A stretch of DNA of 64,000 nt from Sporosarcina sp. NCCP-2222. Its GTDB lineage: Bacteria > Bacillota > Bacilli > Bacillales_A > Planococcaceae. This document shows positions 1 to 64,000 of the stretch, piece by piece. Positions within the stretch are counted from its first letter, which is position 1; each line of letters opens with the position of its first letter. The stretch spans positions 92,372 to 156,371 of the forward strand of contig NZ_BQYK01000004.1 in NCBI RefSeq assembly GCF_023168145.1, in the 5' to 3' direction. Below the pieces are notes generated by a model. That model was not told the origin of the DNA, ran no database searches, and saw only the letters and a program-made list of their open reading frames with translations. The translations under genes were made by a program, and so were the position numbers.

Positions 1-186
1 TACATATACAGCCTCTTTCTCAATGGCCTTCTTGCTCAGCGGAGCCGTAAATTGTACATTCCATCCATGCTCGACGAACGCACCTCCCGATGCAGCCATC
101 CCCACCTTTTCAATCATGAAAGCGAAAATCATCACACCGATAGCCACCACACACGCAATACTTAACCACCTGAACGGTTTCCTCAT
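1..186 (-). CDS. Exported protein, N-terminal 62 residues (partial)
   Basis: Only the first 62 codons lie in the window and the gene continues off the left edge. The ATG at 186 follows a GAAAGGG ribosome binding site nine bases upstream. The N-terminus has a basic head (MRKPFRWL), a hydrophobic stretch at about residues 8-24, and then a segment resembling the first strand of an SbsA/Ig-like or copper-resistance-type fold (W-x-V-x-F-x-A-P-L-S). That suggests secretion or membrane anchoring, but the mature domain is not visible and no family can be assigned with confidence. Confidence 0.6.
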   Translation of the reverse strand, partial: MRKPFRWLSIACVVAIGVMIFAFMIEKVGMAASGGAFVEHGWNVQFTAPLSKKAIEKEAVYV

Positions 187-532
187 GCCATCCAACCCTT
201 TCTAACTTTTCTTATACCATTAGACTCCTTTTCTCCAGTTACGTTTCACTTTTCTGAATCAAACATTATATTTAGTCAAGTGTTTTTTAAAATTCACTTA
301 GGTTCCCACTGTAATAATCCTTATTCATGCATATTCATAGTTAATCATTTCGCAAAACATCGATACAATCGTTGAAGGAGCTAGAATACTCAATAAAAAA
401 AGCCGCCCTCTATAGGCAGCCGATTGTTCACTAAAGCACCCGAGACTTTAAGTACGATAGTTCACATACCACTATTAAGAATTATTATTTGTATAATGGA
501 TACCGCCAACATTTCGAAAAATGTTGTATCAA
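187..532. other. Intergenic stretch without a recognised gene
   Basis: This 350-base AT-rich gap separates the partial exported-protein gene from the terminator of the MFS gene. The only structure supported is the hairpin at 394-420, listed separately. No open frame with a credible ribosome binding site was found on either strand. Confidence 0.5.
394..420 (-). terminator. Intrinsic terminator-like hairpin
   Basis: On the minus strand GCTGCC pairs with GGCGGC (one G-U pair) around a seven-base loop and is followed by seven U residues (394-400). No gene immediately upstream on that strand explains it, so it may belong to a lost gene or act as a second stop after the MFS gene. Confidence 0.55.
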
Positions 533-566
533 CAAAAAAGTCCACCTCTATTCACATAGAAGTGGA
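533..566 (-). terminator. Intrinsic terminator of the MFS gene
   Basis: A ten-pair stem (TCCACTTCTA with TAGAGGTGGA, one G-U pair) with a six-base loop is followed on the minus strand by a U-rich run. It lies 19 bases after the stop codon of the MFS gene. Confidence 0.8.
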
Positions 567-584
567 TTTGTATTTATATTGATT

Positions 585-1751
585 TTATATATTTGAAGAC
601 CGTTTTTTTTCATTCAAAAAGTCCTTATAGACTAAAACAGCAACAAAAATAAAACTTAGACTAACAACCCGGAAGATTATCTCTAAACTAATCCATTGAG
701 CTAGAATCCCTAATACAAATGCGCTAACTCCAATACCAACGTCAAAACTGGAAAGAAAGGTCGCGTTGGCTGCGCCACTTTTTTCTTGACTTACCTTTTG
801 AACCGTCCATGTTTGTAAACATGGCATAACAGTTCCATATCCTGCACCAAATAAAATCGCTGCAATAATAAGATATATATTATTTGTCGTATAAGAGAGC
901 ACTACAAATGACAAAAATCCTAGCAATGCTGATACAACGATGATAGACCAAGGTCCTTTTTTATCATACCATTTTCCTGTAAACGGACGTAATAAAGTTG
1001 AGATAGTCGCATTTATAAGGAAGAATAGAAAAATATGATCCAATCCCTTTTGTTTTCCAAAAAGGACTAAAAATGTGATAATCGCTCCAAAACCAATTGT
1101 TGTGATAACCGTCAATAATGCCGGGAACCATGCGTCTTTTTCAAAAATCGCTTTGAAAAATTGAAATTGTTGCTTCTCCTGTTTAACAAGAGCAGGCGAA
1201 GATACAAATTGAAGCGTAATTACTGCCAATAGACTGAGTGTTACTGATGACCAGATTAAAATATTGAAGGAAAAAGCGTCATATATAAGGATACCTATAC
1301 TCGGCGCAATGATAGCTCCGACCGTTGTTGAAATAGAAAAATACCCTATACCTTCCCCTAACCGTGTCTTAGGAATTAAATCCACTACAATTGTACTATT
1401 CGCTGTGGTTGATACTCCCCACGCTGCGCCATGGAAAAGTCGTAACAATAGTAAAAGCCAAATAATATTTAGAAAAGGATACAGCAATGTAATAAATATT
1501 AAAGCTGCACTTGCAATAATGGCAAGGCTTTTCCGTTGATTATCAATTAAATAGTACCCTATAAAAGGTCTAATTAGAACAGCACCTAGTGTAAATAATG
1601 TTGTCATAAGACCAACCTGAATGGAAGATGCATTCATGCTTAACAAATAAGCAGGTAAAATAGGGATCAACATTTCAAACCCTATAAAAACTAATAAGTT
1701 ACTTATAAATAAAAATAGAAATGATTTATTAAAGATTTTTTGGTTTTTCAT
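585..1751 (-). CDS. MFS transporter, 12-TM drug-efflux type (YwoG/YfkF-like)
   Basis: This 388-residue protein has the alternating hydrophobic segments of a 12-helix major facilitator. The conserved loop 2-3 motif is present in loose form (GYYLIDNQRKS, around residues 64-74), and RLFHGAAWGVSTTA at about 103-116 resembles the helix-4 region of the drug:H+ antiporter-1 subfamily. By analogy with B. subtilis YwoG/YfkF it probably exports small hydrophobic compounds in exchange for protons; the substrate cannot be read from sequence. The ATG at 1751 follows a GCGAGG site nine bases upstream. The gene is clearly more AT-rich than the core genes from 3 kb on, and it is flanked by decayed sequence, which suggests recent transfer. 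A structured leader precedes it. Confidence 0.8.
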   Translation of the reverse strand: MKNQKIFNKSFLFLFISNLLVFIGFEMLIPILPAYLLSMNASSIQVGLMTTLFTLGAVLIRPFIGYYLIDNQRKSLAIIASAALIFITLLYPFLNIIWLLLLLRLFHGAAWGVSTTANSTIVVDLIPKTRLGEGIGYFSISTTVGAIIAPSIGILIYDAFSFNILIWSSVTLSLLAVITLQFVSSPALVKQEKQQFQFFKAIFEKDAWFPALLTVITTIGFGAIITFLVLFGKQKGLDHIFLFFLINATISTLLRPFTGKWYDKKGPWSIIVVSALLGFLSFVVLSYTTNNIYLIIAAILFGAGYGTVMPCLQTWTVQKVSQEKSGAANATFLSSFDVGIGVSAFVLGILAQWISLEIIFRVVSLSFIFVAVLVYKDFLNEKKRSSNI

Positions 1752-1763
1752 ATTATTATTCCT

Positions 1764-1817
1764 CGCTTCTAATTATTTTTCTAAATTAGAAGCGGTTGGA
1801 ACACTGCAACGTTCCTA
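1764..1817 (-). promoter_or_regulatory. Structured leader upstream of the MFS efflux gene
   Basis: A perfect 11-base inverted repeat (CGCTTCTAATT at 1764-1774 with AATTAGAAGCG at 1784-1794) ends next to the GCGAGG ribosome binding site of the efflux gene. A second small inverted repeat (GGAAC...GTTCC) lies just upstream on the transcript. The position suggests either a repressor operator or a translational control hairpin; which one cannot be decided from sequence. Confidence 0.4.
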
Positions 1818-2002
1818 TATTGCCTTATTTTTTTGAACAAAATGTCTCACCCTTTCTTAAACTTTTTAGTGGGATCACACGAATTATTACTACTGGGAGT
1901 ATTGTATTTGGTGGTCCCTTACGTAAACCTCACTTTTTAATGAATTTATCCAACAAGATGCTGTATATACATATTCATCTCAATTCTTCACCTTTAAAAT
2001 GC

Positions 2003-2030
2003 AAAAAGACGCCATATAATATCTGCGTCT
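2003..2030 (-). terminator. Intrinsic terminator of the 55-residue gene
   Basis: On the minus strand AGACGC pairs with GCGTCT around a 12-base loop and is followed by five U residues. It lies about 40 bases beyond the stop codon of the small gene at 2069-2236. Confidence 0.55.
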
Positions 2031-2068
2031 AGTTTTTGCTTAGTATTTAATCAAAATGCAAAACCAAT

Positions 2069-2236
2069 TCAAGGGTTTTCTACACCTTCTAAATTAAATA
2101 GACAAAAAGCTTCCGGTAGCTGGTCTCTATATGGAGTTTGGCTTAAAAAAGGACAGACTTGTCCCACTGAAATTAAATCTCCTAAATGTAAATATGACTT
2201 TACTTCTGTTGCAATTCTTCTGAAAACAGTTCCCAT
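2069..2236 (-). CDS. Small orphan protein, 55 residues
   Basis: A 55-codon reading frame begins at an ATG (2236) preceded by an excellent AAAGGAGG site eight bases upstream, and it has its own terminator. The protein starts MGTVFRRIATEV and ends FNLEGVENP. It has no obvious signal peptide, membrane helix or known motif. The ribosome binding site and the terminator are the main evidence that it is real. Like the adjacent MFS gene it is AT-rich, and it may be part of the same acquired block. Function unknown. Confidence 0.5.
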   Translation of the reverse strand: MGTVFRRIATEVKSYLHLGDLISVGQVCPFLSQTPYRDQLPEAFCLFNLEGVENP

Positions 2237-2504
2237 GGCTTTTTGCCTCCTTTCTTAATACAAGTAAATAGATTTAATTATTATAATATATGTTGATAAA
2301 AAAGCAAACCCATCTGAGGATCTTTTGTTGTTGGCAGTGCTATTCACCTTCATTTTTTACTAATCCTTCTTCAACCTGCTTCTTTAGATGAAGAAGAAAA
2401 AAGGGCCATCTAAGCAGCTCCGAACTTCAAGTGAAGAACCCGTTCGTATCATAAGATCAGCCAGATATTTCTGGTTGACCATGTTTTATATGGTTTTATT
2501 ATTA

Positions 2505-2730
2505 CTGTAACCGGGGTAGGACGTAAGCACCCGTGGGTGATAGAACCCGTCAACTAAATCGTCCGCCCCATACTTGCGGAAACATGATTGAGGCTCGTTG
2601 GAGCCTAGATCTCGTATAACAAGCGAAGCTTGGCCGATAACAGGATTCATCTACACCTTCTCCACGTATAGGCTGCCGGTAATCCCTAACCCTGTATTGC
2701 GTGCTCCGGCTTTTTTATTGTGTAGAACAC
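2505..2730. repeat. Hairpin-rich segment, possible insertion-sequence remnant
   Basis: Three compact perfect hairpins occur within 105 bases: CACCC/GGGTG (2528-2539), AGGCTC/GAGCCT (2591-2606) and CAAGC/GCTTG (2620-2632). On the minus strand a 54-codon frame starts at 2650 with MNPVIG, a hexapeptide typical of the N-terminus of IS110-family transposases, but the rest does not continue the family's DxxK catalytic region. The segment therefore looks like the end or internally deleted remnant of a mobile element, or a structured RNA gene from such an element. It is not an intact transposase. Confidence 0.3.
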
Positions 2731-2748
2731 GGGTGGATGTTAGTAAGC

Positions 2749-2940
2749 TGACTGAACGCCAGATAACTCGAGCGAACGCCAGAATATTAGATTGAACGCC
2801 AGATAACCGGAGCGAACGCCAGATTATCGAATTGACGCCAGAATACCGAATTGACGCCAAGATCTCGAGCTGAACGCCATTATAGCGGGTTGAATGAATA
2901 TATCAATTTGAACGCCAGTAATTAGCTATGAACCTCAAAC
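2749..2940. repeat. Tandem array A, about 20-bp units with core TGGCGTTC (minus strand)
   Basis: The plus-strand core CGCCA starts at 2757, 2777, 2797, 2817, 2836, 2855, 2875 and 2913, with one decayed unit between the last two. Units are 19-20 bases. The core (G)AACGCCA is conserved and the remaining 10-12 bases vary. No frame is conserved across it. The array occupies the gap up to the stop codon of zagA. Three related arrays occur at 7.5, 45.2 and 50.7 kb. Confidence 0.85.
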
Positions 2941-2941
2941 A

Positions 2942-4129
2942 TCAACCCGCCGGTACAAATTTCGGAAGGTTATCCTCTAAAGCCGACCAGTCCATCGTCA
3001 TCTCCTGCTCCGTCAGCAGACATTGGTCCAATTGCGCTTCAATTTCTTCCCGGCTCATGTCCAGGCCAATAAATACGAGCTCCGTCTGCCTGTCGCCGTG
3101 CTGATCATCCCAACGGTACAATAGCTCAGGGTCCTCCTCGAGAATTTGTTGCTGCTGGCGTTTTGGCAACGAGGCGATCCATTGTCCTGCGCCTTGGAAT
3201 GTAATGGATGCGCCTGCTTGCGACAGCAAACCCGCCATGTCTGGGCGCGTGGCGAGCCAGAAAAAGCCTTTGGATCGGACGATTTCACTCGGCAAATGGG
3301 ACAGCCACTCCTGCCATCTTGCCGGGTGGAAGGGACGTTTTCTTCGGTAAACAAAAGAGGTGATGCCATACTCCTCTGTTTCCGGCACATGTTCTTCATT
3401 CAATTCTTTAATCCATCCTGCTCCTTGACTGGATTTTTCAAAATCGAATAGATTCCGGTTCAGCAGTTGCGATGGCTTCACTTTTCCAAACTCCGTTAAA
3501 ATGATTTCGGCATCCGGATTCATTTTCCGTAAAAACGCGGTAAACGGTTCACGATAGTTTTCTTCAACTAAATCTAATTTGTTAACGACCAGAATATTAG
3601 CAAACTCCAATTGATCAACCAGTAAATCAGAGACATCCCGTTGGTCATAAGGATCATCCGTATCCTTACGCTCCAGCAACGTCTCCCCGCTTTCGTAGTC
3701 TTTCCAAAAACGGAACGCATCGACGACCGTGACCATGCTATCCAATCGGCATACCTTAGATAAATCTACTCCAACGGCATCATCTATGTACGTGAACGTT
3801 TGGGCAACCGGAATCGGTTCTGAAATACCAGTCGATTCGATGACGATGTAATCGATATTTCCTGCTGCGGCCAACTTTTCTACTTCAATAATCAAATCTT
3901 CACGCAGCGTGCAGCAAATGCATCCGTTTGTCAGTTCCACGAGCTTCTCCTCCGTGCGTGAAAAACCGCTGTCCTGTATAAGCGTTGAATCAATGTTGAT
4001 TTCACTCATATCATTCACAATGACTGCAATCCGCTTATCTTCCCGATTCGCTAATAGATGATTTAACAATGTCGTTTTGCCTGCTCCTAAATAGCCGCTT
4101 AGTACGGTAACTGGAATTTGTTGTTGCAT
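2942..4129 (-). CDS. zagA: Zinc-responsive COG0523 GTPase (ZagA/YciC)
   Basis: A 395-residue P-loop GTPase of the CobW/COG0523 family, thought to act as a cytosolic zinc metallochaperone that supplies client enzymes during zinc starvation. Visible features are the Walker A motif GYLGAGKT (12-19), the metal-binding GCICC motif (69-73), the ESTG Walker B region (98-101), an NKLD guanine-specificity motif and a CobW C-terminal domain. Length and sequence match B. subtilis ZagA (YciC) closely. The ATG at 4129 has an AAGGGG site at good spacing; an upstream in-frame ATG at 4231 lacks one and would put the operator inside the gene. A perfect Zur-type palindrome lies 12 bases upstream, which supports both identity and zinc regulation. 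Confidence 0.92.
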
Positions 4130-4140
4130 GTTTTCGCCCC

Positions 4141-4165
4141 TTAAATAGTAATCATTACTATTTAA
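4141..4165 (-). promoter_or_regulatory. Zur box (zinc-uptake repressor operator)
   Basis: This is a perfect 25-base palindrome: TTAAATAGTAAT, a central base at 4153, then ATTACTATTTAA. It matches the TAATNATTA core and 7-1-7 architecture of Bacillus Zur/Fur-family boxes. It sits directly upstream of the zagA ribosome binding site, where a bound repressor would block transcription. Confidence 0.85.
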
Positions 4166-4282
4166 ACATACAGGCTTGCAACCAAGTTGGCAAGTAAAAC
4201 CTCTCCCTCTCTTAACTGTTTGCAAATCCAATTCCAGGGTACTCTATTCACATAACAAGCATTTAGAAGGGATTGATACTCG

Positions 4283-5767
4283 GTGGAAGCGCAGATGAAG
4301 GCTGAAAAACCGAAGCATAATTTAAAACCGATTTGGATTGCTCTCGCTTTTGCAGTCATGATTCTAATTGTTCTCTTGCCAACTCCCGACGATCTGCCTG
4401 TGATGGGCCAGCGGGCACTCGCCATCTTAGCTTTCGCAGTCATCCTCTGGGTGACAGAAGCCGTGACGTATCCCGTCAGCGCGGCTATGATTATTGGCCT
4501 CGTCGCCTTGTTGATTGGCTTTTCACCAGACATGGCAAACCCAGAGGTGAATATCGGAACGAAGAAAGCTCTTACGATGGCACTAGGAGGATTTTCGAAT
4601 TCAGCAGTCGCCCTTGTTGCTGCCGCTCTCTTCCTCGCCTCCGCGATGCAGGCCACCAATTTGCATAAGCGGCTCGCTTTGTACATTTTATCTAAAGTCG
4701 GCGTGAAAACCGGCGCTATCGTATTTGGAGCAATTCTAGTATCCATTATCCTTGCTTTCTTCGTACCAAGTGCGACCGCCCGTGCGGGAGCAGTCGTTCC
4801 GATCCTGCTTGGAATGGTAGCAGCTTTTGGCCTGCCGACAAACAGCCGGCTTGCTGCATTGCTAGTCATTACCGCTGTTCAAGCCGTATCCGTATGGAAT
4901 ATCGGAATTAAAACCGCAGCCGCGCAAAATATGGTGGCACTCGGTTTTATTGAGAAGGAGTTCGGCGAATCAATTGCCTGGAGTACATGGTTTTTATACG
5001 CAGCTCCCTGGTCGATCCTCATGTCGTTCGTCCTTTATTTTGTCATGATCAAATTGATTAAACCGGAAACAAAAGTTGTAGAAGGCGGAAAAGAGTTGAT
5101 TCAAGGACAGTTAAAGGAACTTGGGCCGATGAAACCGGCGGAGATTAGGCTCATTGTCGTTTCCCTTATTCTGCTCTTGCTATGGGCTACCGAAGAGAAG
5201 CTGCACCCGCTTGATACAACCACAGTGACTGTCATTGCCATCGCCGTGTTGCTGTCCCCTAAAATTGGCGTGTTTGATTGGAAGACGGTAGAACGCCTTA
5301 TTCCATGGGGCACAATAATTGTGTTTGCGGTCGGAATTGCACTCGGGACGATCCTGCTCGATACGAACGGGGCCCAATGGCTTTCGGATAAAGTATTCGG
5401 CGCAATGGGGCTGGATACAATGCCGCTTCTCGCAACCATCGCATTGCTGTCGCTGTTTAACATTTTGATTCACCTCGGTTTCGCGAGTGCGACAAGCTTA
5501 TCCTCTGCGCTTATTCCGATTTTCATTGCACTGACCTCGACTATCGCAATTAATGCAAACGACATCGGCTTCGTGCTCATCCAACAGTTCGTCATCAGTT
5601 TCGGCTTCCTGTTGCCGGTAAGCGCACCGCAAAACATGCTCGCATATGGAACAGGTGCATTCTCGGTAGGCGACTTCCTGAAATCCGGGATTCCGCTTAC
5701 CATCATCGGCTATTTGCTTATCTTGCTGTTCAGCGCGACGTATTGGAAATGGGTCGGCCTTTTGTAA
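4283..5767 (+). CDS. DASS/SLC13-family anion:Na+ symporter
   Basis: A 494-residue polytopic membrane protein of the divalent anion:sodium symporter family, which imports dicarboxylates (succinate, malate) or sulfate. Hydrophobic segments run from about residue 18 to the end. The C-terminal half has the family-typical NILIHLGFASATSLSSALIPI stretch and the late VSAPQNMLAYGTG region (around 449-461), which corresponds to the second sodium/substrate clamshell loop. The GTG at 4283 is chosen because AGAAGGG lies 11 bases upstream; the next ATG at 4295 is too far from it. The gene is divergent from zagA, with the Zur box more than 100 bases away, so co-regulation is possible but not shown. The exact substrate is unknown. 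Confidence 0.85.
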   Translation: MEAQMKAEKPKHNLKPIWIALAFAVMILIVLLPTPDDLPVMGQRALAILAFAVILWVTEAVTYPVSAAMIIGLVALLIGFSPDMANPEVNIGTKKALTMALGGFSNSAVALVAAALFLASAMQATNLHKRLALYILSKVGVKTGAIVFGAILVSIILAFFVPSATARAGAVVPILLGMVAAFGLPTNSRLAALLVITAVQAVSVWNIGIKTAAAQNMVALGFIEKEFGESIAWSTWFLYAAPWSILMSFVLYFVMIKLIKPETKVVEGGKELIQGQLKELGPMKPAEIRLIVVSLILLLLWATEEKLHPLDTTTVTVIAIAVLLSPKIGVFDWKTVERLIPWGTIIVFAVGIALGTILLDTNGAQWLSDKVFGAMGLDTMPLLATIALLSLFNILIHLGFASATSLSSALIPIFIALTSTIAINANDIGFVLIQQFVISFGFLLPVSAPQNMLAYGTGAFSVGDFLKSGIPLTIIGYLLILLFSATYWKWVGLL

Positions 5768-5771
5768 AATA

Positions 5772-5817
5772 AAAAATGCGCGGAAGAGGAAGCTTCCCTC
5801 TCTCGCGCCTTTTTTAT
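5772..5817. terminator. Bidirectional intrinsic terminator
   Basis: A long GC-rich hairpin (arms GCGCG...AGAGG with CCTCT...CGCGC, 5778-5808) is flanked by an A-run on the left and a T-run on the right. It ends both the convergent symporter gene and the pyroglutamyl peptidase gene. Confidence 0.85.
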
Positions 5818-6425
5818 TACGATTCACTTAACTCTTCGATGCAAACCTGAATGGCTCGCTTCAAATCCTCATGCGACCAGCTCGGCACCCGTCCATGTTC
5901 GACTGCCAGTTCATGAGAGGCTGGGATGTGAATAAAACCTGCGAGCATATCTGGCAGTTCGGTATTTGCCAAATGGAGCGCCCGGTACATGACGTTGTTG
6001 CATAAATAGGCACCCGCCGTATTAGAGATTTCTGCCGGAAAACCTGCTTCCTTTAATGCATTGACCATCTTGCGGATCGGCATATTTGTGAAATATCCGT
6101 CGGCTCCGTCTTCCACGATAGGTTCATCGACAGGAGCATAGCCGCTATTATCCTTCGGTCCATCACTGACATTAATGGCGATGCGCTCAGGAGTAATTTT
6201 ATAACGTCCGCCGGATAGTCCCAGCGAAAGAACGGCATCCGGTTTGATTTCTTGAATATGTTTTACGATAAGGTCCCCAGACTGGCTGAAATCGACCGGC
6301 AAAATTTCACTGTGAATCTTATACTCTCCGATTCTCATGCCATCCAGCTCGTCCGCAATTTTTTGTGTCGGGTTCACCGGGTATTTCAAAAACGGCTCGA
6401 ATCCAGTCACTAATAATGTCTTCAA
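5817..6425 (-). CDS. pcp: Pyroglutamyl-peptidase I
   Basis: This cytosolic cysteine peptidase removes N-terminal pyroglutamate from peptides. Counting from the chosen start, the protein has 202 residues and shows the whole C15-family triad: Glu80 (ITPERIAIN), Cys142 (AYLCNNVMY) and His166 (FIHIPA). The start is taken as the TTG at 6425 because an AAAAGGGGA site lies seven bases upstream and the protein then begins directly with the conserved KTLLVTGFEPF. An ATG at 6446 is in frame but overlaps a TATAAT -10 box, so it is probably in the promoter. The gene stands alone and shares a terminator with the convergent symporter. Confidence 0.93.
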   Translation of the reverse strand: MKTLLVTGFEPFLKYPVNPTQKIADELDGMRIGEYKIHSEILPVDFSQSGDLIVKHIQEIKPDAVLSLGLSGGRYKITPERIAINVSDGPKDNSGYAPVDEPIVEDGADGYFTNMPIRKMVNALKEAGFPAEISNTAGAYLCNNVMYRALHLANTELPDMLAGFIHIPASHELAVEHGRVPSWSHEDLKRAIQVCIEELSES

Positions 6426-6598
6426 TATCTCATCCCCTTTTAGCATTTATTATAGCGTAAAAGGCAGTTTTTCTTTTAATCCACGTTTTCATTGGAGTGA
6501 TACTCTCTAGATCTCTACTGCCTTTCGAACGTTTAATGGCCGCCACACAGGGAATCATTGATATAGAAATATGTATCAAAGGAGAGGAGAATGCCCTT

Positions 6599-7474
6599 AT
6601 GGACAAATATGAAAAAATTGATGAACAGGTCGTTCCGCAAACACAGAGCCAACAACCGGGCGTGGAGGCCGAGATGGAGCCTGCTCCAATTTATGATGAT
6701 GAAAACTACAAAGGTTCCGGCAAGCTGAAAGGGAAAAATGCGTTGATTACAGGGGGCGACAGCGGAATCGGACGCGCTGTGGCCGTCGCATTTGCCAAAG
6801 AAGGGGCGAATGTCGCCATCGCCTACTTGGACGAAGCAGAAGACGTCGATGCGAATAAAACAATTGAACTCATTGAGAAGTATGGCGGCAAAGCACAAAA
6901 ATACCGAATCGACATTAGTGAAGAGGAGAATTGCGAACGCCTTGTCGAGGATGTCATTTCAGAATTCGGCAGCTTGAATGTCCTAGTGAATAACGCAGGG
7001 AAACAATTCCCGCAAGATCACATTGCCAGCATTTCCGGCGATCAATTGCGCGAAACTTTCGAGACGAATTTCTTCGGCCTCTTTTTCATGTCCAAAGCCG
7101 CGTTAGCCCACATGAAAGAAGGCGATTGCATCGTCAACACTTCTTCCGTAACGGCATACAATGGATCCCCTGGATTACTGGATTACTCAGCTACCAAAGG
7201 GGCAATTACAACTTTTACCCGCTCTCTCGCATTGAACTTGGCGGAAAAAGGAATTCGCGTCAATGCCGTAGCTCCCGGTCCAATCTGGACGCCACTCATC
7301 CCGGCGACCTTCGACGCAAAAAAAGTGGAACAACACGGTGCCGATACACCGGTAAAACGCCGTGGCCAGCCTTCTGAAAATGCGCCCGCCTATGTATTCC
7401 TGGCTTCCAACGACTCCAGCTACATGACCGGCCAGACGATCCATGTCGACGGAGGAGATTTTGTAGGTTCTTAA
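6599..7474 (+). CDS. Short-chain dehydrogenase/reductase (YdaD/YhxD stress type)
   Basis: A 291-residue NAD(P)-dependent oxidoreductase of the SDR superfamily, extended subgroup with a roughly 40-residue hydrophilic N-terminal arm as in B. subtilis general-stress proteins YdaD and YhxD. The cofactor motif TGGDSGIG (51-58), structural NNAG (131-134) and catalytic Tyr196-x3-Lys200 (DYSATKGA) are intact. The ATG at 6599 is preceded by a GGAG site nine bases upstream; longer in-frame starts from 6497 have no such site and lack homology. The substrate is unknown. It is monocistronic, with a strong terminator straight after it. Stress regulation is inferred only from the family. Confidence 0.88.
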   Translation: MDKYEKIDEQVVPQTQSQQPGVEAEMEPAPIYDDENYKGSGKLKGKNALITGGDSGIGRAVAVAFAKEGANVAIAYLDEAEDVDANKTIELIEKYGGKAQKYRIDISEEENCERLVEDVISEFGSLNVLVNNAGKQFPQDHIASISGDQLRETFETNFFGLFFMSKAALAHMKEGDCIVNTSSVTAYNGSPGLLDYSATKGAITTFTRSLALNLAEKGIRVNAVAPGPIWTPLIPATFDAKKVEQHGADTPVKRRGQPSENAPAYVFLASNDSSYMTGQTIHVDGGDFVGS

Positions 7475-7493
7475 ATTTAATTTGTGAAGATCG

Positions 7494-7519
7494 ACGACCG
7501 CCGTGAGCGGTCGTTTTTT
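7494..7519 (+). terminator. Intrinsic terminator of the SDR gene
   Basis: An eight-pair stem (ACGACCGC with GCGGTCGT) with a five-base loop is followed by six T residues, 20 bases after the stop codon. Confidence 0.9.
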
Positions 7520-7529
7520 GATGGGGATG

Positions 7530-7780
7530 GGGTTGGATTTTGGCGCGCAGGTCGTTTTTTTGGCGGGTATGCAGGTGGATTTGGCGTGGATGGTGCAGGA
7601 TTTGGCACGGGGACTGTTGAATTTGGCGCGGGGACAGTTGGATTTGGCACTGATGCAATCGGATTTGGCGCGAACGGGACCGGATTTGGCGCGGCTGAGT
7701 TTTTTGGCATTAGCCATGTCTGATTGCCATTCATCCCGTTATATTGGCGTTCAAACGGTGCTATTGGCGTTCAACCGAGT
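7530..7780. repeat. Tandem array B, 21-bp units with core GGATTTGGC
   Basis: The core TTGGC starts at 7540, 7560, 7581, 7602, 7623, 7644, 7665, 7686 and 7704, with spacings 20, 21, 21, 21, 21, 21, 21 and 18. Two more units at 7744 and 7764 carry the TTGGCGTTCAA form seen in array A. The best units read (G)GATTTGGCGCGGGNAC plus a variable tail. Because 21 is divisible by three, several frames translate into spurious seven-residue repeats. The array fills the gap between two terminators. Confidence 0.9.
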
Positions 7781-7826
7781 TCACCCCAGTCACCCCAAAT
7801 CCCCCGTTCCCACACATCCCCTTACA

Positions 7827-7867
7827 TAAAAAAAACGATCCAGGACAGGTACTGTCCGTGGATCGTT
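7827..7867 (-). terminator. Intrinsic terminator of yhgE
   Basis: A long hairpin (AACGATCCA...GGACAG with CTGTCC...TGGATCGTT, 7834-7867) is followed on the minus strand by a run of eight U residues. It is six bases past the yhgE stop codon. Confidence 0.88.
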
Positions 7868-7872
7868 TTTCA

Positions 7873-10077
7873 TCAAGCTTCCGCTGTGACTTCTTTGGAA
7901 TACCGTTTGTTGAATACGAGTGCAAAGTAGCCGAATGTGACAAGGAGACAAGCGGCGGTAAAGCCGAGCAATACGCCGTTGCTTGCCCAAAGATGAGCCA
8001 TGTCACCAGTTGATATTGCTGCTTTGAATGCCTGGACGGAGTACGTCATTGGCAATAGGGTGTTGAACACTTGAAGCGGTTCTGGAATTAATTCCAACGG
8101 GAATGTTCCAGCGCTTGTAGTCAATTGCAAGATCAAGACGAGAATCGCAATGAATCGTCCTGCGTCGCTGAAAATGGAGACGAGCATTTGGACGATGGCG
8201 ATAAAGGTGTAGCTCGTAATGATTGCCGTTAACACGAACAATCCGAAGTTTTCCGTTTCCAAGCCAAGCCCCCATTTGATGACGGCTACGGCTACCAAGG
8301 CTTGAACTAAACCGACTACAGCCAAGACGGATACTTTACTTGCCAGCCATCTGAATGCCCCTGTCGGACGGATCGCAGGTTCGACTAGCGGGAAGACGAT
8401 GGAAACGAGCAAAGCTCCGACGAACAGACCGAGTGATAGGAAGTATGGTGCAAATCCTGTTCCGTAGTTCGGTACGTGGTTGATGCCTTCCTTATCGACA
8501 TCAACCGGTGCCGCTGCCATGTCATAGGTCTTATCATTTGCATGAACTTCGCTTGCAGTTTCGTTTGCTTCGGCAAGTTTGTCTTTCAACGTAAGCGTGC
8601 CGTCTTTCAATTCATGCACACCGTCCGTCAATTTGGAAGAACCGTCGGCAAGCTCTTTTGATTTTGATGCCAGCGTGCCAGTTCCTTCCTTTAACGTGCC
8701 GGAACCTGTGGAAAGTTCGTTCAAGCCTGAAGCTAAACTGCCTGCTCCAGCTTTCGCTGCATTAGCTCCTTGTGAGAGCTGGGCAAGACCTGACGATAAG
8801 GCGGCATTGCCGTCTGCCAGCGCATTCGCTCCTCCTGCCAACTGAGGCGAGGATTCGCTCAATTTATTCAAACCGGCGAGCGCTTGCGCATGGCCGTCAC
8901 GTAATTGGCCTGCTGCACCATTCAATTGTGTTGTTCCTTCATGTAGCGCTGAAGTGCCGGATGACAATTCCTTCATTCCGCCTGCCACTTCTGCACTGCC
9001 CTGTTGCAATTGGCTGAGGGCCGCTTTTAAACCGGACTGTTGTTCTTCCGGAAGCGAGGCCAAGATTGGTGCCAATTGGTCGGAAAGATTGGAAATGCCG
9101 GCATTGACGTTTTGTGCGCCATCTGCGAGTTTAGAAGCAGCGCCTTGCAAGGCACCTGATTTTTCATTCAACGTACCGACTGCGCTTCCAAATTCAGCTT
9201 CTTTCTGCCCGATTTGGGCGTAGCTGCTTTTTAATTGATCAACAGCGGCGGTGTAATTCGCGATGCCCTTTTGCAAATCCGCAGCACCCGCCGTCGCTTT
9301 TTGGGCTCCTTGATGGAGTTCCGCAGCGCCAGATGCTAGTGTTCCGATCCCTTTGTTAAGGTCATTCGCACCTTTTGCAGCCTTGTCGGCACCTTTCGCC
9401 AGGCTGTCCGTACCTTCTTTCAATGTAACTGTGCTGGATGCCAATGTTTCCAGGTAGCCCTTCAGGTCATCGGCTCCGTTTGCTAATTCATTCGTGCCAT
9501 CATATAATTTGCCGGCGCCATCTGCCGCATCCCCGAAACCATCGCCCATTTTGGTGATGGAATCAAAAAGTTGCTCTGCGTAAGTAGCCGTGACGTTTTT
9601 ATTCACTTCCGCCCGGATTCTTTCCATTGCGGTTTCCCCGATTTGTGCGGACAGGAAGTTGTACCCTTCATTTGGTTTGTATACGATCGTTAATTTCTCG
9701 GGATTTTCGTCGAGCAAGGACGTCGCATGAGCGGAGAAGTTTTCCGGTATTTCAATTGCAATATAATAATCTTGGTTTTTCAGTCCTTTTTCCGCCTGCT
9801 CTTTGCTTACTTTTTGAAAATCAAAGTCTTTGTTTTCCACTAACTTATCGACCAATTCATTACCGAGAGCTAATTGCTCCCCTTCCAATTCGGCCCCTTC
9901 GTCCATGTTCACAACCGCGACTGGCAATGAATTCAATTGGGCATATGGATCCCAGAAAGCCCATAAGAACATGCCCGCATACAGGACGGGGATGAAGAGG
10001 ATCGCCAACATCGGGACGAGCAGTTTCCTCGAGCGGAAGATTTGTTTCCATTCCGCAAATGTCATCGTTTTTTTCAT
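7873..10077 (-). CDS. yhgE: YhgE/Pip-family membrane protein
   Basis: A 734-residue membrane protein with the YhgE/Pip layout. There is one N-terminal helix (about 20-40), a large extracytoplasmic region, and five or so C-terminal helices of the ABC-2 permease type (from about residue 545). Between residues 180 and 510 runs a long series of degenerate 7- to 11-residue repeats (for example LASGAAELHQGA, LADGNAALSSGL), predicted to form a helical stalk outside the membrane. Relatives include the phage-infection protein Pip and type VII secretion accessory proteins, but the physiological role is not settled. The ATG at 10077 follows AAGGAGGAG. Its gene follows yhgD on the same strand and has its own copy of the operator, so it is probably repressed by YhgD. 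Confidence 0.88.
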   Translation of the reverse strand: MKKTMTFAEWKQIFRSRKLLVPMLAILFIPVLYAGMFLWAFWDPYAQLNSLPVAVVNMDEGAELEGEQLALGNELVDKLVENKDFDFQKVSKEQAEKGLKNQDYYIAIEIPENFSAHATSLLDENPEKLTIVYKPNEGYNFLSAQIGETAMERIRAEVNKNVTATYAEQLFDSITKMGDGFGDAADGAGKLYDGTNELANGADDLKGYLETLASSTVTLKEGTDSLAKGADKAAKGANDLNKGIGTLASGAAELHQGAQKATAGAADLQKGIANYTAAVDQLKSSYAQIGQKEAEFGSAVGTLNEKSGALQGAASKLADGAQNVNAGISNLSDQLAPILASLPEEQQSGLKAALSQLQQGSAEVAGGMKELSSGTSALHEGTTQLNGAAGQLRDGHAQALAGLNKLSESSPQLAGGANALADGNAALSSGLAQLSQGANAAKAGAGSLASGLNELSTGSGTLKEGTGTLASKSKELADGSSKLTDGVHELKDGTLTLKDKLAEANETASEVHANDKTYDMAAAPVDVDKEGINHVPNYGTGFAPYFLSLGLFVGALLVSIVFPLVEPAIRPTGAFRWLASKVSVLAVVGLVQALVAVAVIKWGLGLETENFGLFVLTAIITSYTFIAIVQMLVSIFSDAGRFIAILVLILQLTTSAGTFPLELIPEPLQVFNTLLPMTYSVQAFKAAISTGDMAHLWASNGVLLGFTAACLLVTFGYFALVFNKRYSKEVTAEA

Positions 10078-10100
10078 TTTTTCTCCTCCTTAAAACCATT

Positions 10101-10123
10101 TGACCATAAACCTCATTTGGTCA
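10101..10123 (-). promoter_or_regulatory. Putative YhgD operator upstream of yhgE
   Basis: This 23-base element has TGACCA at one end and TGGTCA at the other. It lies 24 bases before the yhgE start and matches 16 of 23 positions of a second 23-base element upstream of yhgD (10733-10755). The shared sequence and symmetry fit binding of a TetR dimer. Confidence 0.6.
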
Positions 10124-10144
10124 TTTTAAATCAAAAAAGAAGTC

Positions 10145-10714
10145 TCAGCGCAGGAGACTCTTGAAAATCGTGTCGCTCAGCAGCGTAGTGATTTGTTCTT
10201 CCGTCAATTCCGTGTCATGCGTTTTCTCCCAATCAACAATAAGTGCCAAGTACGATTTGAAAAGAAGATATGCTATTAATTCGGAGTTGCACGGCTTTAA
10301 CTCACCTCTGCTGACCGCCCGCTCAATTTTCAGCTTCACATAAGAAACAATTTCCCTTTCAATTCCAGCCAGCACTTCTGTAACAGCAGGCGTTCGAAGT
10401 TCTTTTTCCTCGTCGATCAGTTTGGCGTACAGCTGGTGCGTTTTTCGGAATTTGAGCAATTGCATAAGTCGGGCATGGACATTCTGTTCGAATGAACCTC
10501 CCTCTACCGCAACTGAATCCGACGCGGCTCGCATTTCCTCGATCATTTTTAGTACAATGGCATTGAACAATTCTTCTTTATTCGTAAAGAATGTATAAAT
10601 CGTTCCTTTTCCGACATTGGCGATTTTTGCTACTTGATCCATTGTCGTTGCTTTGTATCCGAACAAGGAAAACGATTTAGCAGCTGCCTCCAGAATTTCC
10701 TGTCTTCGATCCAC
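10145..10714 (-). CDS. yhgD: TetR-family regulator YhgD
   Basis: A 189-residue TetR-family repressor. Residues 1-50 form the HTH domain, with the typical F-G-Y-x-x-T-T-M-D-x-V-A and VGKGTIYTFFTNKEELF recognition-helix segment. The rest is the helical ligand-binding domain, which is not recognisable by family. It lies upstream of and co-oriented with yhgE, the arrangement in B. subtilis where YhgD precedes YhgE. Matching 23-base palindromic elements upstream of both genes suggest autoregulation and repression of yhgE. The start has an AGGAGG site (seen as acctcct on the plus strand). The ligand is unknown. Confidence 0.85.
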   Translation of the reverse strand: MDRRQEILEAAAKSFSLFGYKATTMDQVAKIANVGKGTIYTFFTNKEELFNAIVLKMIEEMRAASDSVAVEGGSFEQNVHARLMQLLKFRKTHQLYAKLIDEEKELRTPAVTEVLAGIEREIVSYVKLKIERAVSRGELKPCNSELIAYLLFKSYLALIVDWEKTHDTELTEEQITTLLSDTIFKSLLR

Positions 10715-10732
10715 TTCTTCACCTCCTGCAAC

Positions 10733-10755
10733 TGACTAAAATACCATTTCGGTCA
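10733..10755 (-). promoter_or_regulatory. Putative YhgD autoregulatory operator
   Basis: The 23-base element begins TGACTA and ends CGGTCA, with TGAC and GTCA ends 15 bases apart, matching the element before yhgE. An extra inverted half-site (TGACTGGATGACC on the minus strand) overlaps its upstream edge. Confidence 0.55.
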
Positions 10756-10822
10756 TCCAGTCATTATCATACGCCCTGTCGCAATCAATTTCAAGTATTT
10801 CATGAAACTTTTTAATGCACAA

Positions 10823-10850
10823 CAAAAGGCCTCCCAATCGGAAGGCCTTT
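10823..10850 (-). terminator. Terminator of the ABC-F gene
   Basis: AAAGGCCT pairs with AGGCCTTT around a ten-base loop. The U-tract on the minus strand is short and interrupted, so efficiency may be moderate. Confidence 0.65.
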
Positions 10851-10855
10851 CCTAC

Positions 10856-12490
10856 TCAATGATTCAGCTCATACAGCTCCGCCCATTTTCTTCGCGCCCA
10901 GTCGAACGGACCTTCAAATAGGGTCAGCTCTCCAGCTTCTAGCCAGGCTGTCCTGTCGAAGATTTTATTCAGGAAGTAACGATCATGCGATACCGCTAAA
11001 ATGGTGCCCGGAAACTCTTCTAGTGCTTCCTCCAACACTTCTCGGGATTCGATATCAAGATGATTGGTCGGTTCATCGAGCATAAGAAGATTAATATCCT
11101 GATGCATGAGCTGTGCCAGCCGGAGCCTCATTCTTTCCCCACCACTCATATCGGATAAACGTTTAAAGACATCTGGCCCGTAAAACATGAACTTCGCAAG
11201 TATATGTCTTGCTTCCCCTTCCGCCACACTGACCTCTTCCCTGAAAACATCGATCAATCTTGCTTTCGGATTTGCCGCTTCGACATGTTGGGATAAGAAA
11301 CCTATTTTCACGTTGCTGCCTACTTTACAAATCCCTTCATCCACCGCCAGCTGGCCAATCAGCAATTTTAATATTGTCGATTTGCCGCTGCCGTTTTGCC
11401 CGACGATTGCCGCTCGGTCTTTCCAATAAATTCGGAGATTCGCCTCGGACAAGATCTGTTTAGGACCAAATGATTTACTGGCGTCTTCCATGACTACGAC
11501 TTCTTTCCCGCTTCGCTCTGTCGGTTCAAACGACAACGCCATCTTTTTCGGGTCGACCAGTGGCTTTTTGATTTTGGCCATCCGTTCTAGTGCCCGTTCC
11601 ATATTTCTTGCTTGCCGGTGCAATCCGGCATTCGGCGGGTTTGCTTCGTTTGCCCATTGTTTCAACCGCTTGATCGCTTCTTTCATTTTCTTAATTTTCT
11701 TTTGCTGTTCTTCGTATTCTTGGAATTGGCGCAGCAGCAGCTCCTCCTTCTGCTGGACGAACGAACTGTAGTCGCCATGGTAAAGTTGCAGCTCTCCGTC
11801 TTCCAAATCAGCTATCTTATTGACTGTTGCATCCAAGAAAGCCCGATCATGCGACACGATGACAACTGTTCCGTCATATTCGGACAAATAGCGCTCCAGC
11901 CATTCCACTGCGAATAAATCCAAATGATTCGTCGGTTCATCGAGCAGCAATAAATCCGGCTGGCTTAACAACAGTTTGCCCAGCATCATTTTCGTCTGCT
12001 CCCCGCCGCTCATCACCGCAAAATCTTGATGAATGAAACTTCGCAACTGAAGTCCATTGATCACTTTTTCGATTTCCGATTCCATCGCATAGCCATTCCG
12101 GCTCAGAAATTCTTCTTGCAGCTGGCCATATTGCAAAAGGAGCCGCTCCAGATCCGCGCCTTCGCATGACATTTTCGCCTCGAGCGCTTTCAAGCTTTCT
12201 TCAATTTCTAACAGTTCGCCAAATGCACTTCTCAGTACTTCGTATCCAGTCATCGGCTCTTCGAGTAAAGGAATTTGAGACAAGTAGCCGACTTTCGTTC
12301 CTTTTTTAAAGTGGATTGCGCCTGAATCGACAGCTTCCACTCCGGCAATCAATTTAAATAATGTCGTTTTGCCGCTTCCATTTCGACCGACAATTCCTAA
12401 CCGATCACCTGTTTTAATATCCAAAGACAAATCTTCAAAAATGATAGTGCCACCTAACATCTTGCTAACCTTCTGTATTGTACAAATCAT
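10856..12490 (-). CDS. ABC-F ATPase, probable ribosome-protection protein
   Basis: A 544-residue soluble protein with two ABC domains and no membrane segment. Walker A motifs are GRNGSGKT (about 35-42) and GQNGSGKS (about 363-370), there are two MSGGE signatures, and two LLDEPTNHLD Walker B/D-loop motifs. The linker between them is a basic coiled coil (about 255-320) as in ABC-F factors that enter the ribosomal E site. Members either tune translation or displace antibiotics from the peptidyl transferase centre (VmlR, VgaL types). The long leader with small ORFs and an attenuator-like hairpin supports an antibiotic-inducible resistance role, but family subtype and drugs cannot be fixed from sequence. 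Confidence 0.88.
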   Translation of the reverse strand: MICTIQKVSKMLGGTIIFEDLSLDIKTGDRLGIVGRNGSGKTTLFKLIAGVEAVDSGAIHFKKGTKVGYLSQIPLLEEPMTGYEVLRSAFGELLEIEESLKALEAKMSCEGADLERLLLQYGQLQEEFLSRNGYAMESEIEKVINGLQLRSFIHQDFAVMSGGEQTKMMLGKLLLSQPDLLLLDEPTNHLDLFAVEWLERYLSEYDGTVVIVSHDRAFLDATVNKIADLEDGELQLYHGDYSSFVQQKEELLLRQFQEYEEQQKKIKKMKEAIKRLKQWANEANPPNAGLHRQARNMERALERMAKIKKPLVDPKKMALSFEPTERSGKEVVVMEDASKSFGPKQILSEANLRIYWKDRAAIVGQNGSGKSTILKLLIGQLAVDEGICKVGSNVKIGFLSQHVEAANPKARLIDVFREEVSVAEGEARHILAKFMFYGPDVFKRLSDMSGGERMRLRLAQLMHQDINLLMLDEPTNHLDIESREVLEEALEEFPGTILAVSHDRYFLNKIFDRTAWLEAGELTLFEGPFDWARRKWAELYELNH

Positions 12491-12516
12491 AGTTTCCGCT
12501 TCCTCTCATCCTGTTT

Positions 12517-12585
12517 TCACAGCAGAAAGCGCACAAAAAAAGACTGCGTTCGGGCAGTAGCAGACTGGTCGACAAGCACTTCCAT
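12517..12585 (-). CDS. Candidate leader peptide, 22 residues, before the ABC-F gene
   Basis: The ATG at 12585 has a GGAG site eight bases upstream and opens a 22-codon frame (begins MEVLVDQS, ends SFFVRFLL) that closes 27 bases before the ABC-F start. The frame runs straight through the attenuator-like hairpin and its U-run. Ribosome position on it could therefore decide whether the hairpin forms. Such peptides control several ABC-F and erm resistance genes, but this one is not recognised by sequence. Confidence 0.4.
   Translation of the reverse strand: MEVLVDQSATARTQSFFVRFLL
12535..12558 (-). promoter_or_regulatory. Attenuator-like terminator hairpin in the ABC-F leader
   Basis: On the minus strand ACTGC pairs with GCAGT around a six-base loop, followed by C and seven U residues. 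It lies about 45 bases upstream of the ABC-F start codon and far downstream of the promoter. The stem is short (five pairs), so it may be conditional. Confidence 0.5.
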
Positions 12586-12768
12586 CGTTCGTGCTCCGGT
12601 TTGATCGCCATTCATTCACCCTAACGCTACAGGCAGAGCCAAATAAGGCTTGCGCATGCAAACGGGGAAGAATTCAAACAGCAAAGAACCGTTTAGTCTT
12701 CAATCTATTACTACCTTATGCAATCTTTCCTAATTCGTAAGGAATGATGTGCCGAACCGCTGTGTGAT

Positions 12769-12891
12769 TACTGAAATTGTCTAAAAATGGGCATACGTAT
12801 CCCGTTGAGCGCAATTTCATGAGTAATCGCACATGAAGTGGCTAAATATTCCAATAGTACTTCACGCGCATTCACAGTGTCCAACATCATT
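12769..12891 (-). CDS. Candidate leader ORF, 40 residues
   Basis: The first frame in the ABC-F transcript starts at an ATG (12891) directly after GGAGGTGAGGA, about 30 bases downstream of the predicted promoter. It encodes 40 residues starting MMLDTVNAREVL and ending RMPIFRQFQ. The very strong translation signal suggests it is made or at least translated. No homologue is recognised. It could be an upstream sensing ORF or a small protein in its own right. Confidence 0.5.
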
Positions 12892-12921
12892 CCTCACCTC
12901 CGATCAATAAATAGTAAAAAT

Positions 12922-12950
12922 ATTTTATCATTAATCAACTAAACAAGCAA
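12922..12950 (-). promoter_or_regulatory. Sigma-A promoter of the ABC-F leader transcript
   Basis: On the minus strand TTGCTT (12945-12950) and TAAAAT (12922-12927) are separated by 17 bases, a near-consensus housekeeping promoter. Transcription would start near 12915, giving a leader of about 425 bases before the ABC-F start codon. Confidence 0.6.
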
Positions 12951-12965
12951 TAGACCATAGCTTAT

Positions 12966-14156
12966 TTATTCAAACGGCCATTCCGGTAGCATATGGCTGA
13001 GCCGCTTATCTTCCCGGTAGCCTAATACATACTCGGCCTGCATGATCGTATGGATTTCGCGAGTGCCCTCGTAGATAACTGGCGCTTTCGAGTTTCGTAA
13101 GAAGCGGGCCACTGGGTATTCATCAGAATATCCGTAAGCACCATGAATTTGGAACGCATCATCAGCAGCTTTGTTCGCAAAATCGCATGCTTGCCACTTT
13201 GCTAGTGACGTTTCGCGTGTATTGCGGACGCCTTTGTTTTTCAATTCGCCTGCACGGTAGACAAGAAGACGGCTCATTTGATAGCCCGCTTCCATATTGG
13301 CAATCATCCGCTGAACTAGCTGATGTTTGCCGATTGCTTTGCCGAACGTTTCGCGTTCGTGGCAATACTTCACGCTTTCTTCGAGACATGCCATGATCAG
13401 GCCGACAGCACCAGCCGCGACCGTGAATCGGCCGTTATCCAATGCGGCCATGGCAATCTTGAAGCCTTCCCCTTCCTTGCCGAGAAGGTTTTCTGCAGGG
13501 ACACGCATATCCTCGAAGAACAGTTCACCTGTATTTCCCGCACGGATCCCGTATTTCCCTTTAATCGCTTTGGAAGAGAACCCAGGGAAAGTCCGCTCGA
13601 CGATGAACGCACTGATGCCATTATGTTTCTGGGATTTATCCGTATAAGCGAATACGAGAAAATGATCTGCGACGTCGCAAAGAGAGATCCACGTCTTTTG
13701 TCCATTTAGGACATAATGATCGCCATCGCGGACGGCCGTTGTCGACATTGCCGCGACGTCAGAGCCTGCACCTGGTTCTGTCAGACCAAACGCTCCGATT
13801 TTATCTCCTTCGGCTTGCGGTACGAGATATTTCTGCTTCTGTTCCTCTGTCGCCCATTGCATCAACGTCATGGAATTGAGTCCGATGTGTACAGAAACAG
13901 CCGTCCGGAATGCTGTGTCGCCCCGCTCCAACTCTTCGCAAAGGATGGCTAGCGAATTGTAATCCATGCCGCTTCCGCCATATTTCTCAGGTATGCAAAC
14001 GCCCATGAATCCCAGGTCGGCGAGTTTCTTCCAAATGGCAGGGTCAAAGCCGCCTTCCGCATCCCATTTTTGGATATGCGGTATGATTTCCTCATCAACA
14101 AACTGACGGGCTGTTTTGCGCAACATCTTTTGTTCTTCTGTAAACTCGAAATTCAT
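12966..14156 (-). CDS. Acyl-CoA dehydrogenase, possibly glutaryl-CoA dehydrogenase
   Basis: A 396-residue FAD-dependent acyl-CoA dehydrogenase. It has the GAFGLTEPGAGSD flavin/substrate motif and the catalytic base Glu363 in VIYEGTREIH, the position used by glutaryl-CoA and short-chain enzymes. The segment FRTAVSVH places Arg84 where human glutaryl-CoA dehydrogenase has its substrate-binding arginine (YRSAMSVQ). Being last in an operon with lysine 6-dehydrogenase and an aldehyde dehydrogenase, it most likely converts glutaryl-CoA to crotonyl-CoA at the end of lysine degradation. Family assignment is firm; the substrate is inferred from one residue and from context. The ATG at 14156 follows AAAGGGGA. 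Confidence 0.85.
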   Translation of the reverse strand: MNFEFTEEQKMLRKTARQFVDEEIIPHIQKWDAEGGFDPAIWKKLADLGFMGVCIPEKYGGSGMDYNSLAILCEELERGDTAFRTAVSVHIGLNSMTLMQWATEEQKQKYLVPQAEGDKIGAFGLTEPGAGSDVAAMSTTAVRDGDHYVLNGQKTWISLCDVADHFLVFAYTDKSQKHNGISAFIVERTFPGFSSKAIKGKYGIRAGNTGELFFEDMRVPAENLLGKEGEGFKIAMAALDNGRFTVAAGAVGLIMACLEESVKYCHERETFGKAIGKHQLVQRMIANMEAGYQMSRLLVYRAGELKNKGVRNTRETSLAKWQACDFANKAADDAFQIHGAYGYSDEYPVARFLRNSKAPVIYEGTREIHTIMQAEYVLGYREDKRLSHMLPEWPFE

Positions 14157-14210
14157 GTCACGATCCCCTTTCTTTCATTCGAAAAGGAAGGCTCCCACCT
14201 CCCCTGAAAC

Positions 14211-15377
14211 TTACACGTGTGCTTCTGTTTTTCCTACAGATTCTTCAATATCGACACCGCGTTTTTTCATTTCTTCAATATATAGTTCGCCTGGGACGAT
14301 GCTCTCCGGCGGATGTACTCCGCGCTTAGTGATCGTTCCATTCCCGATCATCTGCGCAACAACCGATATGGTGTTGGCAGTCGCTCGAGCCATCGCTGTT
14401 TCATTCACTGTCATATCTTTTTCTGTAACGAGATTGTATTCATAAGTTGCCGTTTCACCGTTTTTCTCGCCGCTGACAATGACCCGCAGCAAGACTGCAT
14501 CCACCTTGTCGCCTAATTTAAGCTGCGGTGACAGCTGTTCCCTCATGACGTCCCGAACTTTCACTGTTGAGCCGCCTACTTCGACTTCGCTGTTCTTTGA
14601 GAGCAAGCCAAGATCAACGAGCAACTGGAATTTTTCCGCATGTCCTTTATACCGGATTGTTTTATATTCCAAGGTCTGCACATCTGAGAACGTCTTCGTC
14701 AATGTCGATGTTCCACCGGATGTATGGAATGCTTCCAGCTCCCCATAATCCTTGAAATGGATGGACTCCACTTCGGATAGGGACGGAATTTCGAGCAATT
14801 GACCGTCGCGGATGACATGAGACGGATCGGTATAATGATCGAACACCCCTTCGAGCGAGAAGACGATATTATAATTGAGCGGCGGCTCCGGCTTCACCGG
14901 AATCCCTCCGACATATAATTTAATGCTCTCGACCTTGTCGAGCTTACTTGCCCCGTAGCCGCTCAGGATGTTAATCATTCCCGGAGCTACCCCTAGATCC
15001 GGAATAATCGTTACCCCTTTCGCTTCGGCATCTTGCGCCAGTCCAAGAACAGCATCGGTCGCCCCGCCGATATGGCCGCCGAGGTCGATGGAATGAACGC
15101 CAATTTCAACAGCCGTCCGGGCCACTTTTTCATTGAAGGAATAAAATAATGCATTGATGACGACATCCCCAAGTCCCATCACTTCCTTCAATTGCTCATT
15201 GTTTGTCGCATCGAGTGATAAAATATCCAACTTATCAGACGAAAGCTTTGCCGCAAACTCTTCCGCCTGCTGCACATTCAAGTCCGCCAAGTACACCTTT
15301 TGAACATCATCACTTTTTACAAGATCGCGCACTGCCTCTTTTCCCATTAATCCAGCTCCGAGTACTACTACTTTCAT
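14211..15377 (-). CDS. L-lysine 6-dehydrogenase (saccharopine-dehydrogenase fold)
   Basis: A 388-residue NAD(P)-dependent enzyme with an N-terminal Rossmann motif GAGLMGKEA and the [31 protein letters not shown] and HTSGGTSTL blocks that closely match Geobacillus lysine 6-dehydrogenase. It would oxidise the epsilon-amino group of L-lysine, releasing ammonia and giving 2-aminoadipate 6-semialdehyde. A generic saccharopine dehydrogenase is the alternative, but length and block conservation favour the lysine enzyme. Two adjacent ATGs exist; the second (15377) has better spacing from AGGGG. It lies between an aldehyde dehydrogenase that would take its product and an acyl-CoA dehydrogenase. Confidence 0.85.
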
Positions 15378-15448
15378 CATACAACCCCTACTTCCCTTTA
15401 AGATTTCCGTGTCCTAAGGTGCTCATTAAATCGATGATGAACGGAACA

Positions 15449-16927
15449 TTACTCCGTATCAATTTGGGCGCGCTGCAGTTTGCCGCTGAAGTCCACGTAA
15501 ATGCTCTTCCACTCCGTGAACACATCCAATGCCGCAACGCCCGAATCACGGTGTCCATTTCCTGTGCCCTTCGTCCCCCCGAATGGCAAATGGATTTCCG
15601 CGCCTGTCGTTCCGGCATTGACGTACACGATGCCGGTATCCAGATCTCGCTGCGCCTTGAAGATCGTATTCACATCTTTAGAAAAGATAGAACTGGACAA
15701 GCCGTACAGGACACTGTTGTTCACTTCAATTGCTTCATCGAGGCTGCCGACTTCAATCAAGGAAACGACCGGCCCGAAGATTTCCTCCTGTGCCAGGCGG
15801 CTGTCCCACTTGACGTCAGTGAATAATGTCGGTTCAAAGTAATGGCCGTTCGCCATTTCCCCTTCATTCAATATATTGCCGCCCGCGATAAGCTTAGCCC
15901 CTTCTTCTTTTCCGATTTCGACGTACTTTTGAATCTTTTCGATCGCTTTGCCGTTGATGACAGGACCCACCTTGACGGACTCGTCCAAACCATTCCCAAT
16001 GGATAAGGTTTTCATCGCCTCTTGAAGCTTCTGCTCCAGCTCTTCCTTTACATCTTTATGCACGATGACCCGGCTGCATGCCGTACAACGCTGACCCGCT
16101 GTACCAAATGCACTCCAAAGGATCCCTTCCACAGCTAAATCCAAATCGGCATCATCCATGACGATGACCGCATTTTTTCCACCCATTTCAAGGGATACTT
16201 TCTTCAGATGGCGCCCTCCTGTTTCAGCAACATGGCGGCCTGTTTCTGTGGAGCCGGTAAAGGAGATGACGCGGACATCCGGATGTTCGATCATCGCCGT
16301 ACCGACTTCCGAACCAGAGCCAAAGACGATATTGGCAACGCCAGCAGGCAAACCGACTTCCTCGAAAATAAGCGCCATTTCATAGGCCATCATTGGCGTT
16401 TCTGTGGCTGGCTTCCAAATGAAAGTATTCCCCGCGACCATCGCAGGAAACGACTTCCACGTAGCGATGGCTACCGGGAAATTCCACGGTGTGATCAGCC
16501 CGACAACACCGATTGGTGCCCGAACGCTCATTGCAAATTTATCCATCAATTCGGAAGGAACTGTTTCACCGAATAACCGTCGGCCTTCACCCGCCATATA
16601 GTAGGCCATATCGATGCCTTCCTGCACTTCCCCGCGTGCTTCCTCGATAACTTTCCCCATTTCCTTAGTCAGCACTTGTGCAAGATGTTCCTTCTTTTCT
16701 TTCATGATATTGCCGATTGCATATAAGTAATCCGCCCGTTTCGGAGCCGGCACGAGCGCCCATTTCTTCTGGGCCTCCTTCGCCGCCTGAACGGCCAGAG
16801 CGACATCTTCCTTTGTGGACAGGCGCACTTGCGCCAGTTCTTCTCCAGTCGCCGGGTTCGTGACCGCTGTATATTCCGCTCCCCCACCGTCTTGCCATGA
16901 ACCTCCGATGTAATTGTTCAATTGCAT
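15449..16927 (-). CDS. Aldehyde dehydrogenase, probable aminoadipate-semialdehyde dehydrogenase
   Basis: A 492-residue ALDH with intact active site: Asn149 (TPWNFP), Glu247 (LEMGGKN) and Cys281 (GQRCTACSR). The C-terminal [10 protein letters not shown] block is typical of enzymes acting on aminoadipate semialdehyde and related substrates. It is first in an operon with lysine 6-dehydrogenase, so its likely job is oxidation of 2-aminoadipate 6-semialdehyde to 2-aminoadipate. The ATG at 16927 follows GGGAAAGGGGA. A 17-base perfect palindrome lies about 80 bases upstream and may be the control site of the operon. Confidence 0.85.
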
Positions 16928-17008
16928 TACAACATTCCCCTTTCCCTCTCGAACTTTTTGGAACCGCTTTCAATTACTCTATTTCGACACGAAGTAGCGA
17001 AATCCTTC

Positions 17009-17025
17009 TTTATTTCTGAAATAAA
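17009..17025 (-). promoter_or_regulatory. Palindromic operator candidate of the lysine operon
   Basis: A perfect palindrome of eight bases each side of one central base (TTTATTTC, T, GAAATAAA) lies about 80 bases before the aldehyde dehydrogenase start and after the preceding gene's terminator. No regulator gene is adjacent. No sigma-54 type -24/-12 element was found here. Confidence 0.45.
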
Positions 17026-17057
17026 CATTAAAATCAGATGATTATTTTTATTCAAAC

Positions 17058-17087
17058 CAAAAAACCGGGAAGCGCTTGGCTCCCCGG
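17058..17087 (-). terminator. Intrinsic terminator of the SEC-C/TPR gene
   Basis: CCGGGGAG pairs with CTTCCCGG (one G-U pair) followed by UUUUUU on the minus strand, immediately after the stop codon. Confidence 0.85.
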
Positions 17088-17093
17088 CTTATT

Positions 17094-18950
17094 TCATAGT
17101 AAACTCCAAATATACATTGCCTCATCAAAACTTCCAGGCTCGATCGCAAGATGATCCGGGTAGGGAAATTTAGGCATGTCATTTTCAATTATATGGTTGA
17201 CGTATGGATTCTCCAACTTCGCTTTTTCAAAAAGGGATTCCACTTTACTATTCCACCCTTCATTCCGGCTGAGTTCCAGCTTCCAATTCAAAAAAGAAAG
17301 CGTAGGATCTGGTAATTCGGATTCATACATTTGAATGAGTTCGTCCGCCCTCTTCCAATTTCCATCTCTCAGACGCGCAGAAATGGCCAAATAGTGAGCG
17401 CCTTGCTGATCATTCGGATTTATTTCAACCAGCTTTTCAAAGCAAGCAGCCGCCTCGCCAAAGCGATCTTCTTCATATTGGAGTACACCAAGCATAAAGA
17501 GCGCACGCATATACGGTCGGTTCGTCACTAATGCCCACGAAATTTCAACTGGTTCAAATGTTTTTTCACCGAGCTGCACAGCCTTTTTAATAAGGCTTTC
17601 TGCATCTTTCACATCCGTGGAAAGTTCCGCTAAGAACAAATGCACGTCCACAGACTCAGGATCCAGTTTCGCAGCTTCTCGAATCAATACCTCCCCTTTC
17701 TCAACATCAGGGAATGCAGCGTACGCTTCATAGCAAAGCATCTGGGCCCGGTCGGCATCCGATTTAGGAATATATGACCGGTTTCCCTCCTCCATAAAAT
17801 ACTGATTCAATGCCTCCATTGATTCAAATTCGTGATCCACCGATTTACGGTACATTTCCCAGTTCATTCGTTCGGTAGCATATGGGTGGAGCCCAATCTG
17901 ATAATTGATTTGCGGCTGCTCCTTAGTCACCATCTCATCTTCGGCCTTGTTGAGGATCTCGTACATCGGATCGATATGCTTTGTCATGGAAGATACGGAT
18001 ATTCCAAACAATGCTGCGATGTCTTTTTGTGTGAAATGCTTTGCCCCCAGCAAGCCTTGGTCATAAAGCACTTTGAATGCAGCAGCGGCCACTCCCTCAT
18101 GTTTTCTGACGACTGGATTGCATTCCTTGTAATATGCCATGAGCAATGCTGGTCCGAATTCCAGCACCACTTCGCCACCGCCGTGGGCTTTCAGCTGTTC
18201 TTCCAGCAAAACAAAGGCCTGTAGCTGGTCCGGTTCAACTAATTCCTCTAGCGTCATTTCCACTACACCATTAATCATTTTGTAAATATCAGCGAAATGC
18301 GTACGGTAGAACTCACGGCTGTTCAACAAGCCGCTTTCCTCCGCCATCTTACTTAGCTTTGACTCTATCAAATTATTTGGAGATAGAAATTGGTTTAAAC
18401 TATCAATGATGCGAATGCCGTTTTCCGAAAGTTCTTTGTCCCGCAAAGCTATGCTGAATAAATAATATCCTTCTTTCGGCGGCACCTCCATATATGCCAT
18501 CTGATCAAACTCATACATGCTGTCTTCAAGCAACTGTTCGCATATAATTCGCCCAGCCTTGACACTCGTCACTTTAGCAAGCAGAACGATCGGCTGCCGC
18601 CAGCTTTCCAGTATTTTTCTCGTCACAGGGCGAAGCGGTGTATTCAGCCATTTCATCAAATGCCGATTCCAAAGATCTTCCCGTTCAATGAACATATAGG
18701 CATCTAACATGGTATTTTCCGAATCCTCTTTATCATCTATCTGGCCGATTTTGCGTTTCCACTCACGGCCATATTGATCTAACTTGTTAAAATCCACGTT
18801 ATTCTGAAGTCCGCTCTCAAAATAACTTCTAAGTACCCGTTCCGTTTCTTCTTGCACGAGCTGTTCGTTTGTGACTGATTCTTTCTTCGCACAGCATTTT
18901 TTATATTTCTTACCACTGCCGCAAGGGCATGGTTCGTTACGTCCAATCAC
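17094..18950 (-). CDS. SEC-C zinc-motif protein with HTH and TPR repeats
   Basis: A 618-residue protein. Residues 1-20 form a SEC-C zinc finger (RNEPCPCGSGKKYKKCC), the same motif that binds SecB or ribosomes in SecA. A central segment KDIAALFGISVSSMTKHI (about 310-330) looks like a helix-turn-helix. From about 405 to the end come tetratricopeptide-like helical pairs (RALFMLGVLQYEEDRFGEAAACFEKLVEINP is the clearest). The combination is common in uncharacterised Bacillales proteins, and a role in protein or RNA interaction is only inferred. It is monocistronic. The start at 18950 gives the SEC-C motif at the extreme N-terminus, as usual. Confidence 0.8.
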   Translation of the reverse strand: MIGRNEPCPCGSGKKYKKCCAKKESVTNEQLVQEETERVLRSYFESGLQNNVDFNKLDQYGREWKRKIGQIDDKEDSENTMLDAYMFIEREDLWNRHLMKWLNTPLRPVTRKILESWRQPIVLLAKVTSVKAGRIICEQLLEDSMYEFDQMAYMEVPPKEGYYLFSIALRDKELSENGIRIIDSLNQFLSPNNLIESKLSKMAEESGLLNSREFYRTHFADIYKMINGVVEMTLEELVEPDQLQAFVLLEEQLKAHGGGEVVLEFGPALLMAYYKECNPVVRKHEGVAAAAFKVLYDQGLLGAKHFTQKDIAALFGISVSSMTKHIDPMYEILNKAEDEMVTKEQPQINYQIGLHPYATERMNWEMYRKSVDHEFESMEALNQYFMEEGNRSYIPKSDADRAQMLCYEAYAAFPDVEKGEVLIREAAKLDPESVDVHLFLAELSTDVKDAESLIKKAVQLGEKTFEPVEISWALVTNRPYMRALFMLGVLQYEEDRFGEAAACFEKLVEINPNDQQGAHYLAISARLRDGNWKRADELIQMYESELPDPTLSFLNWKLELSRNEGWNSKVESLFEKAKLENPYVNHIIENDMPKFPYPDHLAIEPGSFDEAMYIWSLL

Positions 18951-19019
18951 ACTACCACTTCCTTCTTCTGGATGCTCTATTACTCATTCTACAAAATGAA
19001 TTGATTTCCCTTCCTACAA

Positions 19020-19048
19020 AAAAAACCGCGCAGGAAGGTTACTCCTGC
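19020..19048 (-). terminator. Terminator overlapping the 3' end of the DHA2 gene
   Basis: GCAGGA pairs with TCCTGC around a seven-base loop that contains the stop codon (19039-19041), followed by a G-rich step and eight U residues on the minus strand. Terminator and last codons are merged. Confidence 0.8.
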
Positions 19049-20580
19049 ACGGGTTGGGTTTTAGAATCAAATTTTTCTTTTTCAGCCGGTGATTTTGCTG
19101 CATTGAATGTAGGTGGTTTCACCCGCTTAATGAAAAGTGTCAAAATCAGTCCCACAACCGCAATTAGTGTGGAAATGAAGAAGGAGTGGTTAATTCCATC
19201 AAGCATCGCCTGCAAGCCGATTTCCTTTTGCATTTGAAGTGCTGCCACTTTGTCAGTCGGCATTTGGCCGCTTGCCATGGCTTGTTGGGCCAGCTCTTCT
19301 CCTGATTTCTCCATGCGCTTCGTCATGATAGTAAGCAAGAGGGCTGAACCAATCGCACCTGATACTTGCTGGATCGTATTATTGATGGCTGTACCGTGAG
19401 GATTTGATTTCATCGGCAACTGGTTCAAGCCATTTGTCATGATAGGCATCATCACCATCGACATTCCGAACATCCGAATGGTATAAAGGCCCATCAAATA
19501 GTAGTATCCAGAATCCAACTGGAGACGGCTCAAGTAGAATGTGCTGGCAATTGTAATGACAAGTCCCGTTATGGCAATGAATTTCGGGCCATACTTATCA
19601 AAGATCCGCCCGGTAATCGGCGCCATGCCACCCATGACGATAGCACCCGGCAACATCAGGAGTCCTGCTTCAAACGGCGAGATGCCCCGAACATTTTGCA
19701 CATACAGCGGTGTCAAAATCATACCAGAGAACATCGCAACAGACATGATCATCGAAATAACCGATGCGAGTGCGAACATGGAATGCTTGTAAATCTTAAA
19801 ATCAAGCAACGGCTCCTTCATGCGAAGCTGGCGGAATATGAAGATGAGGAGCGATACTGTGCCGATCGCGATCGTTCCATAAACGATTGGCGAACCCCAG
19901 CCTTTATCTCCTGCCGAGCTGAAACCATAAAGCAATCCGCCGAAGCCGATGCTGGAGAAGATAAGTGAAACAACATCAAGGCGCACTTCACGGTTCGGTG
20001 TAATGTTTTTGAGTTTGAAAATCGCAAGCAGGATGGAGAGAATCCCAAACGGCAAGACAATTTCAAACAGTGTGCGCCACGAGTAATGTTCTACAATCCA
20101 TCCTGATAATGTCGGTCCAATTGCCGGCGCTGTAAACATAACAAGGCTGAAAAGCCCCATTGCAGAACCCCTTTTTTCAATTGGAAAGGCAACGAGCATA
20201 ACGTTCATAAGTAGCGGCATCATCAATGCTGAGCCTGACGCCTGGATCATTCGCGATAATACGAGCAGTCCGAATGTCTGGGCAATGATCGCAAGTCCCG
20301 TACCAAGCGAGAACAAAAGCATCGCCGTGATGAACAGCTTTCTATTTGTAAACTTCTGAACGAAGAAGGCACTTGCCGGAATCATGATTCCGTTCACGAG
20401 CATGAAGCCCGTTGTCAGCCACTGTACTGCAGATGGCTTGACCTGAAACTCATTCATGATGGATGGCAGTGCAATATTTAATAATGTATTGTTCAAAATG
20501 GCAACGAAGGCACCGAAGAACAGAATGGCAATCATTCCATACGGCGGCTTTTCATGCATTTTTTTAATATCCATTTCCAA
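19039..20580 (-). CDS. DHA2-family MFS multidrug exporter (EmrB/QacA type)
   Basis: A 513-residue exporter with about 14 hydrophobic segments. Helix 1 carries LNNTLLNIALPSI, the DHA2 variant of the L-D-x-T-V-N-V-A-L-P motif with Asp replaced by Asn. QWLTTGFMLVNGIMIPASAF, RMIQASGSALMMPL and GPTLSGWIVEHYSWRTLF (motif C region) are also present. It would expel lipophilic drugs using the proton gradient. It is divergently transcribed from a TetR regulator, the usual arrangement for inducible exporters (compare B. subtilis ycnB/ycnC). A perfect inverted repeat lies 31 bases upstream. The start has a weak but acceptable site (TTGGAA). Confidence 0.88.
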   Translation of the reverse strand: MEMDIKKMHEKPPYGMIAILFFGAFVAILNNTLLNIALPSIMNEFQVKPSAVQWLTTGFMLVNGIMIPASAFFVQKFTNRKLFITAMLLFSLGTGLAIIAQTFGLLVLSRMIQASGSALMMPLLMNVMLVAFPIEKRGSAMGLFSLVMFTAPAIGPTLSGWIVEHYSWRTLFEIVLPFGILSILLAIFKLKNITPNREVRLDVVSLIFSSIGFGGLLYGFSSAGDKGWGSPIVYGTIAIGTVSLLIFIFRQLRMKEPLLDFKIYKHSMFALASVISMIMSVAMFSGMILTPLYVQNVRGISPFEAGLLMLPGAIVMGGMAPITGRIFDKYGPKFIAITGLVITIASTFYLSRLQLDSGYYYLMGLYTIRMFGMSMVMMPIMTNGLNQLPMKSNPHGTAINNTIQQVSGAIGSALLLTIMTKRMEKSGEELAQQAMASGQMPTDKVAALQMQKEIGLQAMLDGINHSFFISTLIAVVGLILTLFIKRVKPPTFNAAKSPAEKEKFDSKTQPVQE

Positions 20581-20610
20581 GTTTTATTCCCCCATATCTA
20601 TTTAACATGA

Positions 20611-20627
20611 TTGTACCTTGCGTACAA
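20611..20627. promoter_or_regulatory. Operator candidate between the exporter and TetR genes
   Basis: TTGTAC and GTACAA flank a five-base centre, a perfect 17-base inverted repeat 31 bases before the exporter start. A half-site GTACAA recurs at 20749-20754 near the regulator. This fits a TetR operator controlling the divergent pair. Confidence 0.55.
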
Positions 20628-20703
20628 CATTTCTACATTTTATACCGCCAGTCCAAAATAATCAATTATAGAAATCGCTTTCATCCAAAAAAACTTTTAA
20701 TAA

Positions 20704-20732
20704 TTGATATTACAAGCTTTTCACACTAGAAT
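20704..20732 (+). promoter_or_regulatory. Sigma-A promoter of the TetR gene
   Basis: TTGATA (20704-20709) and TAGAAT (20727-20732) are 17 bases apart, 64 bases before the start codon of the regulator. Confidence 0.5.
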
Positions 20733-20795
20733 ATAGTTAGACTCACAGTACAAAATTACAGATTCCTACCTTATGGAACATGGGGGACTATATAA

Positions 20796-21689
20796 ATGAA
20801 CGAACGCAAACTTCATGTACTTCTAACCGCACAACGCCTATTTGTCGAAAAAGGCTTTAATACGACTTCCGTTCAGGACATCATCGAGGAAGCCCATATT
20901 TCAAAAGGCACATTCTATAATTATTTCACTTCCAAAAATGAATGCTTGATGGCGATTTTGGAATTTGCCCACGAAGAGTCCACCATCCGCAGACGGGAAC
21001 TGCTTATTGGCCAGCGGAAAGATGACAAGATGATTTTAGCTGAACAAGTTTTGATTCGGATGCATATTAACCGGGAACGGAATTTATTGCCGATTTTTGA
21101 AGCCGTGTTTTATTCAGGAGATAAGGAACTGAGACAGTTCGTCATTTCCTATCATTTAGAAGAATTGAATTGGATTTCTTCTCGTTTGATTGATGTATAT
21201 GGCGAACTGGCCCGTCCCTATACGATGGAATGCGCCATTATGGTTTTAGGGATGATCAAGCAGCTGATCCACTTTTGGAATGCTTATTCAAAAGAGTCGC
21301 TGGACATCAATAAACTCGTCCATTTTGCGATTAGACGTGTGGATGCTATTATCTTTGACATGATGGAGCACAACGATACGTTGCTTGGTTCTGATGTGCA
21401 AGCTGCTGTCAGTTCCGCTGTTAAAACCCCTGGTGATATAAAAGAACAACTCCATGAAAAATTGCAATGCTTCCGGAAAACGCTAGCAAAAGAGAAGCAT
21501 TTGGAGGGTCTGGAGTACGTGGATTATTTATTGAGTGAACTCGAGCAGCCCAACAAGAAGCAACATATTATGGAAGCCGTCTCCCGTTCTTTCCGGGAGT
21601 TGTTCAGCAAGGAAGGACCGCACACGCTGCATGCAAATGAAATTGCTAATTTACTATGGCAATATATAGATTTGGAAGCAATAAAATAA
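20796..21689 (+). CDS. TetR-family regulator of the DHA2 exporter
   Basis: A 297-residue TetR regulator, longer than usual (about 190-220) but like B. subtilis YcnC. HTH residues 1-50 include F-V-E-K-G-F-N-T-T-S-V-Q-D-I and ISKGTFYNYFTSKNECL. A long helical effector domain follows. It most likely represses the divergent exporter gene and itself through the inverted repeat in the shared 215-base promoter region. The ligand is unknown. The ATG at 20796 has an ATGGGGGAC site nine bases upstream. Confidence 0.85.
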   Translation: MNERKLHVLLTAQRLFVEKGFNTTSVQDIIEEAHISKGTFYNYFTSKNECLMAILEFAHEESTIRRRELLIGQRKDDKMILAEQVLIRMHINRERNLLPIFEAVFYSGDKELRQFVISYHLEELNWISSRLIDVYGELARPYTMECAIMVLGMIKQLIHFWNAYSKESLDINKLVHFAIRRVDAIIFDMMEHNDTLLGSDVQAAVSSAVKTPGDIKEQLHEKLQCFRKTLAKEKHLEGLEYVDYLLSELEQPNKKQHIMEAVSRSFRELFSKEGPHTLHANEIANLLWQYIDLEAIK

Positions 21690-21758
21690 TTAATCAAATG
21701 AAACCTTTCCCGTTTCCCAGCGTAGATTGACTACCAAATATGAACTGGGAGGTTCACT

Positions 21759-22550
21759 ATGAACAATCACGAAATCGACTACAAGCTTTACGGGGATGAC
21801 ATGCAATTTGTAGAGGTCGAATTAGATCCTCATGAAACGGTCGTTGCAGAAGCAGGTTCCCTTATGATGATGCAGGAAGGCATTGAAATGGAGACCATCT
21901 TTGGCGATGGATCCGGTTCAGGCGGCGGTTTGATGGGGAAATTAATGGGAGCCGGAAAGCGGCTGATTACAGGTGAAAGCTTATTCATGACAACCTTCAC
22001 GAATACGGGGTCTGGCAAAAAGCATGTTTCCTTCGCCGCCCCTTATCCGGGTAAAATCATTCCTGTTGATTTAAGCCAATATAACGGAAAAATTATCTGT
22101 CAAAAAGATGCTTTCCTTGCCGCGGCTAAAGGCGTGTCAGTCGGCGTTGAGTTCCAGCGAAGGCTGGGTGCCGGCTTCTTCGGCGGAGAAGGTTTTATTA
22201 TGCAAAAGCTTGAAGGGGACGGAATGGCCTTTATCCATGCCGGAGGAACGATTGTTGAAAAGACGCTCGCTCCGGGAGAAATGCTGCGTGTCGATACAGG
22301 CTGCCTGGTTGCTATGACACGGGACGTCGACTATAACATCGAAATGGTGAAAGGTGTGAAAACGGCTTTATTCGGAGGGGAAGGATTGTTCTTCGCTACA
22401 CTGCGCGGTCCCGGAAAAGTCTGGATTCAATCGTTGCCATTCTCCCGTCTTGCCAGCCGCGTCTTCGCTGCAGCACCTGGGACACCAGGCGGTTCTAAGG
22501 ATGAAGGCAGTATCGCAGGCGGTTTGTTCAATATGTTGGGCGGTAAGTAA
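21759..22550 (+). CDS. TIGR00266/AIM24-family protein
   Basis: A 263-residue protein of the TIGR00266 (AIM24-like) family, a beta-rich fold with characteristic glycine-rich turns (GDGSGSGGGLMGKL at about 50-63) and the conserved GEGFIMQKLEGDGMAFIHAGGTI block. Bacterial members are cytosolic and uncharacterised; the yeast relative is a mitochondrial membrane-organising protein. It ends in a flexible Gly/Ser-rich tail. The ATG at 21759 follows GGGAGG at good spacing. It stands alone and shares a terminator with the convergent yjiH-like gene. Confidence 0.85.
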   Translation: MNNHEIDYKLYGDDMQFVEVELDPHETVVAEAGSLMMMQEGIEMETIFGDGSGSGGGLMGKLMGAGKRLITGESLFMTTFTNTGSGKKHVSFAAPYPGKIIPVDLSQYNGKIICQKDAFLAAAKGVSVGVEFQRRLGAGFFGGEGFIMQKLEGDGMAFIHAGGTIVEKTLAPGEMLRVDTGCLVAMTRDVDYNIEMVKGVKTALFGGEGLFFATLRGPGKVWIQSLPFSRLASRVFAAAPGTPGGSKDEGSIAGGLFNMLGGK

Positions 22551-22551
22551 A

Positions 22552-22595
22552 AGAGAGACATCCGGTACGCTTGGAGCGGCCGGATGTCTCTTTAT
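22552..22595. terminator. Bidirectional terminator
   Basis: AGAGACATCCGG (22554-22565) pairs with CCGGATGTCTCT (22580-22591). The flanking A/T runs serve the TIGR00266 gene on the plus strand and the yjiH-like gene on the minus strand. Confidence 0.8.
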
Positions 22596-23915
22596 TTATA
22601 GCAATAAAAAGGCAATTGGTGTCACGATAATAATTGTTAGAATAACCCGCTGTACCCAAATGGCAAGTAATTGCGGGATTGAAATCGGGATCTCCGTCGA
22701 CACGATGCATGGCACGACCGCCGAGAAGAAGATGATCGATGAGACAGATACAACCGCGATGACAAATTTGACGACGAGCGCCAATTCTACGACGAGCATC
22801 GCAGGCAGGAACATTTCTGCAATGCCGAGCGCACTCGCTTTTGCTACAAGCATCGGTTCAGGCAGCTGCAGCGCCCAAGTGAACGGATAGAAAATATAGC
22901 CGATCCAATCGAACACAGGCGTAAATTCCGCCAGCACCAGACCGAGCAGGCCGATGGAAAGTATGGACGGCAAGATGGCCATCGCCATGAGCAAGCCGTC
23001 ACGGACATTCATTACGATGTTCTGGCCGAACGTCGGCGCCTTGGATACAGTCTCCATCGCCTCCCCCCATGCTGCCGCAAACCGGTTCCCTTCCGGCTTC
23101 ACTTCTGGCTGCGGCGTTGATCCTTCGTAATATTCATCCTTGATGGAACGCAGCGGCCAAAGGTGAACCGTGATGGCCGTCACGATGAATGTGACAATAA
23201 GCGTTACCCAGAAATAGAGGTTCCACATGCTCATCAAATCGAGTGTTTTTGCTACGACCACCATGAAGGTCGCTGAAACGGTCGAGAAACCCGTTGCAAT
23301 GATGGCCGCTTCTTTTGCGGTATATTTCCCCTCTTTATAAACTCGATTGGTAATGAGAAGCCCTAATGAATACGATCCCACGAATGAGGCGACGGCATCG
23401 ATTGCAGAACGGCCCGGCGTCCGCCAGATCGGCCGCATGACAGGCTGCACGAGAACTCCGACAAATTCCAGCAATCCGTACCCGACCAACAGCGCCAAGA
23501 ACACAGCGCCAATCGGAACGAGCAAGCCGACAGGAATCACAAGCTTATTCAACAAAAACGGTCCCATCCCGGGTTCAAACAGCCAAGCCGGCCCGATATC
23601 GAAAATAAGCATGATGCCGACAATCAAGCCGATGACTTTGAAAAATGAGAAAATCATATTAACCTTCGTTTTTTTCCATGTTCCGGAAGCAAACGGATAG
23701 ACTGCACCAGCCAAAATGACTAACAACGCATAATACGGCAGCGCACCAGCGGCGTTTGTCTGAATCCATGTCACGATATGGTCGAGCATGATCGAATTCT
23801 TCTCACCGATCGTAACCGGCACAAAAAACATGAATGCCCCGATTGCACTGAACACAAAAAACTTCCACATTCCCGGAGTTGAACGGGTTTTCACACTTTC
23901 TTGCAATTGAGCCAT
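22596..23915 (-). CDS. YjiH-family membrane protein, possible histidine-pathway transporter
   Basis: A 439-residue protein with about ten hydrophobic segments and a nucleoside-recognition GATE-type domain, matching the YjiH family that often sits beside hut genes. Transport of histidine or a degradation intermediate is a plausible but unproven role. The ATG at 23915 is preferred over the GTG at 23924 because the AGGGG site is eight bases before the ATG and abuts the GTG. It lies downstream of hutI, separated by 84 bases containing a strong hairpin with a poor U-tract, so it may receive only part of the hut transcript. Confidence 0.75.
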   Translation of the reverse strand: MAQLQESVKTRSTPGMWKFFVFSAIGAFMFFVPVTIGEKNSIMLDHIVTWIQTNAAGALPYYALLVILAGAVYPFASGTWKKTKVNMIFSFFKVIGLIVGIMLIFDIGPAWLFEPGMGPFLLNKLVIPVGLLVPIGAVFLALLVGYGLLEFVGVLVQPVMRPIWRTPGRSAIDAVASFVGSYSLGLLITNRVYKEGKYTAKEAAIIATGFSTVSATFMVVVAKTLDLMSMWNLYFWVTLIVTFIVTAITVHLWPLRSIKDEYYEGSTPQPEVKPEGNRFAAAWGEAMETVSKAPTFGQNIVMNVRDGLLMAMAILPSILSIGLLGLVLAEFTPVFDWIGYIFYPFTWALQLPEPMLVAKASALGIAEMFLPAMLVVELALVVKFVIAVVSVSSIIFFSAVVPCIVSTEIPISIPQLLAIWVQRVILTIIIVTPIAFLLL

Positions 23916-23956
23916 CTTCCTCACCCCTCATTTGAATATTCAATCTTCTCTTGTTA

Positions 23957-23994
23957 CAAGAAAGCCGTGAATGATTCTCCCGCCATTCACGGCT
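23957..23994 (-). terminator. Hairpin between hutI and the yjiH-like gene
   Basis: A perfect ten-pair stem (AGCCGTGAAT with ATTCACGGCT) follows hutI by five bases. On the minus strand only UUUCUUG follows, so it may be a leaky terminator or an mRNA-stabilising hairpin. Confidence 0.55.
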
Positions 23995-23999
23995 ATTTC

Positions 24000-25253
24000 T
24001 TATCCTACAACCCGCTTCCCTTTTTTCCACACTTGCCCGACATGGTTCACGCCGAATAAGTACTGCAATTCTTGATAGTTGGAGACATTCCACAGGACCA
24101 CATCGCCTTGCTTCCCAACTTCCAACGATCCAACCTTCTCCTCCATGCGAATGGCGCATGCCGCATTCATTGTTGCAGCAACAAGCGCTTCCGCCGGGGT
24201 GAGCCGCATTGAAATGCAAGCCAAATTCATGACGAGCGGCATTGAAGTAGTCGGCGAAGAACCCGGATTGCAATCGGTCGAAATGGCGACCGCCACTCCT
24301 TCGTCAACCATCTGGCGCCCTTTTGCTGCTTCCTCCCTTAGGAACAGCGCCGTTGCAGGCAATAGACATGCAATAACACCGGCTTCCGCCATATTCCGAA
24401 TCCCTTCATCGGACGCTTTCAATAAATGCTCCGCCGAAATCGCACCAACTTTCGCAGCAAGCTCCGCCCCGCCATACGATTCAATTTCATCCGCATGGAT
24501 TTTTGGAATCAAGCCGTACTTCTTCCCCGCTTCCAGAATCCGCTCTGATTGTTCCGGTGTGAACACGCCGACTTCGCAAAATACATCGTTGAATACGGCT
24601 AACTTCTCCTCCGCTACGACTGGAAGCATATCATTGATAATGCTAGTAATATATTCTTCTTCATTCCCTTTATATTCTTGGGGAACGGCATGCGCCGCCA
24701 TGAAAGTCGGCACGAGGTCGATCGGATGAAGTTCCTTCAGCCGTTTCATCGCCCGTAGCTGCTTCAGCTCTGTTTCGAGGTCAAGCCCATAGCCGCTTTT
24801 CCCTTCTACTGTCGTAACGCCATGCGCGAGGAATGAATCCAGCCGCCTGGAAGCTTGCTCGATTAAGTCATCCTCTGTCGCTTCCCGCGTCATGCGGGTG
24901 GTCGCGTGGATACCGCCACCCGCATTCATGATATCCATATACGTGGCGCCTTCCAGACGCATTTCAAATTCCCGTTCTCTACTGCCGCCGAAGACGACAT
25001 GAGTATGTGGATCAACAAGACCTGGCGTGACAAGTCGTCCTGCCGCATCGACCACTTCCGCTTCCTTGGCATGCTCCCCAAATTTACGTTCCAGCTCTTC
25101 CGTCGTGCCAACTGCTTGAATGACACCGCCTTCTATCCATACACTGCCATCCTCAATAATGCCGAGCTCCGACATATCCTTGCGTTTTCTCGGACCGTTC
25201 TCTCCACGAATTGTCGCTAGCTGTGCTGCATGTTTGATCCAAACCGGTTTCAA
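24000..25253 (-). CDS. hutI: Imidazolonepropionase
   Basis: A 417-residue amidohydrolase for the third step of histidine degradation (4-imidazolone-5-propionate to N-formimino-L-glutamate). The metal-binding [13 protein letters not shown] block, the GKSGYGLD loop, [17 protein letters not shown] and [12 protein letters not shown] motifs are all present, as is the usual length. Its start overlaps the hutU stop by four bases, so translation is probably coupled. hutH (histidase), hutG and hutP are not in the window. Confidence 0.96.
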
Positions 25254-26923
25254 GAATTCTCACCTTCCAGCATTGGGATGTGAACCCCTTTTTCTTTCGC
25301 CGTCTTAATGGCGAGGTCGTATCCTGCATCGACATGCCGCGCAATGCCCATTCCAGGGTCTGTCGTCAAGACACGTTCCAGTCGCTCTTCCGCTTCCTTC
25401 GTTCCATCTGCCACAATGACCATTCCAGCGTGCTGCGAATATCCCATGCCCACGCCGCCACCGTGATGAACAGAAACCCATGTGGCACCGCCAACCGCAT
25501 TGATCATCGCGTTCAAAATTGGCCAGTCGGATACGACATCCGATCCATCTTTCATCGCCTCGGTCTCCCGGTTTGGCGATGCGACAGAACCGGAGTCGAG
25601 ATGGTCGCGTCCAATGACGATTGGTGCGCTTATTTCACCGCTTGCGACCATGTCATTGATAATCTTTCCAAAACGCGCACGCTCACCATAGCCGAGCCAG
25701 CAGATTCGGGACGGCAGACCTTGGAATTGGATTTTCTCCTGTGCCATTTTGATCCAATTGCACAGGTGCGTGTTATAACTGAATTCGCGTAAAATCACTT
25801 CATCCGTCTTGCGGATATCTTCCGGATCACCGGATAATGCCACCCAGCGGAAAGGCCCTTTCCCTTCGCAGAACTGCGGGCGAATGTAAGCCGGAACGAA
25901 CCCAGGGAAATCAAACGCGCGCTCGACTCCTTCATCCTTCGCCACTTGGCGGATGTTGTTCCCATAGTCAAATGTAATCGCGCCTTTATCCATCATGTCG
26001 ATCATGGCCAATACATGCTTTGCCATCGATGCTTTGGAACGCTTCACATACTCCTCCGGATTGGATGCGCGGAGTTCAGCGGCTTCTGCAAGTGTCATGC
26101 CGGAAGGAATATAGCCATTGAGCGGATCGTGTGCCGATGTCTGATCTGTCAGCACATCTGGATTGAACCCTCGCGCGAGCATCTCAGGCAGGAGGTCTGC
26201 CGCATTGCCAAGCAGTCCAATCGACAGTGCCTTTCCTTCATTCTTGGCTTCCTCTGCTAAACGGATCGCTTCATCCAAGGAATCCGTTTTAACATCCGTG
26301 TATCTTGTTTCAAGGCGGCGGTCGATCCGCGTCTCATCCACTTCCACCCCGATGCAGACACCGCCTGCCATCGTCACGGCAAGTGGCTGCGCCCCGCCCA
26401 TACCGCCAAGGCCAGCCGTTAGGGTGATTGTTCCTTTCAGGGAGCCCCCAAAATGCTGTTTTCCAAGTTCCGCAAACGTCTCATAGGTTCCTTGCACAAT
26501 TCCTTGCGATCCGATGTAAATCCAGCTGCCTGCCGTCATTTGGCCGTACATCATCAGGCCTTTCTTATCAAGCTCATGGAACGTATCCCAATTCGCATAT
26601 GCCGGAACAATATTTGAATTCGCAATCAAAACGCGCGGTGCGTTTGTGTGCGTTTTGAAAATGACGACTGGTTTCCCTGATTGGATGAGCAACGTTTCAT
26701 CATTTTCCAGCTCTTTCAGCGACCGGACAATCGCGTCGAAACTCTCCCAATTCCGTGCCGCCTTGCCGATGCCGCCATAGACAACGAGATTCTCTGGATG
26801 TTCCGCCACGTCAGGATGCAAATTATTCATCAGCATTCGCAGCGCCGCTTCCTGTTGCCAACCTTTTGTATTCAATTCCGATCCCCTGTATTGAACAACT
26901 TTATCCATTGTATCCGCTTTCAT
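25250..26923 (-). CDS. hutU: Urocanate hydratase
   Basis: A 557-residue NAD-dependent urocanase for the second step of histidine degradation. Near-perfect family blocks include [43 protein letters not shown] and [17 protein letters not shown]. The ATG at 26923 is chosen because AAAGGGGGCG precedes it at ideal spacing; the in-frame ATG at 26953 has none and gives a longer protein than the family's 552-557 residues. It is the first gene of hutU-hutI. The 140-base upstream gap shows no recognised HutP-type leader. Confidence 0.96.
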
Positions 26924-27070
26924 TTTGACGCCCCCTTTTTTCGTTACTTTCATTTTATAGATAATGTTCTGTTATATTGTTATATTTTAATTACATTCTT
27001 ATAATTTATTGCTCATTGAAGGATATATTTTTATGAATTATTTACTTCTTTATCTATTTAAACCGATAAA

Positions 27071-27110
27071 TTATAAAACAGTCCGTCTGCATTCATACAG
27101 ACGGACTGTT
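27071..27110 (-). terminator. Hairpin after the yxeA-like gene
   Basis: A 13-pair perfect stem (AACAGTCCGTCTG with CAGACGGACTGTT) lies six bases beyond the stop codon. The tail on the minus strand is TTTATAATTT. It ends the Bce-like operon and separates it from hutU. Confidence 0.75.
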
Positions 27111-27115
27111 CATGT

Positions 27116-27466
27116 TTAAAATTTTACTTTATCTGGAATTTCGGACGGTTTCACTTCATCATACGATGTGACGACTGCCCCTTTTTTCAGATATAACTTT
27201 AAGTACGCACCTTGTCTCAACTCTTTTGATGCAAAAAATTCTACATTGATCTCCTCGCCATTTTCCTTATAGGCAGCACCAGTATACCAGTACGTTTTCA
27301 TAATTTCTCCCGAATCCAATTTTGTTTCTTCCACTGACTCCGGTGCCGGGACTTGATAGTATGCATTGTCTTTTCCCATTCGATTGAAATCTATTCTTGC
27401 GAAGACAAAACCAATTCCGATTAGCAGAACTACACTAATGACTGTAATGATCATTCCTTTTTTCAT
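27116..27466 (-). CDS. YxeA-family secreted/membrane protein
   Basis: A 116-residue protein with an N-terminal hydrophobic signal or anchor (about 5-24) and a small beta-rich extracytoplasmic domain, matching the YxeA family (DUF1093). B. subtilis yxeA follows the yxdLM exporter genes, and the same order appears here, six bases after the permease gene. It probably assists or protects the cell-envelope stress exporter, but no biochemical role is known. Confidence 0.8.
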   Translation of the reverse strand: MKKGMIITVISVVLLIGIGFVFARIDFNRMGKDNAYYQVPAPESVEETKLDSGEIMKTYWYTGAAYKENGEEINVEFFASKELRQGAYLKLYLKKGAVVTSYDEVKPSEIPDKVKF

Positions 27467-27471
27467 CTATA

Positions 27472-29331
27472 TCACTCCAAATATCCTTTTTTGATGATTT
27501 TGGTAAAGCTGCGGACAGTCGCAACATAGTAAACTGCATAAATTGCCGTATAAGCGATCATCCATATCATAACGGGTACAACGAAATCCATCATTAACAG
27601 GTTGGAAACCGCTGCGAGTGCCACGCTCCCATGAATGATGCCCAGCAGGAGCGGAACAGCGAAAATGATGCCGATCTGTCCCCGAATTGTTTGTTTCATA
27701 TCCTTCTTCGAAACACCGATCTTATGGAGGATGGCGTATTTTGCCTTGTCCTCCTCAGCTTCCGTCATCATTTTAAAGAAGATGATACTACCTGTTGCAA
27801 CAAGAAAAACAAGCCCTAAAAAGCTTCCGACGAAAAGCAGTGCGCCTAATGATCCGATAGCACTTTTATAGTCCGCCGTCGCGCTTGAAAAGTTCTCGGT
27901 ATATGCTGCCAATCTGTCTGATGTTGCCATCTGATTTTTATAATCACGCACTTGGACAGCTTGTATCAGTTTTTCATCGGACTGAATTTTGTCATACAAC
28001 GAGTCTGGCACGACGAGAGCGTTCCCACCTAATGTCCCGGTATTAAACACCGCCTTCTCGTAAAATGCCGCAACGGTGTAATTGGAATCATTGATTGTGA
28101 CCGATTCCAACTTATCGGACCAGCGTTCGTCGTAATAAGCATCTATTGCGAAGACTTCATCCTCCTCAAGCTTTTGAATTTCTGACCAATTTAAGTTCTT
28201 CGCCAATGATTTGAAAGCCGTCTCATTGATGACGACATATTCCATTTCATTCATATCTTGAGTTACCCGCAGCGTCTTGCTATGGAATGACACTTCCGAT
28301 TCCACGATGGCAGGGTCAATCACCTGCTTCTTCCCTTCCCACATAAAGGAGTAAGGGGTATAGGTCTGCACATTTTTATCCGAGTTGTAATAAACCCCGA
28401 ATACCGCACCGCCTGAAGTGATCGTTGTTGCGCTCAATACCGTGATAACGGTCAGTGTTTTCGCGTTTCCTCTAATCCGATAAAGCAACTGTGAGGCCGT
28501 CATCATATGAAGGCCTTTCCAAGCCCAGTTAGGATTCCCTTTCAACACAGACAACACATAGATCAGCACGCTATGGAACAGCAAATAAGAACCGATGACT
28601 GTCAATGCAATAATTACAATCGGCAAGGCCAGACCTAACAAGCGCCATGCCTCCGATTCGAATAAATCCTGCAAAGCCAGATAATATGCAGCTGCCAACG
28701 CCGCTACACCTATAATTGCTGTGATCACTCTAACTTTCGGCACATCCTCGCCCTTTTTCTCTGCATGAAACAGATCAATCAACTTAAAGCGGTATATGAT
28801 TCGATATCCCATCAATGATGTGAACAAAAAAATGATAAAGAACACGATACAAGTATTCAAAAGCGCATCAAGCGAGAAAGCAAAACCGGCTACGATGTTG
28901 AGATCCATCAGCTTTAACAGGATCGTGAGCAACATTCGGGACAGTAAAAATCCCAACAAAACACCAACGATTAGAGAAAACAGGCCGATTACCATGTTTT
29001 CAAAAAACAAAAGGAAGCCGATTGATTTTTTACGCACCCCTAACAAGGAATAGAGCGCAACTTCCTTCTTTCTTCTCTTCATAAAAAAAGAATTTGAATA
29101 CAGGATAAAAATTGCTACAAAAATTACGAGAACAAATGCAGAGGCACCCATGACCCCCTGGATCTGCTTCGATGTTTCAGCCATCCCGCTAATATTTTCA
29201 CTATATTTCAAAGTGGCAAATGTAAAGTAAATTAAAATAGAAAATACAGTTGATCCAATGTAAAGCGAGTAACTTTTCATATTGCGGCGGATATTCTTCA
29301 GCGCCAAATCAAATAGCGTCATTCGTTTCAC
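27472..29331 (-). CDS. Bce-type ABC transporter permease (FtsX fold)
   Basis: A 619-residue permease with the BceB layout: about ten hydrophobic segments, FtsX-like pairs at each end, and one large extracytoplasmic domain of about 160 residues (roughly 310-475) between helices 7 and 8. Such permeases remove or sense antimicrobial peptides bound to lipid II intermediates. The gene overlaps the ATPase gene by 23 bases and is followed six bases later by the yxeA-like gene. Closest organisation is B. subtilis yxdLM-yxeA. The specific peptide is unknown. Confidence 0.88.
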   Translation of the reverse strand: MKRMTLFDLALKNIRRNMKSYSLYIGSTVFSILIYFTFATLKYSENISGMAETSKQIQGVMGASAFVLVIFVAIFILYSNSFFMKRRKKEVALYSLLGVRKKSIGFLLFFENMVIGLFSLIVGVLLGFLLSRMLLTILLKLMDLNIVAGFAFSLDALLNTCIVFFIIFLFTSLMGYRIIYRFKLIDLFHAEKKGEDVPKVRVITAIIGVAALAAAYYLALQDLFESEAWRLLGLALPIVIIALTVIGSYLLFHSVLIYVLSVLKGNPNWAWKGLHMMTASQLLYRIRGNAKTLTVITVLSATTITSGGAVFGVYYNSDKNVQTYTPYSFMWEGKKQVIDPAIVESEVSFHSKTLRVTQDMNEMEYVVINETAFKSLAKNLNWSEIQKLEEDEVFAIDAYYDERWSDKLESVTINDSNYTVAAFYEKAVFNTGTLGGNALVVPDSLYDKIQSDEKLIQAVQVRDYKNQMATSDRLAAYTENFSSATADYKSAIGSLGALLFVGSFLGLVFLVATGSIIFFKMMTEAEEDKAKYAILHKIGVSKKDMKQTIRGQIGIIFAVPLLLGIIHGSVALAAVSNLLMMDFVVPVMIWMIAYTAIYAVYYVATVRSFTKIIKKGYLE

Positions 29332-30076
29332 CGCCTATTTGTGAAAGCTCGTCCAAAATCACTTGAAAAAACTCTTGGCGCGTCTTCGTGCCGCGAAAAA
29401 TTTCTTTTGACAACCGACCATCTTTTATAAATAAAATCCGTCGACAAAAGCTTGCAGCATATGCATCATGTGTCACCATCAGGATGGTCGCTTCATGCTT
29501 TTCATTCAATGAACTCATGCTTTCCAGCAAATCTGTTGCTGACTTTGAATCCAACGCGCCGGTCGGTTCATCCGCAAAAATGATTTTCGGATTGGAAATT
29601 AACGCACGACTTGCGGCAGTACGCTGCTTCTGTCCGCCAGAAATTTGGTACGGATACTTTTCAAGCAAATTTGATATGCCGAATGCCGCTGCCATTGCTT
29701 CCACCCTTTTTTTAATTTCTGCCGGTTTCTTTTTCGCAATTGCCAGTGGCAATAAGATATTTTCTCGGACAGTCAGTGAATCCAATAAGTTATAGTCTTG
29801 AAAGATGAATCCAAGATGATCCCGCCGGAAGTCCGCTAGTTTTTCCTCATCCATCTTCGCGATATTATCCGTTCCAATGAATATGTCCCCGCTTGTAGGT
29901 GAATCAATTGTTGCAAGGACATTGAGCAGCGTCGATTTCCCCGCTCCCGAAGGACCCATGACACCAACAAACTCCCCGTGATCGATTTCAAATGATATAT
30001 GTTGAAGCGCATTGAATATATTTGCGCCTTTTCCGTATGTTTTTTCAACATTTTTTACAACTAATAATGGTTCCAT
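29309..30076 (-). CDS. Bce-type ABC transporter ATPase
   Basis: A 255-residue MacB/LolD-like ATPase with Walker A GPSGAGKS, Q-loop FQDYNLL, signature ISGGQKQR, Walker B IIFADEPTGALD and H-loop VTHD. It powers the adjacent BceB-type permease. The ATG at 30076 follows AGAGGTG; an in-frame ATG at 30103 is in the promoter region. Two ACCTTAC repeats 22 bases apart upstream suggest control by the divergent OmpR-family response regulator. Confidence 0.9.
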   Translation of the reverse strand: MEPLLVVKNVEKTYGKGANIFNALQHISFEIDHGEFVGVMGPSGAGKSTLLNVLATIDSPTSGDIFIGTDNIAKMDEEKLADFRRDHLGFIFQDYNLLDSLTVRENILLPLAIAKKKPAEIKKRVEAMAAAFGISNLLEKYPYQISGGQKQRTAASRALISNPKIIFADEPTGALDSKSATDLLESMSSLNEKHEATILMVTHDAYAASFCRRILFIKDGRLSKEIFRGTKTRQEFFQVILDELSQIGGETNDAI

Positions 30077-30115
30077 ATTCGCACCTCTTTCGTATGTTTT
30101 CACTATACCGGGATA

Positions 30116-30144
30116 ACCTTACATCAAATTAACTTGGACCTTAC
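30116..30144 (-). promoter_or_regulatory. Direct-repeat response-regulator site candidate
   Basis: ACCTTAC occurs at 30116-30122 and again at 30138-30144 (GTAAGGT on the minus strand), a spacing of 22 bases or two helical turns. This is typical of tandem OmpR/PhoB-type half-sites. It lies 40-70 bases upstream of the transporter start and within the divergent region shared with the regulator. Confidence 0.5.
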
Positions 30145-30238
30145 AAAATCCTTAAATCAAGGCGTATACCGGAGAAATGCTCTATACTATGAGCTAATGA
30201 AACAGCAATTATGGGACCGCATGAAAGGAAGTGACAAT

Positions 30239-30940
30239 GTGGAAAAACCAAGGATTCTAGTTGTAGACGATGAGGGCGATTTGCGGCATTTGATGAAAAC
30301 AGCACTTATGAAGGAAGGATTTTCAGAGATTAAAACGGCGAATTCCGTTCAAGAGGGATGGGAACAGTTCAATACTTTCTCACCAAATATTGCAATATTG
30401 GATATCATGCTTCCTGATGGTGATGGGTATGAGTTGTGCAGAAAAATCCGAGAGGTCTCTCGAATCCCGATTTTATTCCTCTCTGCAAAATCTGATGAAA
30501 CAGACAAGATTTTAGGGCTTGCCATAGGGGGAGATGATTATATTACAAAACCATTCAGCCCGAAGGAAGTCGCCTTTCGGGTGAAAGCTCAATTGAGGAG
30601 GGCCGGCTATTATCAATCAGAAATGGCCTCACAATCCAAAAGGATTACTGTCGGGCCTTTTTCCATGGACGAAGCGGAAACAGAGGTAACAAAACTCGGA
30701 GTGCCTTTAGAGTTGACTGCCAAAGAAATCGGCTTGATGGCTTGTTTCATGCACCATCCAAACCAAATCTTAAGTAAAGAGACACTTTTCGAACGGGTTT
30801 GGGGAGAGGATTTTTTTGGTGCTGATAATACGTTGATGGTTCATATCCGACGCCTCCGGGAAAAAATTGAAGATCAACCCTCAAAACCAGCTTTTCTGAC
30901 AACCGTGAAAGGCTTAGGCTATAAATTTATCTTGAAATAG
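30239..30940 (+). CDS. OmpR-family response regulator
   Basis: A 233-residue regulator: receiver domain (1-118) with acidic pair DDE (10-12), phosphoacceptor Asp55 (ILDIMLPDGDG) and Lys in ITKPF, followed by a winged-helix OmpR DNA-binding domain (about 135-232, ELTAKEIGLM ... TVKGLGYKF). The GTG at 30239 follows AAAGGAAGTG; upstream in-frame ATGs lack a site. It is paired with the kinase eight bases downstream and probably activates the divergent Bce-type transporter genes. Confidence 0.9.
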   Translation: MEKPRILVVDDEGDLRHLMKTALMKEGFSEIKTANSVQEGWEQFNTFSPNIAILDIMLPDGDGYELCRKIREVSRIPILFLSAKSDETDKILGLAIGGDDYITKPFSPKEVAFRVKAQLRRAGYYQSEMASQSKRITVGPFSMDEAETEVTKLGVPLELTAKEIGLMACFMHHPNQILSKETLFERVWGEDFFGADNTLMVHIRRLREKIEDQPSKPAFLTTVKGLGYKFILK

Positions 30941-30948
30941 GTGATCCG

Positions 30949-32328
30949 ATGAAATGGAAGTTAACCGGCAGATATTTATTTTCCGTGCTAAGTATTGTAT
31001 TTATCGTTATATTCGTCAATCTGTTTGTGTTAATCGGCGTCCTTTATTATCAGCAGATGAACGGAAATGAAAACTTCTCCGCCAAATCGGGTGAATCTTA
31101 TGCCCGAGAATTTTCCCGTTATCTAATAACTGAGAATGGACAACCCGTCGTTTCGGAGGAAGGAATAAAATCCTTGGAGGCATTCGGCGGCTGGCTGCAA
31201 GTGCTGGATCAAAATGGGGATGTTGTGGCAAATGCCCTTGCACCGAATGATGCACCTACGCACTATAGTCCAATTGAGCTTGTACATATCTACAAATACA
31301 TGGACGATCAGCTTACAACATATTACATCGGACAATTTAAAGATTACAGCTATCTACTAGGCGTCAAGGACTCTGCAGAACAACGGATCGTCTTCATGTT
31401 CAACGCATCCTCATTCTTGTCGTATGCGTCAAAAGCATTCTTTGCCATGACGATTGCCGATTTGATCATCGCCGCATTGGTCGGCCTCTTATTTAGCATT
31501 ATCATAACGAGACCGGTCTCCTATATGATTGATCGGATATCACAGCTGAAAGAACGTAATTTTTCCGTCCAAAAAATGAAGCGCCAAGGTATTTTCAAGC
31601 CAGTTTTCTCTAATTTGAATGACGTTTCCGGGACATTATTGGCCCATGAAGAAGAACGTACCAAGTTGGAAAAAATGCGAGAAGAATGGATCAGCAACGT
31701 TTCGCATGATTTGAAGACCCCTCTTGCCTCAATTCAAGGCTACGCCGAGTTATTGCGTGAGCACAGCACAACGGAAGCGGAACGGCTCGATTACGCGGAG
31801 ATAATTGAGCGCAAGTCTGTTTACATGAAAGAACTATTGGATGATTTCAATTTAACGATGCGCTTGCGCAATCAGGAAATGCCTCTTCATCGTGAAGAGA
31901 CCCGCATTGAAAATTTCGTCCGTGAGATTGTCATAGACGTATTGAATGATCCCAAGTATAGTGATCATTCCATTTCTTTTGAGGGCAGTGCTCCTGAAGC
32001 AATTTGGTATATCGACCGGCATTTAATGAAGCGGGCAATCATGAACTTCATTAACAACTCCATCATTCATAACAACAGCGATATAGAAGTTTCCGTCAGC
32101 GTCGCGGACACTAACATCATTATTGAAGACAATGGGAAAGGCATTGCCCCGCAGGACATGGACCAAATTTTCGACCGCTATTACAGGGGGGCAAATACGG
32201 AAAACATCTACGGTACCGGCCTAGGATTGGCCATTTCTCGAGATATCGTCGAAGCGCACGGGGGAAAGATTAAATTATCAAGCGAAGCTGGACGAGGGAC
32301 AAAGGTGGAAATTCAGATAGAAGAATGA
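30949..32328 (+). CDS. Sensor histidine kinase with extracytoplasmic domain
   Basis: A 459-residue kinase with TM1 at about 9-33, an extracytoplasmic sensor of about 130 residues, TM2 at about 163-187, a HAMP-like linker, His253 in SNVSHDLKTPLAS, an N box NNSIIHNNSD, and G boxes EDNGKGI and GTGLGLAIS. It is encoded next to a Bce-type transporter, but unlike BceS/YxdK it is not an intramembrane-sensing kinase: those have two helices with almost nothing between and are about 330 residues long. This kinase should therefore sense something itself rather than rely only on the transporter. Confidence 0.9.
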   Translation: MKWKLTGRYLFSVLSIVFIVIFVNLFVLIGVLYYQQMNGNENFSAKSGESYAREFSRYLITENGQPVVSEEGIKSLEAFGGWLQVLDQNGDVVANALAPNDAPTHYSPIELVHIYKYMDDQLTTYYIGQFKDYSYLLGVKDSAEQRIVFMFNASSFLSYASKAFFAMTIADLIIAALVGLLFSIIITRPVSYMIDRISQLKERNFSVQKMKRQGIFKPVFSNLNDVSGTLLAHEEERTKLEKMREEWISNVSHDLKTPLASIQGYAELLREHSTTEAERLDYAEIIERKSVYMKELLDDFNLTMRLRNQEMPLHREETRIENFVREIVIDVLNDPKYSDHSISFEGSAPEAIWYIDRHLMKRAIMNFINNSIIHNNSDIEVSVSVADTNIIIEDNGKGIAPQDMDQIFDRYYRGANTENIYGTGLGLAISRDIVEAHGGKIKLSSEAGRGTKVEIQIEE

Positions 32329-32413
32329 AGGGAAAGGCTGGGGCAAGGTCGCGATTGACACCTTGCCCTACCTGCCCGAAACTTTCTATTGCCGATCAAC
32401 TCTCTTCACATTT

Positions 32414-33844
32414 TCACAGCTGCCGATATCGATATGGGGTCATACCAGTCATTTCTTTGAACTTCCTGCTAAAATACGTCGCATGAGTGAAACCCGCCGA
32501 TCGTGCGACGTCCGCCATGGAGAGATCGGTCTCTTTCAACAAACGAGAAGCCTCTTCAATTCTCTTTTTCAGCAAGGTATCTGAAAAGGATTCCCCTGCT
32601 TCCTTCGAATATTTTCGACTCAGAGTGCTTTTGTGGATGTTCATGTCCTCCGCACAGGCGGCAAGGCCAAAGGATGCATCCCAGTAATTTGATGCAATTC
32701 GTTCCTTCACCTTCTCATCGAAACGGCCAGCATGCTGATATGCAAAACGGACGGTTCCAAATAGCTCCACGACAAACGCAAGGAATGATTCGATAATCCG
32801 ATAGACGACCGGTTCACGGATGATGGTTTCAAAAAGGGAATGATAGGATGCCTCCGTGGATTCAGATGCTAGCGCATTCGCAGACATATAGCGACGCACT
32901 TGCGCAAGAATGCTCGTCAATCTGATCCTCACCATTTCCGGGTCGGGGTACGGCGCAACCACCGTCAAGAAGTCCTGCTCCATCCATTTGCGGATTTCAT
33001 CAGATTGTTGTTTTTCCAACATTTCAATCCAAGTTCTCTGTTCAAGAGGCGTTAAAAACGGATCCACCTCCCGCCAATGGACGTCTTCCTTCTCCCAGGT
33101 GAGAATATCATAGCCATCATAAAAAATTCGTTCATGAAAGCGTCGCATCTTCTTGTAGAGCTCCCGATAGCTGATACGTTGTGTCCCCTCATACAAATAG
33201 ATGGTCAATAGTGTATCCGATTGGTATTTCCATTCAGAGAAAAAGGTCCGGTATGCCTCTTGAAGGACAGCAGATTCTTTTATTTCATGGACAACAAGTA
33301 CAAAATCTGAAAATGGAAAGACGTCATATCGTGTTGGAAAATCGTACCTCTCCAACTCTCTTACGAGATGATGTAATGTATCTGTATGCGATGGGGCGAT
33401 TAAACCGAGGAGCAACGGGCGGTCAGGATATGTATTGCCTAATAAGAAGTCTTCGTAAGTTAGGGGAAGTTCCGGGCTTTCCTGCCGTTTCAAATGTGCT
33501 TTCTCGTTCCGCCGCCGAAACCGAAGCTGCTGTACATGTGATATGAGCCGCTCTGGTTGCAATGGCCTGAATAGAATATCCTCCGCCTTCATGGACAGTG
33601 CTTCGTACACTGTCTGGAAAGTGCGTTCCGATGAAAGACCAAGCCACTCCATATGAGAAGGTATTGTCATTTTCCCCTCTGTAATGAATTTCATGTCAAT
33701 AATATAGAAATCGGCCTCATGCATCCATCCCGTATCTTCTGGCTGTTCAGCTATCGTCACTTTCATATCATTCCATCTCGATGTGAGCAGCCATTTCAAC
33801 CCTTGCGCTTCCAATTGGTCATGAAGAAGCATATAAACATGCAT
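32414..33844 (-). CDS. AraC-family regulator with degenerate receiver domain
   Basis: A 476-residue protein. Residues 1-110 look like a decayed response-regulator receiver: FYIIDM gives Asp50 at the phosphoacceptor position, but the usual N-terminal acidic pair is reduced to H8-D9. The middle 240 residues are unassigned. Residues 377-476 form a double AraC HTH (MNIHKSTLSRKYSKEAG; MADVARSAGFTHATYFSRKFKEMTGMTPYRYR). The layout resembles YesN-type regulators that partner YesM-type kinases, but no kinase or transporter gene is adjacent. Targets are unknown. The ATG at 33844 is preceded by GGGTGGAA. Confidence 0.8.
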   Translation of the reverse strand: MHVYMLLHDQLEAQGLKWLLTSRWNDMKVTIAEQPEDTGWMHEADFYIIDMKFITEGKMTIPSHMEWLGLSSERTFQTVYEALSMKAEDILFRPLQPERLISHVQQLRFRRRNEKAHLKRQESPELPLTYEDFLLGNTYPDRPLLLGLIAPSHTDTLHHLVRELERYDFPTRYDVFPFSDFVLVVHEIKESAVLQEAYRTFFSEWKYQSDTLLTIYLYEGTQRISYRELYKKMRRFHERIFYDGYDILTWEKEDVHWREVDPFLTPLEQRTWIEMLEKQQSDEIRKWMEQDFLTVVAPYPDPEMVRIRLTSILAQVRRYMSANALASESTEASYHSLFETIIREPVVYRIIESFLAFVVELFGTVRFAYQHAGRFDEKVKERIASNYWDASFGLAACAEDMNIHKSTLSRKYSKEAGESFSDTLLKKRIEEASRLLKETDLSMADVARSAGFTHATYFSRKFKEMTGMTPYRYRQL

Positions 33845-33984
33845 AATTCCACCCTCATTCCACTTGAGATTCTCCTTTTGAGAATCAGCTTATCAAAAAG
33901 ATCTCGCTCGTTATTTCTAGATTTTTCCTATACGAGAAATCAAAAACTCGAAAGTGCTCCCGGTTCTTTCATATGAGTGATGCC

Positions 33985-34024
33985 TAAAAAAGAAGGGAGA
34001 AACGGATCTCCCATTTCTCTCCCT
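33985..34024 (-). terminator. Terminator of the 2-hydroxyacid dehydrogenase gene
   Basis: AGGGAGA pairs with TCTCCCT across a 17-base loop and is followed on the minus strand by U-rich sequence. The first arm overlaps the stop codon. Confidence 0.65.
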
Positions 34025-34985
34025 ACACAACCCGATTATCCGGCTCACGGCCTTCCAACACATCCAGGATTGCATCGGCATTCATTCGCATCATCGCTTT
34101 TCTGGTCTCGATCGTTGCACTGCCGATATGCGGCAAAGCCGTCACACTCGGCAGCGTTAGCAATGGGTGATGCTTGGAAACCGGTTCTTTTTCCCAGACA
34201 TCCAGACCGGCGCCCCAAATTGTTTCATTTATCAATGCTTCATACAACGCGTCTTCATCGATAATTCCACCACGTGACATGCTAATCAAGGTCGCCGTCT
34301 TTTTCATAAGACCCAGTTCCCGCTGCCCGATCATTCCGGCTGTCTGTTCTGTCAAAGGCGCTAAAACAACGACATGATCTGCCCTCTCCAATAATTGTTC
34401 CAGCTCCACGTACTCACATCCGTATTTTTGTTCAACCTGGTCTTTCCGGCTCCGGTTATGGTATAGAACACGCATGTTGAAGCCGCTGGCACGCCGCATA
34501 ACCGCTTCCCCGATCCGTCCCATTCCGATAATGCCAAGCGTCTTCCCACCGACATCCATTCCCGTGAAGCCCATCGGTGTCCATGACATCCACCCGCCAT
34601 GCCGCAGTTCCCGTTCCGCCCGATTCAGCCTGCGTGCCGTTGCGAGCAGCAAGGCAAACGCCAAATCAGCCGTCGTCTCGGTGAGCACATCCGGTGTATT
34701 CGTGACGATAATCCCCTTGTCCTTCGCAGCATTTATATCAATATTATTAAATCCTACCCCCATATTGGTGATGACTTTCAATGGTCCCGCCGTTTCCAGC
34801 AGCTCGCGGTCAATACGATCTGAAACGACTGTCCACAGCGCATCGACTTGTGCAATTTCGTCCATTAATACGGAACGGCGCACGGCCGATATATCAGAGT
34901 CCCACATTCTGACTTCAAACTTCTCCCGAAGCGGAGCTACCATCTCCTCCGGCAACTTTCTTGTTATGAACACACTCGGTCTCAT
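34023..34985 (-). CDS. D-isomer-specific 2-hydroxyacid dehydrogenase (glyoxylate/hydroxypyruvate reductase type)
   Basis: A 320-residue NAD(P)-dependent dehydrogenase. The Rossmann motif GMGRIG is present (about 148-153), with the catalytic Arg in SMSRGGIIDE, Glu in DVWEKEP and His in LPHIGSAT. NMGVGFNNID is the substrate-loop motif. Relatives such as B. subtilis YvcT reduce glyoxylate, hydroxypyruvate or 2-ketogluconate; which one applies here cannot be told. The ATG at 34985 follows GGAGGTAAGGGG; an in-frame ATG at 35012 lacks a site. It is monocistronic. Confidence 0.88.
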   Translation of the reverse strand: MRPSVFITRKLPEEMVAPLREKFEVRMWDSDISAVRRSVLMDEIAQVDALWTVVSDRIDRELLETAGPLKVITNMGVGFNNIDINAAKDKGIIVTNTPDVLTETTADLAFALLLATARRLNRAERELRHGGWMSWTPMGFTGMDVGGKTLGIIGMGRIGEAVMRRASGFNMRVLYHNRSRKDQVEQKYGCEYVELEQLLERADHVVVLAPLTEQTAGMIGQRELGLMKKTATLISMSRGGIIDEDALYEALINETIWGAGLDVWEKEPVSKHHPLLTLPSVTALPHIGSATIETRKAMMRMNADAILDVLEGREPDNRVV

Positions 34986-35093
34986 TCCCCTTACCTCCCG
35001 GTTTCGTTTCATCTATCGTAGCATAATTCAGTCATTGATTAACTAACGAATAAAACCTGCACATGCTTTACCTAATGCTAGATAGGCAAAATC

Positions 35094-35134
35094 AAAAAAC
35101 GCTCCACAGCCGTTTCCCCCAGCCGCAGAACGTT
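35094..35134 (-). terminator. Terminator of the moeA-moaA operon
   Basis: On the minus strand AACGTTCTGCGGC pairs over 13 positions (several G-U) with GGCTGTGGAGCGTT, followed by six U residues. It lies just after the moaA stop codon. Confidence 0.8.
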
Positions 35135-35138
35135 TACC

Positions 35139-36149
35139 TCACCCGCCAATATAACTCATATCAATCTTTTTCCTGTTTTTCGCCGTCTGTTCCGTCCGCT
35201 CATCGGAATACCGGTCGCCACGCTGCTCCCATACGGAAATGATCCTGTCACGAATCTCATCATCCTGCATTCCACTGCGGATCAGTTCGCGCAAATCAAA
35301 ACCGCTGGATGCAAACAGGCAGGTGTACAGCTTACCTTCCGAAGAAAGCCTTGCCCGCGTACAAGAGGAACAGAATGATTCTGATACAGACGTGATGAAG
35401 CCGACTTCCGCGCCGTTATCCAGGTAGCGGTAGCGTTTCGCGACTTCTCCAAAATAGGCTTCCTCAGCAGGCTCCATCTCGTACTCCGCTTTCAGCATGT
35501 CATAGATTTCCTTCTTCGTAACGACCTTCTCAAAGCTCCAGCCGTTGTCGTTGCCGACGTCCATGAATTCAATGAACCGAAGCGTCATGCCCCGTTCTTT
35601 GAAATAGGAAGCCATCGGCAGGATTTCCTTTTCGTTGACCCCTTTTTGCACGACCATGTTCATTTTGATGTCAAAGCCGACTTCCTTTGCCCGATCAATA
35701 TTGGAAAGAATGAGATCCGGCTTGATGCCCCGGCCGTTCATTGTTCCGAACAATTCCGGATCGAGCGCATCCAGGCTCATATTCAATCGGCGGAGACCCG
35801 CTTCATAGAGTGGCTTGGCATACTGGCCGAGCAGTACGCCGTTTGTCGTCAGTCCGATATCCTCAATTCCCTCGATTTCTGTCAGCCTGGCAATCAATTT
35901 GGGAAGATCCCGCCGCATCAATGGCTCGCCGCCCGTCAACCTGAGCTTCTTAACGCCTAGAGAGGCAAAAATGCTTGATAATCGCTCAATCTCTTCAAAT
36001 GACAGCAGTTCGCTTTTCGGCAAAAACGCATAATCATCGCCGAATATCTCTTTTGGCATGCAGTACGTACATCTGAAATTGCATCGGTCTGTAACCGAAA
36101 TCCGCAAATCACGGATCGGACGTCCAAGCTTATCGACGATCGCCTCCAT
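35139..36149 (-). CDS. moaA: GTP 3',8-cyclase MoaA
   Basis: A 336-residue radical-SAM enzyme for the first step of molybdopterin synthesis (GTP to 3',8-cyclo-GTP). The N-terminal cluster cysteines are C23, C27 and C30 (CNFRCTYC). The C-terminal second cluster motif [20 protein letters not shown] and the terminal GG are intact. It is last in the moeA-mobB-moaE-moaD-mobA-moaA series, its start overlapping the mobA end by 20 bases. Confidence 0.97.
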
Positions 36150-36723
36150 CTGATCCTCTCCTTTCCAACACGCCGGGTGTATTCACATTCTCGAAAACCT
36201 TCCCTGGGTTGCATGTCAATGAACAGCCATCCACCCACTGGACGCCAATCTTCTCCTGCACTTCCATCACGCGTCTCAGCCTGCTCTCCAGTGCTTTCCT
36301 CAACTCAGCTTGTGCCGAGACATCCCACACCGAAACGAGCGGATGTTTCTTGCCGTCTAAAACAACTGCCGTCACTCCCGATTGATGCCTCTTTAGCAGT
36401 TCACCGATAACGCCCGGCTCCATGAAGGGCATATCACACGGCAGTACGACATAACGATCGGCTTTTATTGACTCCATCCCTGTTAGAATCCCGGCAACCG
36501 GACCTTGTCCTGCAATCTTGGCCAGATCCGTCACCGTCTTGATTCCTATTGGAAATTGCGGCACCAACTCCGGTCTCGTAACAATTAGGCACTCTTCACA
36601 AAAAGGGGCCATTGCCTGAAGTGAGAATCTATAATAAGGCACACCGTCCCACTCCGCAAATGCTTTAGGTGAGCCGAACCGGCTGGATAAGCCGCCTGCC
36701 AAAACAATTCCTGCCGTCTGCAT
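36130..36723 (-). CDS. mobA: Molybdenum cofactor guanylyltransferase MobA
   Basis: A 197-residue nucleotidyltransferase that attaches GMP to molybdopterin to form the guanine-dinucleotide cofactor. The GTP-binding motif is [17 protein letters not shown] (residues 5-21), and LPCDMPF marks the metal site. Its ATG shares a base with the moaD stop codon (TGATG), indicating coupled translation. Its presence means the organism can make the bis-MGD cofactor used by nitrate reductase and formate dehydrogenase. Confidence 0.95.
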
Positions 36724-36956
36724 CAGCCTCCGCTCACAGGAGGGATGAATGCGCAAACGTCTCCGGATCGGATCGTATCTTCCTTTAATGCATATTCTTC
36801 ATTCACAGCGACTTGAACATTGTCTGCACCAAAACCCGGGTATGTCGATTCTGCCCAGTCGAGCAGCTCCGCAACGGTCAGCTCGTCCCGATCGAGTAAC
36901 TCCTCGCCTTTTCCCGCCACATCTCGCAGCCTTGCAAAGTATTTAAGTGTAATCAA
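36723..36956 (-). CDS. moaD: Molybdopterin synthase sulfur-carrier subunit MoaD
   Basis: A 77-residue ubiquitin-like protein ending in the obligatory Gly-Gly (FIPPVSGG), which MoeB adenylates and which then carries the thiocarboxylate used by MoaE. The start is taken as the TTG at 36956, one base after the moaE stop, with an AAAGGGGTGG site; this gives the normal family length, whereas in-frame ATGs far upstream lie inside moaE. Confidence 0.93.
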   Translation of the reverse strand: MITLKYFARLRDVAGKGEELLDRDELTVAELLDWAESTYPGFGADNVQVAVNEEYALKEDTIRSGDVCAFIPPVSGG

Positions 36957-36957
36957 C

Positions 36958-37398
36958 TCACTCCACCCCTTTCGCCGGATATTTTTTCTGAGCACCGATC
37001 CACTCTTCGCCATCTTCCCAGATTTCTTTTTTCCAAATCGGAACCACTTCCTTAATGCGGTCAATGGCGTACTCATTTGCCTCATACGCAGCTTTCCGAT
37101 GCGGGGACGAAACAGCGATGACGACAGCAATATCGGAAATTTGAAGCTCCCCGATTCGGTGGGCTATCGCAACTCGAACCCCCGGCCATCTTTCCTCCAT
37201 CTCCGCCCCGATTTCTGCCATCTTCTTCTCGGCCATCGGAACATAAGCCTCGTACGATAAATACAGCGTCCGTACGCCATATGTCCATTCCCGCACATTG
37301 CCTGTGAAGACGGTCACTGCCCCAGCAGACGGATGCAGGACGTAGTCCATATATTTTTTCACATCAATCGGTTCCTCAACAATTTCAAACGGTTTCAT
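36958..37398 (-). CDS. moaE: Molybdopterin synthase catalytic subunit MoaE
   Basis: A 146-residue large subunit of molybdopterin synthase, which inserts dithiolene sulfurs into precursor Z. Family blocks GAVTVFTGNVRE, LSYEAYVPMAEKKM, AHRIGELQISDIAV and PIWKKEIWEDGEEWIG (with the catalytic lysines) are present. The ATG at 37398 has GGGGGG seven bases upstream, better than the GTG at 37404. It overlaps the end of mobB by 14 bases. Confidence 0.96.
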   Translation of the reverse strand: MKPFEIVEEPIDVKKYMDYVLHPSAGAVTVFTGNVREWTYGVRTLYLSYEAYVPMAEKKMAEIGAEMEERWPGVRVAIAHRIGELQISDIAVVIAVSSPHRKAAYEANEYAIDRIKEVVPIWKKEIWEDGEEWIGAQKKYPAKGVE

Positions 37399-37897
37399 CT
37401 GCACGCCCCCCTGCTATCCATTTGGCAAACCATTCATCAATTTCCCGTTCATTCTCCCGTGAATTAATATGGAGGCATTCCGGTTCAATTTCAGAACAGC
37501 CAATCACTAGCTGCTTCCCTTCTATATCTCGCAGGGAATCCCAATCTTCCTCGTTTCGGAGGAGAAGCACTTTTTCTCCTTGTTCCCCCTTATACCCTTC
37601 TATTAATAAAACATCTGGCTGTCCTAGGGAAACGAATGTCTTCAGCTGCCTAAAGTCAGGTTCTTCATTCCAAATGAATTGAACCGAACCTCCTCCCGCA
37701 ACGAGGGTCGCATCTGCGCCGTTAGCCAAAAATGTACCGGTATCCGTTCCTTCTTCAGACATCACAGGCTTGCCGCCATGGCCATGATGTTTCAGCACGG
37801 CGACCGTGAACCCCCGTTCCTTTAGCAAGCGCACCCATCTTGAAAGGAGTGTCGTCTTCCCGCTATTTTTATACCCGACGACATGCAATGTTTTCAT
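37385..37897 (-). CDS. mobB: Molybdopterin-guanine dinucleotide accessory GTPase MobB
   Basis: A 170-residue P-loop GTPase with Walker A GYKNSGKTT (8-16), the KHHGHGG block and the TDTGTFLANGAD segment. MobB assists MobA in guanylating the cofactor. The ATG at 37897 overlaps the moeA stop codon (ATGA), so expression is coupled to moeA. Confidence 0.94.
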   Translation of the reverse strand: MKTLHVVGYKNSGKTTLLSRWVRLLKERGFTVAVLKHHGHGGKPVMSEEGTDTGTFLANGADATLVAGGGSVQFIWNEEPDFRQLKTFVSLGQPDVLLIEGYKGEQGEKVLLLRNEEDWDSLRDIEGKQLVIGCSEIEPECLHINSRENEREIDEWFAKWIAGGRADETV

Positions 37898-39150
37898 AAT
37901 GTCCACTCGCTGATGCCTTGTTCACTTCCAAGGAGGAGGATATCGACTTCGTCTCCTGCCTCATAACCACGTGACCCATTTGGCAACACAATTAGGCAAT
38001 TCCCTCTGGCGATCGAAGAGACCGCATTGGATTTATTGAAACCTGCCGGTGAAGCGACGATTCCACCAGATGTGAATTCCCAAGTTGCCCGGATGAATCG
38101 TGTGAACGGGTTTGGCTTCGTGAAATCCTCTCCTAGCCGCGCTCGCGTCCTTGGCATATAGGGTGAGTTTCCACCCATCATGCCGAGAATGGCCGGGCGG
38201 GCGAACAGTTCAAATCCCGTAAAGCAAGCAGATGGATTGCCAGACAGCCCAAACAGCAGCTTCTTTCCTAAAACGGCTACCGTCGTAACGCTGCCTGGTC
38301 GCATCGCTACTTTATTGAACAACACTTTTGCGCCGAGCCGCTCATAAATAGCCGGTAAATAATCATAATCGCCTACCGACACGCCGCCTGTCGTCAATAG
38401 AAGATCCGTCTCCTCAATCGCCTTTACGACAAGTTCTGTGCAGGCGTCAAGATCGTCCTCCATCATGCCGTAAGAGCGATATGCGATCCCCATCCGCTCC
38501 AGCTGGGCGCGAATCATCGGTCCGTTCGAGTTGCGGATTTTCCCGGGCACGAGTTCATCCGCCACATCGAGCAGCTCCGTTCCAGTTGACAGCACCCCCG
38601 CTACCGGCTTTCTCGCCACTTCCACTTGGGCATATCCGAATGTCGCGAGCAGAGCAATCGTCCCCGGATGAATGAGGGAACCTGCCTCCACCAGCCGTTC
38701 CCCCGCTTTGACGTCTTCCCCTCTAAATGAAATATTCTCGCCGGGTTCAAATGGTTTGCGCAGCGTAAAACCGGCTTCCCCTTCCACTGTTTGCTCCAGC
38801 ATGACGACCGCGTCCGCCCCTTCCGGCAGCTGGGCTCCCGTCATGATCCGATATGCTTCCTTTTCACCAATCGGCTTGTCGCCTACATAACCCGCGCCAA
38901 TTTCGCCAATCACCCGGAAAGATTTCCGGTTATCGCCGGATGCTCCTTCAGAATCGATCGACCGGATGGCAAAACCGTCATAAGGCGATCGGTCAAAAGG
39001 CGGTACATCGTGCTTCGCCACAATCGGCTCGGCCAGTATTCTGCCATACGCGTGATCAAGCACTACCTTCTCCGTCCCAAGCGAGACAACATGTTTCATG
39101 ACTAGACGGACTGCTTCCGAAACTGGAATCGGCTTTCTCATTTCCACCAT
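37894..39150 (-). CDS. moeA: Molybdopterin molybdenumtransferase MoeA
   Basis: A 418-residue enzyme that inserts molybdate into adenylylated molybdopterin. The motifs [48 protein letters not shown] and [16 protein letters not shown] are all intact. The ATG at 39150 follows GAGGGGAGCGGG; an in-frame ATG at 39186 has no site. It is the first gene of the six-gene minus-strand series and is divergent from moaC, with 112 bases between the two start codons. Confidence 0.96.
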
Positions 39151-39262
39151 GCAAACCCGCTCCCCTCTTCTGTTATACTTATACAATAAACTAGTTATCC
39201 TTGAGTTCGTAAAATTCGAACTCTCTTATACTAACAGTACTATGACGGAAGGAATGAATCCA

Positions 39263-39757
39263 TTGTCAGAACTGACGCATTTTAATGAGCAAGGCCGCGC
39301 CAAGATGGTCGACGTCTCCGACAAATCCATTACGACCCGAATTGCCGTTGCAACTTCGTCCATTGTCGTCAACGAAACAATCCACTCTCAAATTACCGAG
39401 GGAACGAATAAAAAGGGCGATGTCTTCGCCGTTGCGCAAGTTGCTGCCATCATGGCCGCCAAAAACACATCCTCCATCATTCCAATGTGCCATCCAATCG
39501 CTTTGACTGGCGTGGATGTCCGTTTTAGCTGGAATATTGACGAGACATCCCATCACTACGAAGTTCGTATTGAAGCGGAAGTCAAAACAAAAGGCGTGAC
39601 TGGCGTCGAAATGGAAGCTCTCACTGCCGCATCGGCTGCTGCACTCACCATTTACGATATGTGCAAAGCAGCCGGCAAGGACATGATTATCGGTCCAACG
39701 ATGCTGCTATCCAAAACAGGCGGCAAAAACGGCGATTACGCACGGCAACCCGATTGA
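39263..39757 (+). CDS. moaC: Cyclic pyranopterin monophosphate synthase MoaC
   Basis: A 164-residue protein that converts 3',8-cyclo-GTP to cyclic pyranopterin monophosphate. The N-terminal [17 protein letters not shown] block, [13 protein letters not shown] (active site) and [24 protein letters not shown] are diagnostic. The TTG at 39263 has GGAAGGA nine bases upstream; the ATG at 39254 is a less likely alternative, because the same site is only one or two bases from it. Alone among the moco genes it is on the plus strand, inserted between moeA and moaB. Confidence 0.95.
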
Positions 39758-39770
39758 AATGAGCCCCTGA

Positions 39771-40283
39771 TTAAAGCCGGTGCTTCGTCAACTCATAAAC
39801 GATGTGATGAAGCTCCGGCACAATCAATTTTTCCATCGCAAGTTTCACAGCCTTGGACGAGCCCGGCAACGCGAAAAGCGCCTTTTCTCCAATCCCGCCA
39901 GCTGTGGCGCGGCTTAACATTGCTTTCGAACCGACATCCTCTGTATAGCTCAAAAAGCGGAACAGCTCTCCAAACCCATCGATCGGCTTCGTGAAATAGG
40001 GTGTCACCGTTTCAATTGTCACATCCCGCAAACCGATCCCCGTTCCGCCGGTGATCACTATCGCCTCGATGCTCCCATCCTGAAGCCATCGATCCATGAC
40101 CGATTCAATCGAATCCCGTTCATCCGAACAGATTTGGCGCACCTGAATGAGATGGCCCGCTGCTCTCGCTAACTCTTCAATTACATCACCGCTTTTATCA
40201 TTTGCTGCGGTACGCGTATCACTGACAGTTAAGATAGCTATGCCTATCGGCTTTCGTTTATCTGTTGGCAGCACTTCCGACAA
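39771..40283 (-). CDS. moaB: Molybdenum cofactor biosynthesis protein MoaB
   Basis: A 170-residue MogA/MoaB-family protein, the molybdopterin adenylyltransferase of organisms lacking MogA. It has the LTVSDTRTAANDKSGD block and the nucleotide-binding VITGGTGIGLRDVT motif (about 76-89). The TTG start at 40283 follows AGGGGGAAGG; no ATG is available in the proper region. It is 11 bases downstream of moeB and convergent with moaC, the two stop codons lying 13 bases apart. Confidence 0.94.
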   Translation of the reverse strand: MSEVLPTDKRKPIGIAILTVSDTRTAANDKSGDVIEELARAAGHLIQVRQICSDERDSIESVMDRWLQDGSIEAIVITGGTGIGLRDVTIETVTPYFTKPIDGFGELFRFLSYTEDVGSKAMLSRATAGGIGEKALFALPGSSKAVKLAMEKLIVPELHHIVYELTKHRL

Positions 40284-40294
40284 CTTCCTTCCCC

Positions 40295-41314
40295 CTATCC
40301 AAACAATTGATGGTAGATTTGACGGCCTTTATTCAAATTCCGCAGCCCATGAATCAGCAGGCGGCCGTTTTGAAAGAGGACGCAGCGATAGCCTTCCACA
40401 TGAAATTCAGTGAAAAAGGGTGTCCGCTTATAGTCGCTCCCAATTCGCTTCGCGACGACTTCTCCATCGTCCATTGTCAGCGCCCGGCTGGTGTCCGGGA
40501 TGATTTGCACCGTTTCACGGCCGCAAAGAACGGCATAATTCGTCCCTTCTGGCTTATGTAAAGATGGGTATGTCGGCATTTCGCCGCATGTTTCACAAGT
40601 TGGACGGCGGAGACGTGAAATACCTGCTTCTACCTGCGTATTATTCCATGTATCAAAGTGTAGCAGCTTCGTCATCATGACTTCTTCATTTCCCGTCAGC
40701 CACTTCAATGCCTCCGCTGTCTGCCGTGCCGCCACCAGTTGAACGGCGGGTGCGATAATCCCCGCTGTATCGCATGTTTCATTGACGGATGGGAGGACAG
40801 GTAGCAGGCATCTGAAACAGGCGGTTTTACCTGGGATGAACGGAAATACCGTCCCTGAACTTCCGACGCAGGCACCGTGAATCCATGGGATGCCTTTCTT
40901 CCAAGCCGCGTCATTGATTAGCAGGCGAGTTTCAAAATTGTCCGTTGCATCCATGATCAAATCAGCGTCAGCAACCAATTCCTCCAACAATGGACCGTCC
41001 ACATGGTCCAGCACAACCCGGATATCGCTGTCCCGCCGTATGTCTTTCAGTCGGCGTTCTGCAGCAACGACTTTGGGCATTCCTTCATCCGCATCCTGTT
41101 CGGTGAACAATTGCTGGCGCTGCAAATTCGATCGTTCCACATAATCACGATCCGCAATCGTCAATTTCCCTATACCGGCTCGGATTAGCATTTCCGCAAT
41201 CGGAGAACCGAGCGCCCCGCAGCCGATGATGACGACATGTGCTGTGCCAATCCGTTCTTGCCCCGTTTCCCCGATCGGCTTAAAAAGCATCTGTCTTGAA
41301 TACCTGCTGTCCAT
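40295..41314 (-). CDS. moeB: Molybdopterin-synthase adenylyltransferase MoeB (ThiF family)
   Basis: A 339-residue E1-like enzyme that adenylates the MoaD C-terminus. It has the nucleotide motif GCGALGSPIAE, NLQRQQLF, the DATDNFETRLLINDA block, zinc cysteines CFRC and CETC, and a Cys in CDTAGI. It could also serve ThiS in thiamine synthesis, as some MoeB/ThiF enzymes do; the adjacent moaB argues for molybdopterin. The ATG at 41314 has AAGGGGTG seven bases upstream. A long structured leader precedes it. Confidence 0.93.
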   Translation of the reverse strand: MDSRYSRQMLFKPIGETGQERIGTAHVVIIGCGALGSPIAEMLIRAGIGKLTIADRDYVERSNLQRQQLFTEQDADEGMPKVVAAERRLKDIRRDSDIRVVLDHVDGPLLEELVADADLIMDATDNFETRLLINDAAWKKGIPWIHGACVGSSGTVFPFIPGKTACFRCLLPVLPSVNETCDTAGIIAPAVQLVAARQTAEALKWLTGNEEVMMTKLLHFDTWNNTQVEAGISRLRRPTCETCGEMPTYPSLHKPEGTNYAVLCGRETVQIIPDTSRALTMDDGEVVAKRIGSDYKRTPFFTEFHVEGYRCVLFQNGRLLIHGLRNLNKGRQIYHQLFG

Positions 41315-41341
41315 GACCACACACCCCTTCCAACAAATAAA

Positions 41342-41476
41342 CCGAGAACTTCCAATCGTATGATCGGATGCCCTCGGAACGGAAGGAAGTCATATTGACA
41401 ATAGGATATGGGGACGAGGATTAGACACCCTCTACCGCATGAATTGCCAGCATTCTTAAATTGCCTTCCCCGTTCC
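41342..41476 (-). promoter_or_regulatory. Structured 5' leader of moeB, riboswitch-like
   Basis: On the transcript GGAACGG near the 5' end (41470-41476) can pair with CCGTTCC (41376-41382), with AAGG/CCTT pairing inside it, closing a region of about 80 bases. The 3' strand of this stem shares two bases with a second hairpin (CCGAG/CTCGG with inner CCGATC/GATTGG, 41342-41377) that ends in a U-rich tail 28 bases before the start codon. The two structures are partly exclusive. It does not match the known Moco riboswitch consensus that I can recall. Confidence 0.35.
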
Positions 41477-41499
41477 GCTTTTATTCTATCTATTGATCA

Positions 41500-41810
41500 A
41501 TACACTAACTGATGATTCTATCTCTTTCAGTATAGCGTGCCGGCAGCAGAAATGCAGGGGTTCTTTTTTGACCACATTGATAAAGAGTTGATGCATTTGG
41601 GGTTAAGGAGGCGTTTGAGTATGTGAAAAGGTGGAAACAAGAGGATGAAACGGTTCCAAGGAGTAGGTACTTTTCATCTGGATAATTGCCTCTATTCATT
41701 CCATTGGCTTGTAGTAGGTAAGGATTCAGGATTTGATAAGCGAGTTGAGATAGTAAGAAAGGCAAAACAAAAGACCTCAATATGAAGAGGTCTAAGTAGT
41801 GTTAACGCCT
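41500..41810. other. Decayed intergenic sequence
   Basis: On the plus strand about 41,615-41,690 a frame reads plausibly as the end of a protein (AFEYVKRWKQEDETVPRSR) but is preceded by a frame break. Nothing here has a credible start or ribosome binding site. It is probably the remnant of a lost gene. Confidence 0.3.
41767..41793 (-). terminator. Terminator after the truncated gene fragment
   Basis: AGACCTC pairs with GAGGTCT around an eight-base loop and is followed on the minus strand by TTTTGTTTTG. Confidence 0.6.
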
Positions 41811-41990
41811 TTATTCTTCTTCAATATCTAATTGTTTATAATAGTTATCTACAATTGGATGAATATCTGGATTTGAATCGTAATAGGTATTGTCAATGTG
41901 ATTTAGAGTGAACTTAAATACTTTTTCTCCATCAGCAAGAGTAATATCATATAGCCAGCCGACACGTTCTTCTTGATTAACAAGTTTATA
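41811..41990 (-). pseudogene. C-terminal gene fragment, 59 codons
   Basis: A minus-strand frame without any start codon encodes a well-formed C-terminus (ERVGWLYDITLADGEKVFKF ... VDNYYKQLDIEEE) and ends just before an intrinsic terminator. An in-frame stop lies directly upstream. It looks like the 3' end of a gene whose 5' part has been lost. The family is not recognised. Confidence 0.5.
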
Positions 41991-42085
41991 CTACAATAAA
42001 TTCGGTTACATGCAGATATATTTTTACAAATACAGGATATTATAAGTCAAAAGGAAAACAGCTAACAAATTAAGGCCAATTGATA

Positions 42086-42610
42086 TTAAATAATAGATGT
42101 ATATACATCATTAAACAGCTGTTGCTGTTCGGGAGAACGCAGGCTAGTGAGAACCTTTGGAAACAGGAGCGTTTCCTCCTTGTTAAAATGGGCAGCCATC
42201 ATATTAAACAGTTCACCTGCATCCTTGGCAATTGCCTTTAATTCCATCAAAGACATATTATTAATGTCTTCATCGGAATACCGAAGTAAATATTCGAAAG
42301 CCGTAAAGATCATTGTATGCTCTTCCTTCAACTTCTTGATGGAGAATAAATCCCGCTCGGTTTTTGCGTTTTTTACTAGCAATGGGTAAAGAAACTCCTC
42401 CTCTTTCTCTGTATGGTTTCGAAAGGGGCCGACAAACTCCATGAACTGTCTGCGCAATGACTGAAATACTTCCCTGCCCTCTGCAGGCGTATATCTATCC
42501 CCCCGGAAGCCCAAAACAGCGGTATGCCAACTTCCCATTAATTTCGACAAAAAATTATGTTCATTTTTGAGCACGTCGATTGCCGGCAATTCATCATAGG
42601 TCGATTTCAT
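42086..42610 (-). CDS. Hemerythrin HHE-domain protein
   Basis: A 174-residue four-helix protein with the di-iron ligand pattern of bacterial hemerythrin domains: His18, His66, Glu70 (NHTEKEE), His98 (EEHTMIF), His141 and Glu145 (HFNKEE). Such proteins bind oxygen or nitric oxide, or repair iron centres. It lies 20 bases downstream of nreC in the same direction, which points to a role in the aerobic-anaerobic switch or in nitrosative stress during nitrate respiration. The ATG at 42610 is preceded by AGGAGG. Confidence 0.85.
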   Translation of the reverse strand: MKSTYDELPAIDVLKNEHNFLSKLMGSWHTAVLGFRGDRYTPAEGREVFQSLRRQFMEFVGPFRNHTEKEEEFLYPLLVKNAKTERDLFSIKKLKEEHTMIFTAFEYLLRYSDEDINNMSLMELKAIAKDAGELFNMMAAHFNKEETLLFPKVLTSLRSPEQQQLFNDVYTSII

Positions 42611-42630
42611 AACGTGTGCGGACCTCCTTT

Positions 42631-43278
42631 TCAGAAGTTCAGAAATTTCTTTTTCAGCGCATATTCGACAAGCTCCGGACGGCTTTTCAAATTCAGCTTT
42701 TCCATCATCTTGGACTTGTGCGCTTCTACTGTTTTCACCGAGATAAACAGCTTTTCCGCAATTTCTTTATTCCCATATCCTTTGGCGACGAGAGGCAGTA
42801 TTTCGATTTCCCGTCTTGAAAGGATTTTATAAGGATCAGTTTCTTCCTCTTGGGAATCCTTTTGAACAAACTGCCGCACGAGCGAAGTCGCCATGGATGG
42901 ATGGATATATGTACCGCCGTCATGCACAGTCCGGATCGCCTTGAGCAGCTCTTCATCGGGCGAATTTTTCAATACATAACCGGACGCCCCATTCTTTAAG
43001 ACATGAAATAAATACTCTTCATCATCATACATTGTCAGAATGATAATTTTTGTTTCAGGGAAATCTTCTTTGATTTTCCCAGTGGCAATCAACCCGCTTT
43101 CTCCAGGCGGCATGCTTAAATCCATCAACAGGATGTCCGGGTGATGCTTGGCCACCATTTCATACGCTTCCAGACCATCTGCCGCCGTAGCCACAACTTC
43201 CATATCCTTCTGGAAATTCAAGATATACATGAAACCGCTGCGCACGACCGCGTGATCGTCGGCTATGACAATTTTCAA
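42631..43278 (-). CDS. nreC: Response regulator NreC (NarL/LuxR family)
   Basis: A 215-residue regulator with receiver Asp53 ([13 protein letters not shown]), acidic pair D7-D8, and a LuxR/GerE HTH ([44 protein letters not shown], about 146-190). It overlaps nreB by four bases. In staphylococci NreC activates nitrate and nitrite reductase operons when oxygen is absent. Its targets are outside this window. Confidence 0.92.
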
Positions 43279-44339
43279 GCGTCATCCCTCCTCTTTACCG
43301 GCACCCGTAAGCGAATTGACGTCCCTTTTCCGACTACCGATTCTACCGTAAAATCGCCATCCACCAGTTCCGCGCGTTCCTTCATTCCAAACAGGCCAAG
43401 ACCTGTTCCTTTCGGTTCAATTTCATATAAATCAAACCCTTTGCCCTCGTCCTTCACAAACAATTGGAGTGTGTCATCCTGTTCGTGAAGCTCGACGGTG
43501 ATTTCCTCCACATCCGCATACTTCAGCGCGTTGAATACTGCTTCCTGACAGACCCGATAGAAAACGGTTTCCACTTCTCCACCGTAGCGTTCCGATTCCA
43601 GGTCGGTATCGAAGTGGATCGCCAAACCATAATTCTTCTCAATCCATTTGAAATGCGTCCGGAACGCTGCCTTCAAGCCAAGATCATCGAGCGTCGCAGG
43701 ACGGAGCTCAACGGACAAATGCCGGATATCATCCAACAGCCTCATAAGCGAGCCTTCCGTCTGTTGCAATTTCTTCAACGCTTCTTCACTGATGTTCATA
43801 TATTTCAAAACACGTAAATCGACTAGTGAACTGAGCATTTCCTGTGCCACACTATCGTGCAGTTCACGGGAAAGCCGCTTTCGTTCATTCTCCTGCGCTT
43901 TAATGACACGTTTCATCATCCGCTTCTGATTCAGTTCCTCCTGCGTTTGAAACTGGTGCGTCATATCCCGAAGCAGAAAGGCCCGGATGCCATTCTCCTG
44001 ATCTATAGTTTGAATGCTCGCCGAATACGGGATAATCCCCTTCCCTTTCGTATCAAAATACACTTGGAACGAGCTGATATCCTCATCCGGCTTTGACATA
44101 TAGCAAGAGGCACACGTCTGCAATTCATCGGCACTCATATAACCTTTGCACGTTTGGCAAATTGCCCCCGACTGGCCAGCCATCAATTGCCGATAAACAT
44201 CTTCCTCTAAAATATCTGCTGCTGCATCATTCATCCCCAGCACATTGCCGTCTCGATCGAAAAAAAAGATCGCCTCGGCTGAGTTTCCATACAGCTTCAT
44301 CAACAGCTCCGACAACTGCATTCCACTAATCCCATTCAT
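43275..44339 (-). CDS. nreB: Oxygen-sensing histidine kinase NreB
   Basis: A 354-residue cytosolic kinase. The N-terminal PAS domain has Cys61, Cys64, Cys76 and Cys79, exactly the C-x2-C-x11-C-x2-C spacing that holds the oxygen-labile [4Fe-4S] cluster of staphylococcal NreB. His161 ([11 protein letters not shown]) is in a HisKA_3 domain, and the ATPase domain has DEGKGFD and GTGLGLFGM motifs. No membrane helix is present. It overlaps nreA and nreC by four bases each, as in the classical nreABC operon. Confidence 0.95.
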
Positions 44340-44797
44340 TCACATACCATCTCCTTGCTGTAAAAAGGACCAAATTGCGGACCCATCCATTCCTGGAATT
44401 CCCGAAAAACCTCGGCCTTCAGTCTCCCGTCTGTCCGGTAACCCGCTAACAGCACACCCCTCACCCGGTTATACTTATAAAGCGGGATGGCACCAAAACT
44501 TTTGAGTCCTTCCGCCACAACAATTGGATAATTATAGAGGTCTTCCCCGCCAAGTTCCTCATCCGCATTCGAAATGAACATCGGCTTCCCTGTTTTAAAA
44601 ACGAGCCCGGCAATTCCTTTTCCGGACTGCAAAGCGAGCCGCTGATGCCGGTCACTTTGATTCCCCGTCACATATTTCCAACGCAATTCAAACCGCCGAT
44701 CCGCCGATTGAACGAACGCTACACCCACATAATCGAAATCAAATTCGTTCTGAATCTTTTCGATTTCACGCTGGACATTAAATAGTTCCTCTTTCAT
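44336..44797 (-). CDS. nreA: Nitrate-sensing GAF protein NreA
   Basis: A 153-residue GAF-domain protein matching NreA, which binds nitrate and controls NreB phosphorylation. Family features are RFELRWKYVTGN, GKGIAGLVFKTGKPMFI and NYPIVVAEGLKSFGAIPLY. It is the first gene of the operon and its stop codon overlaps the nreB start. The ATG at 44797 has a GGAG-containing site (CAGGAGTCGTAGCC). Confidence 0.93.
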   Translation of the reverse strand: MKEELFNVQREIEKIQNEFDFDYVGVAFVQSADRRFELRWKYVTGNQSDRHQRLALQSGKGIAGLVFKTGKPMFISNADEELGGEDLYNYPIVVAEGLKSFGAIPLYKYNRVRGVLLAGYRTDGRLKAEVFREFQEWMGPQFGPFYSKEMVCE

Positions 44798-45204
44798 GGC
44801 TACGACTCCTGACGGAAAATGAGCGAAGCCGCCTCTTTTCCATATAATTAGATATGCTTTCTTTCAAGAATATAATCCCGTTCTGCATAATTCAATGAGA
44901 CACTCCACCAACTTGCTCATTTCCTGTAACGCGCACTGTTCTTTACTAAAATATCACATAATTCTTAATTAATCATACGACAGAGCTGCAAAACGCAAGT
45001 CAAGGGAATACTCTCTTCTTAATGACAAAGACAATTCTTCTACTATTCCCATCATACGGCAGAAATTCCTTTGAACCTATTAGGGAACACCCTATTTCAG
45101 AAGGTACTTTCGTCATGACAGGATGATATGTTTTCATTAAATGTTGGACTGTGGCGTTAGTCTTGTTGGAAACGGTTAAATATGTTTATTGCTTTGTGAT
45201 TGCT
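44798..45204. other. Intergenic region upstream of nreA
   Basis: About 400 AT-rich bases with no credible gene. It should contain the nreA promoter, but no clear -35/-10 pair or FNR-type palindrome stands out. Confidence 0.4.
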
Positions 45205-45412
45205 GCGAACCGCTGCCTGACGGCGACTGTTGCATTTCGCAACCGCGCGTAAACTTGCTCTAACCTCTCATATCTTGTTCGAACCACTCGTATATTCCAG
45301 AAACTGCTCGTATAATTTAGCAACCGCTCGTATCACATCGGCGAGTGCTCGTATATTCCGGCGACCGCTCGATTATTGTGCCGAACCGCTCGTATGTTTG
45401 TTGTACAACCGA
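45205..45412. repeat. Tandem array C, 20-21-bp units with core AACCGCTCGTAT
   Basis: The core CTCGTAT (one CTCGATT) starts at 45287, 45307, 45327, 45348, 45368 and 45389, with spacings 20, 20, 21, 20 and 21. More decayed units extend back to about 45205. The best units read (C/G)AACCGCTCGTAT plus seven or eight variable bases. The sequence differs from the TGGCG arrays, but the period and intergenic position are the same. Confidence 0.85.
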
Positions 45413-45463
45413 TTTTCTATTTTTGCCAAAAGCGTTTAGACGACAGCTGCGCCACGCCATCCT

Positions 45464-45658
45464 TCACCGCAACAGCATAATTACTAAGTAAACAAGAATC
45501 ACTCCAATAATTAAAACGCCGGTCGCTTTCCAACTCATTTCCCGAAGCCCCCGGCTACCTTGATCCAGACTGTCTTTTGCATTTCCGACAGGATTCCTTG
45601 CCCTCTCCTTGTGAACGAGAGTCTCTTTTTCCTCCGACTTATTTTTCTTCAACTCCAT
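45464..45658 (-). CDS. Small single-pass membrane protein, 64 residues
   Basis: A 64-residue protein with a highly charged N-terminal half (KKNKSEEKETLVHKERARN) and one C-terminal transmembrane helix (about 46-63, ATGVLIIGVILVYLVIMLL), typical of tail-anchored small membrane proteins. The ATG at 45658 is close behind AAGGGG; a TTG six bases downstream would have better spacing. It is not recognised as a named family. It lies between array C and a divergent two-component system. Confidence 0.6.
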   Translation of the reverse strand: MELKKNKSEEKETLVHKERARNPVGNAKDSLDQGSRGLREMSWKATGVLIIGVILVYLVIMLLR

Positions 45659-45770
45659 CAACCCCTTGCCGTTCTTTTCGTCTTAAACTGCTCAACTCCT
45701 TTTTTCCATGATTTACATTTCGCCAATCTATCAGCTAGGATAGAGCTATATCAGATTGCGAGGGAAGGCT

Positions 45771-46439
45771 ATGCGAACGATTTTATATATCGAAGATGAT
45801 CGGGAGATTGGAAGATTCGTAAAGGATGATTTGGAGTCACGTGGGTTTTCGGTGCATTGGCTACTGTCAGGCGAAGGTGCGGATAAATCTCTGGCAAAAG
45901 CAGATCTAGTCATTTTAGATGTAATGCTTCCGGGTCTGGACGGCTTCACCATTGGCCAGCGATTAAAACGGAAACAAGGGGATATACCGATTTTGATGCT
46001 GTCTGCGCGTACTGCCGTTGACGATAAATTGGCCGGTCTTCAATTTGCAGATGATTATTTGACGAAGCCTTTTCATCCCGATGAGCTGGCGGCGCGGATT
46101 GATGTGTTGTTGCGGAGGAGCGGAAAGGATTCTGTTGAAGAAATAGAGTTAGGTCATTTGCGAATTAATTTGAAAGAAAACCGGATTGAAACGATAGCAG
46201 GTGAAGAAATATTATTGACTGCCAAGCAGCATCAGATTTTCACATATCTCCTGCGACACCCGAATCAGATACTGACGAAAGAGCAATTGTACGAAGGCAT
46301 TTGGCAGGAGTCCTATCAGGAGGGAGATAAAACACTCCAGGTCCATATCCGTTATTTACGGGAGAAAATTGAAAAAGACCCGAGCCAGCCCACAATCATT
46401 GAAACAATTCGGGGCATCGGGTATCGGGTGAAGCAATGA
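45771..46439 (+). CDS. OmpR-family response regulator
   Basis: A 222-residue regulator with acidic pair D9-D10, phosphoacceptor Asp50 (VILDVMLPGLDG), Lys in LTKPF, and a winged-helix domain (LLTAKQHQIFTYLLRHPNQILTKEQLY ... TIRGIGYRV). The ATG at 45771 follows AGGGAAGG. Its last codons overlap the kinase gene by four bases. Together with the kinase it probably controls the transporter genes 1.8 kb downstream on the same strand. Confidence 0.9.
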   Translation: MRTILYIEDDREIGRFVKDDLESRGFSVHWLLSGEGADKSLAKADLVILDVMLPGLDGFTIGQRLKRKQGDIPILMLSARTAVDDKLAGLQFADDYLTKPFHPDELAARIDVLLRRSGKDSVEEIELGHLRINLKENRIETIAGEEILLTAKQHQIFTYLLRHPNQILTKEQLYEGIWQESYQEGDKTLQVHIRYLREKIEKDPSQPTIIETIRGIGYRVKQ

Positions 46440-47806
46440 AACGGCTGAAACGATCATTATTGGTCCAGTATGTCTTAATCATTTTATTCGCCACGATGAT
46501 TTTACCTGTTTCCATGGTCGGATTATCCATTGTTTTTTACAATACGCTGTACAAGGAAGAGTCAGTCGATCGTTTATATAACGGAACAGATCTTGAGGAA
46601 ATGTGGCATCGCACGGCGAAAGGCCTTGAACAGGCAACTGAAAAAGAGATCCGGGACAAATTCGGCCAATTGAACGAAGTCTATACAGATGCGAATCTAT
46701 ATTGGGTCGATGCACAAGGGATGACACGCGTGATGTTCCCTGCGAATCTTTCGGTACGAGAACAATGGAGTGCAACGGACGCCATTCAGTTCATGAAAGA
46801 TCATAGAGGACTGACAACAGACCCGTTCACCACGGTCGCTTTCCTTGGAGATCAAGGGATAAACGGTTTTATCGTCTTCCAATTGCCCCGTTCTGATATG
46901 GAAAGTCCAAGTGATAAATTAAGAGCACAATACAATTTTCTCTTTCCGATTGCGTTGTTAACTGTTTTTGGTGTCTTCATTCTTATTTCCACTTTGTTCT
47001 TCTACCGTATCCGCAAACGGCTTCTTCATTTGCAAGAAGCGATGTCCATATCGGATCAAAGCGGTATTCCTTCCCCGGTAGCCGTCTCACGCGAGGATGA
47101 AATTGGTCGTCTAGAATTGTCCTTCAACCGGATGGTTCAGGAAGTAGAGGAAGGCCGGCTTCGTCAAATCGAGGAAGAGGAATTGCGCAAAGAATTGATT
47201 GCCAACTTATCGCACGACCTGCGGACACCGCTGACAACCATCCGCGGTCACGCCTACCGGCTGCAACAAGAGCAATTGAGCGAAAAAGGAATGGAATCGG
47301 TTAAATTACTTGATGAAAAAATCAAGTATATGGACGGACTCATCGACAATCTTGTTTCCTATACACTATTGACGACAGGCAAGTACCCGTTCCATCCTGA
47401 ACAAATTGATATCGTTCGGCTCGTCCGTACTTCATTCGCCGCATGGTACCCGGTTTTTGAGAATTTGCAGTTTACGATGGAATTGGATATACCCGACCGG
47501 CAAATTTTCTGGCAGGCAGATCCTCAATGGCTCGGCCGAATTCTCGATAACTTGCTGCAAAATATTCATAGGCATGCAGCAGATGGCCGCTTCATTGCCA
47601 TACGGATTCAAGAAGAAACACTTGTTATTGAAGATCATGGTCCCGGGATGAAATCCAAGTCGTCCTTTCAAGGAGTCGGCATCGGGCTTTCCATCGTTTC
47701 CTTGATGATAAAGGAGATGAACTTGGCGTGGGACATCCAAACAACTACGCAAGGAACGACAATGACAATCCGTCAGAGACAAAGGAGTTATACTAATGAA
47801 CATTGA
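46436..47806 (+). CDS. Sensor histidine kinase with extracytoplasmic domain
   Basis: A 456-residue kinase: TM1 at about 11-36, an extracytoplasmic sensor of about 130 residues, TM2 at about 168-190, HAMP (about 191-245), His260 in ANLSHDLRTPLTT, an N box LDNLLQNIHRHA and G boxes EDHGPGM and GVGIGLSIV. The layout fits sensing of envelope stress or peptide antibiotics. It overlaps the DUF6176 gene by 11 bases, tying that gene to the same operon. Confidence 0.9.
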   Translation: MKRLKRSLLVQYVLIILFATMILPVSMVGLSIVFYNTLYKEESVDRLYNGTDLEEMWHRTAKGLEQATEKEIRDKFGQLNEVYTDANLYWVDAQGMTRVMFPANLSVREQWSATDAIQFMKDHRGLTTDPFTTVAFLGDQGINGFIVFQLPRSDMESPSDKLRAQYNFLFPIALLTVFGVFILISTLFFYRIRKRLLHLQEAMSISDQSGIPSPVAVSREDEIGRLELSFNRMVQEVEEGRLRQIEEEELRKELIANLSHDLRTPLTTIRGHAYRLQQEQLSEKGMESVKLLDEKIKYMDGLIDNLVSYTLLTTGKYPFHPEQIDIVRLVRTSFAAWYPVFENLQFTMELDIPDRQIFWQADPQWLGRILDNLLQNIHRHAADGRFIAIRIQEETLVIEDHGPGMKSKSSFQGVGIGLSIVSLMIKEMNLAWDIQTTTQGTTMTIRQRQRSYTNEH

Positions 47807-48143
47807 ACTTACTAGATACCGCGTAATAGAAGGAAAATCAGATCGTGTGGATGAATGGCTGGCGTTTCTAAATGACAATATGGATGAGGTACTTGTTACG
47901 TTGGAAGGTGAAAAGATGTACGTGGAAACGATCTTTCGCGAGACGTTGAACGGAGAAGAATACTTATATTGGTATTCCGTACGTGGTGAGGGCGGCCAAG
48001 ACGTGGAAGAATCAGAGCATTGGATTGATAAGCAGCACCTCGCCTATTGGGATGAATGTATTGATGCCTCCTTTGGATCAAAAGATTTAACTACCGAAGT
48101 GGTTATGATACCAAAGAAAATCAGAAGTCACATGGAAGACTAA
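47796..48143 (+). CDS. DUF6176-family small protein
   Basis: A 115-residue cytosolic protein resembling the DUF6176 family, which has a dimeric alpha/beta-barrel look (two similar halves, ELTRYRVIEGKSDRVDEWLAFL then a strand-rich part). The family has no known function. Its start lies inside the end of the kinase gene, so it is translated with the two-component system. It is followed by a strong terminator that separates it from the ABC transporter genes. Confidence 0.75.
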   Translation: MNIELTRYRVIEGKSDRVDEWLAFLNDNMDEVLVTLEGEKMYVETIFRETLNGEEYLYWYSVRGEGGQDVEESEHWIDKQHLAYWDECIDASFGSKDLTTEVVMIPKKIRSHMED

Positions 48144-48157
48144 AAAAATCCTTACAC

Positions 48158-48196
48158 CGGCTACACTTTACACAAGTGTAGCCGATTTTATTTTTT
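48158..48196 (+). terminator. Terminator between DUF6176 and the ABC transporter operon
   Basis: A ten-pair perfect stem (CGGCTACACT with AGTGTAGCCG) with a seven-base loop is followed by ATTTTATTTTTT. Confidence 0.88.
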
Positions 48197-48268
48197 AAAC
48201 GAAATTTAAACTTCCTCACCTCTTCGATTTAACCTACCCTCGGTAAGCTGGATAGTGAGGTGATACAC

Positions 48269-49186
48269 ATGAGTGAATTCATTATTGAAACGAAAAATTT
48301 AACGAAGAAGTTTGGGGCAACGCGCGTTGTGAATCATGTTGACCTGAAGGTGAAAAAAGGAGAAATTTACGGGTTTTTAGGACCGAACGGCGCAGGAAAA
48401 ACGACAACAATCCGCATGCTGTTAGGACTAGCCCGCCCTTCAAAGGGATCCATTCACATGTTCGGAAAAGATATTCGCAAGGAAAAACTGGCCATTCTTC
48501 GGAAAGTCGGTTCTCTCGTCGAGTACCCATCCTATTATGGACATTTAACTGCCCGTGAAAATTTGGAAGCGGTCCGCGTGTTGCTGGATGTACCGAAATC
48601 ACGGATTGACGAAGTCCTTTCGATCGTTCGGCTGACAAAAGATGCAAAGCGCCCGGTTAAAGGGTTTTCTTTAGGCATGAAGCAGCGCCTCGGCATCGCA
48701 ACTGCCCTGCTCGGCAATCCGGAACTGCTCATTCTCGATGAACCGACGAACGGCCTGGACCCGTCCGGTATTTTGGAAATGCGTGAGCTGATCAAAAGCA
48801 TGCCAAAGGAACACGGTATCACGATTGTTGTGTCCAGTCACTTGCTGTCGGAAGTTGATCAAATGGCGACACAAGTCGGCATCATTACGAAAGGTCGTAT
48901 TATTTTTCAGGACTCCATCCAAAAACTGCGTGAGCAGGCATCCAGCAGCATCAAATTGACCGTGAATGACGTGGAAGCTGCATGGAAAACGCTCTTATCG
49001 AACGGGTACACGACTGATTTAGTTCAAAACAATATTTATATTGATCGCGGAACGGATGATCAGGTGGCGGCTATTGTGAAATCACTTGTAGAGCATGATT
49101 TCTCGATTTATCGTGTGGAAGAACAGAAGAAATCATTGGAGGAAATCTTCCTTGAGCTGACAGGCAAGGAGGGCGGGCTTCTATGA
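48269..49186 (+). CDS. ABC transporter ATPase, BcrA/lantibiotic-immunity type
   Basis: A 305-residue ATPase with Walker A GPNGAGKT, Q-loop LVEYPSYYGHLT, signature FSLGMKQR, Walker B LLILDEPTNGLDPSG and H-loop VSSHLLSEV. A roughly 85-residue C-terminal extension is typical of BcrA/LanF ATPases. The ATG at 48269 has GAGGTG six bases upstream; the GTG at 48260 is inside that site. Two ABC-2 permease genes follow directly. With the upstream two-component system this resembles peptide-antibiotic self-protection modules. The substrate is unknown. Confidence 0.88.
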   Translation: MSEFIIETKNLTKKFGATRVVNHVDLKVKKGEIYGFLGPNGAGKTTTIRMLLGLARPSKGSIHMFGKDIRKEKLAILRKVGSLVEYPSYYGHLTARENLEAVRVLLDVPKSRIDEVLSIVRLTKDAKRPVKGFSLGMKQRLGIATALLGNPELLILDEPTNGLDPSGILEMRELIKSMPKEHGITIVVSSHLLSEVDQMATQVGIITKGRIIFQDSIQKLREQASSSIKLTVNDVEAAWKTLLSNGYTTDLVQNNIYIDRGTDDQVAAIVKSLVEHDFSIYRVEEQKKSLEEIFLELTGKEGGLL

Positions 49187-49893
49187 CACGAATTATGCTC
49201 TCTGAATTTATTAAAATCAAACGGAAGCTAATTCTCTTTCTCGTGGTGCTTGGACCCCTGGGCGTTGTGGGTCTCCAGGCCGTCAACTTTGGCCTCCGGT
49301 ATGACTGGCTGACCAGCCAGTATAAAGAAGATTTATGGGGAGGGCTCATCGGAGAAGTGACGATGCTTTCCGTACCGACCATATTGATTGGGCTAACCAT
49401 TCTCACATCCATGATTGCCAATATAGAGCACCAGACAAACGCATGGAAACAGCTGCTATCCCTGCCGGTTTCTAAAATGAAGGTATTTGCCGGTAAAGCG
49501 CTGCTGTCCTTTGTTCTTCTGTTCATGGCCTGTCTATTGCTGGTCGTCGGAACCATCATATTAGGCATTTCTCTCAAGTTCGGGGCAAATATTCCGATTC
49601 TGTATTTACTTAAAATGTGCTTCTTTCCGTTCCTCGCTGCCATGCCTTTTTTAGCGCTTCAAACATGGCTCGCTATCTCCATGAAGAACCAGGCCATTCC
49701 TTTAACGACAGGCATTTTAGGCACAATCGTCTCGATGTATGCGACAGGTTTCCCGGACTGGATGCCTTTGAAATGGCCTTGGCTCGTTAATGAATGGGAG
49801 AAACCGATTTACTCCGTCCTATTGGGAATTGTCACAGGACTCGGCATTAATTTGCTCAGTCTTATCGATTTTTCACGAAGGGATGTGAAATGA
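49183..49893 (+). CDS. ABC-2 permease, lantibiotic-immunity (LanE/MutE-like) type
   Basis: A 236-residue permease with six hydrophobic segments in the BcrB/LanEG pattern, including the WKQLLSLPVSKMKVFAGKAL segment that follows the second helix and is shared with the next permease. It overlaps the ATPase gene by four bases. It likely forms a heterodimeric channel with the downstream permease. Confidence 0.82.
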   Translation: MTRIMLSEFIKIKRKLILFLVVLGPLGVVGLQAVNFGLRYDWLTSQYKEDLWGGLIGEVTMLSVPTILIGLTILTSMIANIEHQTNAWKQLLSLPVSKMKVFAGKALLSFVLLFMACLLLVVGTIILGISLKFGANIPILYLLKMCFFPFLAAMPFLALQTWLAISMKNQAIPLTTGILGTIVSMYATGFPDWMPLKWPWLVNEWEKPIYSVLLGIVTGLGINLLSLIDFSRRDVK

Positions 49894-50628
49894 GTGATAG
49901 CTTTATTTAAGTCTGAGTTTTATAAACTTCGAAAGTCATCGATCTGGCTATTAATTTTTGTCAGTCCGCTGCTTTCATTTTTCATCGGCCTATTGGAGTT
50001 CAATGAAGTGCCGCAATTTGAAGGAATGCAATGGGTTACGACAATGGGCATGATGGCTATCGGCCATGCGATTCTTTTCCTTCCCCTTTTGACTGGTGTT
50101 TTTGCCAGCTTCGTCTGCCGGTATGAACATGCGGGCGGCGGCTGGAAGCAACTCCTTACCCTGCCTGTTCACCGGGGAAATGTCTATGTCGTGAAAATGC
50201 TGTTAGTCGCCCTATTGATTGGCCTGACCCAGTTGCTGTTCGTCATGGCATTACTCGTCATTGGTTGGATAAAAGGATTTCCAGCGGATATCCCATGGAA
50301 TGTAATCGGTTCAAGTATCGCCGGCGGCTGGCTGGCCTGTATGCCATTGCTCGCGCTGCAACTTTTTGTTTCTGTCGCGTGGTCCAGTTTTGCAGCTCCG
50401 CTTGCCATTAATGTCATCTTTACGATTCCAAACATGCTGATCGTCAATTCGGAGCGGTTCGGCCCTTACTATCCGTGGGCGCAGCCTTTCTTATTGATGA
50501 TGCCCGACTCGAGCGAAAGCTTCGGTGCTTTGAATGCATCAGCAGAAACGTTATTTATTGTTATTATTGGCAGCTTCGCCGTATTTTTCTTGGCAGGATT
50601 GCTTTATTTTCAGAGGAAAGAAATTTAG
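49894..50628 (+). CDS. ABC-2 permease, lantibiotic-immunity (LanG/MutG-like) type
   Basis: A 244-residue permease, paralogous to the preceding one (matching WKQLLTLPVHRGNVYVVKML segment and six helices). It starts with GTG directly after the stop codon of the first permease (TGAGTG), with the AGGGATG site inside that gene. The pair plus one ATPase is the standard composition of LanFEG-like exporters. Confidence 0.82.
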   Translation: MIALFKSEFYKLRKSSIWLLIFVSPLLSFFIGLLEFNEVPQFEGMQWVTTMGMMAIGHAILFLPLLTGVFASFVCRYEHAGGGWKQLLTLPVHRGNVYVVKMLLVALLIGLTQLLFVMALLVIGWIKGFPADIPWNVIGSSIAGGWLACMPLLALQLFVSVAWSSFAAPLAINVIFTIPNMLIVNSERFGPYYPWAQPFLLMMPDSSESFGALNASAETLFIVIIGSFAVFFLAGLLYFQRKEI

Positions 50629-50684
50629 GAGAAATTTCGGGGGGACTGGTCGCTTATTCGGTCTTCTGATTCAGAAACGTGCGA

Positions 50685-50850
50685 TAGTCATTTGGCGCAG
50701 AAACATGCGGATTTGGCGCGCCCGTGCTCTAATTTGGCGTAAATCTTTGGTTTTTGGCGGATAACCCGTTTATATGGCGCAAGATCTTCGTATTTGGCGT
50801 CTAGGAAGGTTAATTTGGCGGTTATCCTCGCTTTTTGGCGTGTAAGACAT
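50685..50850. repeat. Tandem array D, 20-21-bp units with core ATTTGGCG
   Basis: TGGCG starts at 50693, 50714, 50735, 50755, 50775, 50795, 50816 and 50836, with spacings 21, 21, 20, 20, 20, 21 and 20. Units read (A/T)TTTGGCG plus about 12 variable bases. It lies between the last permease gene and the terminator of the convergent alarmone synthetase gene. Confidence 0.88.
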
Positions 50851-50852
50851 CT

Positions 50853-50889
50853 AAGAAAAAGGGTGGAATCTACTGGATTCCACCCTTTT
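50853..50889. terminator. Terminator between permease and alarmone synthetase genes
   Basis: A 14-pair perfect stem (AAAAGGGTGGAATC with GATTCCACCCTTTT) with a five-base loop. A/T runs on both sides allow function in either direction. Confidence 0.9.
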
Positions 50890-50890
50890 C

Positions 50891-51673
50891 TTATTTGCTC
50901 GATACTGGCAGTTCCGATAGTTGATTCGGCAGTCCGAGGGAAGATTCAAAAACATCCTTGAACAGCAATTCGATAATCGGCTGAGGCACATTTAATGTAT
51001 CCTCAAAAATTGCCTCTTCATTGTTCTTCTTTTTGATCATCACGACTTCTTTATTAATATTCTCCATCTTGGCGTCTAATGCTGAGGCGGCCAGTGCCGC
51101 TTCTTTCAAATCATTTTTGATTCGCTGAGGAATATCCTTATCGTATTTATAGAATATCCGGTGTTCCAAACTTGCCCAGAAGTCCATGGCAATTGTCCGG
51201 ATTTGCAGTTCCACATACACGTCTTCGACCCGGTCTGACATGAATACGGGGATTTTCACGATAAGATGTAGGCTTTGGTACCCGTTCGACTTAGGATTTG
51301 TAATATAATCTTTTACCTCAACCATTTCTACATCCTTCTGATTCCCAATCATTTCGCTGATTTTAAATACATCCGATACGAAAGGACAGGTGATTCGAAT
51401 GCCGGCAATGTCCTTAATATTGTCTTTGATCGCCTCTAACGAAAACTCGATTCCTTTCCGGTGGACCTTTTTCAAAATGCTTTCCGGTGATTTCAAGCGG
51501 GAACTGCAGTGTTCGATGGGATTATAATCATGAATATGAAGAAACTCTTCCTTCAATATATTAATTTTCGTATTCATTTCATCCAGCGCAAATTTATAAA
51601 CCATGGAAAAGCGTTTTAAATCGCTCGCCACATTGCGCAAGCCGACCATGTATTGTTTTGTTAATTCGTCCAT
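50891..51673 (-). CDS. ywaC: Small alarmone synthetase, YwaC/RelP type
   Basis: A 260-residue monofunctional (p)ppGpp synthetase. It has the synthetase blocks DIAGIRITCPFVSD, DYITNPKSNGYQSLHL (GTP-binding loop), VELQIRTIAMDFWASLEH and no HD hydrolase domain. Sequence follows B. subtilis YwaC (about 210 residues) closely, with a 40-50 residue C-terminal extension not seen in YwaC. YwaC/RelP enzymes are induced by cell-wall stress, consistent with the neighbouring envelope-stress modules. Monocistronic. Confidence 0.9.
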   Translation of the reverse strand: MDELTKQYMVGLRNVASDLKRFSMVYKFALDEMNTKINILKEEFLHIHDYNPIEHCSSRLKSPESILKKVHRKGIEFSLEAIKDNIKDIAGIRITCPFVSDVFKISEMIGNQKDVEMVEVKDYITNPKSNGYQSLHLIVKIPVFMSDRVEDVYVELQIRTIAMDFWASLEHRIFYKYDKDIPQRIKNDLKEAALAASALDAKMENINKEVVMIKKKNNEEAIFEDTLNVPQPIIELLFKDVFESSLGLPNQLSELPVSSK

Positions 51674-51907
51674 GTTGTCCTAATCTCCCTACAAAAGCTA
51701 ATTTGGCATTTTTTGATCCTTCATTAGGAACGCCTGGGTCCTATGAAATGTTCCACTCCATTATTCTCGCAACTGACGCCCGAGAGAAGTTATGTATGAA
51801 CATCCACTCTTGCCCTTCCTAACCAAAATCTTCTGATTACCTATTCGAGTCTATCAGAATTGCTGTTATACTCTCTATATAAGATTGAAACGAAATGAGG
51901 CACCTTG

Positions 51908-52921
51908 ATGACACTTGAGTTTGTAAATGCAGAAAAACGCATTCATGATTCCTTGATTTTCCCTTCATTCAATTTAACGGTTAACAAAGGGCAAGTTGTT
52001 GCTGTCTATTCAAGCGTAAATGTCAGGGAACAGCTGATTCACCTGTTGCTAGGAAAAACACTGCTTTCCCACGGAGAAATTCGTCTTGACGAGAATCCAA
52101 AACAGCCAAACAGCGCTGGCTTTCTCTTTTTACATCATGGCTTGTATGAGCGTCTTTCTATTGCAGAGATGTTACAGTTCACGAAAAGACTTCATAGCTC
52201 TAAAACCTCAGCCGATGACATCTTGCGGTTGGTTCAGCTGGATGGGAAGCGTTCAGTCAAAATTAATCAGCTATCCTTTTCAGAGAAGAAACGTGTGCAA
52301 CTCGCTTGTTTGCTCATTCAAGATCCTGCCATCTTTGTGTTGGAAGAGCCCGATCAAAATATGGATTTGGAATCAAAACGGATTTTCTTGTCCATCCTCC
52401 AACACCTTCGGGAAGCTGGCAAAGTCGTCTTTATCCTAACAGGAAATTTAGAAAGTGCTGTGACGTCGGCCGATACCGTCTTTCAATTAGATGATAACGG
52501 ATTGCGTTCGATTCAAATGAAAGCGGATGAGGACGAAGAGACAGCTGATTCCACGGGTACGCTTGCGAGCACTCAACCTGTCCGATTTGAAAAAATACCG
52601 ACTAAGGTAAATGAAAAAATTGTCCTTTTTAACCCGCCGGAGATTGATTATATAGAAAGTAATGAAGGACAAACTTTTTTACATATTAAGGGAGAATCCT
52701 TCCCTTGTGTCTTTACACTGACAGAGCTGGAAGAACGTTTATTGCCGTTTGGCTTCTTTCGATGTCACCGTTCCTATATCGTCAATCTACAAAAAGTACG
52801 GGAAGTTGTCACATGGACAAGAAATAGTTACAGTCTTGTCCTAGAGGATATCTCCAAATCGACAATCCCACTTTCCAAATCGAAAATGGTCGAACTCAAA
52901 GAGATGCTCGGACTCAAATAA
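51908..52921 (+). CDS. Degenerate ABC-ATPase fused to LytTR DNA-binding domain
   Basis: A 337-residue fusion protein. Residues 1-200 have the order of an ABC nucleotide-binding domain, but the motifs are broken. The Walker A position reads VAVYSSVNVREQL (no GxGK[ST]) and the signature position reads QLSFSEKKRVQLA. The Walker B segment FVLEEPDQNMD keeps an acidic pair, and the H-loop His is absent. Residues 235-335 form a LytTR domain (IDYIESNEGQTFLHIKG, FFRCHRSYIVNLQKV). It should bind DNA and probably senses the state of, or docks onto, the ABC transporter encoded next. It is unlikely to hydrolyse ATP. The ATG at 51908 has GAGG seven bases upstream. Confidence 0.85.
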   Translation: MTLEFVNAEKRIHDSLIFPSFNLTVNKGQVVAVYSSVNVREQLIHLLLGKTLLSHGEIRLDENPKQPNSAGFLFLHHGLYERLSIAEMLQFTKRLHSSKTSADDILRLVQLDGKRSVKINQLSFSEKKRVQLACLLIQDPAIFVLEEPDQNMDLESKRIFLSILQHLREAGKVVFILTGNLESAVTSADTVFQLDDNGLRSIQMKADEDEETADSTGTLASTQPVRFEKIPTKVNEKIVLFNPPEIDYIESNEGQTFLHIKGESFPCVFTLTELEERLLPFGFFRCHRSYIVNLQKVREVVTWTRNSYSLVLEDISKSTIPLSKSKMVELKEMLGLK

Positions 52922-52931
52922 TGTGGAAAAA

Positions 52932-52966
52932 CCGATTATTTCCCCGGAAATATTTCGGCTTTTTTC
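52932..52966 (+). terminator. Terminator of the ABC-LytTR gene
   Basis: An imperfect hairpin (CCGA..ATTTCC with GGAAAT..TCGG) is followed by CTTTTTT, 11 bases after the stop codon. Confidence 0.7.
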
Positions 52967-53196
52967 GCTTGTCCAATCGTTTTCTGGCATGTCCTGTCTC
53001 TAGCAGCAATTTAAACTAGTAAATTGGCGCTGTTTACTGAATAAGTTTTTAGTTTTCGAGACTCCATTCACGGTTCCATTGCTCCATTGACCAGCTCGGT
53101 TACTCTTTTCATCGGGAATATACTGCTCGCCTCTTCATTTCCTAGTAATCTAAGATTGCAGATACGAAATGAAGAACAATTCCCAGGAGGATGAAA

Positions 53197-54045
53197 ATGG
53201 AAAACATTATCGAAGTGAAAAACCTTGAGAAAATCTTCTCTAATCAAAAAGCCATTGAGAGTGTTGATTTCCAAGTGAGACGAGGCGAGATTTTCGGTTT
53301 TCTCGGCCCGAGCGGCTCAGGGAAAACAACAACTATTAAAATATTGACCGGGCAATTGGTGCCAACAGGTGGTGAAGCGCTTGTTTTTGGAGAGTCTGTC
53401 TCGAAGTTGAAACAGCCCGCCTATCGTAAACGGTTTGGTGTTTTAACGGATAACAGCGGCCTGTATGGAAGACTTTCCATCTATGATAATTTAAAACTTT
53501 ATTGCGATTTGTACGATGTTCCATACGCAAAAATTGGCGAAGTTCTCGCGGCTGTCAATTTGCAGGAAGATGAGAAGAAACGGATCTCTACTTTATCAAA
53601 AGGAATGACGCAGCGAGTCACGTTAGCCCGCGCCCTTTTGCATGAACCGGAGCTGTTATTCCTAGATGAGCCGACATCAGCTCTTGATCCGGTGAACACA
53701 CTCCATATATATGAAGGATTGCGTGCCTTGAATAAGAAAGGCACGACAATATTCCTGACGACTCATGACATGCAAGAAGCGGAGACACTTTGCGATCGAG
53801 TCGCTTTTTTAAACAAGGGTCGGATTCAATTACTGGATGCACCTGGCAAGTTAAAGAAAAGGTTTTCCGACTCGACCATTACAGTCGAGCTGAAAAGCGA
53901 GGAAAAAATCATACTGCCCGCCGGTGCTGAAGGAGCACAGCAGCTTTATGATTACATGCAAGCCAATGAAGTAGAGACAATCCACTCAAACGAGCCAACA
54001 CTCGGTGACATTTTTGTACAAGTGACAGGGAGGAAACTAGCATGA
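53197..54045 (+). CDS. ABC transporter ATPase next to the LytTR regulator
   Basis: A 282-residue ATPase with intact Walker A GPSGSGKT, signature LSKGMTQR, Walker B LLFLDEPTSALDPV and H-loop TTHDMQEAE, followed by a C-terminal extension of about 70 residues. The ATG at 53197 has AGGAGG six bases upstream; the ATG at 53191 overlaps that site. The permease gene overlaps by four bases. The intact motifs contrast with the broken copy in the upstream regulator. The substrate is probably a peptide or lipid-linked molecule, by subfamily only. Confidence 0.88.
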   Translation: MENIIEVKNLEKIFSNQKAIESVDFQVRRGEIFGFLGPSGSGKTTTIKILTGQLVPTGGEALVFGESVSKLKQPAYRKRFGVLTDNSGLYGRLSIYDNLKLYCDLYDVPYAKIGEVLAAVNLQEDEKKRISTLSKGMTQRVTLARALLHEPELLFLDEPTSALDPVNTLHIYEGLRALNKKGTTIFLTTHDMQEAETLCDRVAFLNKGRIQLLDAPGKLKKRFSDSTITVELKSEEKIILPAGAEGAQQLYDYMQANEVETIHSNEPTLGDIFVQVTGRKLA

Positions 54046-54749
54046 CATTTTCTTGGAAACGGGTAAACGCAATATTTATGAAAGATTATAAAGATTTTTC
54101 ACGGAACTTTGCAGTGTCTATTGTGATTTTCTTGTCACCCGTTCTGGCAGCCATTTATGGCCGAATTGGCGTGACAGCAATTGAGTCCCATTATATGCTG
54201 ATTAATCTTACTTTTGCGATGGTAGCGGCTTTTGTACAAAGCTGTCTTATTGCAGAGGAGAAAGAAAAGAACACCTTGCGCGGATTGATGTTATCTCCCG
54301 CCAGCACGACTGAAATTTTGACGGGCAAAAGCTTATTATCCTTGGTGTTAACACTTTTCACTATTTTGTTGAGTATGTTTTTGGCGGAATATAAACCGGC
54401 GAATATTGCAGTTGTGGCGATTGCCATCCTATTGTCCGCCCTATTTTATATTGCTCTTGGTACCTTGCTTGGCCTGTTTGCTAAGTCAGTAATGGAGGCA
54501 TCTGTCATTGTATTGCCTGTTATGGTCATCTTCTCATTCGGGACATTCATTACTTCACTTGCAGAACAGTATCCGATTTTAAAAGCGGCGACTTATTTGC
54601 CTAATATCCAGCTCCTTGAAATCGGGATCAAAGTCGAAGCCGGAGCCGGGTTTGGGGATGTATGGCTGCAGCTGGCCGTCATTGCAGCATGGGTTGTTGT
54701 GATGTTTATGCTTACTGCTGTTGTTTATAGAAAGCGAATGGTTGATTAA
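54042..54749 (+). CDS. ABC-2 type permease
   Basis: A 235-residue permease with six hydrophobic segments (start about residue 25). It contains AEEKEKNTLRGLMLSPASTTEILTGKSL, the ABC-2 coupling segment. It pairs with the upstream ATPase, probably as a homodimer. A 26-codon membrane peptide gene and an M50 protease gene follow within 105 bases, so all four probably form one transcription unit. Confidence 0.85.
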   Translation: MTFSWKRVNAIFMKDYKDFSRNFAVSIVIFLSPVLAAIYGRIGVTAIESHYMLINLTFAMVAAFVQSCLIAEEKEKNTLRGLMLSPASTTEILTGKSLLSLVLTLFTILLSMFLAEYKPANIAVVAIAILLSALFYIALGTLLGLFAKSVMEASVIVLPVMVIFSFGTFITSLAEQYPILKAATYLPNIQLLEIGIKVEAGAGFGDVWLQLAVIAAWVVVMFMLTAVVYRKRMVD

Positions 54750-54762
54750 GGGGGGATTTGAT

Positions 54763-54843
54763 ATGAAACAAGTTGGACGGATACTGATCGGATTCTTGGC
54801 AGGCGTCGTGCTCATCTTCATTTATAAGACATTTTTCAGCTAG
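54763..54843 (+). CDS. 26-residue single-helix membrane peptide
   Basis: A short frame starts at an ATG with AAGGGGGG seven bases upstream and ends 10 bases before the protease gene. It encodes MKQVGRILIGFLAG followed by a hydrophobic stretch and KTFFS, a single transmembrane helix with basic N-terminus. Its first residues copy those of the protease (MKQVG, helix at the same place). It may be a peptide substrate, a regulator of the protease or transporter, or a duplicated start of the protease gene that kept its translation signal. Confidence 0.6.
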   Translation: MKQVGRILIGFLAGVVLIFIYKTFFS

Positions 54844-54853
54844 AGGTGACAAT

Positions 54854-55951
54854 ATGAAACAGGTAGGTTCAGCTTTACTTGGGGCCGTCATTGGTTTATT
54901 GGCGGTCCTGTATTTTATTTTATATCCAGAAGCATGGTCTATAGGCATGATTGTCAGCATGGTCTTGTATGCTCTCGTCAGTTTCGCCCTGACTGTTCTT
55001 ATTCACGAAGCAGGGCATGCGCTGTTTGGACTTTCACAAGGAATGAAATTATTAAATATTAGTGTTGGTCCCATTGTTTTGGAGCAGCATGGAGGCAAAT
55101 TCCTTTTCCACTGGATCCCCTCCTCCTTAGGATACGTTGGACGGGCAATGATGGGGTTTTCTGAGAAGTTGGAACTTGAAGATATGCGACGCCGATTAAT
55201 TCGTTATATTTATGGCGGGCCGCTCATGAACATAGGAATCAGCATTCTTTCCATCGTGCTGGCATTTAGCGTCTGGCACCATCCCTTTCTTCTCATCTTC
55301 GGTCTCTTAAATTTCCTGCTCGGTGCTTCGAATTTACAACCGGCGACAGTCAAATCTGTGTTTACTGACGGTTTGGTCATCAAGAAATTGAAAACGGAGC
55401 CTTTGCATGAATCTGCCCTCTTGTTGGGCCATCAAATTTTGTTGGAAGAATCGCGAAATACGGATGTAAAACAGTGGAATCCGGCATTGATTGATACGGT
55501 TGAACAATTAATCACCTCTGGGAAGGATCCGTCCGCCACAAGTTTTTTGCATACAATCAATTACTTTCACCTTCCGGAACATGCTGAAAAAGCTGCATCG
55601 GTTGGACTCCAGACAGCCTTTACCCGTGCAGGAAAGACGGATGACCTGTACGCTGATATAGCCGATATCTCGTACGCCACAGCTCTTTTTTTCACCGGCC
55701 GGCTTGCAAGCTATCCCGGCATTGAAAACGCTCTAGAATCCATCGGAAAACTGGATGCTGTTACAGATACGAAAAGAAATGCGTTTTTGTCTTACATACA
55801 AGGAGATATACAAAACGCTGTTCTGCTGTTAAAGAAAGCAATCGAACTGCTCGGGGTCTGGCATCCCTTATACTTACGCGGAGAGATGGAAAAAAAGCTT
55901 CTACATCAAATGATCGACTGGATGGAGAATGAAAAAACTACAATCAGTTGA
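54854..55951 (+). CDS. M50 (site-2-protease-like) metallopeptidase
   Basis: A 365-residue intramembrane metalloprotease. Helix 2 carries the zinc motif HEAGH (His51, Glu52, His55). Asp172 in NLQPATVKSVFTDG fits the third zinc ligand, and GGPLMN (121-126) is a conserved companion motif. About five helices are followed by a soluble C-terminal half of about 180 residues with helical-repeat character. M50 enzymes cut within membrane helices of regulators or peptide precursors. The ATG at 54854 has AGAGGTG at good spacing. Its position after an ABC transporter and a single-helix peptide gene suggests those are its partners. Confidence 0.85.
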   Translation: MKQVGSALLGAVIGLLAVLYFILYPEAWSIGMIVSMVLYALVSFALTVLIHEAGHALFGLSQGMKLLNISVGPIVLEQHGGKFLFHWIPSSLGYVGRAMMGFSEKLELEDMRRRLIRYIYGGPLMNIGISILSIVLAFSVWHHPFLLIFGLLNFLLGASNLQPATVKSVFTDGLVIKKLKTEPLHESALLLGHQILLEESRNTDVKQWNPALIDTVEQLITSGKDPSATSFLHTINYFHLPEHAEKAASVGLQTAFTRAGKTDDLYADIADISYATALFFTGRLASYPGIENALESIGKLDAVTDTKRNAFLSYIQGDIQNAVLLLKKAIELLGVWHPLYLRGEMEKKLLHQMIDWMENEKTTIS

Positions 55952-55959
55952 ATCATAGG

Positions 55960-55990
55960 AATCTCCTATCATTAGGATAGGGGATTTGCT
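55960..55990 (+). terminator. Hairpin after the M50 protease gene
   Basis: AATCTCCTATC pairs with GATAGGGGATT (11 pairs, one G-U) around a five-base loop nine bases after the stop codon. The U-tract is weak (TTTGCT). Confidence 0.55.
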
Positions 55991-55991
55991 A

Positions 55992-56021
55992 TTGTTCCCT
56001 ATTCTCTCATGATCCTATAAT
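55992..56021 (+). promoter_or_regulatory. Sigma-A promoter of the CxxC protein gene
   Basis: TTGTTC (55992-55997) and TATAAT (56016-56021) are separated by 18 bases, 43 bases before the start codon. Confidence 0.5.
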
Positions 56022-56063
56022 AAAGCTAGCAGCGCTGCATCAATAGGATAGGAGTGGTTCATT

Positions 56064-56300
56064 ATGTCAAAGGCAGTTTTCTATCATGCCGGATGCCCGG
56101 TTTGTGTGGATGCGGAGAAAGTGTTGGTCACTTATCTGGATTCGTCTAAAATTGATCCTGAAATTGTACATCTAGGTACCGAGCGGGGACGGATTGAAGA
56201 AGCCGAAAGGGCAGGAGTCAAGTCAGTTCCTGCGCTGATTATTGATGGAAGCGTCTATCACATTAATTACGGTGCAAGTTTGGAAGAAGTAAAGGGATGA
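56064..56300 (+). CDS. Thioredoxin/glutaredoxin-fold protein with CPVC motif
   Basis: A 78-residue protein with the first beta strand, a CxxC redox motif (Cys11-Pro-Val-Cys14, FYHAGCPVCVDAE), a cis-Pro segment (VKSVPALII) and a final strand and helix, that is, a minimal thioredoxin fold. It probably acts as a cytosolic thiol-disulfide reductant. The redox partner is unknown. It has its own promoter and terminator. Confidence 0.82.
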   Translation: MSKAVFYHAGCPVCVDAEKVLVTYLDSSKIDPEIVHLGTERGRIEEAERAGVKSVPALIIDGSVYHINYGASLEEVKG

Positions 56301-56304
56301 CTAA

Positions 56305-56331
56305 GAGGCGTCCTTGTGACGCCTCATTTTC
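56305..56331. terminator. Terminator between the CxxC and LysR genes
   Basis: GAGGCGTC pairs with GACGCCTC around a five-base loop, followed by ATTTT on the plus strand. The second arm overlaps the LysR stop codon. Confidence 0.8.
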
Positions 56332-57199
56332 CTTGTAGCATTTTAATGAATTCCCTGCTTGCCGAGCAAAGATGTTTGTTTCTCCGGTACGCTATGCCAA
56401 TTTCCATTTCCATTGTAGGATGATCAATCTTGGCAATAGAAAGATCTCCGTGGCAAAGAGAATGTAGATAGGATTTTGCCAAAACGGTCACACCCATTTC
56501 CCTTTGGACCATCAAGAGGATCGACTCGAGTGTTGTCAGCTCTATCGCTGGAACAGGCAAAAACCCTTCCTGTCGGCAAAGTTCATTTAGATACCGGCGG
56601 ATAAAATACGTCTCCGGCAATAAGATGGCGGCTGTGTCTTTAAGCACATGTAACGGAACGATAGGCTGCCCGGCCAGTGGGTGATGTACGGACATTGCAA
56701 GGACCAGTTCCTCTTTCCGTAATGAGATAGTCTCAATTTCTGGGTGTTCGAAGGGTAAATAAACAATGCCGATATCTATGGCATTATGAAGTATAGATTT
56801 CTTGATCTCGTCTACTCGCATTCCGGAGACGGCTATTTCAATTTTGGGGTACAATTGATGAAAGTCGATGAGAACCTGAGGTAACAGGGTATTGACAACG
56901 GTCAGTAAAGCACCGACCTTCAATGCTCCTCTCTCCAACCCGTGCAATTCTCCGATGGCCGCCTTCGCTTGGGATAACTCATGGAAAACACGGTAGGCAT
57001 GTTCCAACAAGATAGAGCCTGATTCGGTGATGGCAATCCGCCTGCCGATCCGGTCGAATAATTTTATCCCTACTTCATGTTCCAGCAAGCTGATCTGCTG
57101 GCTTAACGAAGGTTGGGTCAATCCAAGCTTTTCAGCGGCACGAGTAAAGTGGAGCTCTTCACATACCGCAATGAAATATTCGAGCTGCCTCAATTCCAT
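56324..57199 (-). CDS. LysR-family transcriptional regulator
   Basis: A 291-residue LysR regulator: winged HTH in residues 1-60 (LRQLEYFIAVCEELHFTRAAEKLGLTQPSLSQQISLLEHEVG) and a periplasmic-binding-protein-like effector domain from about 90. The ATG at 57199 gives the canonical MELRQLEYF start and is preceded by AAAGGAGGGG; an ATG six bases upstream is nearly as good. It is divergent from the MOSC gene with 71 bases between starts, the usual arrangement for a LysR target. The inducer is unknown. Confidence 0.88.
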   Translation of the reverse strand: MELRQLEYFIAVCEELHFTRAAEKLGLTQPSLSQQISLLEHEVGIKLFDRIGRRIAITESGSILLEHAYRVFHELSQAKAAIGELHGLERGALKVGALLTVVNTLLPQVLIDFHQLYPKIEIAVSGMRVDEIKKSILHNAIDIGIVYLPFEHPEIETISLRKEELVLAMSVHHPLAGQPIVPLHVLKDTAAILLPETYFIRRYLNELCRQEGFLPVPAIELTTLESILLMVQREMGVTVLAKSYLHSLCHGDLSIAKIDHPTMEMEIGIAYRRNKHLCSASREFIKMLQGK

Positions 57200-57270
57200 T
57201 TCCATCCCCCCTCCTTTGATTATACTCGAAATGGAAAACTTTACATGATAAATGAAACGAGGTGAATGCC

Positions 57271-57954
57271 ATGAGGAAAGTGGCAATCCGGTCTTTAAAC
57301 GTTGGAAAACCGATTGAACTTCCATTCGGAAATAAACGAGCGACAACAGGCATACTTAAAAAGCCGATTAGCAAACCTGTATACTTAACTACTGTAAATT
57401 TTAATGGAGATGGGCAAGGTGATTTAATTCATCATGGCGGCATTGACAAAGCAGTTTGCGCCTATCCGGCTGAGCATTATTCCTACTGGGAAGAACAATT
57501 GGGCAGGGCTCTTCCCTACGGCGCTTTTGGTGAGAATCTGACATTAGAAGGTTTAACGGAGATAGACGTTTGCATTGGAGATTCCTTTCAAATCGGGGAA
57601 GCCATCGTACAAGTGAGCCAACCACGCCAGCCTTGTTACAAATTGGGACTTCTTTATGAAAGAAAAGACATGCCATTGCTTGTTCAAAACTCCGGATTTA
57701 CAGGTTTTTATTTTCGAGTGCTGCAAGAGGGAATGGTATCCCCCTCAGATGAATTGATCCGGCTCCATTCACAAGAAAAGGCCATCTCCGTCGCAGAAGC
57801 TAATCGGATTATGCATCATGATAAGAGCGATTTGAATGCGGTACAGCGAATAATAGAAGTGAATGAGCTGTCTGCAAACTGGCGAAAGACATTTGAGAGA
57901 AGGCTGGAGGGCAATGAGGTGGATACGAGGGAACGATTGTCAGGCGAGAGATGA
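57271..57954 (+). CDS. MOSC-domain protein (YiiM-like)
   Basis: A 227-residue MOSC protein with the family blocks GDLIHHGGIDKAVCAYPAEHYSYW, FGENLTLEG and the conserved Cys in QPRQPCYKLG, followed by a 3-alpha C-terminal domain as in YiiM. MOSC proteins bind the sulfurated molybdenum cofactor; YiiM-type members detoxify N-hydroxylated base analogues together with reductase partners. The ATG at 57271 has GAGGTG six bases upstream. It links to the moco genes at 35-41 kb functionally but not physically. Confidence 0.88.
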   Translation: MRKVAIRSLNVGKPIELPFGNKRATTGILKKPISKPVYLTTVNFNGDGQGDLIHHGGIDKAVCAYPAEHYSYWEEQLGRALPYGAFGENLTLEGLTEIDVCIGDSFQIGEAIVQVSQPRQPCYKLGLLYERKDMPLLVQNSGFTGFYFRVLQEGMVSPSDELIRLHSQEKAISVAEANRIMHHDKSDLNAVQRIIEVNELSANWRKTFERRLEGNEVDTRERLSGER

Positions 57955-57984
57955 AGCCAGCAGCTACCGCCTCTATCTTAATCC

Positions 57985-58026
57985 AAAAAAGTTCAATTTC
58001 CTAATGGCTGAATTAAGAAATTGAAC
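57985..58026 (-). terminator. Terminator of the serine hydrolase gene
   Basis: A ten-pair perfect stem (GTTCAATTTC with GAAATTGAAC) is followed by six U residues on the minus strand. Confidence 0.85.
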
Positions 58027-58065
58027 GAACGAAACGTGCTACGCGGCACATCTATGCGATTTATT

Positions 58066-59334
58066 TTATTTCATATTAGCTTTCTCATAGCCGAAAAAGG
58101 ACATATTGCCGTTTTCATTCTCCACAATACTGTATGGTGTCATTTGGTCAGAAAATCTGCGGGCAAATTTCCCTTCGCTGACTGGATAGATCTCAATGTG
58201 AAGATTGCCGGTAAATCTAGTAAAGTACAATTTGCCGCCATGTAATTCTACTTTAATTTTATCTTTCAAATAGGTGCCGCAATACGCTTGAAGCTTCCTT
58301 TCGTCTAGGGGAAGCTCTTCATGTTTTGTCGGAGCATCTACTTCAACATCGTGCAGAATATCAGCGATTGCTTTGCCCAGCCTGTATTGATTGATTGCTT
58401 CATTATTGGAAAGAAGGAGGATACAAACATCTTCATCAAAAAAATACTGCGCAAAGGTGCAGATTCCAAGATGATCGCCACCGTGAGAATAGCTACCTGT
58501 ATCGTAACAACGCTGGTGCTCCAATCCGTAACAGTATTTATTCAAATTCTCTCTAAAAAATCGGGCATACCCTTTCTCTGACAGCAATTTTCGATCTCGC
58601 AAGCACGAATACCATTTGTATAAATCCTCACAATTTGAAACGATGGCTCCTGCCCCAATGCTGAACTTCTCATTATGGTACGGGGATTTGATGATTTCAT
58701 CAAAATCATGCACATAATTGCTCGCCTTGTTTTTTATCGTCTTGCAGCCATCATCCACATCGCTATTTAACATATCCAAAGGCACGAATATGTGATTTCT
58801 TAGAAAGTCCCTGTATGTTTCTCCTGAAACATGTTCTATGATCCATGCCAGCAAATTATAATTTGAGTTATTGTAATCAAAGATTGTTCCTGGCAACTTA
58901 GTAGGCTGTTTATTAATATAACATTGAAAAAAAACGTCCCGGGAATAGTCCATTCTGTTGTAACCAGCAAAAAAGTCATTTTCGAAATTAGTGAAATTAT
59001 ATAACCCAGACGTATGAGACAGTAAGTGATGGATCGTGATCGACTCGTCAGTTTCCAACGCGGCAGGCAAGTATAATTTAGCCGGTTTATCAAGGTCCAG
59101 CATGTTCTTTTCATGAAGAAGCATAATTGCGAAGGCTGTAAACTGCTTAGAAACGGAAGCGAGTGAGAAGCGCGTATCCATTTCATTTTTTATTCCAAAC
59201 TCAATGCTGGCATATCCGTATGCTTCCTCAAACAGCACCTCGCCTTTTCGAGTCACTAGAATCACTCCGTAAAAATCCCATAAGTCCATGTATTGATTCA
59301 TATAAGCTTCAAGTTTACGTTGGTATTGTTGCAT
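58066..59334 (-). CDS. Class C beta-lactamase-related serine hydrolase
   Basis: A 422-residue serine hydrolase of the beta-lactamase/penicillin-binding family. It has the SxxK motif Ser60-x-x-Lys63 (SLASVSKQF), a Tyr154-x-Asn156 motif (FDYNNSNYN), and HGG near SYSHGGDHLG in place of KTG, typical of esterase or D-aminopeptidase-like members. The C-terminal 100 residues form an extra beta domain. Unlike most relatives it lacks a signal peptide, so it may be cytosolic. The substrate is unknown. The ATG at 59334 has GGGAGGG upstream. Confidence 0.82.
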   Translation of the reverse strand: MQQYQRKLEAYMNQYMDLWDFYGVILVTRKGEVLFEEAYGYASIEFGIKNEMDTRFSLASVSKQFTAFAIMLLHEKNMLDLDKPAKLYLPAALETDESITIHHLLSHTSGLYNFTNFENDFFAGYNRMDYSRDVFFQCYINKQPTKLPGTIFDYNNSNYNLLAWIIEHVSGETYRDFLRNHIFVPLDMLNSDVDDGCKTIKNKASNYVHDFDEIIKSPYHNEKFSIGAGAIVSNCEDLYKWYSCLRDRKLLSEKGYARFFRENLNKYCYGLEHQRCYDTGSYSHGGDHLGICTFAQYFFDEDVCILLLSNNEAINQYRLGKAIADILHDVEVDAPTKHEELPLDERKLQAYCGTYLKDKIKVELHGGKLYFTRFTGNLHIEIYPVSEGKFARRFSDQMTPYSIVENENGNMSFFGYEKANMK

Positions 59335-59376
59335 TTGGATTCCCTCCCCACACCATCATATCAACACAAAATTTTC

Positions 59377-60015
59377 TCATCCATTCGGCGGGATATAGAT
59401 ATTCAAAAAGACGAGAACCGTAATAATCCCGATATCGACGATGCAATGGGAGACAATCACCCACCGCAAACTTTTCGAACGAAGATACATAAGTGACCAA
59501 ACGACTCCTATAATTGATAGGAAGATGACAACATGGGAGCTGCGATTCGCAATGGAAAAAACGCCCCACATGAGCGGATGGCTCGCTACGAAAAAGATTG
59601 TCGAATACCCGATCCCCAGCCATTTGGGCATGACTTTCAGCGTGCTATCGAGAAGAATTCCACGCCAATAATATTCCTCGAACCATGGATTGATGATCGC
59701 AAAAGCTAGCCACAGTATCACAAGACCAATTGAGTCGAACAGATGGATATTGGTAAATAATACAGACAAGGGAAACATCCCTAACAGCATCCCCGCAATT
59801 GTTAACTTTGTTGGTAAAGGCTTCTGAACCCAAGCAGACAACCGTTCTTCCCCTTTGCCGATCCCTATGCAAATACCCAATACAAGCCAGTAAACAAGCG
59901 CTAATGGAATCCATGCCCATTCTTGAATAATGGGAGTGAAAATCTTGGCAGTTACCCATCCAATCAAAATGATTAGTGGTGGTGATAATAAAATGAACGT
60001 GTTTCTTCTACCCAC
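59377..60015 (-). CDS. CPBP-family intramembrane glutamic protease (CAAX-like)
   Basis: A 212-residue membrane protein with about six helices and the CPBP/ABI motifs: Glu113-Glu114-x3-Arg118 (NPWFEEYYWRG), ASHPLMWG, and the second His in WVIVSHCIVD. Members process prenylated or bacteriocin-related proteins or give self-immunity. The GTG at 60015 follows GGGGGAGCGGGGAA. It is 13 bases downstream of a TetR regulator gene, with which it is almost certainly cotranscribed. Confidence 0.85.
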   Translation of the reverse strand: MGRRNTFILLSPPLIILIGWVTAKIFTPIIQEWAWIPLALVYWLVLGICIGIGKGEERLSAWVQKPLPTKLTIAGMLLGMFPLSVLFTNIHLFDSIGLVILWLAFAIINPWFEEYYWRGILLDSTLKVMPKWLGIGYSTIFFVASHPLMWGVFSIANRSSHVVIFLSIIGVVWSLMYLRSKSLRWVIVSHCIVDIGIITVLVFLNIYIPPNG

Positions 60016-60028
60016 TTCCCCGCTCCCC

Positions 60029-60613
60029 CTATCTCATGACCTTCAAAATGGTATCGGCATCCGGCAACGGACAGTCCTCCCACTGAATTTTGTTCATTGC
60101 AAGCCCTTGTATGAGCGCATAGTAAGTAGTGGCTAACATAATTGGATCTGCCTTTTGAAAGTCCCCCTCTGCTTGCGCTTCCATGATTAAAGGAATTGTT
60201 TGCATGACCGGAGAGTGTTTCTTCAAGATGTCCAGTACTTCGGCAGGTACCGTTTCCGATGTACTTGCTTGCATCATGAGTAAATATAATAATCTATTTT
60301 CACCTTTTAAACTTTGCAGTATTTGAGTCGTCATCCAGTACATTTTGTCTGTTGCCTTGCCAGGCTGTGCGTTTGCCAGGTGGATAACATTGATGGACGA
60401 TGAAGCGGCATTTCGAACGAGTTCAGTGAAGATTTCTTCTTTTGAAGAAAAGTAGTGATAGACGAGTCCATGGCTTAATTTTGCCTCTTTAGCAATCTCG
60501 CTAATTTTCGTCCCTGCCATCCCTTTCCTCGCAAAAATAGAAGTTGCAACACGTAGAATTTGTTCCCTTCTCGCATCTCGAAGTTCCTGATTTTGTTGTT
60601 CGGTTTTTGGCAT
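60029..60613 (-). CDS. TetR-family regulator of the CPBP protease gene
   Basis: A 194-residue TetR regulator with HTH residues 15-60 (FARKGMAGTKISEIAKEAKLSHGLVYHYFSSKEEIF). An inverted repeat upstream suggests autorepression of the TetR-CPBP operon. The ATG at 60613 follows AGGGAGGAG. The ligand is unknown. Confidence 0.87.
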   Translation of the reverse strand: MPKTEQQNQELRDARREQILRVATSIFARKGMAGTKISEIAKEAKLSHGLVYHYFSSKEEIFTELVRNAASSSINVIHLANAQPGKATDKMYWMTTQILQSLKGENRLLYLLMMQASTSETVPAEVLDILKKHSPVMQTIPLIMEAQAEGDFQKADPIMLATTYYALIQGLAMNKIQWEDCPLPDADTILKVMR

Positions 60614-60634
60614 TGCTGCTCTCCTCCCTGTAGG

Positions 60635-60650
60635 TTGACTGACAAGTCAA
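60635..60650 (-). promoter_or_regulatory. TetR operator candidate
   Basis: TTGACT and AGTCAA flank a four-base centre (16-base inverted repeat), 22 bases upstream of the regulator start and just downstream of a TATATT -10-like element, so a bound repressor would block initiation. Confidence 0.6.
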
Positions 60651-60771
60651 TCAAAAATAATATATCTTGATACTGCAGCTATGTCAATGAAAAGGCAGAC
60701 ACGGGATTGCGTATGAGATACAGCAATCCAAACTAGAATCAGAATCGACATACTTATTTATAGATGATAGA

Positions 60772-61074
60772 TTATTCAATAAACAATTTGCCTATGAAGG
60801 GGAAAACAATCCCCACGACAAACAATACGATGGCAATGTAAAGGACAGTTCCGGCTACTGGCAGAATCCATTTTTGCTTCTGTCGCGTGTATTGGAACCA
60901 GTAATTAACTGCCCACAGGCCGAACATAAAAACAATAGAACAGTATGTAAATATGTCACCGATAGGGTTATCGATGGGTGGGCTAATACTAAACGAACCG
61001 AAAAGAAAAAAAAGACAGATAGCTGCCAATAAGACTAAGTTGATGGCATGCAAGACGATATGAAAACTATTCAC
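60772..61074 (-). CDS. Small membrane protein, 100 residues
   Basis: A 100-residue protein with three hydrophobic segments (about 8-28, 38-58, 70-95), a basic loop (YTRQKQKW) between the last two and no family recognised. The start is taken as the GTG at 61074, because GGAGGTG lies seven bases upstream; an in-frame ATG at 61140 has no site. Function unknown. Confidence 0.65.
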   Translation of the reverse strand: MNSFHIVLHAINLVLLAAICLFFLFGSFSISPPIDNPIGDIFTYCSIVFMFGLWAVNYWFQYTRQKQKWILPVAGTVLYIAIVLFVVGIVFPFIGKLFIE

Positions 61075-61228
61075 GAATCTACACCTCCAAAGGTTTAGGC
61101 AATCGATTTCCAATGTACTGTAAATTATATCTATACGCAAGGGTGTATCTTATCAGAATAATAATCGAGTTATTTAAGTGTGTCCCCTGATTTCGGATGT
61201 GCTGGCCATCTGTCTAGACCATTACGTT

Positions 61229-61260
61229 AAAAAACATGCATAGCTTTATAGCCATGCATG
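61229..61260 (-). terminator. Terminator of the ribonucleotide reductase operon
   Basis: CATGCATGGC pairs with GCTATGCATG (one G-U on the minus strand) around a six-base loop, followed by six U residues. Confidence 0.85.
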
Positions 61261-61271
61261 CTTATTAGCTC

Positions 61272-62309
61272 TTACAAATCATCAAACCCATTCAAATCGC
61301 TCGTTTTTACGTACTGCCGGGATGTCTGTTCAAAGAAATCTGTTTTCGTGTCGTCAAAATTGTCAACATAAGCGCGGATCCATTTCATTGGGTTGTCTGT
61401 GAACTCAGGGTAGATTTCACTTAGTCCAAGCATACGAAGCATCTTGTTGGCCCGGTATTTGACATAGCCCGCCATTTCGTCGAGATCAATGCCGTCGATT
61501 TCTCCCAAAACATAGCGGCTCCAGATGATTTCCTGTTCAACAGAGTGGCGGAATTGATCATAGATCCATTCTGTGAATTCCTCCGTGTTGTACTCCGGAT
61601 TTTCCGCAAGCGCTGCACGGAAGATGTCACTGATTGCCTTACCGTGTTGCAGCTCATCTCGGTTAATATACGAGATCATCGTTGAGGTGCCGACCATTTT
61701 CTGATGGCGCGCCAAATTGTAGAAGAATGCGAAGCCGCTGTAGAAAAACAGACCTTCGAGCAGCGTCGTGTAGACCATCGACTTCAGCACAGTCTCGATT
61801 GTCGGGTTTTCAGCGAATTCATTGTAGATCTCGACAATCCGTTCATTCCGCTTTATGAGCACTTCGTCAGCGCGGCCCATTTCAAATGAGGCGTTTTGCT
61901 TGTCAAGCGTCGTTACGGAAGAAAGCACATAGGCATAGCTGTGATTATGTTCACTTTCCTGATCGGCAATCGTCGCCATAATGGATTTTACCGAAGGATC
62001 TGTCGTGAAATCGGCGATTTTCATTGCGATGACCGTCTGTGGGCCGTCGAGCGTCGCAAGCAGGCCAATAATTTTCAGGAAAGCATCCTGCTCGGCTTTG
62101 GACAAGTTCGGGAACTGCTTGACGTCTTGTGTCATATCGACCTCGTTTGCCGTCCAGAATAATGACCGGATCCGTTGACGGAGTGTATAAAAATGGGGAT
62201 GCGCAAGGTCATTCCAATTTAGGATGCCGCTCGCCTTTCCACCGAATATCGCTGTTGCTTTGTTTGGGTTGGCCGGATTCAGCACTTTAACTCGTGTAAG
62301 TGTAACCAA
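61272..62309 (-). CDS. nrdF: Class I ribonucleotide reductase, beta subunit
   Basis: A 345-residue radical-generating subunit. All six metal ligands are visible: Asp88, Glu118, His121, Glu185, Glu219 and His222. Tyr125, four residues after the first His, fits the radical tyrosine. It would pair with the alpha subunit encoded two genes upstream. It is as close to NrdB as to classical NrdF, so the symbol is approximate. The TTG at 62309 has GGAG ten bases upstream and overlaps the flavodoxin gene by 31 bases; a GTG 24 bases later is an alternative. Confidence 0.88.
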   Translation of the reverse strand: MVTLTRVKVLNPANPNKATAIFGGKASGILNWNDLAHPHFYTLRQRIRSLFWTANEVDMTQDVKQFPNLSKAEQDAFLKIIGLLATLDGPQTVIAMKIADFTTDPSVKSIMATIADQESEHNHSYAYVLSSVTTLDKQNASFEMGRADEVLIKRNERIVEIYNEFAENPTIETVLKSMVYTTLLEGLFFYSGFAFFYNLARHQKMVGTSTMISYINRDELQHGKAISDIFRAALAENPEYNTEEFTEWIYDQFRHSVEQEIIWSRYVLGEIDGIDLDEMAGYVKYRANKMLRMLGLSEIYPEFTDNPMKWIRAYVDNFDDTKTDFFEQTSRQYVKTSDLNGFDDL

Positions 62310-62728
62310 TGTTCATATACTCCTTTCGTCCATTCGATGACTTTCTCTTCTTGGATGCCGCGGGGGCTCTGTTCGATTTTGAGGGGCGGGCAGCCCGATG
62401 CATAGAATCGGGCGAGCTTGACGGCTGCATGACAAAACAGGTCGTCCCCTCCGAATTGCGTGTCCCCTGTTCCGAAGACATAGACAGGCTCCGGTTTGTA
62501 GCCGATTGCTGCTACGAAATCCTTCACTTCATCCGGCGTTGCGCCTTTATCCCATGTGAAAGATCCGATTACCATCGCCTCATACTCCCTCGGATCGGGA
62601 ACCGTACCAAAACCAATCCGGTACATTGTCGTATCAATTCCTTCTCTGCCTAGCGCATCCCGTATCAATTCCGCCACTTCTTCGGTATTGCCGCTCCAGG
62701 ATGCATAGGCAATTAGGAATGACACCAT
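62279..62728 (-). CDS. Flavodoxin in the ribonucleotide reductase operon
   Basis: A 149-residue flavodoxin with the FMN phosphate loop YASWSGNTEEVA (about 7-18), the second loop GSFTWDKGATPDEV and the third VFGTGDTQFGGDD. Its position between the two reductase subunit genes is normally held by nrdI, a flavodoxin-like protein that activates the dimanganese cofactor. This one is a true flavodoxin by length and loops. It probably supplies electrons or oxidant for cofactor activation. The ATG at 62728 has GGAG five bases upstream and overlaps the alpha gene end by 16 bases. Confidence 0.88.
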   Translation of the reverse strand: MVSFLIAYASWSGNTEEVAELIRDALGREGIDTTMYRIGFGTVPDPREYEAMVIGSFTWDKGATPDEVKDFVAAIGYKPEPVYVFGTGDTQFGGDDLFCHAAVKLARFYASGCPPLKIEQSPRGIQEEKVIEWTKGVYEHWLHLHELKC

Positions 62729-64000
62729 TCGCACTCCTCGATGTCCGATGCAGTAGAACGTGTATAGTACGTCGTCTTCATGCCGGACTTCCAGGCTTGC
62801 AAGTGAAGCTCAAGCAGGACAGACGCGCGGATATTATTTGGTACGTATATATTAAATGAAATCGATTGGTCGACATGCTTCTGGCGCGCTGCATTCTGTT
62901 TGATCGACCAACGCTGGTCAACAATATAGGCCGATCGACGGTACACATTGTATGTGTGATGGTCCAGGTCAGGCGCAACAACCGGGAGCTTGTAATCTTT
63001 CTTCTCCTCATGATAGAACGGCTTGAAAACTGGATCGATGGAAGCTGTAGAACCGGCAATGACCGATGTCGAACTGTTCGGAGCCACCGCCATCAGATAG
63101 CCGTTGCGAATGCCGTTCGCCTGAACGTCGAAACGTAATTCCCGCCACACTTTAGAATCATAATTCCGGTGTTCAAAATAGTCACCTGTCTGCCAATCAG
63201 AACCCTCAAATAACGGGTATGCCCCTTTTTCCTTCGCCAGCTCCATTGAGGACTTGATTGTCAAAAAGGCGATTTGTTCATAGAGTTCATCCGCGTACCG
63301 AACCGCTTCTTCTGATTCCCATTGGATGCCTTTAAGCGCCAATAGATGATGCCAACCGAACGTGCCAAGCCCAATTCCACGGTAGCGTGAATTTGTCCGC
63401 TGTGCTTGGACGACAGGGATTTTATTCAAATCAATGACATTATCGAGCATGCGCACTTGAATGGTCAGAAGCCGCTCCAATACACCTGCAGGTACTGCTC
63501 GCCCTAAGTTGATGGAAGATAAGTTGCAGACAACAAAATCGCCCGGCTTCGATCGTGTGACGACGATATCATCTTCTAGCGTGACCGACTCGAATTGTGT
63601 GGCGCTTTGATTTTGCATGATTTCCGAACAGAGATTACTTGAATACACCATGCCCTCATGCTTATTCGGGTTCATCCGGTTCACTTCATCCCGGTAGAAC
63701 ATGAACGGTGTGCCCGTTTCAAGCTGGCTGCGCATAATGCGTTTCATTACTTCGATCGCAGGTACGGTCTCTTTCGTCAATTGCGGATGGTTTGAGCATT
63801 CCTCGTACTTTTCACGGAACGATCCAGATCCTTTTGTTTCATCATAAAAATCTTCCAGGGAGTAGCCCATTACCGTCCGGACCTCATGCGGATCGAATAA
63901 ATGCCAGTCTCCGCGTGCTTCGACCTGCTCCATGAAAATATCCGGCATACAGACGCCTGTGAAAATATCATGTGCACGCAAGCGGTCATCTCCGTTATTC
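62713..64000 (-). CDS. nrdE: Class I ribonucleotide reductase, alpha subunit (5' end beyond window)
   Basis: At least 428 codons of the catalytic subunit are present and the gene runs off the right edge. The active-site Cys in SSNLCSEI, the Cys of VVCNLSSINLG, SRYRGIGLGTFGWHHLL, the substrate loop APNSSTSVIAGSTASIDPVF and the C-terminal redox pair ECEWCHS are all visible. It reduces ribonucleoside diphosphates using the radical made by the beta subunit. The open frame continues upstream of the first possible start (TTG at 63981) with conserved residues NNGDDRLRAHD, so the true start lies outside. Confidence 0.93.
   Translation of the reverse strand, partial: NNGDDRLRAHDIFTGVCMPDIFMEQVEARGDWHLFDPHEVRTVMGYSLEDFYDETKGSGSFREKYEECSNHPQLTKETVPAIEVMKRIMRSQLETGTPFMFYRDEVNRMNPNKHEGMVYSSNLCSEIMQNQSATQFESVTLEDDIVVTRSKPGDFVVCNLSSINLGRAVPAGVLERLLTIQVRMLDNVIDLNKIPVVQAQRTNSRYRGIGLGTFGWHHLLALKGIQWESEEAVRYADELYEQIAFLTIKSSMELAKEKGAYPLFEGSDWQTGDYFEHRNYDSKVWRELRFDVQANGIRNGYLMAVAPNSSTSVIAGSTASIDPVFKPFYHEEKKDYKLPVVAPDLDHHTYNVYRRSAYIVDQRWSIKQNAARQKHVDQSISFNIYVPNNIRASVLLELHLQAWKSGMKTTYYTRSTASDIEECEWCHS

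Follow-up and report, generated by a model that had tools for sequence, protein, structure and literature searches.

On the forward strand of the window, a stretch of 64,000 nucleotides from Sporosarcina sp. NCCP-2222, a gene for an ABC-LytTR regulator is followed by a promoter region, an ABC ATPase gene, an ABC-2 permease gene, a gene for a 26-aa peptide and the gene of an M50 protease. All five genes were found where, and on the strand on which, an earlier note on this DNA had placed them. The closest named relative is S. cyprini (94% at the regulator). The features of the locus are the following:

51908 to 52921, plus strand: ABC-LytTR regulator of 337 aa, assigned by Pfam, alignment, AlphaFold and VIA-align, with a predicted ATP-dead ABC NBD (about residues 1-200), a disordered linker (205-227) and a LytTR DNA-binding domain (about 228-337)
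52937 to 52952, no strand assigned: palindrome TATTTCCCCGGAAATA, just 3' of the regulator stop, by eye part of a terminator-like hairpin with a T run
53061 to 53072, plus strand: direct repeat 1, ACTCCATTCACG, a predicted LytTR site
53081 to 53092, plus strand: direct repeat 2, GCTCCATTGACC, 20 bp from repeat 1
53102 to 53113, plus strand: direct repeat 3, ACTCTTTTCATC, 21 bp from repeat 2, ending 10 bp before a -35-like element
53123 to 53151, plus strand: predicted activator-dependent promoter, with a weak -35 CTGCTC (53123-53128), a distance of 17 bp and a -10 TAATCT (53146-53151)
53197 to 54045, plus strand: ABC ATPase of the DrrA/ABCA type (Pfam ABC_tran), all catalytic motifs intact
54042 to 54749, plus strand: ABC-2 type permease of 235 aa (Pfam ABC2_membrane)
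54763 to 54843, plus strand: single-helix membrane peptide of 26 aa, an accessory gene of one clade
54854 to 55951, plus strand: M50 (site-2-type) metalloprotease, an accessory gene, with the motifs HEAGH and TDG and a helical, TPR-like domain at the C-terminus

As judged by gene neighbourhoods, the regulator, the ATPase and the permease are the conserved unit of this locus across Bacillales. The genomes in question belong to Sporosarcina, Siminovitchia, Lysinibacillus, Ureibacillus, Viridibacillus, Planococcus, Paenibacillus, Alkalicoccus and other genera, and all 80 regulator homologues from named genomes are followed by same-strand orthologues of ATPase and permease. This is the opposite of what the earlier note had named as fatal to the idea of a linked system, namely ABC-LytTR genes that mostly lack the transporter. 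Within the genus, the regulator is encoded in 37 of 68 Sporosarcina genomes, the permease in the identical 37, and neither of the two in the other 31. The perfect concordance of presence and absence (68/68) upholds the proposal that regulator and transporter belong to one linked system with no histidine kinase, and the cassette was found again in every homologous locus that was inspected. ATPase and permease genes thus come back together with the ABC-LytTR gene, but most cassettes are without both the M50 gene and the peptide gene. The permease gene overlaps the ATPase gene by 4 nt, and, because a predicted promoter with repeats lies between the regulator gene and the ATPase gene, the locus must be more than one simple operon.

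In the regulator, an N-terminal ABC NBD is combined with a C-terminal LytTR domain, both of which are matched by Pfam above gathering thresholds (ABC_tran, PF00005, residues 43-148, E=2e-8; LytTR, PF04397, residues 237-334, E=1e-27). The AlphaFold model (pLDDT 84.5) has a confident NBD fold and a disordered linker to the LytTR part, and VIA-align of this model retrieved the ABC NBD fold with Z up to 25; a LytTR-domain match is absent from the VIA-align results, whose list is filled by the ABC domain. The domain had been described as degenerate, and this holds for the entire family, as Walker A, signature and H-loop are lost in 109 of 109 distinct homologues: the Walker A motif GxxGxGK[ST] is found in none of them, and the LSGGQ-like signature glycines and the H-loop histidine are gone as well. 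In detail, the Walker A position reads SSVNVREQ, the signature reads LSFSE and the H-loop position is occupied by G or N, while Walker B is retained as (L)EEP with a catalytic Glu that is invariant in the 109 homologues. The neighbouring ATPase, unlike the regulator, retains every catalytic motif. As all 109 homologues are degenerate, the alignment indicates that the loss is ancestral, and the regulator domain is predicted to be unable to use ATP. In regulators of the Lysinibacillus and Planococcus type, about 25 residues after Walker A are deleted. Conservation is much stronger in the LytTR domain than in the ABC domain (mean column entropy 0.86 vs 2.03 bits).

What is conserved in the first half of the pseudo-domain is chiefly one segment, Y80-E-R-L-S/T...E87, which we take to align with that part of ABC ATPases that touches the coupling helices of the permease. 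Tyr80, Arg82, Leu83 and Glu87 of this Q-loop/coupling segment are retained at 94-100% in the regulator homologues. The same residues are frequent in ordinary ABC ATPases as well, and their conservation alone is no proof of docking. We infer that the best mechanism would be one in which the pseudo-ABC domain docks on the transporter. Other roles of the pseudo-NBD are conceivable, as it could be a dimerisation module only or could bind another ligand. One may thus envisage a regulator that activates or represses the exporter as a LytTR factor, with a pseudo-ABC domain that serves as a dimerisation scaffold or as a cytosolic small-ligand binder and never touches the exporter. Degenerate domains often turn into scaffolds, LytTR factors commonly act as dimers on paired repeats, and in the predicted structure the fold is intact with loss of the dimer-side motifs Walker A and signature. 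However, the strict pairing with one transporter and the kept coupling-helix segment fit docking better, and such an exporter-independent domain therefore appears to us rather unlikely, albeit not far-fetched.

The intergenic region between the regulator and ATPase genes contains direct repeats of the form RCTCYWTTCRYC. These 10-bp repeats are present in two to four copies and are spaced by 20-21 bp, and the last of them stops 10 bp short of a -35-like element. In counts that take in related and therefore non-independent sequences, de novo counting gave a repeat spacing of 21 bp in 53 cases (vs 3.3 in shuffles) and of 20 bp in 20 cases, and a -10-like hexamer lies exactly +43 bp from the last repeat in 51 of 87 loci, with a maximum of 5 at any position in shuffles. 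A weak -35 (xTGxxC) lies 17 bp before the -10-like hexamer. The two-copy repeat pattern matched the 4-Mb host genome at the cassette locus only. It gave 26 matches in the 68 genus genomes, 22 of which are at cassettes by their coordinates (the reversed control pattern gave 2), and 3 matches in 16 genomes from outside the genus, all of which coincide in position with a fetched cassette. Planococcus, Solibacillus and one Paenibacillus group have a weak or a different motif, and in the host intergenic region a pair of the classical LytTR consensus [TA][AC][CA]GTTN[AG][TG] was not found.

Could these repeats belong to a dispersed intergenic repeat family and not be operators at all? Other 20-21-bp periodic arrays are indeed present within the window, and ATCACCGACTC arrays in the genus, which would be in line with such an origin. 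However, the array is absent elsewhere in the host genome, its sequence is common to several genera, and, unlike the dispersed arrays, it keeps a constant distance to the -10, so that we regard this explanation as most improbable. Two other elements were considered and rejected. The ATCACCGACTC arrays that precede the regulator gene were dismissed as operators, being dispersed repeats that only a few genomes have. The palindrome 3' of the regulator gene, whose core TTTCCNNGGAAA is present in 57 of 109 loci, was dismissed as a cassette-specific site, as the form TATTTCCNNGGAAATA is single-copy in the host, yet is found at several other loci in many relatives.

The arrangement of the repeats is well known from LytTR Regulatory Systems (LRS), whose repeats mostly have a 12 bp separation, show a strong bias to a position 10 bp upstream of the -35 and are activator sites (PMC6193735). 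The cassette shares with LRS such as HdrRM, BrsRM and SMU_433/434 a kinase-free LytTR activator and direct repeats about 21 bp apart and about 10 bp upstream of the -35, activator and sites being predicted ones in our case, and some LRS also have ABC transporter genes (PMC6193735). Because the repeats match the activator sites of LRS, the most likely role of the regulator is that of a local activator dedicated to its exporter, and the position of the repeats relative to the promoter would argue for activation rather than repression.

Such similarities raise the question of whether the cassette is a true LRS, with a regulator that switches on its own operon and is kept in check by a membrane protein, either the permease or the small peptide. 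The length, the spacing and the position of the repeats are as in LRS, and ABC transporters are found in several of them (PMC6193735). LRS repeats, however, precede the regulator's own operon and permit positive autoregulation, whereas here they lie downstream of the regulator gene, between regulator and transporter. An excess of matching repeats upstream of the regulator gene was not found, and direct autoregulation as in LRS is therefore not indicated. The regulator of the cassette also differs by its pseudo-ABC domain, a dedicated inhibitor is not apparent, though the permease or the peptide could act as one, and most members have no separate inhibitor gene. A genuine LRS is in our view unlikely.

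The peptide, which had been proposed to be a gene in its own right, is indeed a genuine one. It follows the permease in 23 distinct loci (a count that leaves out L153, a false positive of the filter), has 22-27 aa, and has an MK start (MR in one case) and an aromatic/hydrophobic tail. Changes at codon positions 1, 2 and 3 amount to 62, 32 and 103 in 15 pairs, and this pattern together with a pN/pS of about 0.38 indicates that the peptide is under purifying selection. It is limited to one clade of the regulator tree, and many members are without it.

The M50 protease has the HExxH and distal Asp of site-2 proteases, with the catalytic residues His51, Glu52, His55 and Asp172 invariant in 13 homologues. 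Its predicted model consists of an M50 core and a helical TPR-like C-terminal part, and its Foldseek matches include S2P and RseP at a probability of 1.0 and with weak E-values. Homologues above E=1e-6 are encoded in 8 of the 68 genus genomes, and all 8 adjoin the cassette. More distant homologues (30-34%) of two other genera were set aside, as they are unlinked to the cassette and surrounded by unrelated genes. On Priestia megaterium plasmids, a site-2 protease is encoded directly upstream of the regulator-ATPase-permease cassette and beside a mersacidin-family lantibiotic cluster. It was reached via the regulator and belongs to the same subfamily as the host M50 (27% identity, E=4e-13); a plasmid search with the host M50 gave no match at E 1e-4. 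A P. aryabhattai plasmid carries the cassette without M50 and without lantibiotic genes. With the M50 gene downstream in Sporosarcina and upstream in Priestia, these look like independent associations, and by its distribution the M50 protease is a linked accessory and not a member of the core cassette.

These data bear on the circuit of the earlier note, in which the 26-aa peptide would be the substrate of the M50 protease, and its cleavage product would leave through the exporter as a signal or be cleared by it. In favor of this circuit, linear peptides are processed and exported by Eep/RseP together with PptAB/EcsAB (PMC7157817), the peptide gene is present in all 8 M50 loci of the genus, and the peptide resembles the first transmembrane helix of the M50 protease (p 1.5e-4; 0.003-0.006 within the hydrophobic stretch). 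On the other hand, the peptide is kept in 15 of its 23 loci without an M50 gene, and in the closely related S. luteola S00266 (L010) only short remnants of the start and end of the M50 gene are left next to an intact peptide gene. The Priestia cassette has the protease but no such peptide in the bases read after the permease, and most cassettes have neither of the two. Cleavage of the peptide as the core of the circuit is thus not borne out, and we consider this explanation very doubtful.

Peptide, M50 and ABC genes are also combined in the yydFGHIJ epipeptide operon, which has a radical-SAM epimerase gene next to the peptide gene. In agreement with the earlier note, a scan of the genes between 50.9 and 56.3 kb brought up no such enzyme, and the core cassette moreover differs from the yyd operon by being without peptide and M50 in most genomes. 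How the optional protease may fit in is illustrated by the Eep-EcsAB pair of M50 protease and ABC transporter in staphylococci (PMC7157817) and by the RasP protease of B. subtilis, which needs EcsA (PMC10128001). In the EcsAB-RasP and PptAB-Eep systems, an M50 protease is functionally tied to an ABC exporter for the clearance or export of membrane peptides (PMC7157817, PMC10128001). However, the permease of the cassette belongs to the ABC2_membrane families and has no EcsB Pfam match at E 0.001, the M50 protease has a TPR-like tail and no PDZ match (Pfam: Peptidase_M50 only), and those systems have no ABC-LytTR regulator. Among the fold matches is PDB 9a6w, by its title an integrative model of RasP-EcsA.

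We therefore favor, as fairly probable, a dedicated kinase-free regulator-exporter cassette, in which the regulator would activate its exporter at the repeats and the pseudo-NBD would dock on that exporter. Binding of the regulator to the predicted repeats would activate the exporter genes, and, with less certainty, the pseudo-NBD may dock on the permease or the ATPase. The idle exporter would hold the regulator at the membrane, and the substrate-engaged exporter would free it. This would follow the docking logic of MalT and MalK, and it would cap the exporter level by negative feedback. A proven case is the MalT activator, which is held by idle MalFGK2, with the ABC ATPase MalK keeping it at the membrane (PMC10427625). 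The likeness lies in the proposed logic that an ABC transporter retains an activator at the membrane for as long as no substrate is being transported (PMC10427625), but MalT, a STAND protein, has neither an ABC nor a LytTR domain, and MalFGK2 is a maltose importer, whereas the cassette encodes an exporter.

The exporter substrate would most likely be a membrane-active peptide or a lipid-like toxin. The exporter probably has the 26-aa peptide as a small accessory subunit. The M50 protease, as an optional partner, may trim peptides or damaged proteins in the membrane, and the exporter would clear the resulting fragments. The recurrence of the M50 link, in one case next to a lantibiotic cluster, points to a role in the resistance to or the handling of membrane-active peptides.

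LytTR factors usually take their input from histidine kinases or membrane inhibitors, and the ABC-LytTR architecture has been listed in surveys of LytTR domains. In RefSeq, the homologues are labeled as LytTR family transcriptional regulators or ATP-binding cassette domain proteins, and they share the domain order. We found no functional study of this architecture in the literature that was searched, and the ABC-LytTR family is apparently large and unstudied. As a tentative generalization, an ATP-dead ABC motor may have become the receiver of these regulators, replacing the real motor or docking beside it on their own exporter; the regulator could then read exporter activity directly, and kinase-free flux sensing of this kind would possibly be widespread in Bacillales. 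The input domain would be a dead transporter motor, locked to one exporter and one promoter. With a predicted operator, a private exporter and clean gene boundaries, the reporting of transporter activity via a pseudo-ATPase would be directly testable in this system.

The single-helix membrane peptide (54763-54843) resembles transmembrane helix 1 of the M50 protease (54854-54930) with a column-shuffle p of 1.5e-4, or of 0.003-0.006 if the shuffling is confined to the hydrophobic stretch, and both proteins of the window start N-terminally with MKQVG. It is possible that this likeness reflects a duplication.

The regulator gene is single on a sister of the Priestia megaterium DSM 32 plasmid, while on the DSM 32 plasmid itself (locus L188, 5974-7079) ABC-LytTR is annotated as two adjacent ORFs, an ABC part and a LytTR part. 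Directly 3' of the regulator stop lies the palindrome TATTTCCNNGGAAATA (window 52937-52952), which is found at the same place in about half of the family and at 3-7 additional genomic sites in several relatives, where it is far commoner than the reversed control pattern. This palindrome could be an operator for another factor, or a terminator stem.

The genes 5' of the regulator gene, those at 45756-50628 annotated by reading alone, are:

45756-46439, +, response regulator
46436-47806, +, histidine kinase
48260-49186, +, ABC ATPase of the upstream locus
49183-50628, +, two ABC-2 permeases of the upstream locus
50891-51673, -, small alarmone synthetase, YjbM-like, RelA_SpoT domain only, divergent from the regulator gene

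The gene set at 45756-50628 (+), just upstream of the ABC-LytTR cassette, resembles, on this reading, lantibiotic-immunity loci (LanFEG/BcrAB-like).

About seven intergenic copies of ATTTGGCG, spaced by 20-22 bp, occupy 50690-50850 of the window, and further periodic arrays of this kind, with periods of 20-21 bp, lie at 2753-2859, 7509-7774 and 45254-45395. In some Sporosarcina, arrays of 21-bp units (TTTATCACCGACTC...) are located upstream of the regulator gene (homologous loci L139, L013, L135 and L014), and a few genomes carry the same TTTATCACCGACTC array at many loci, with 30 matches in one genome. The ATTTGGCG array and the arrays similar to it apparently form a class of dispersed intergenic repeats.
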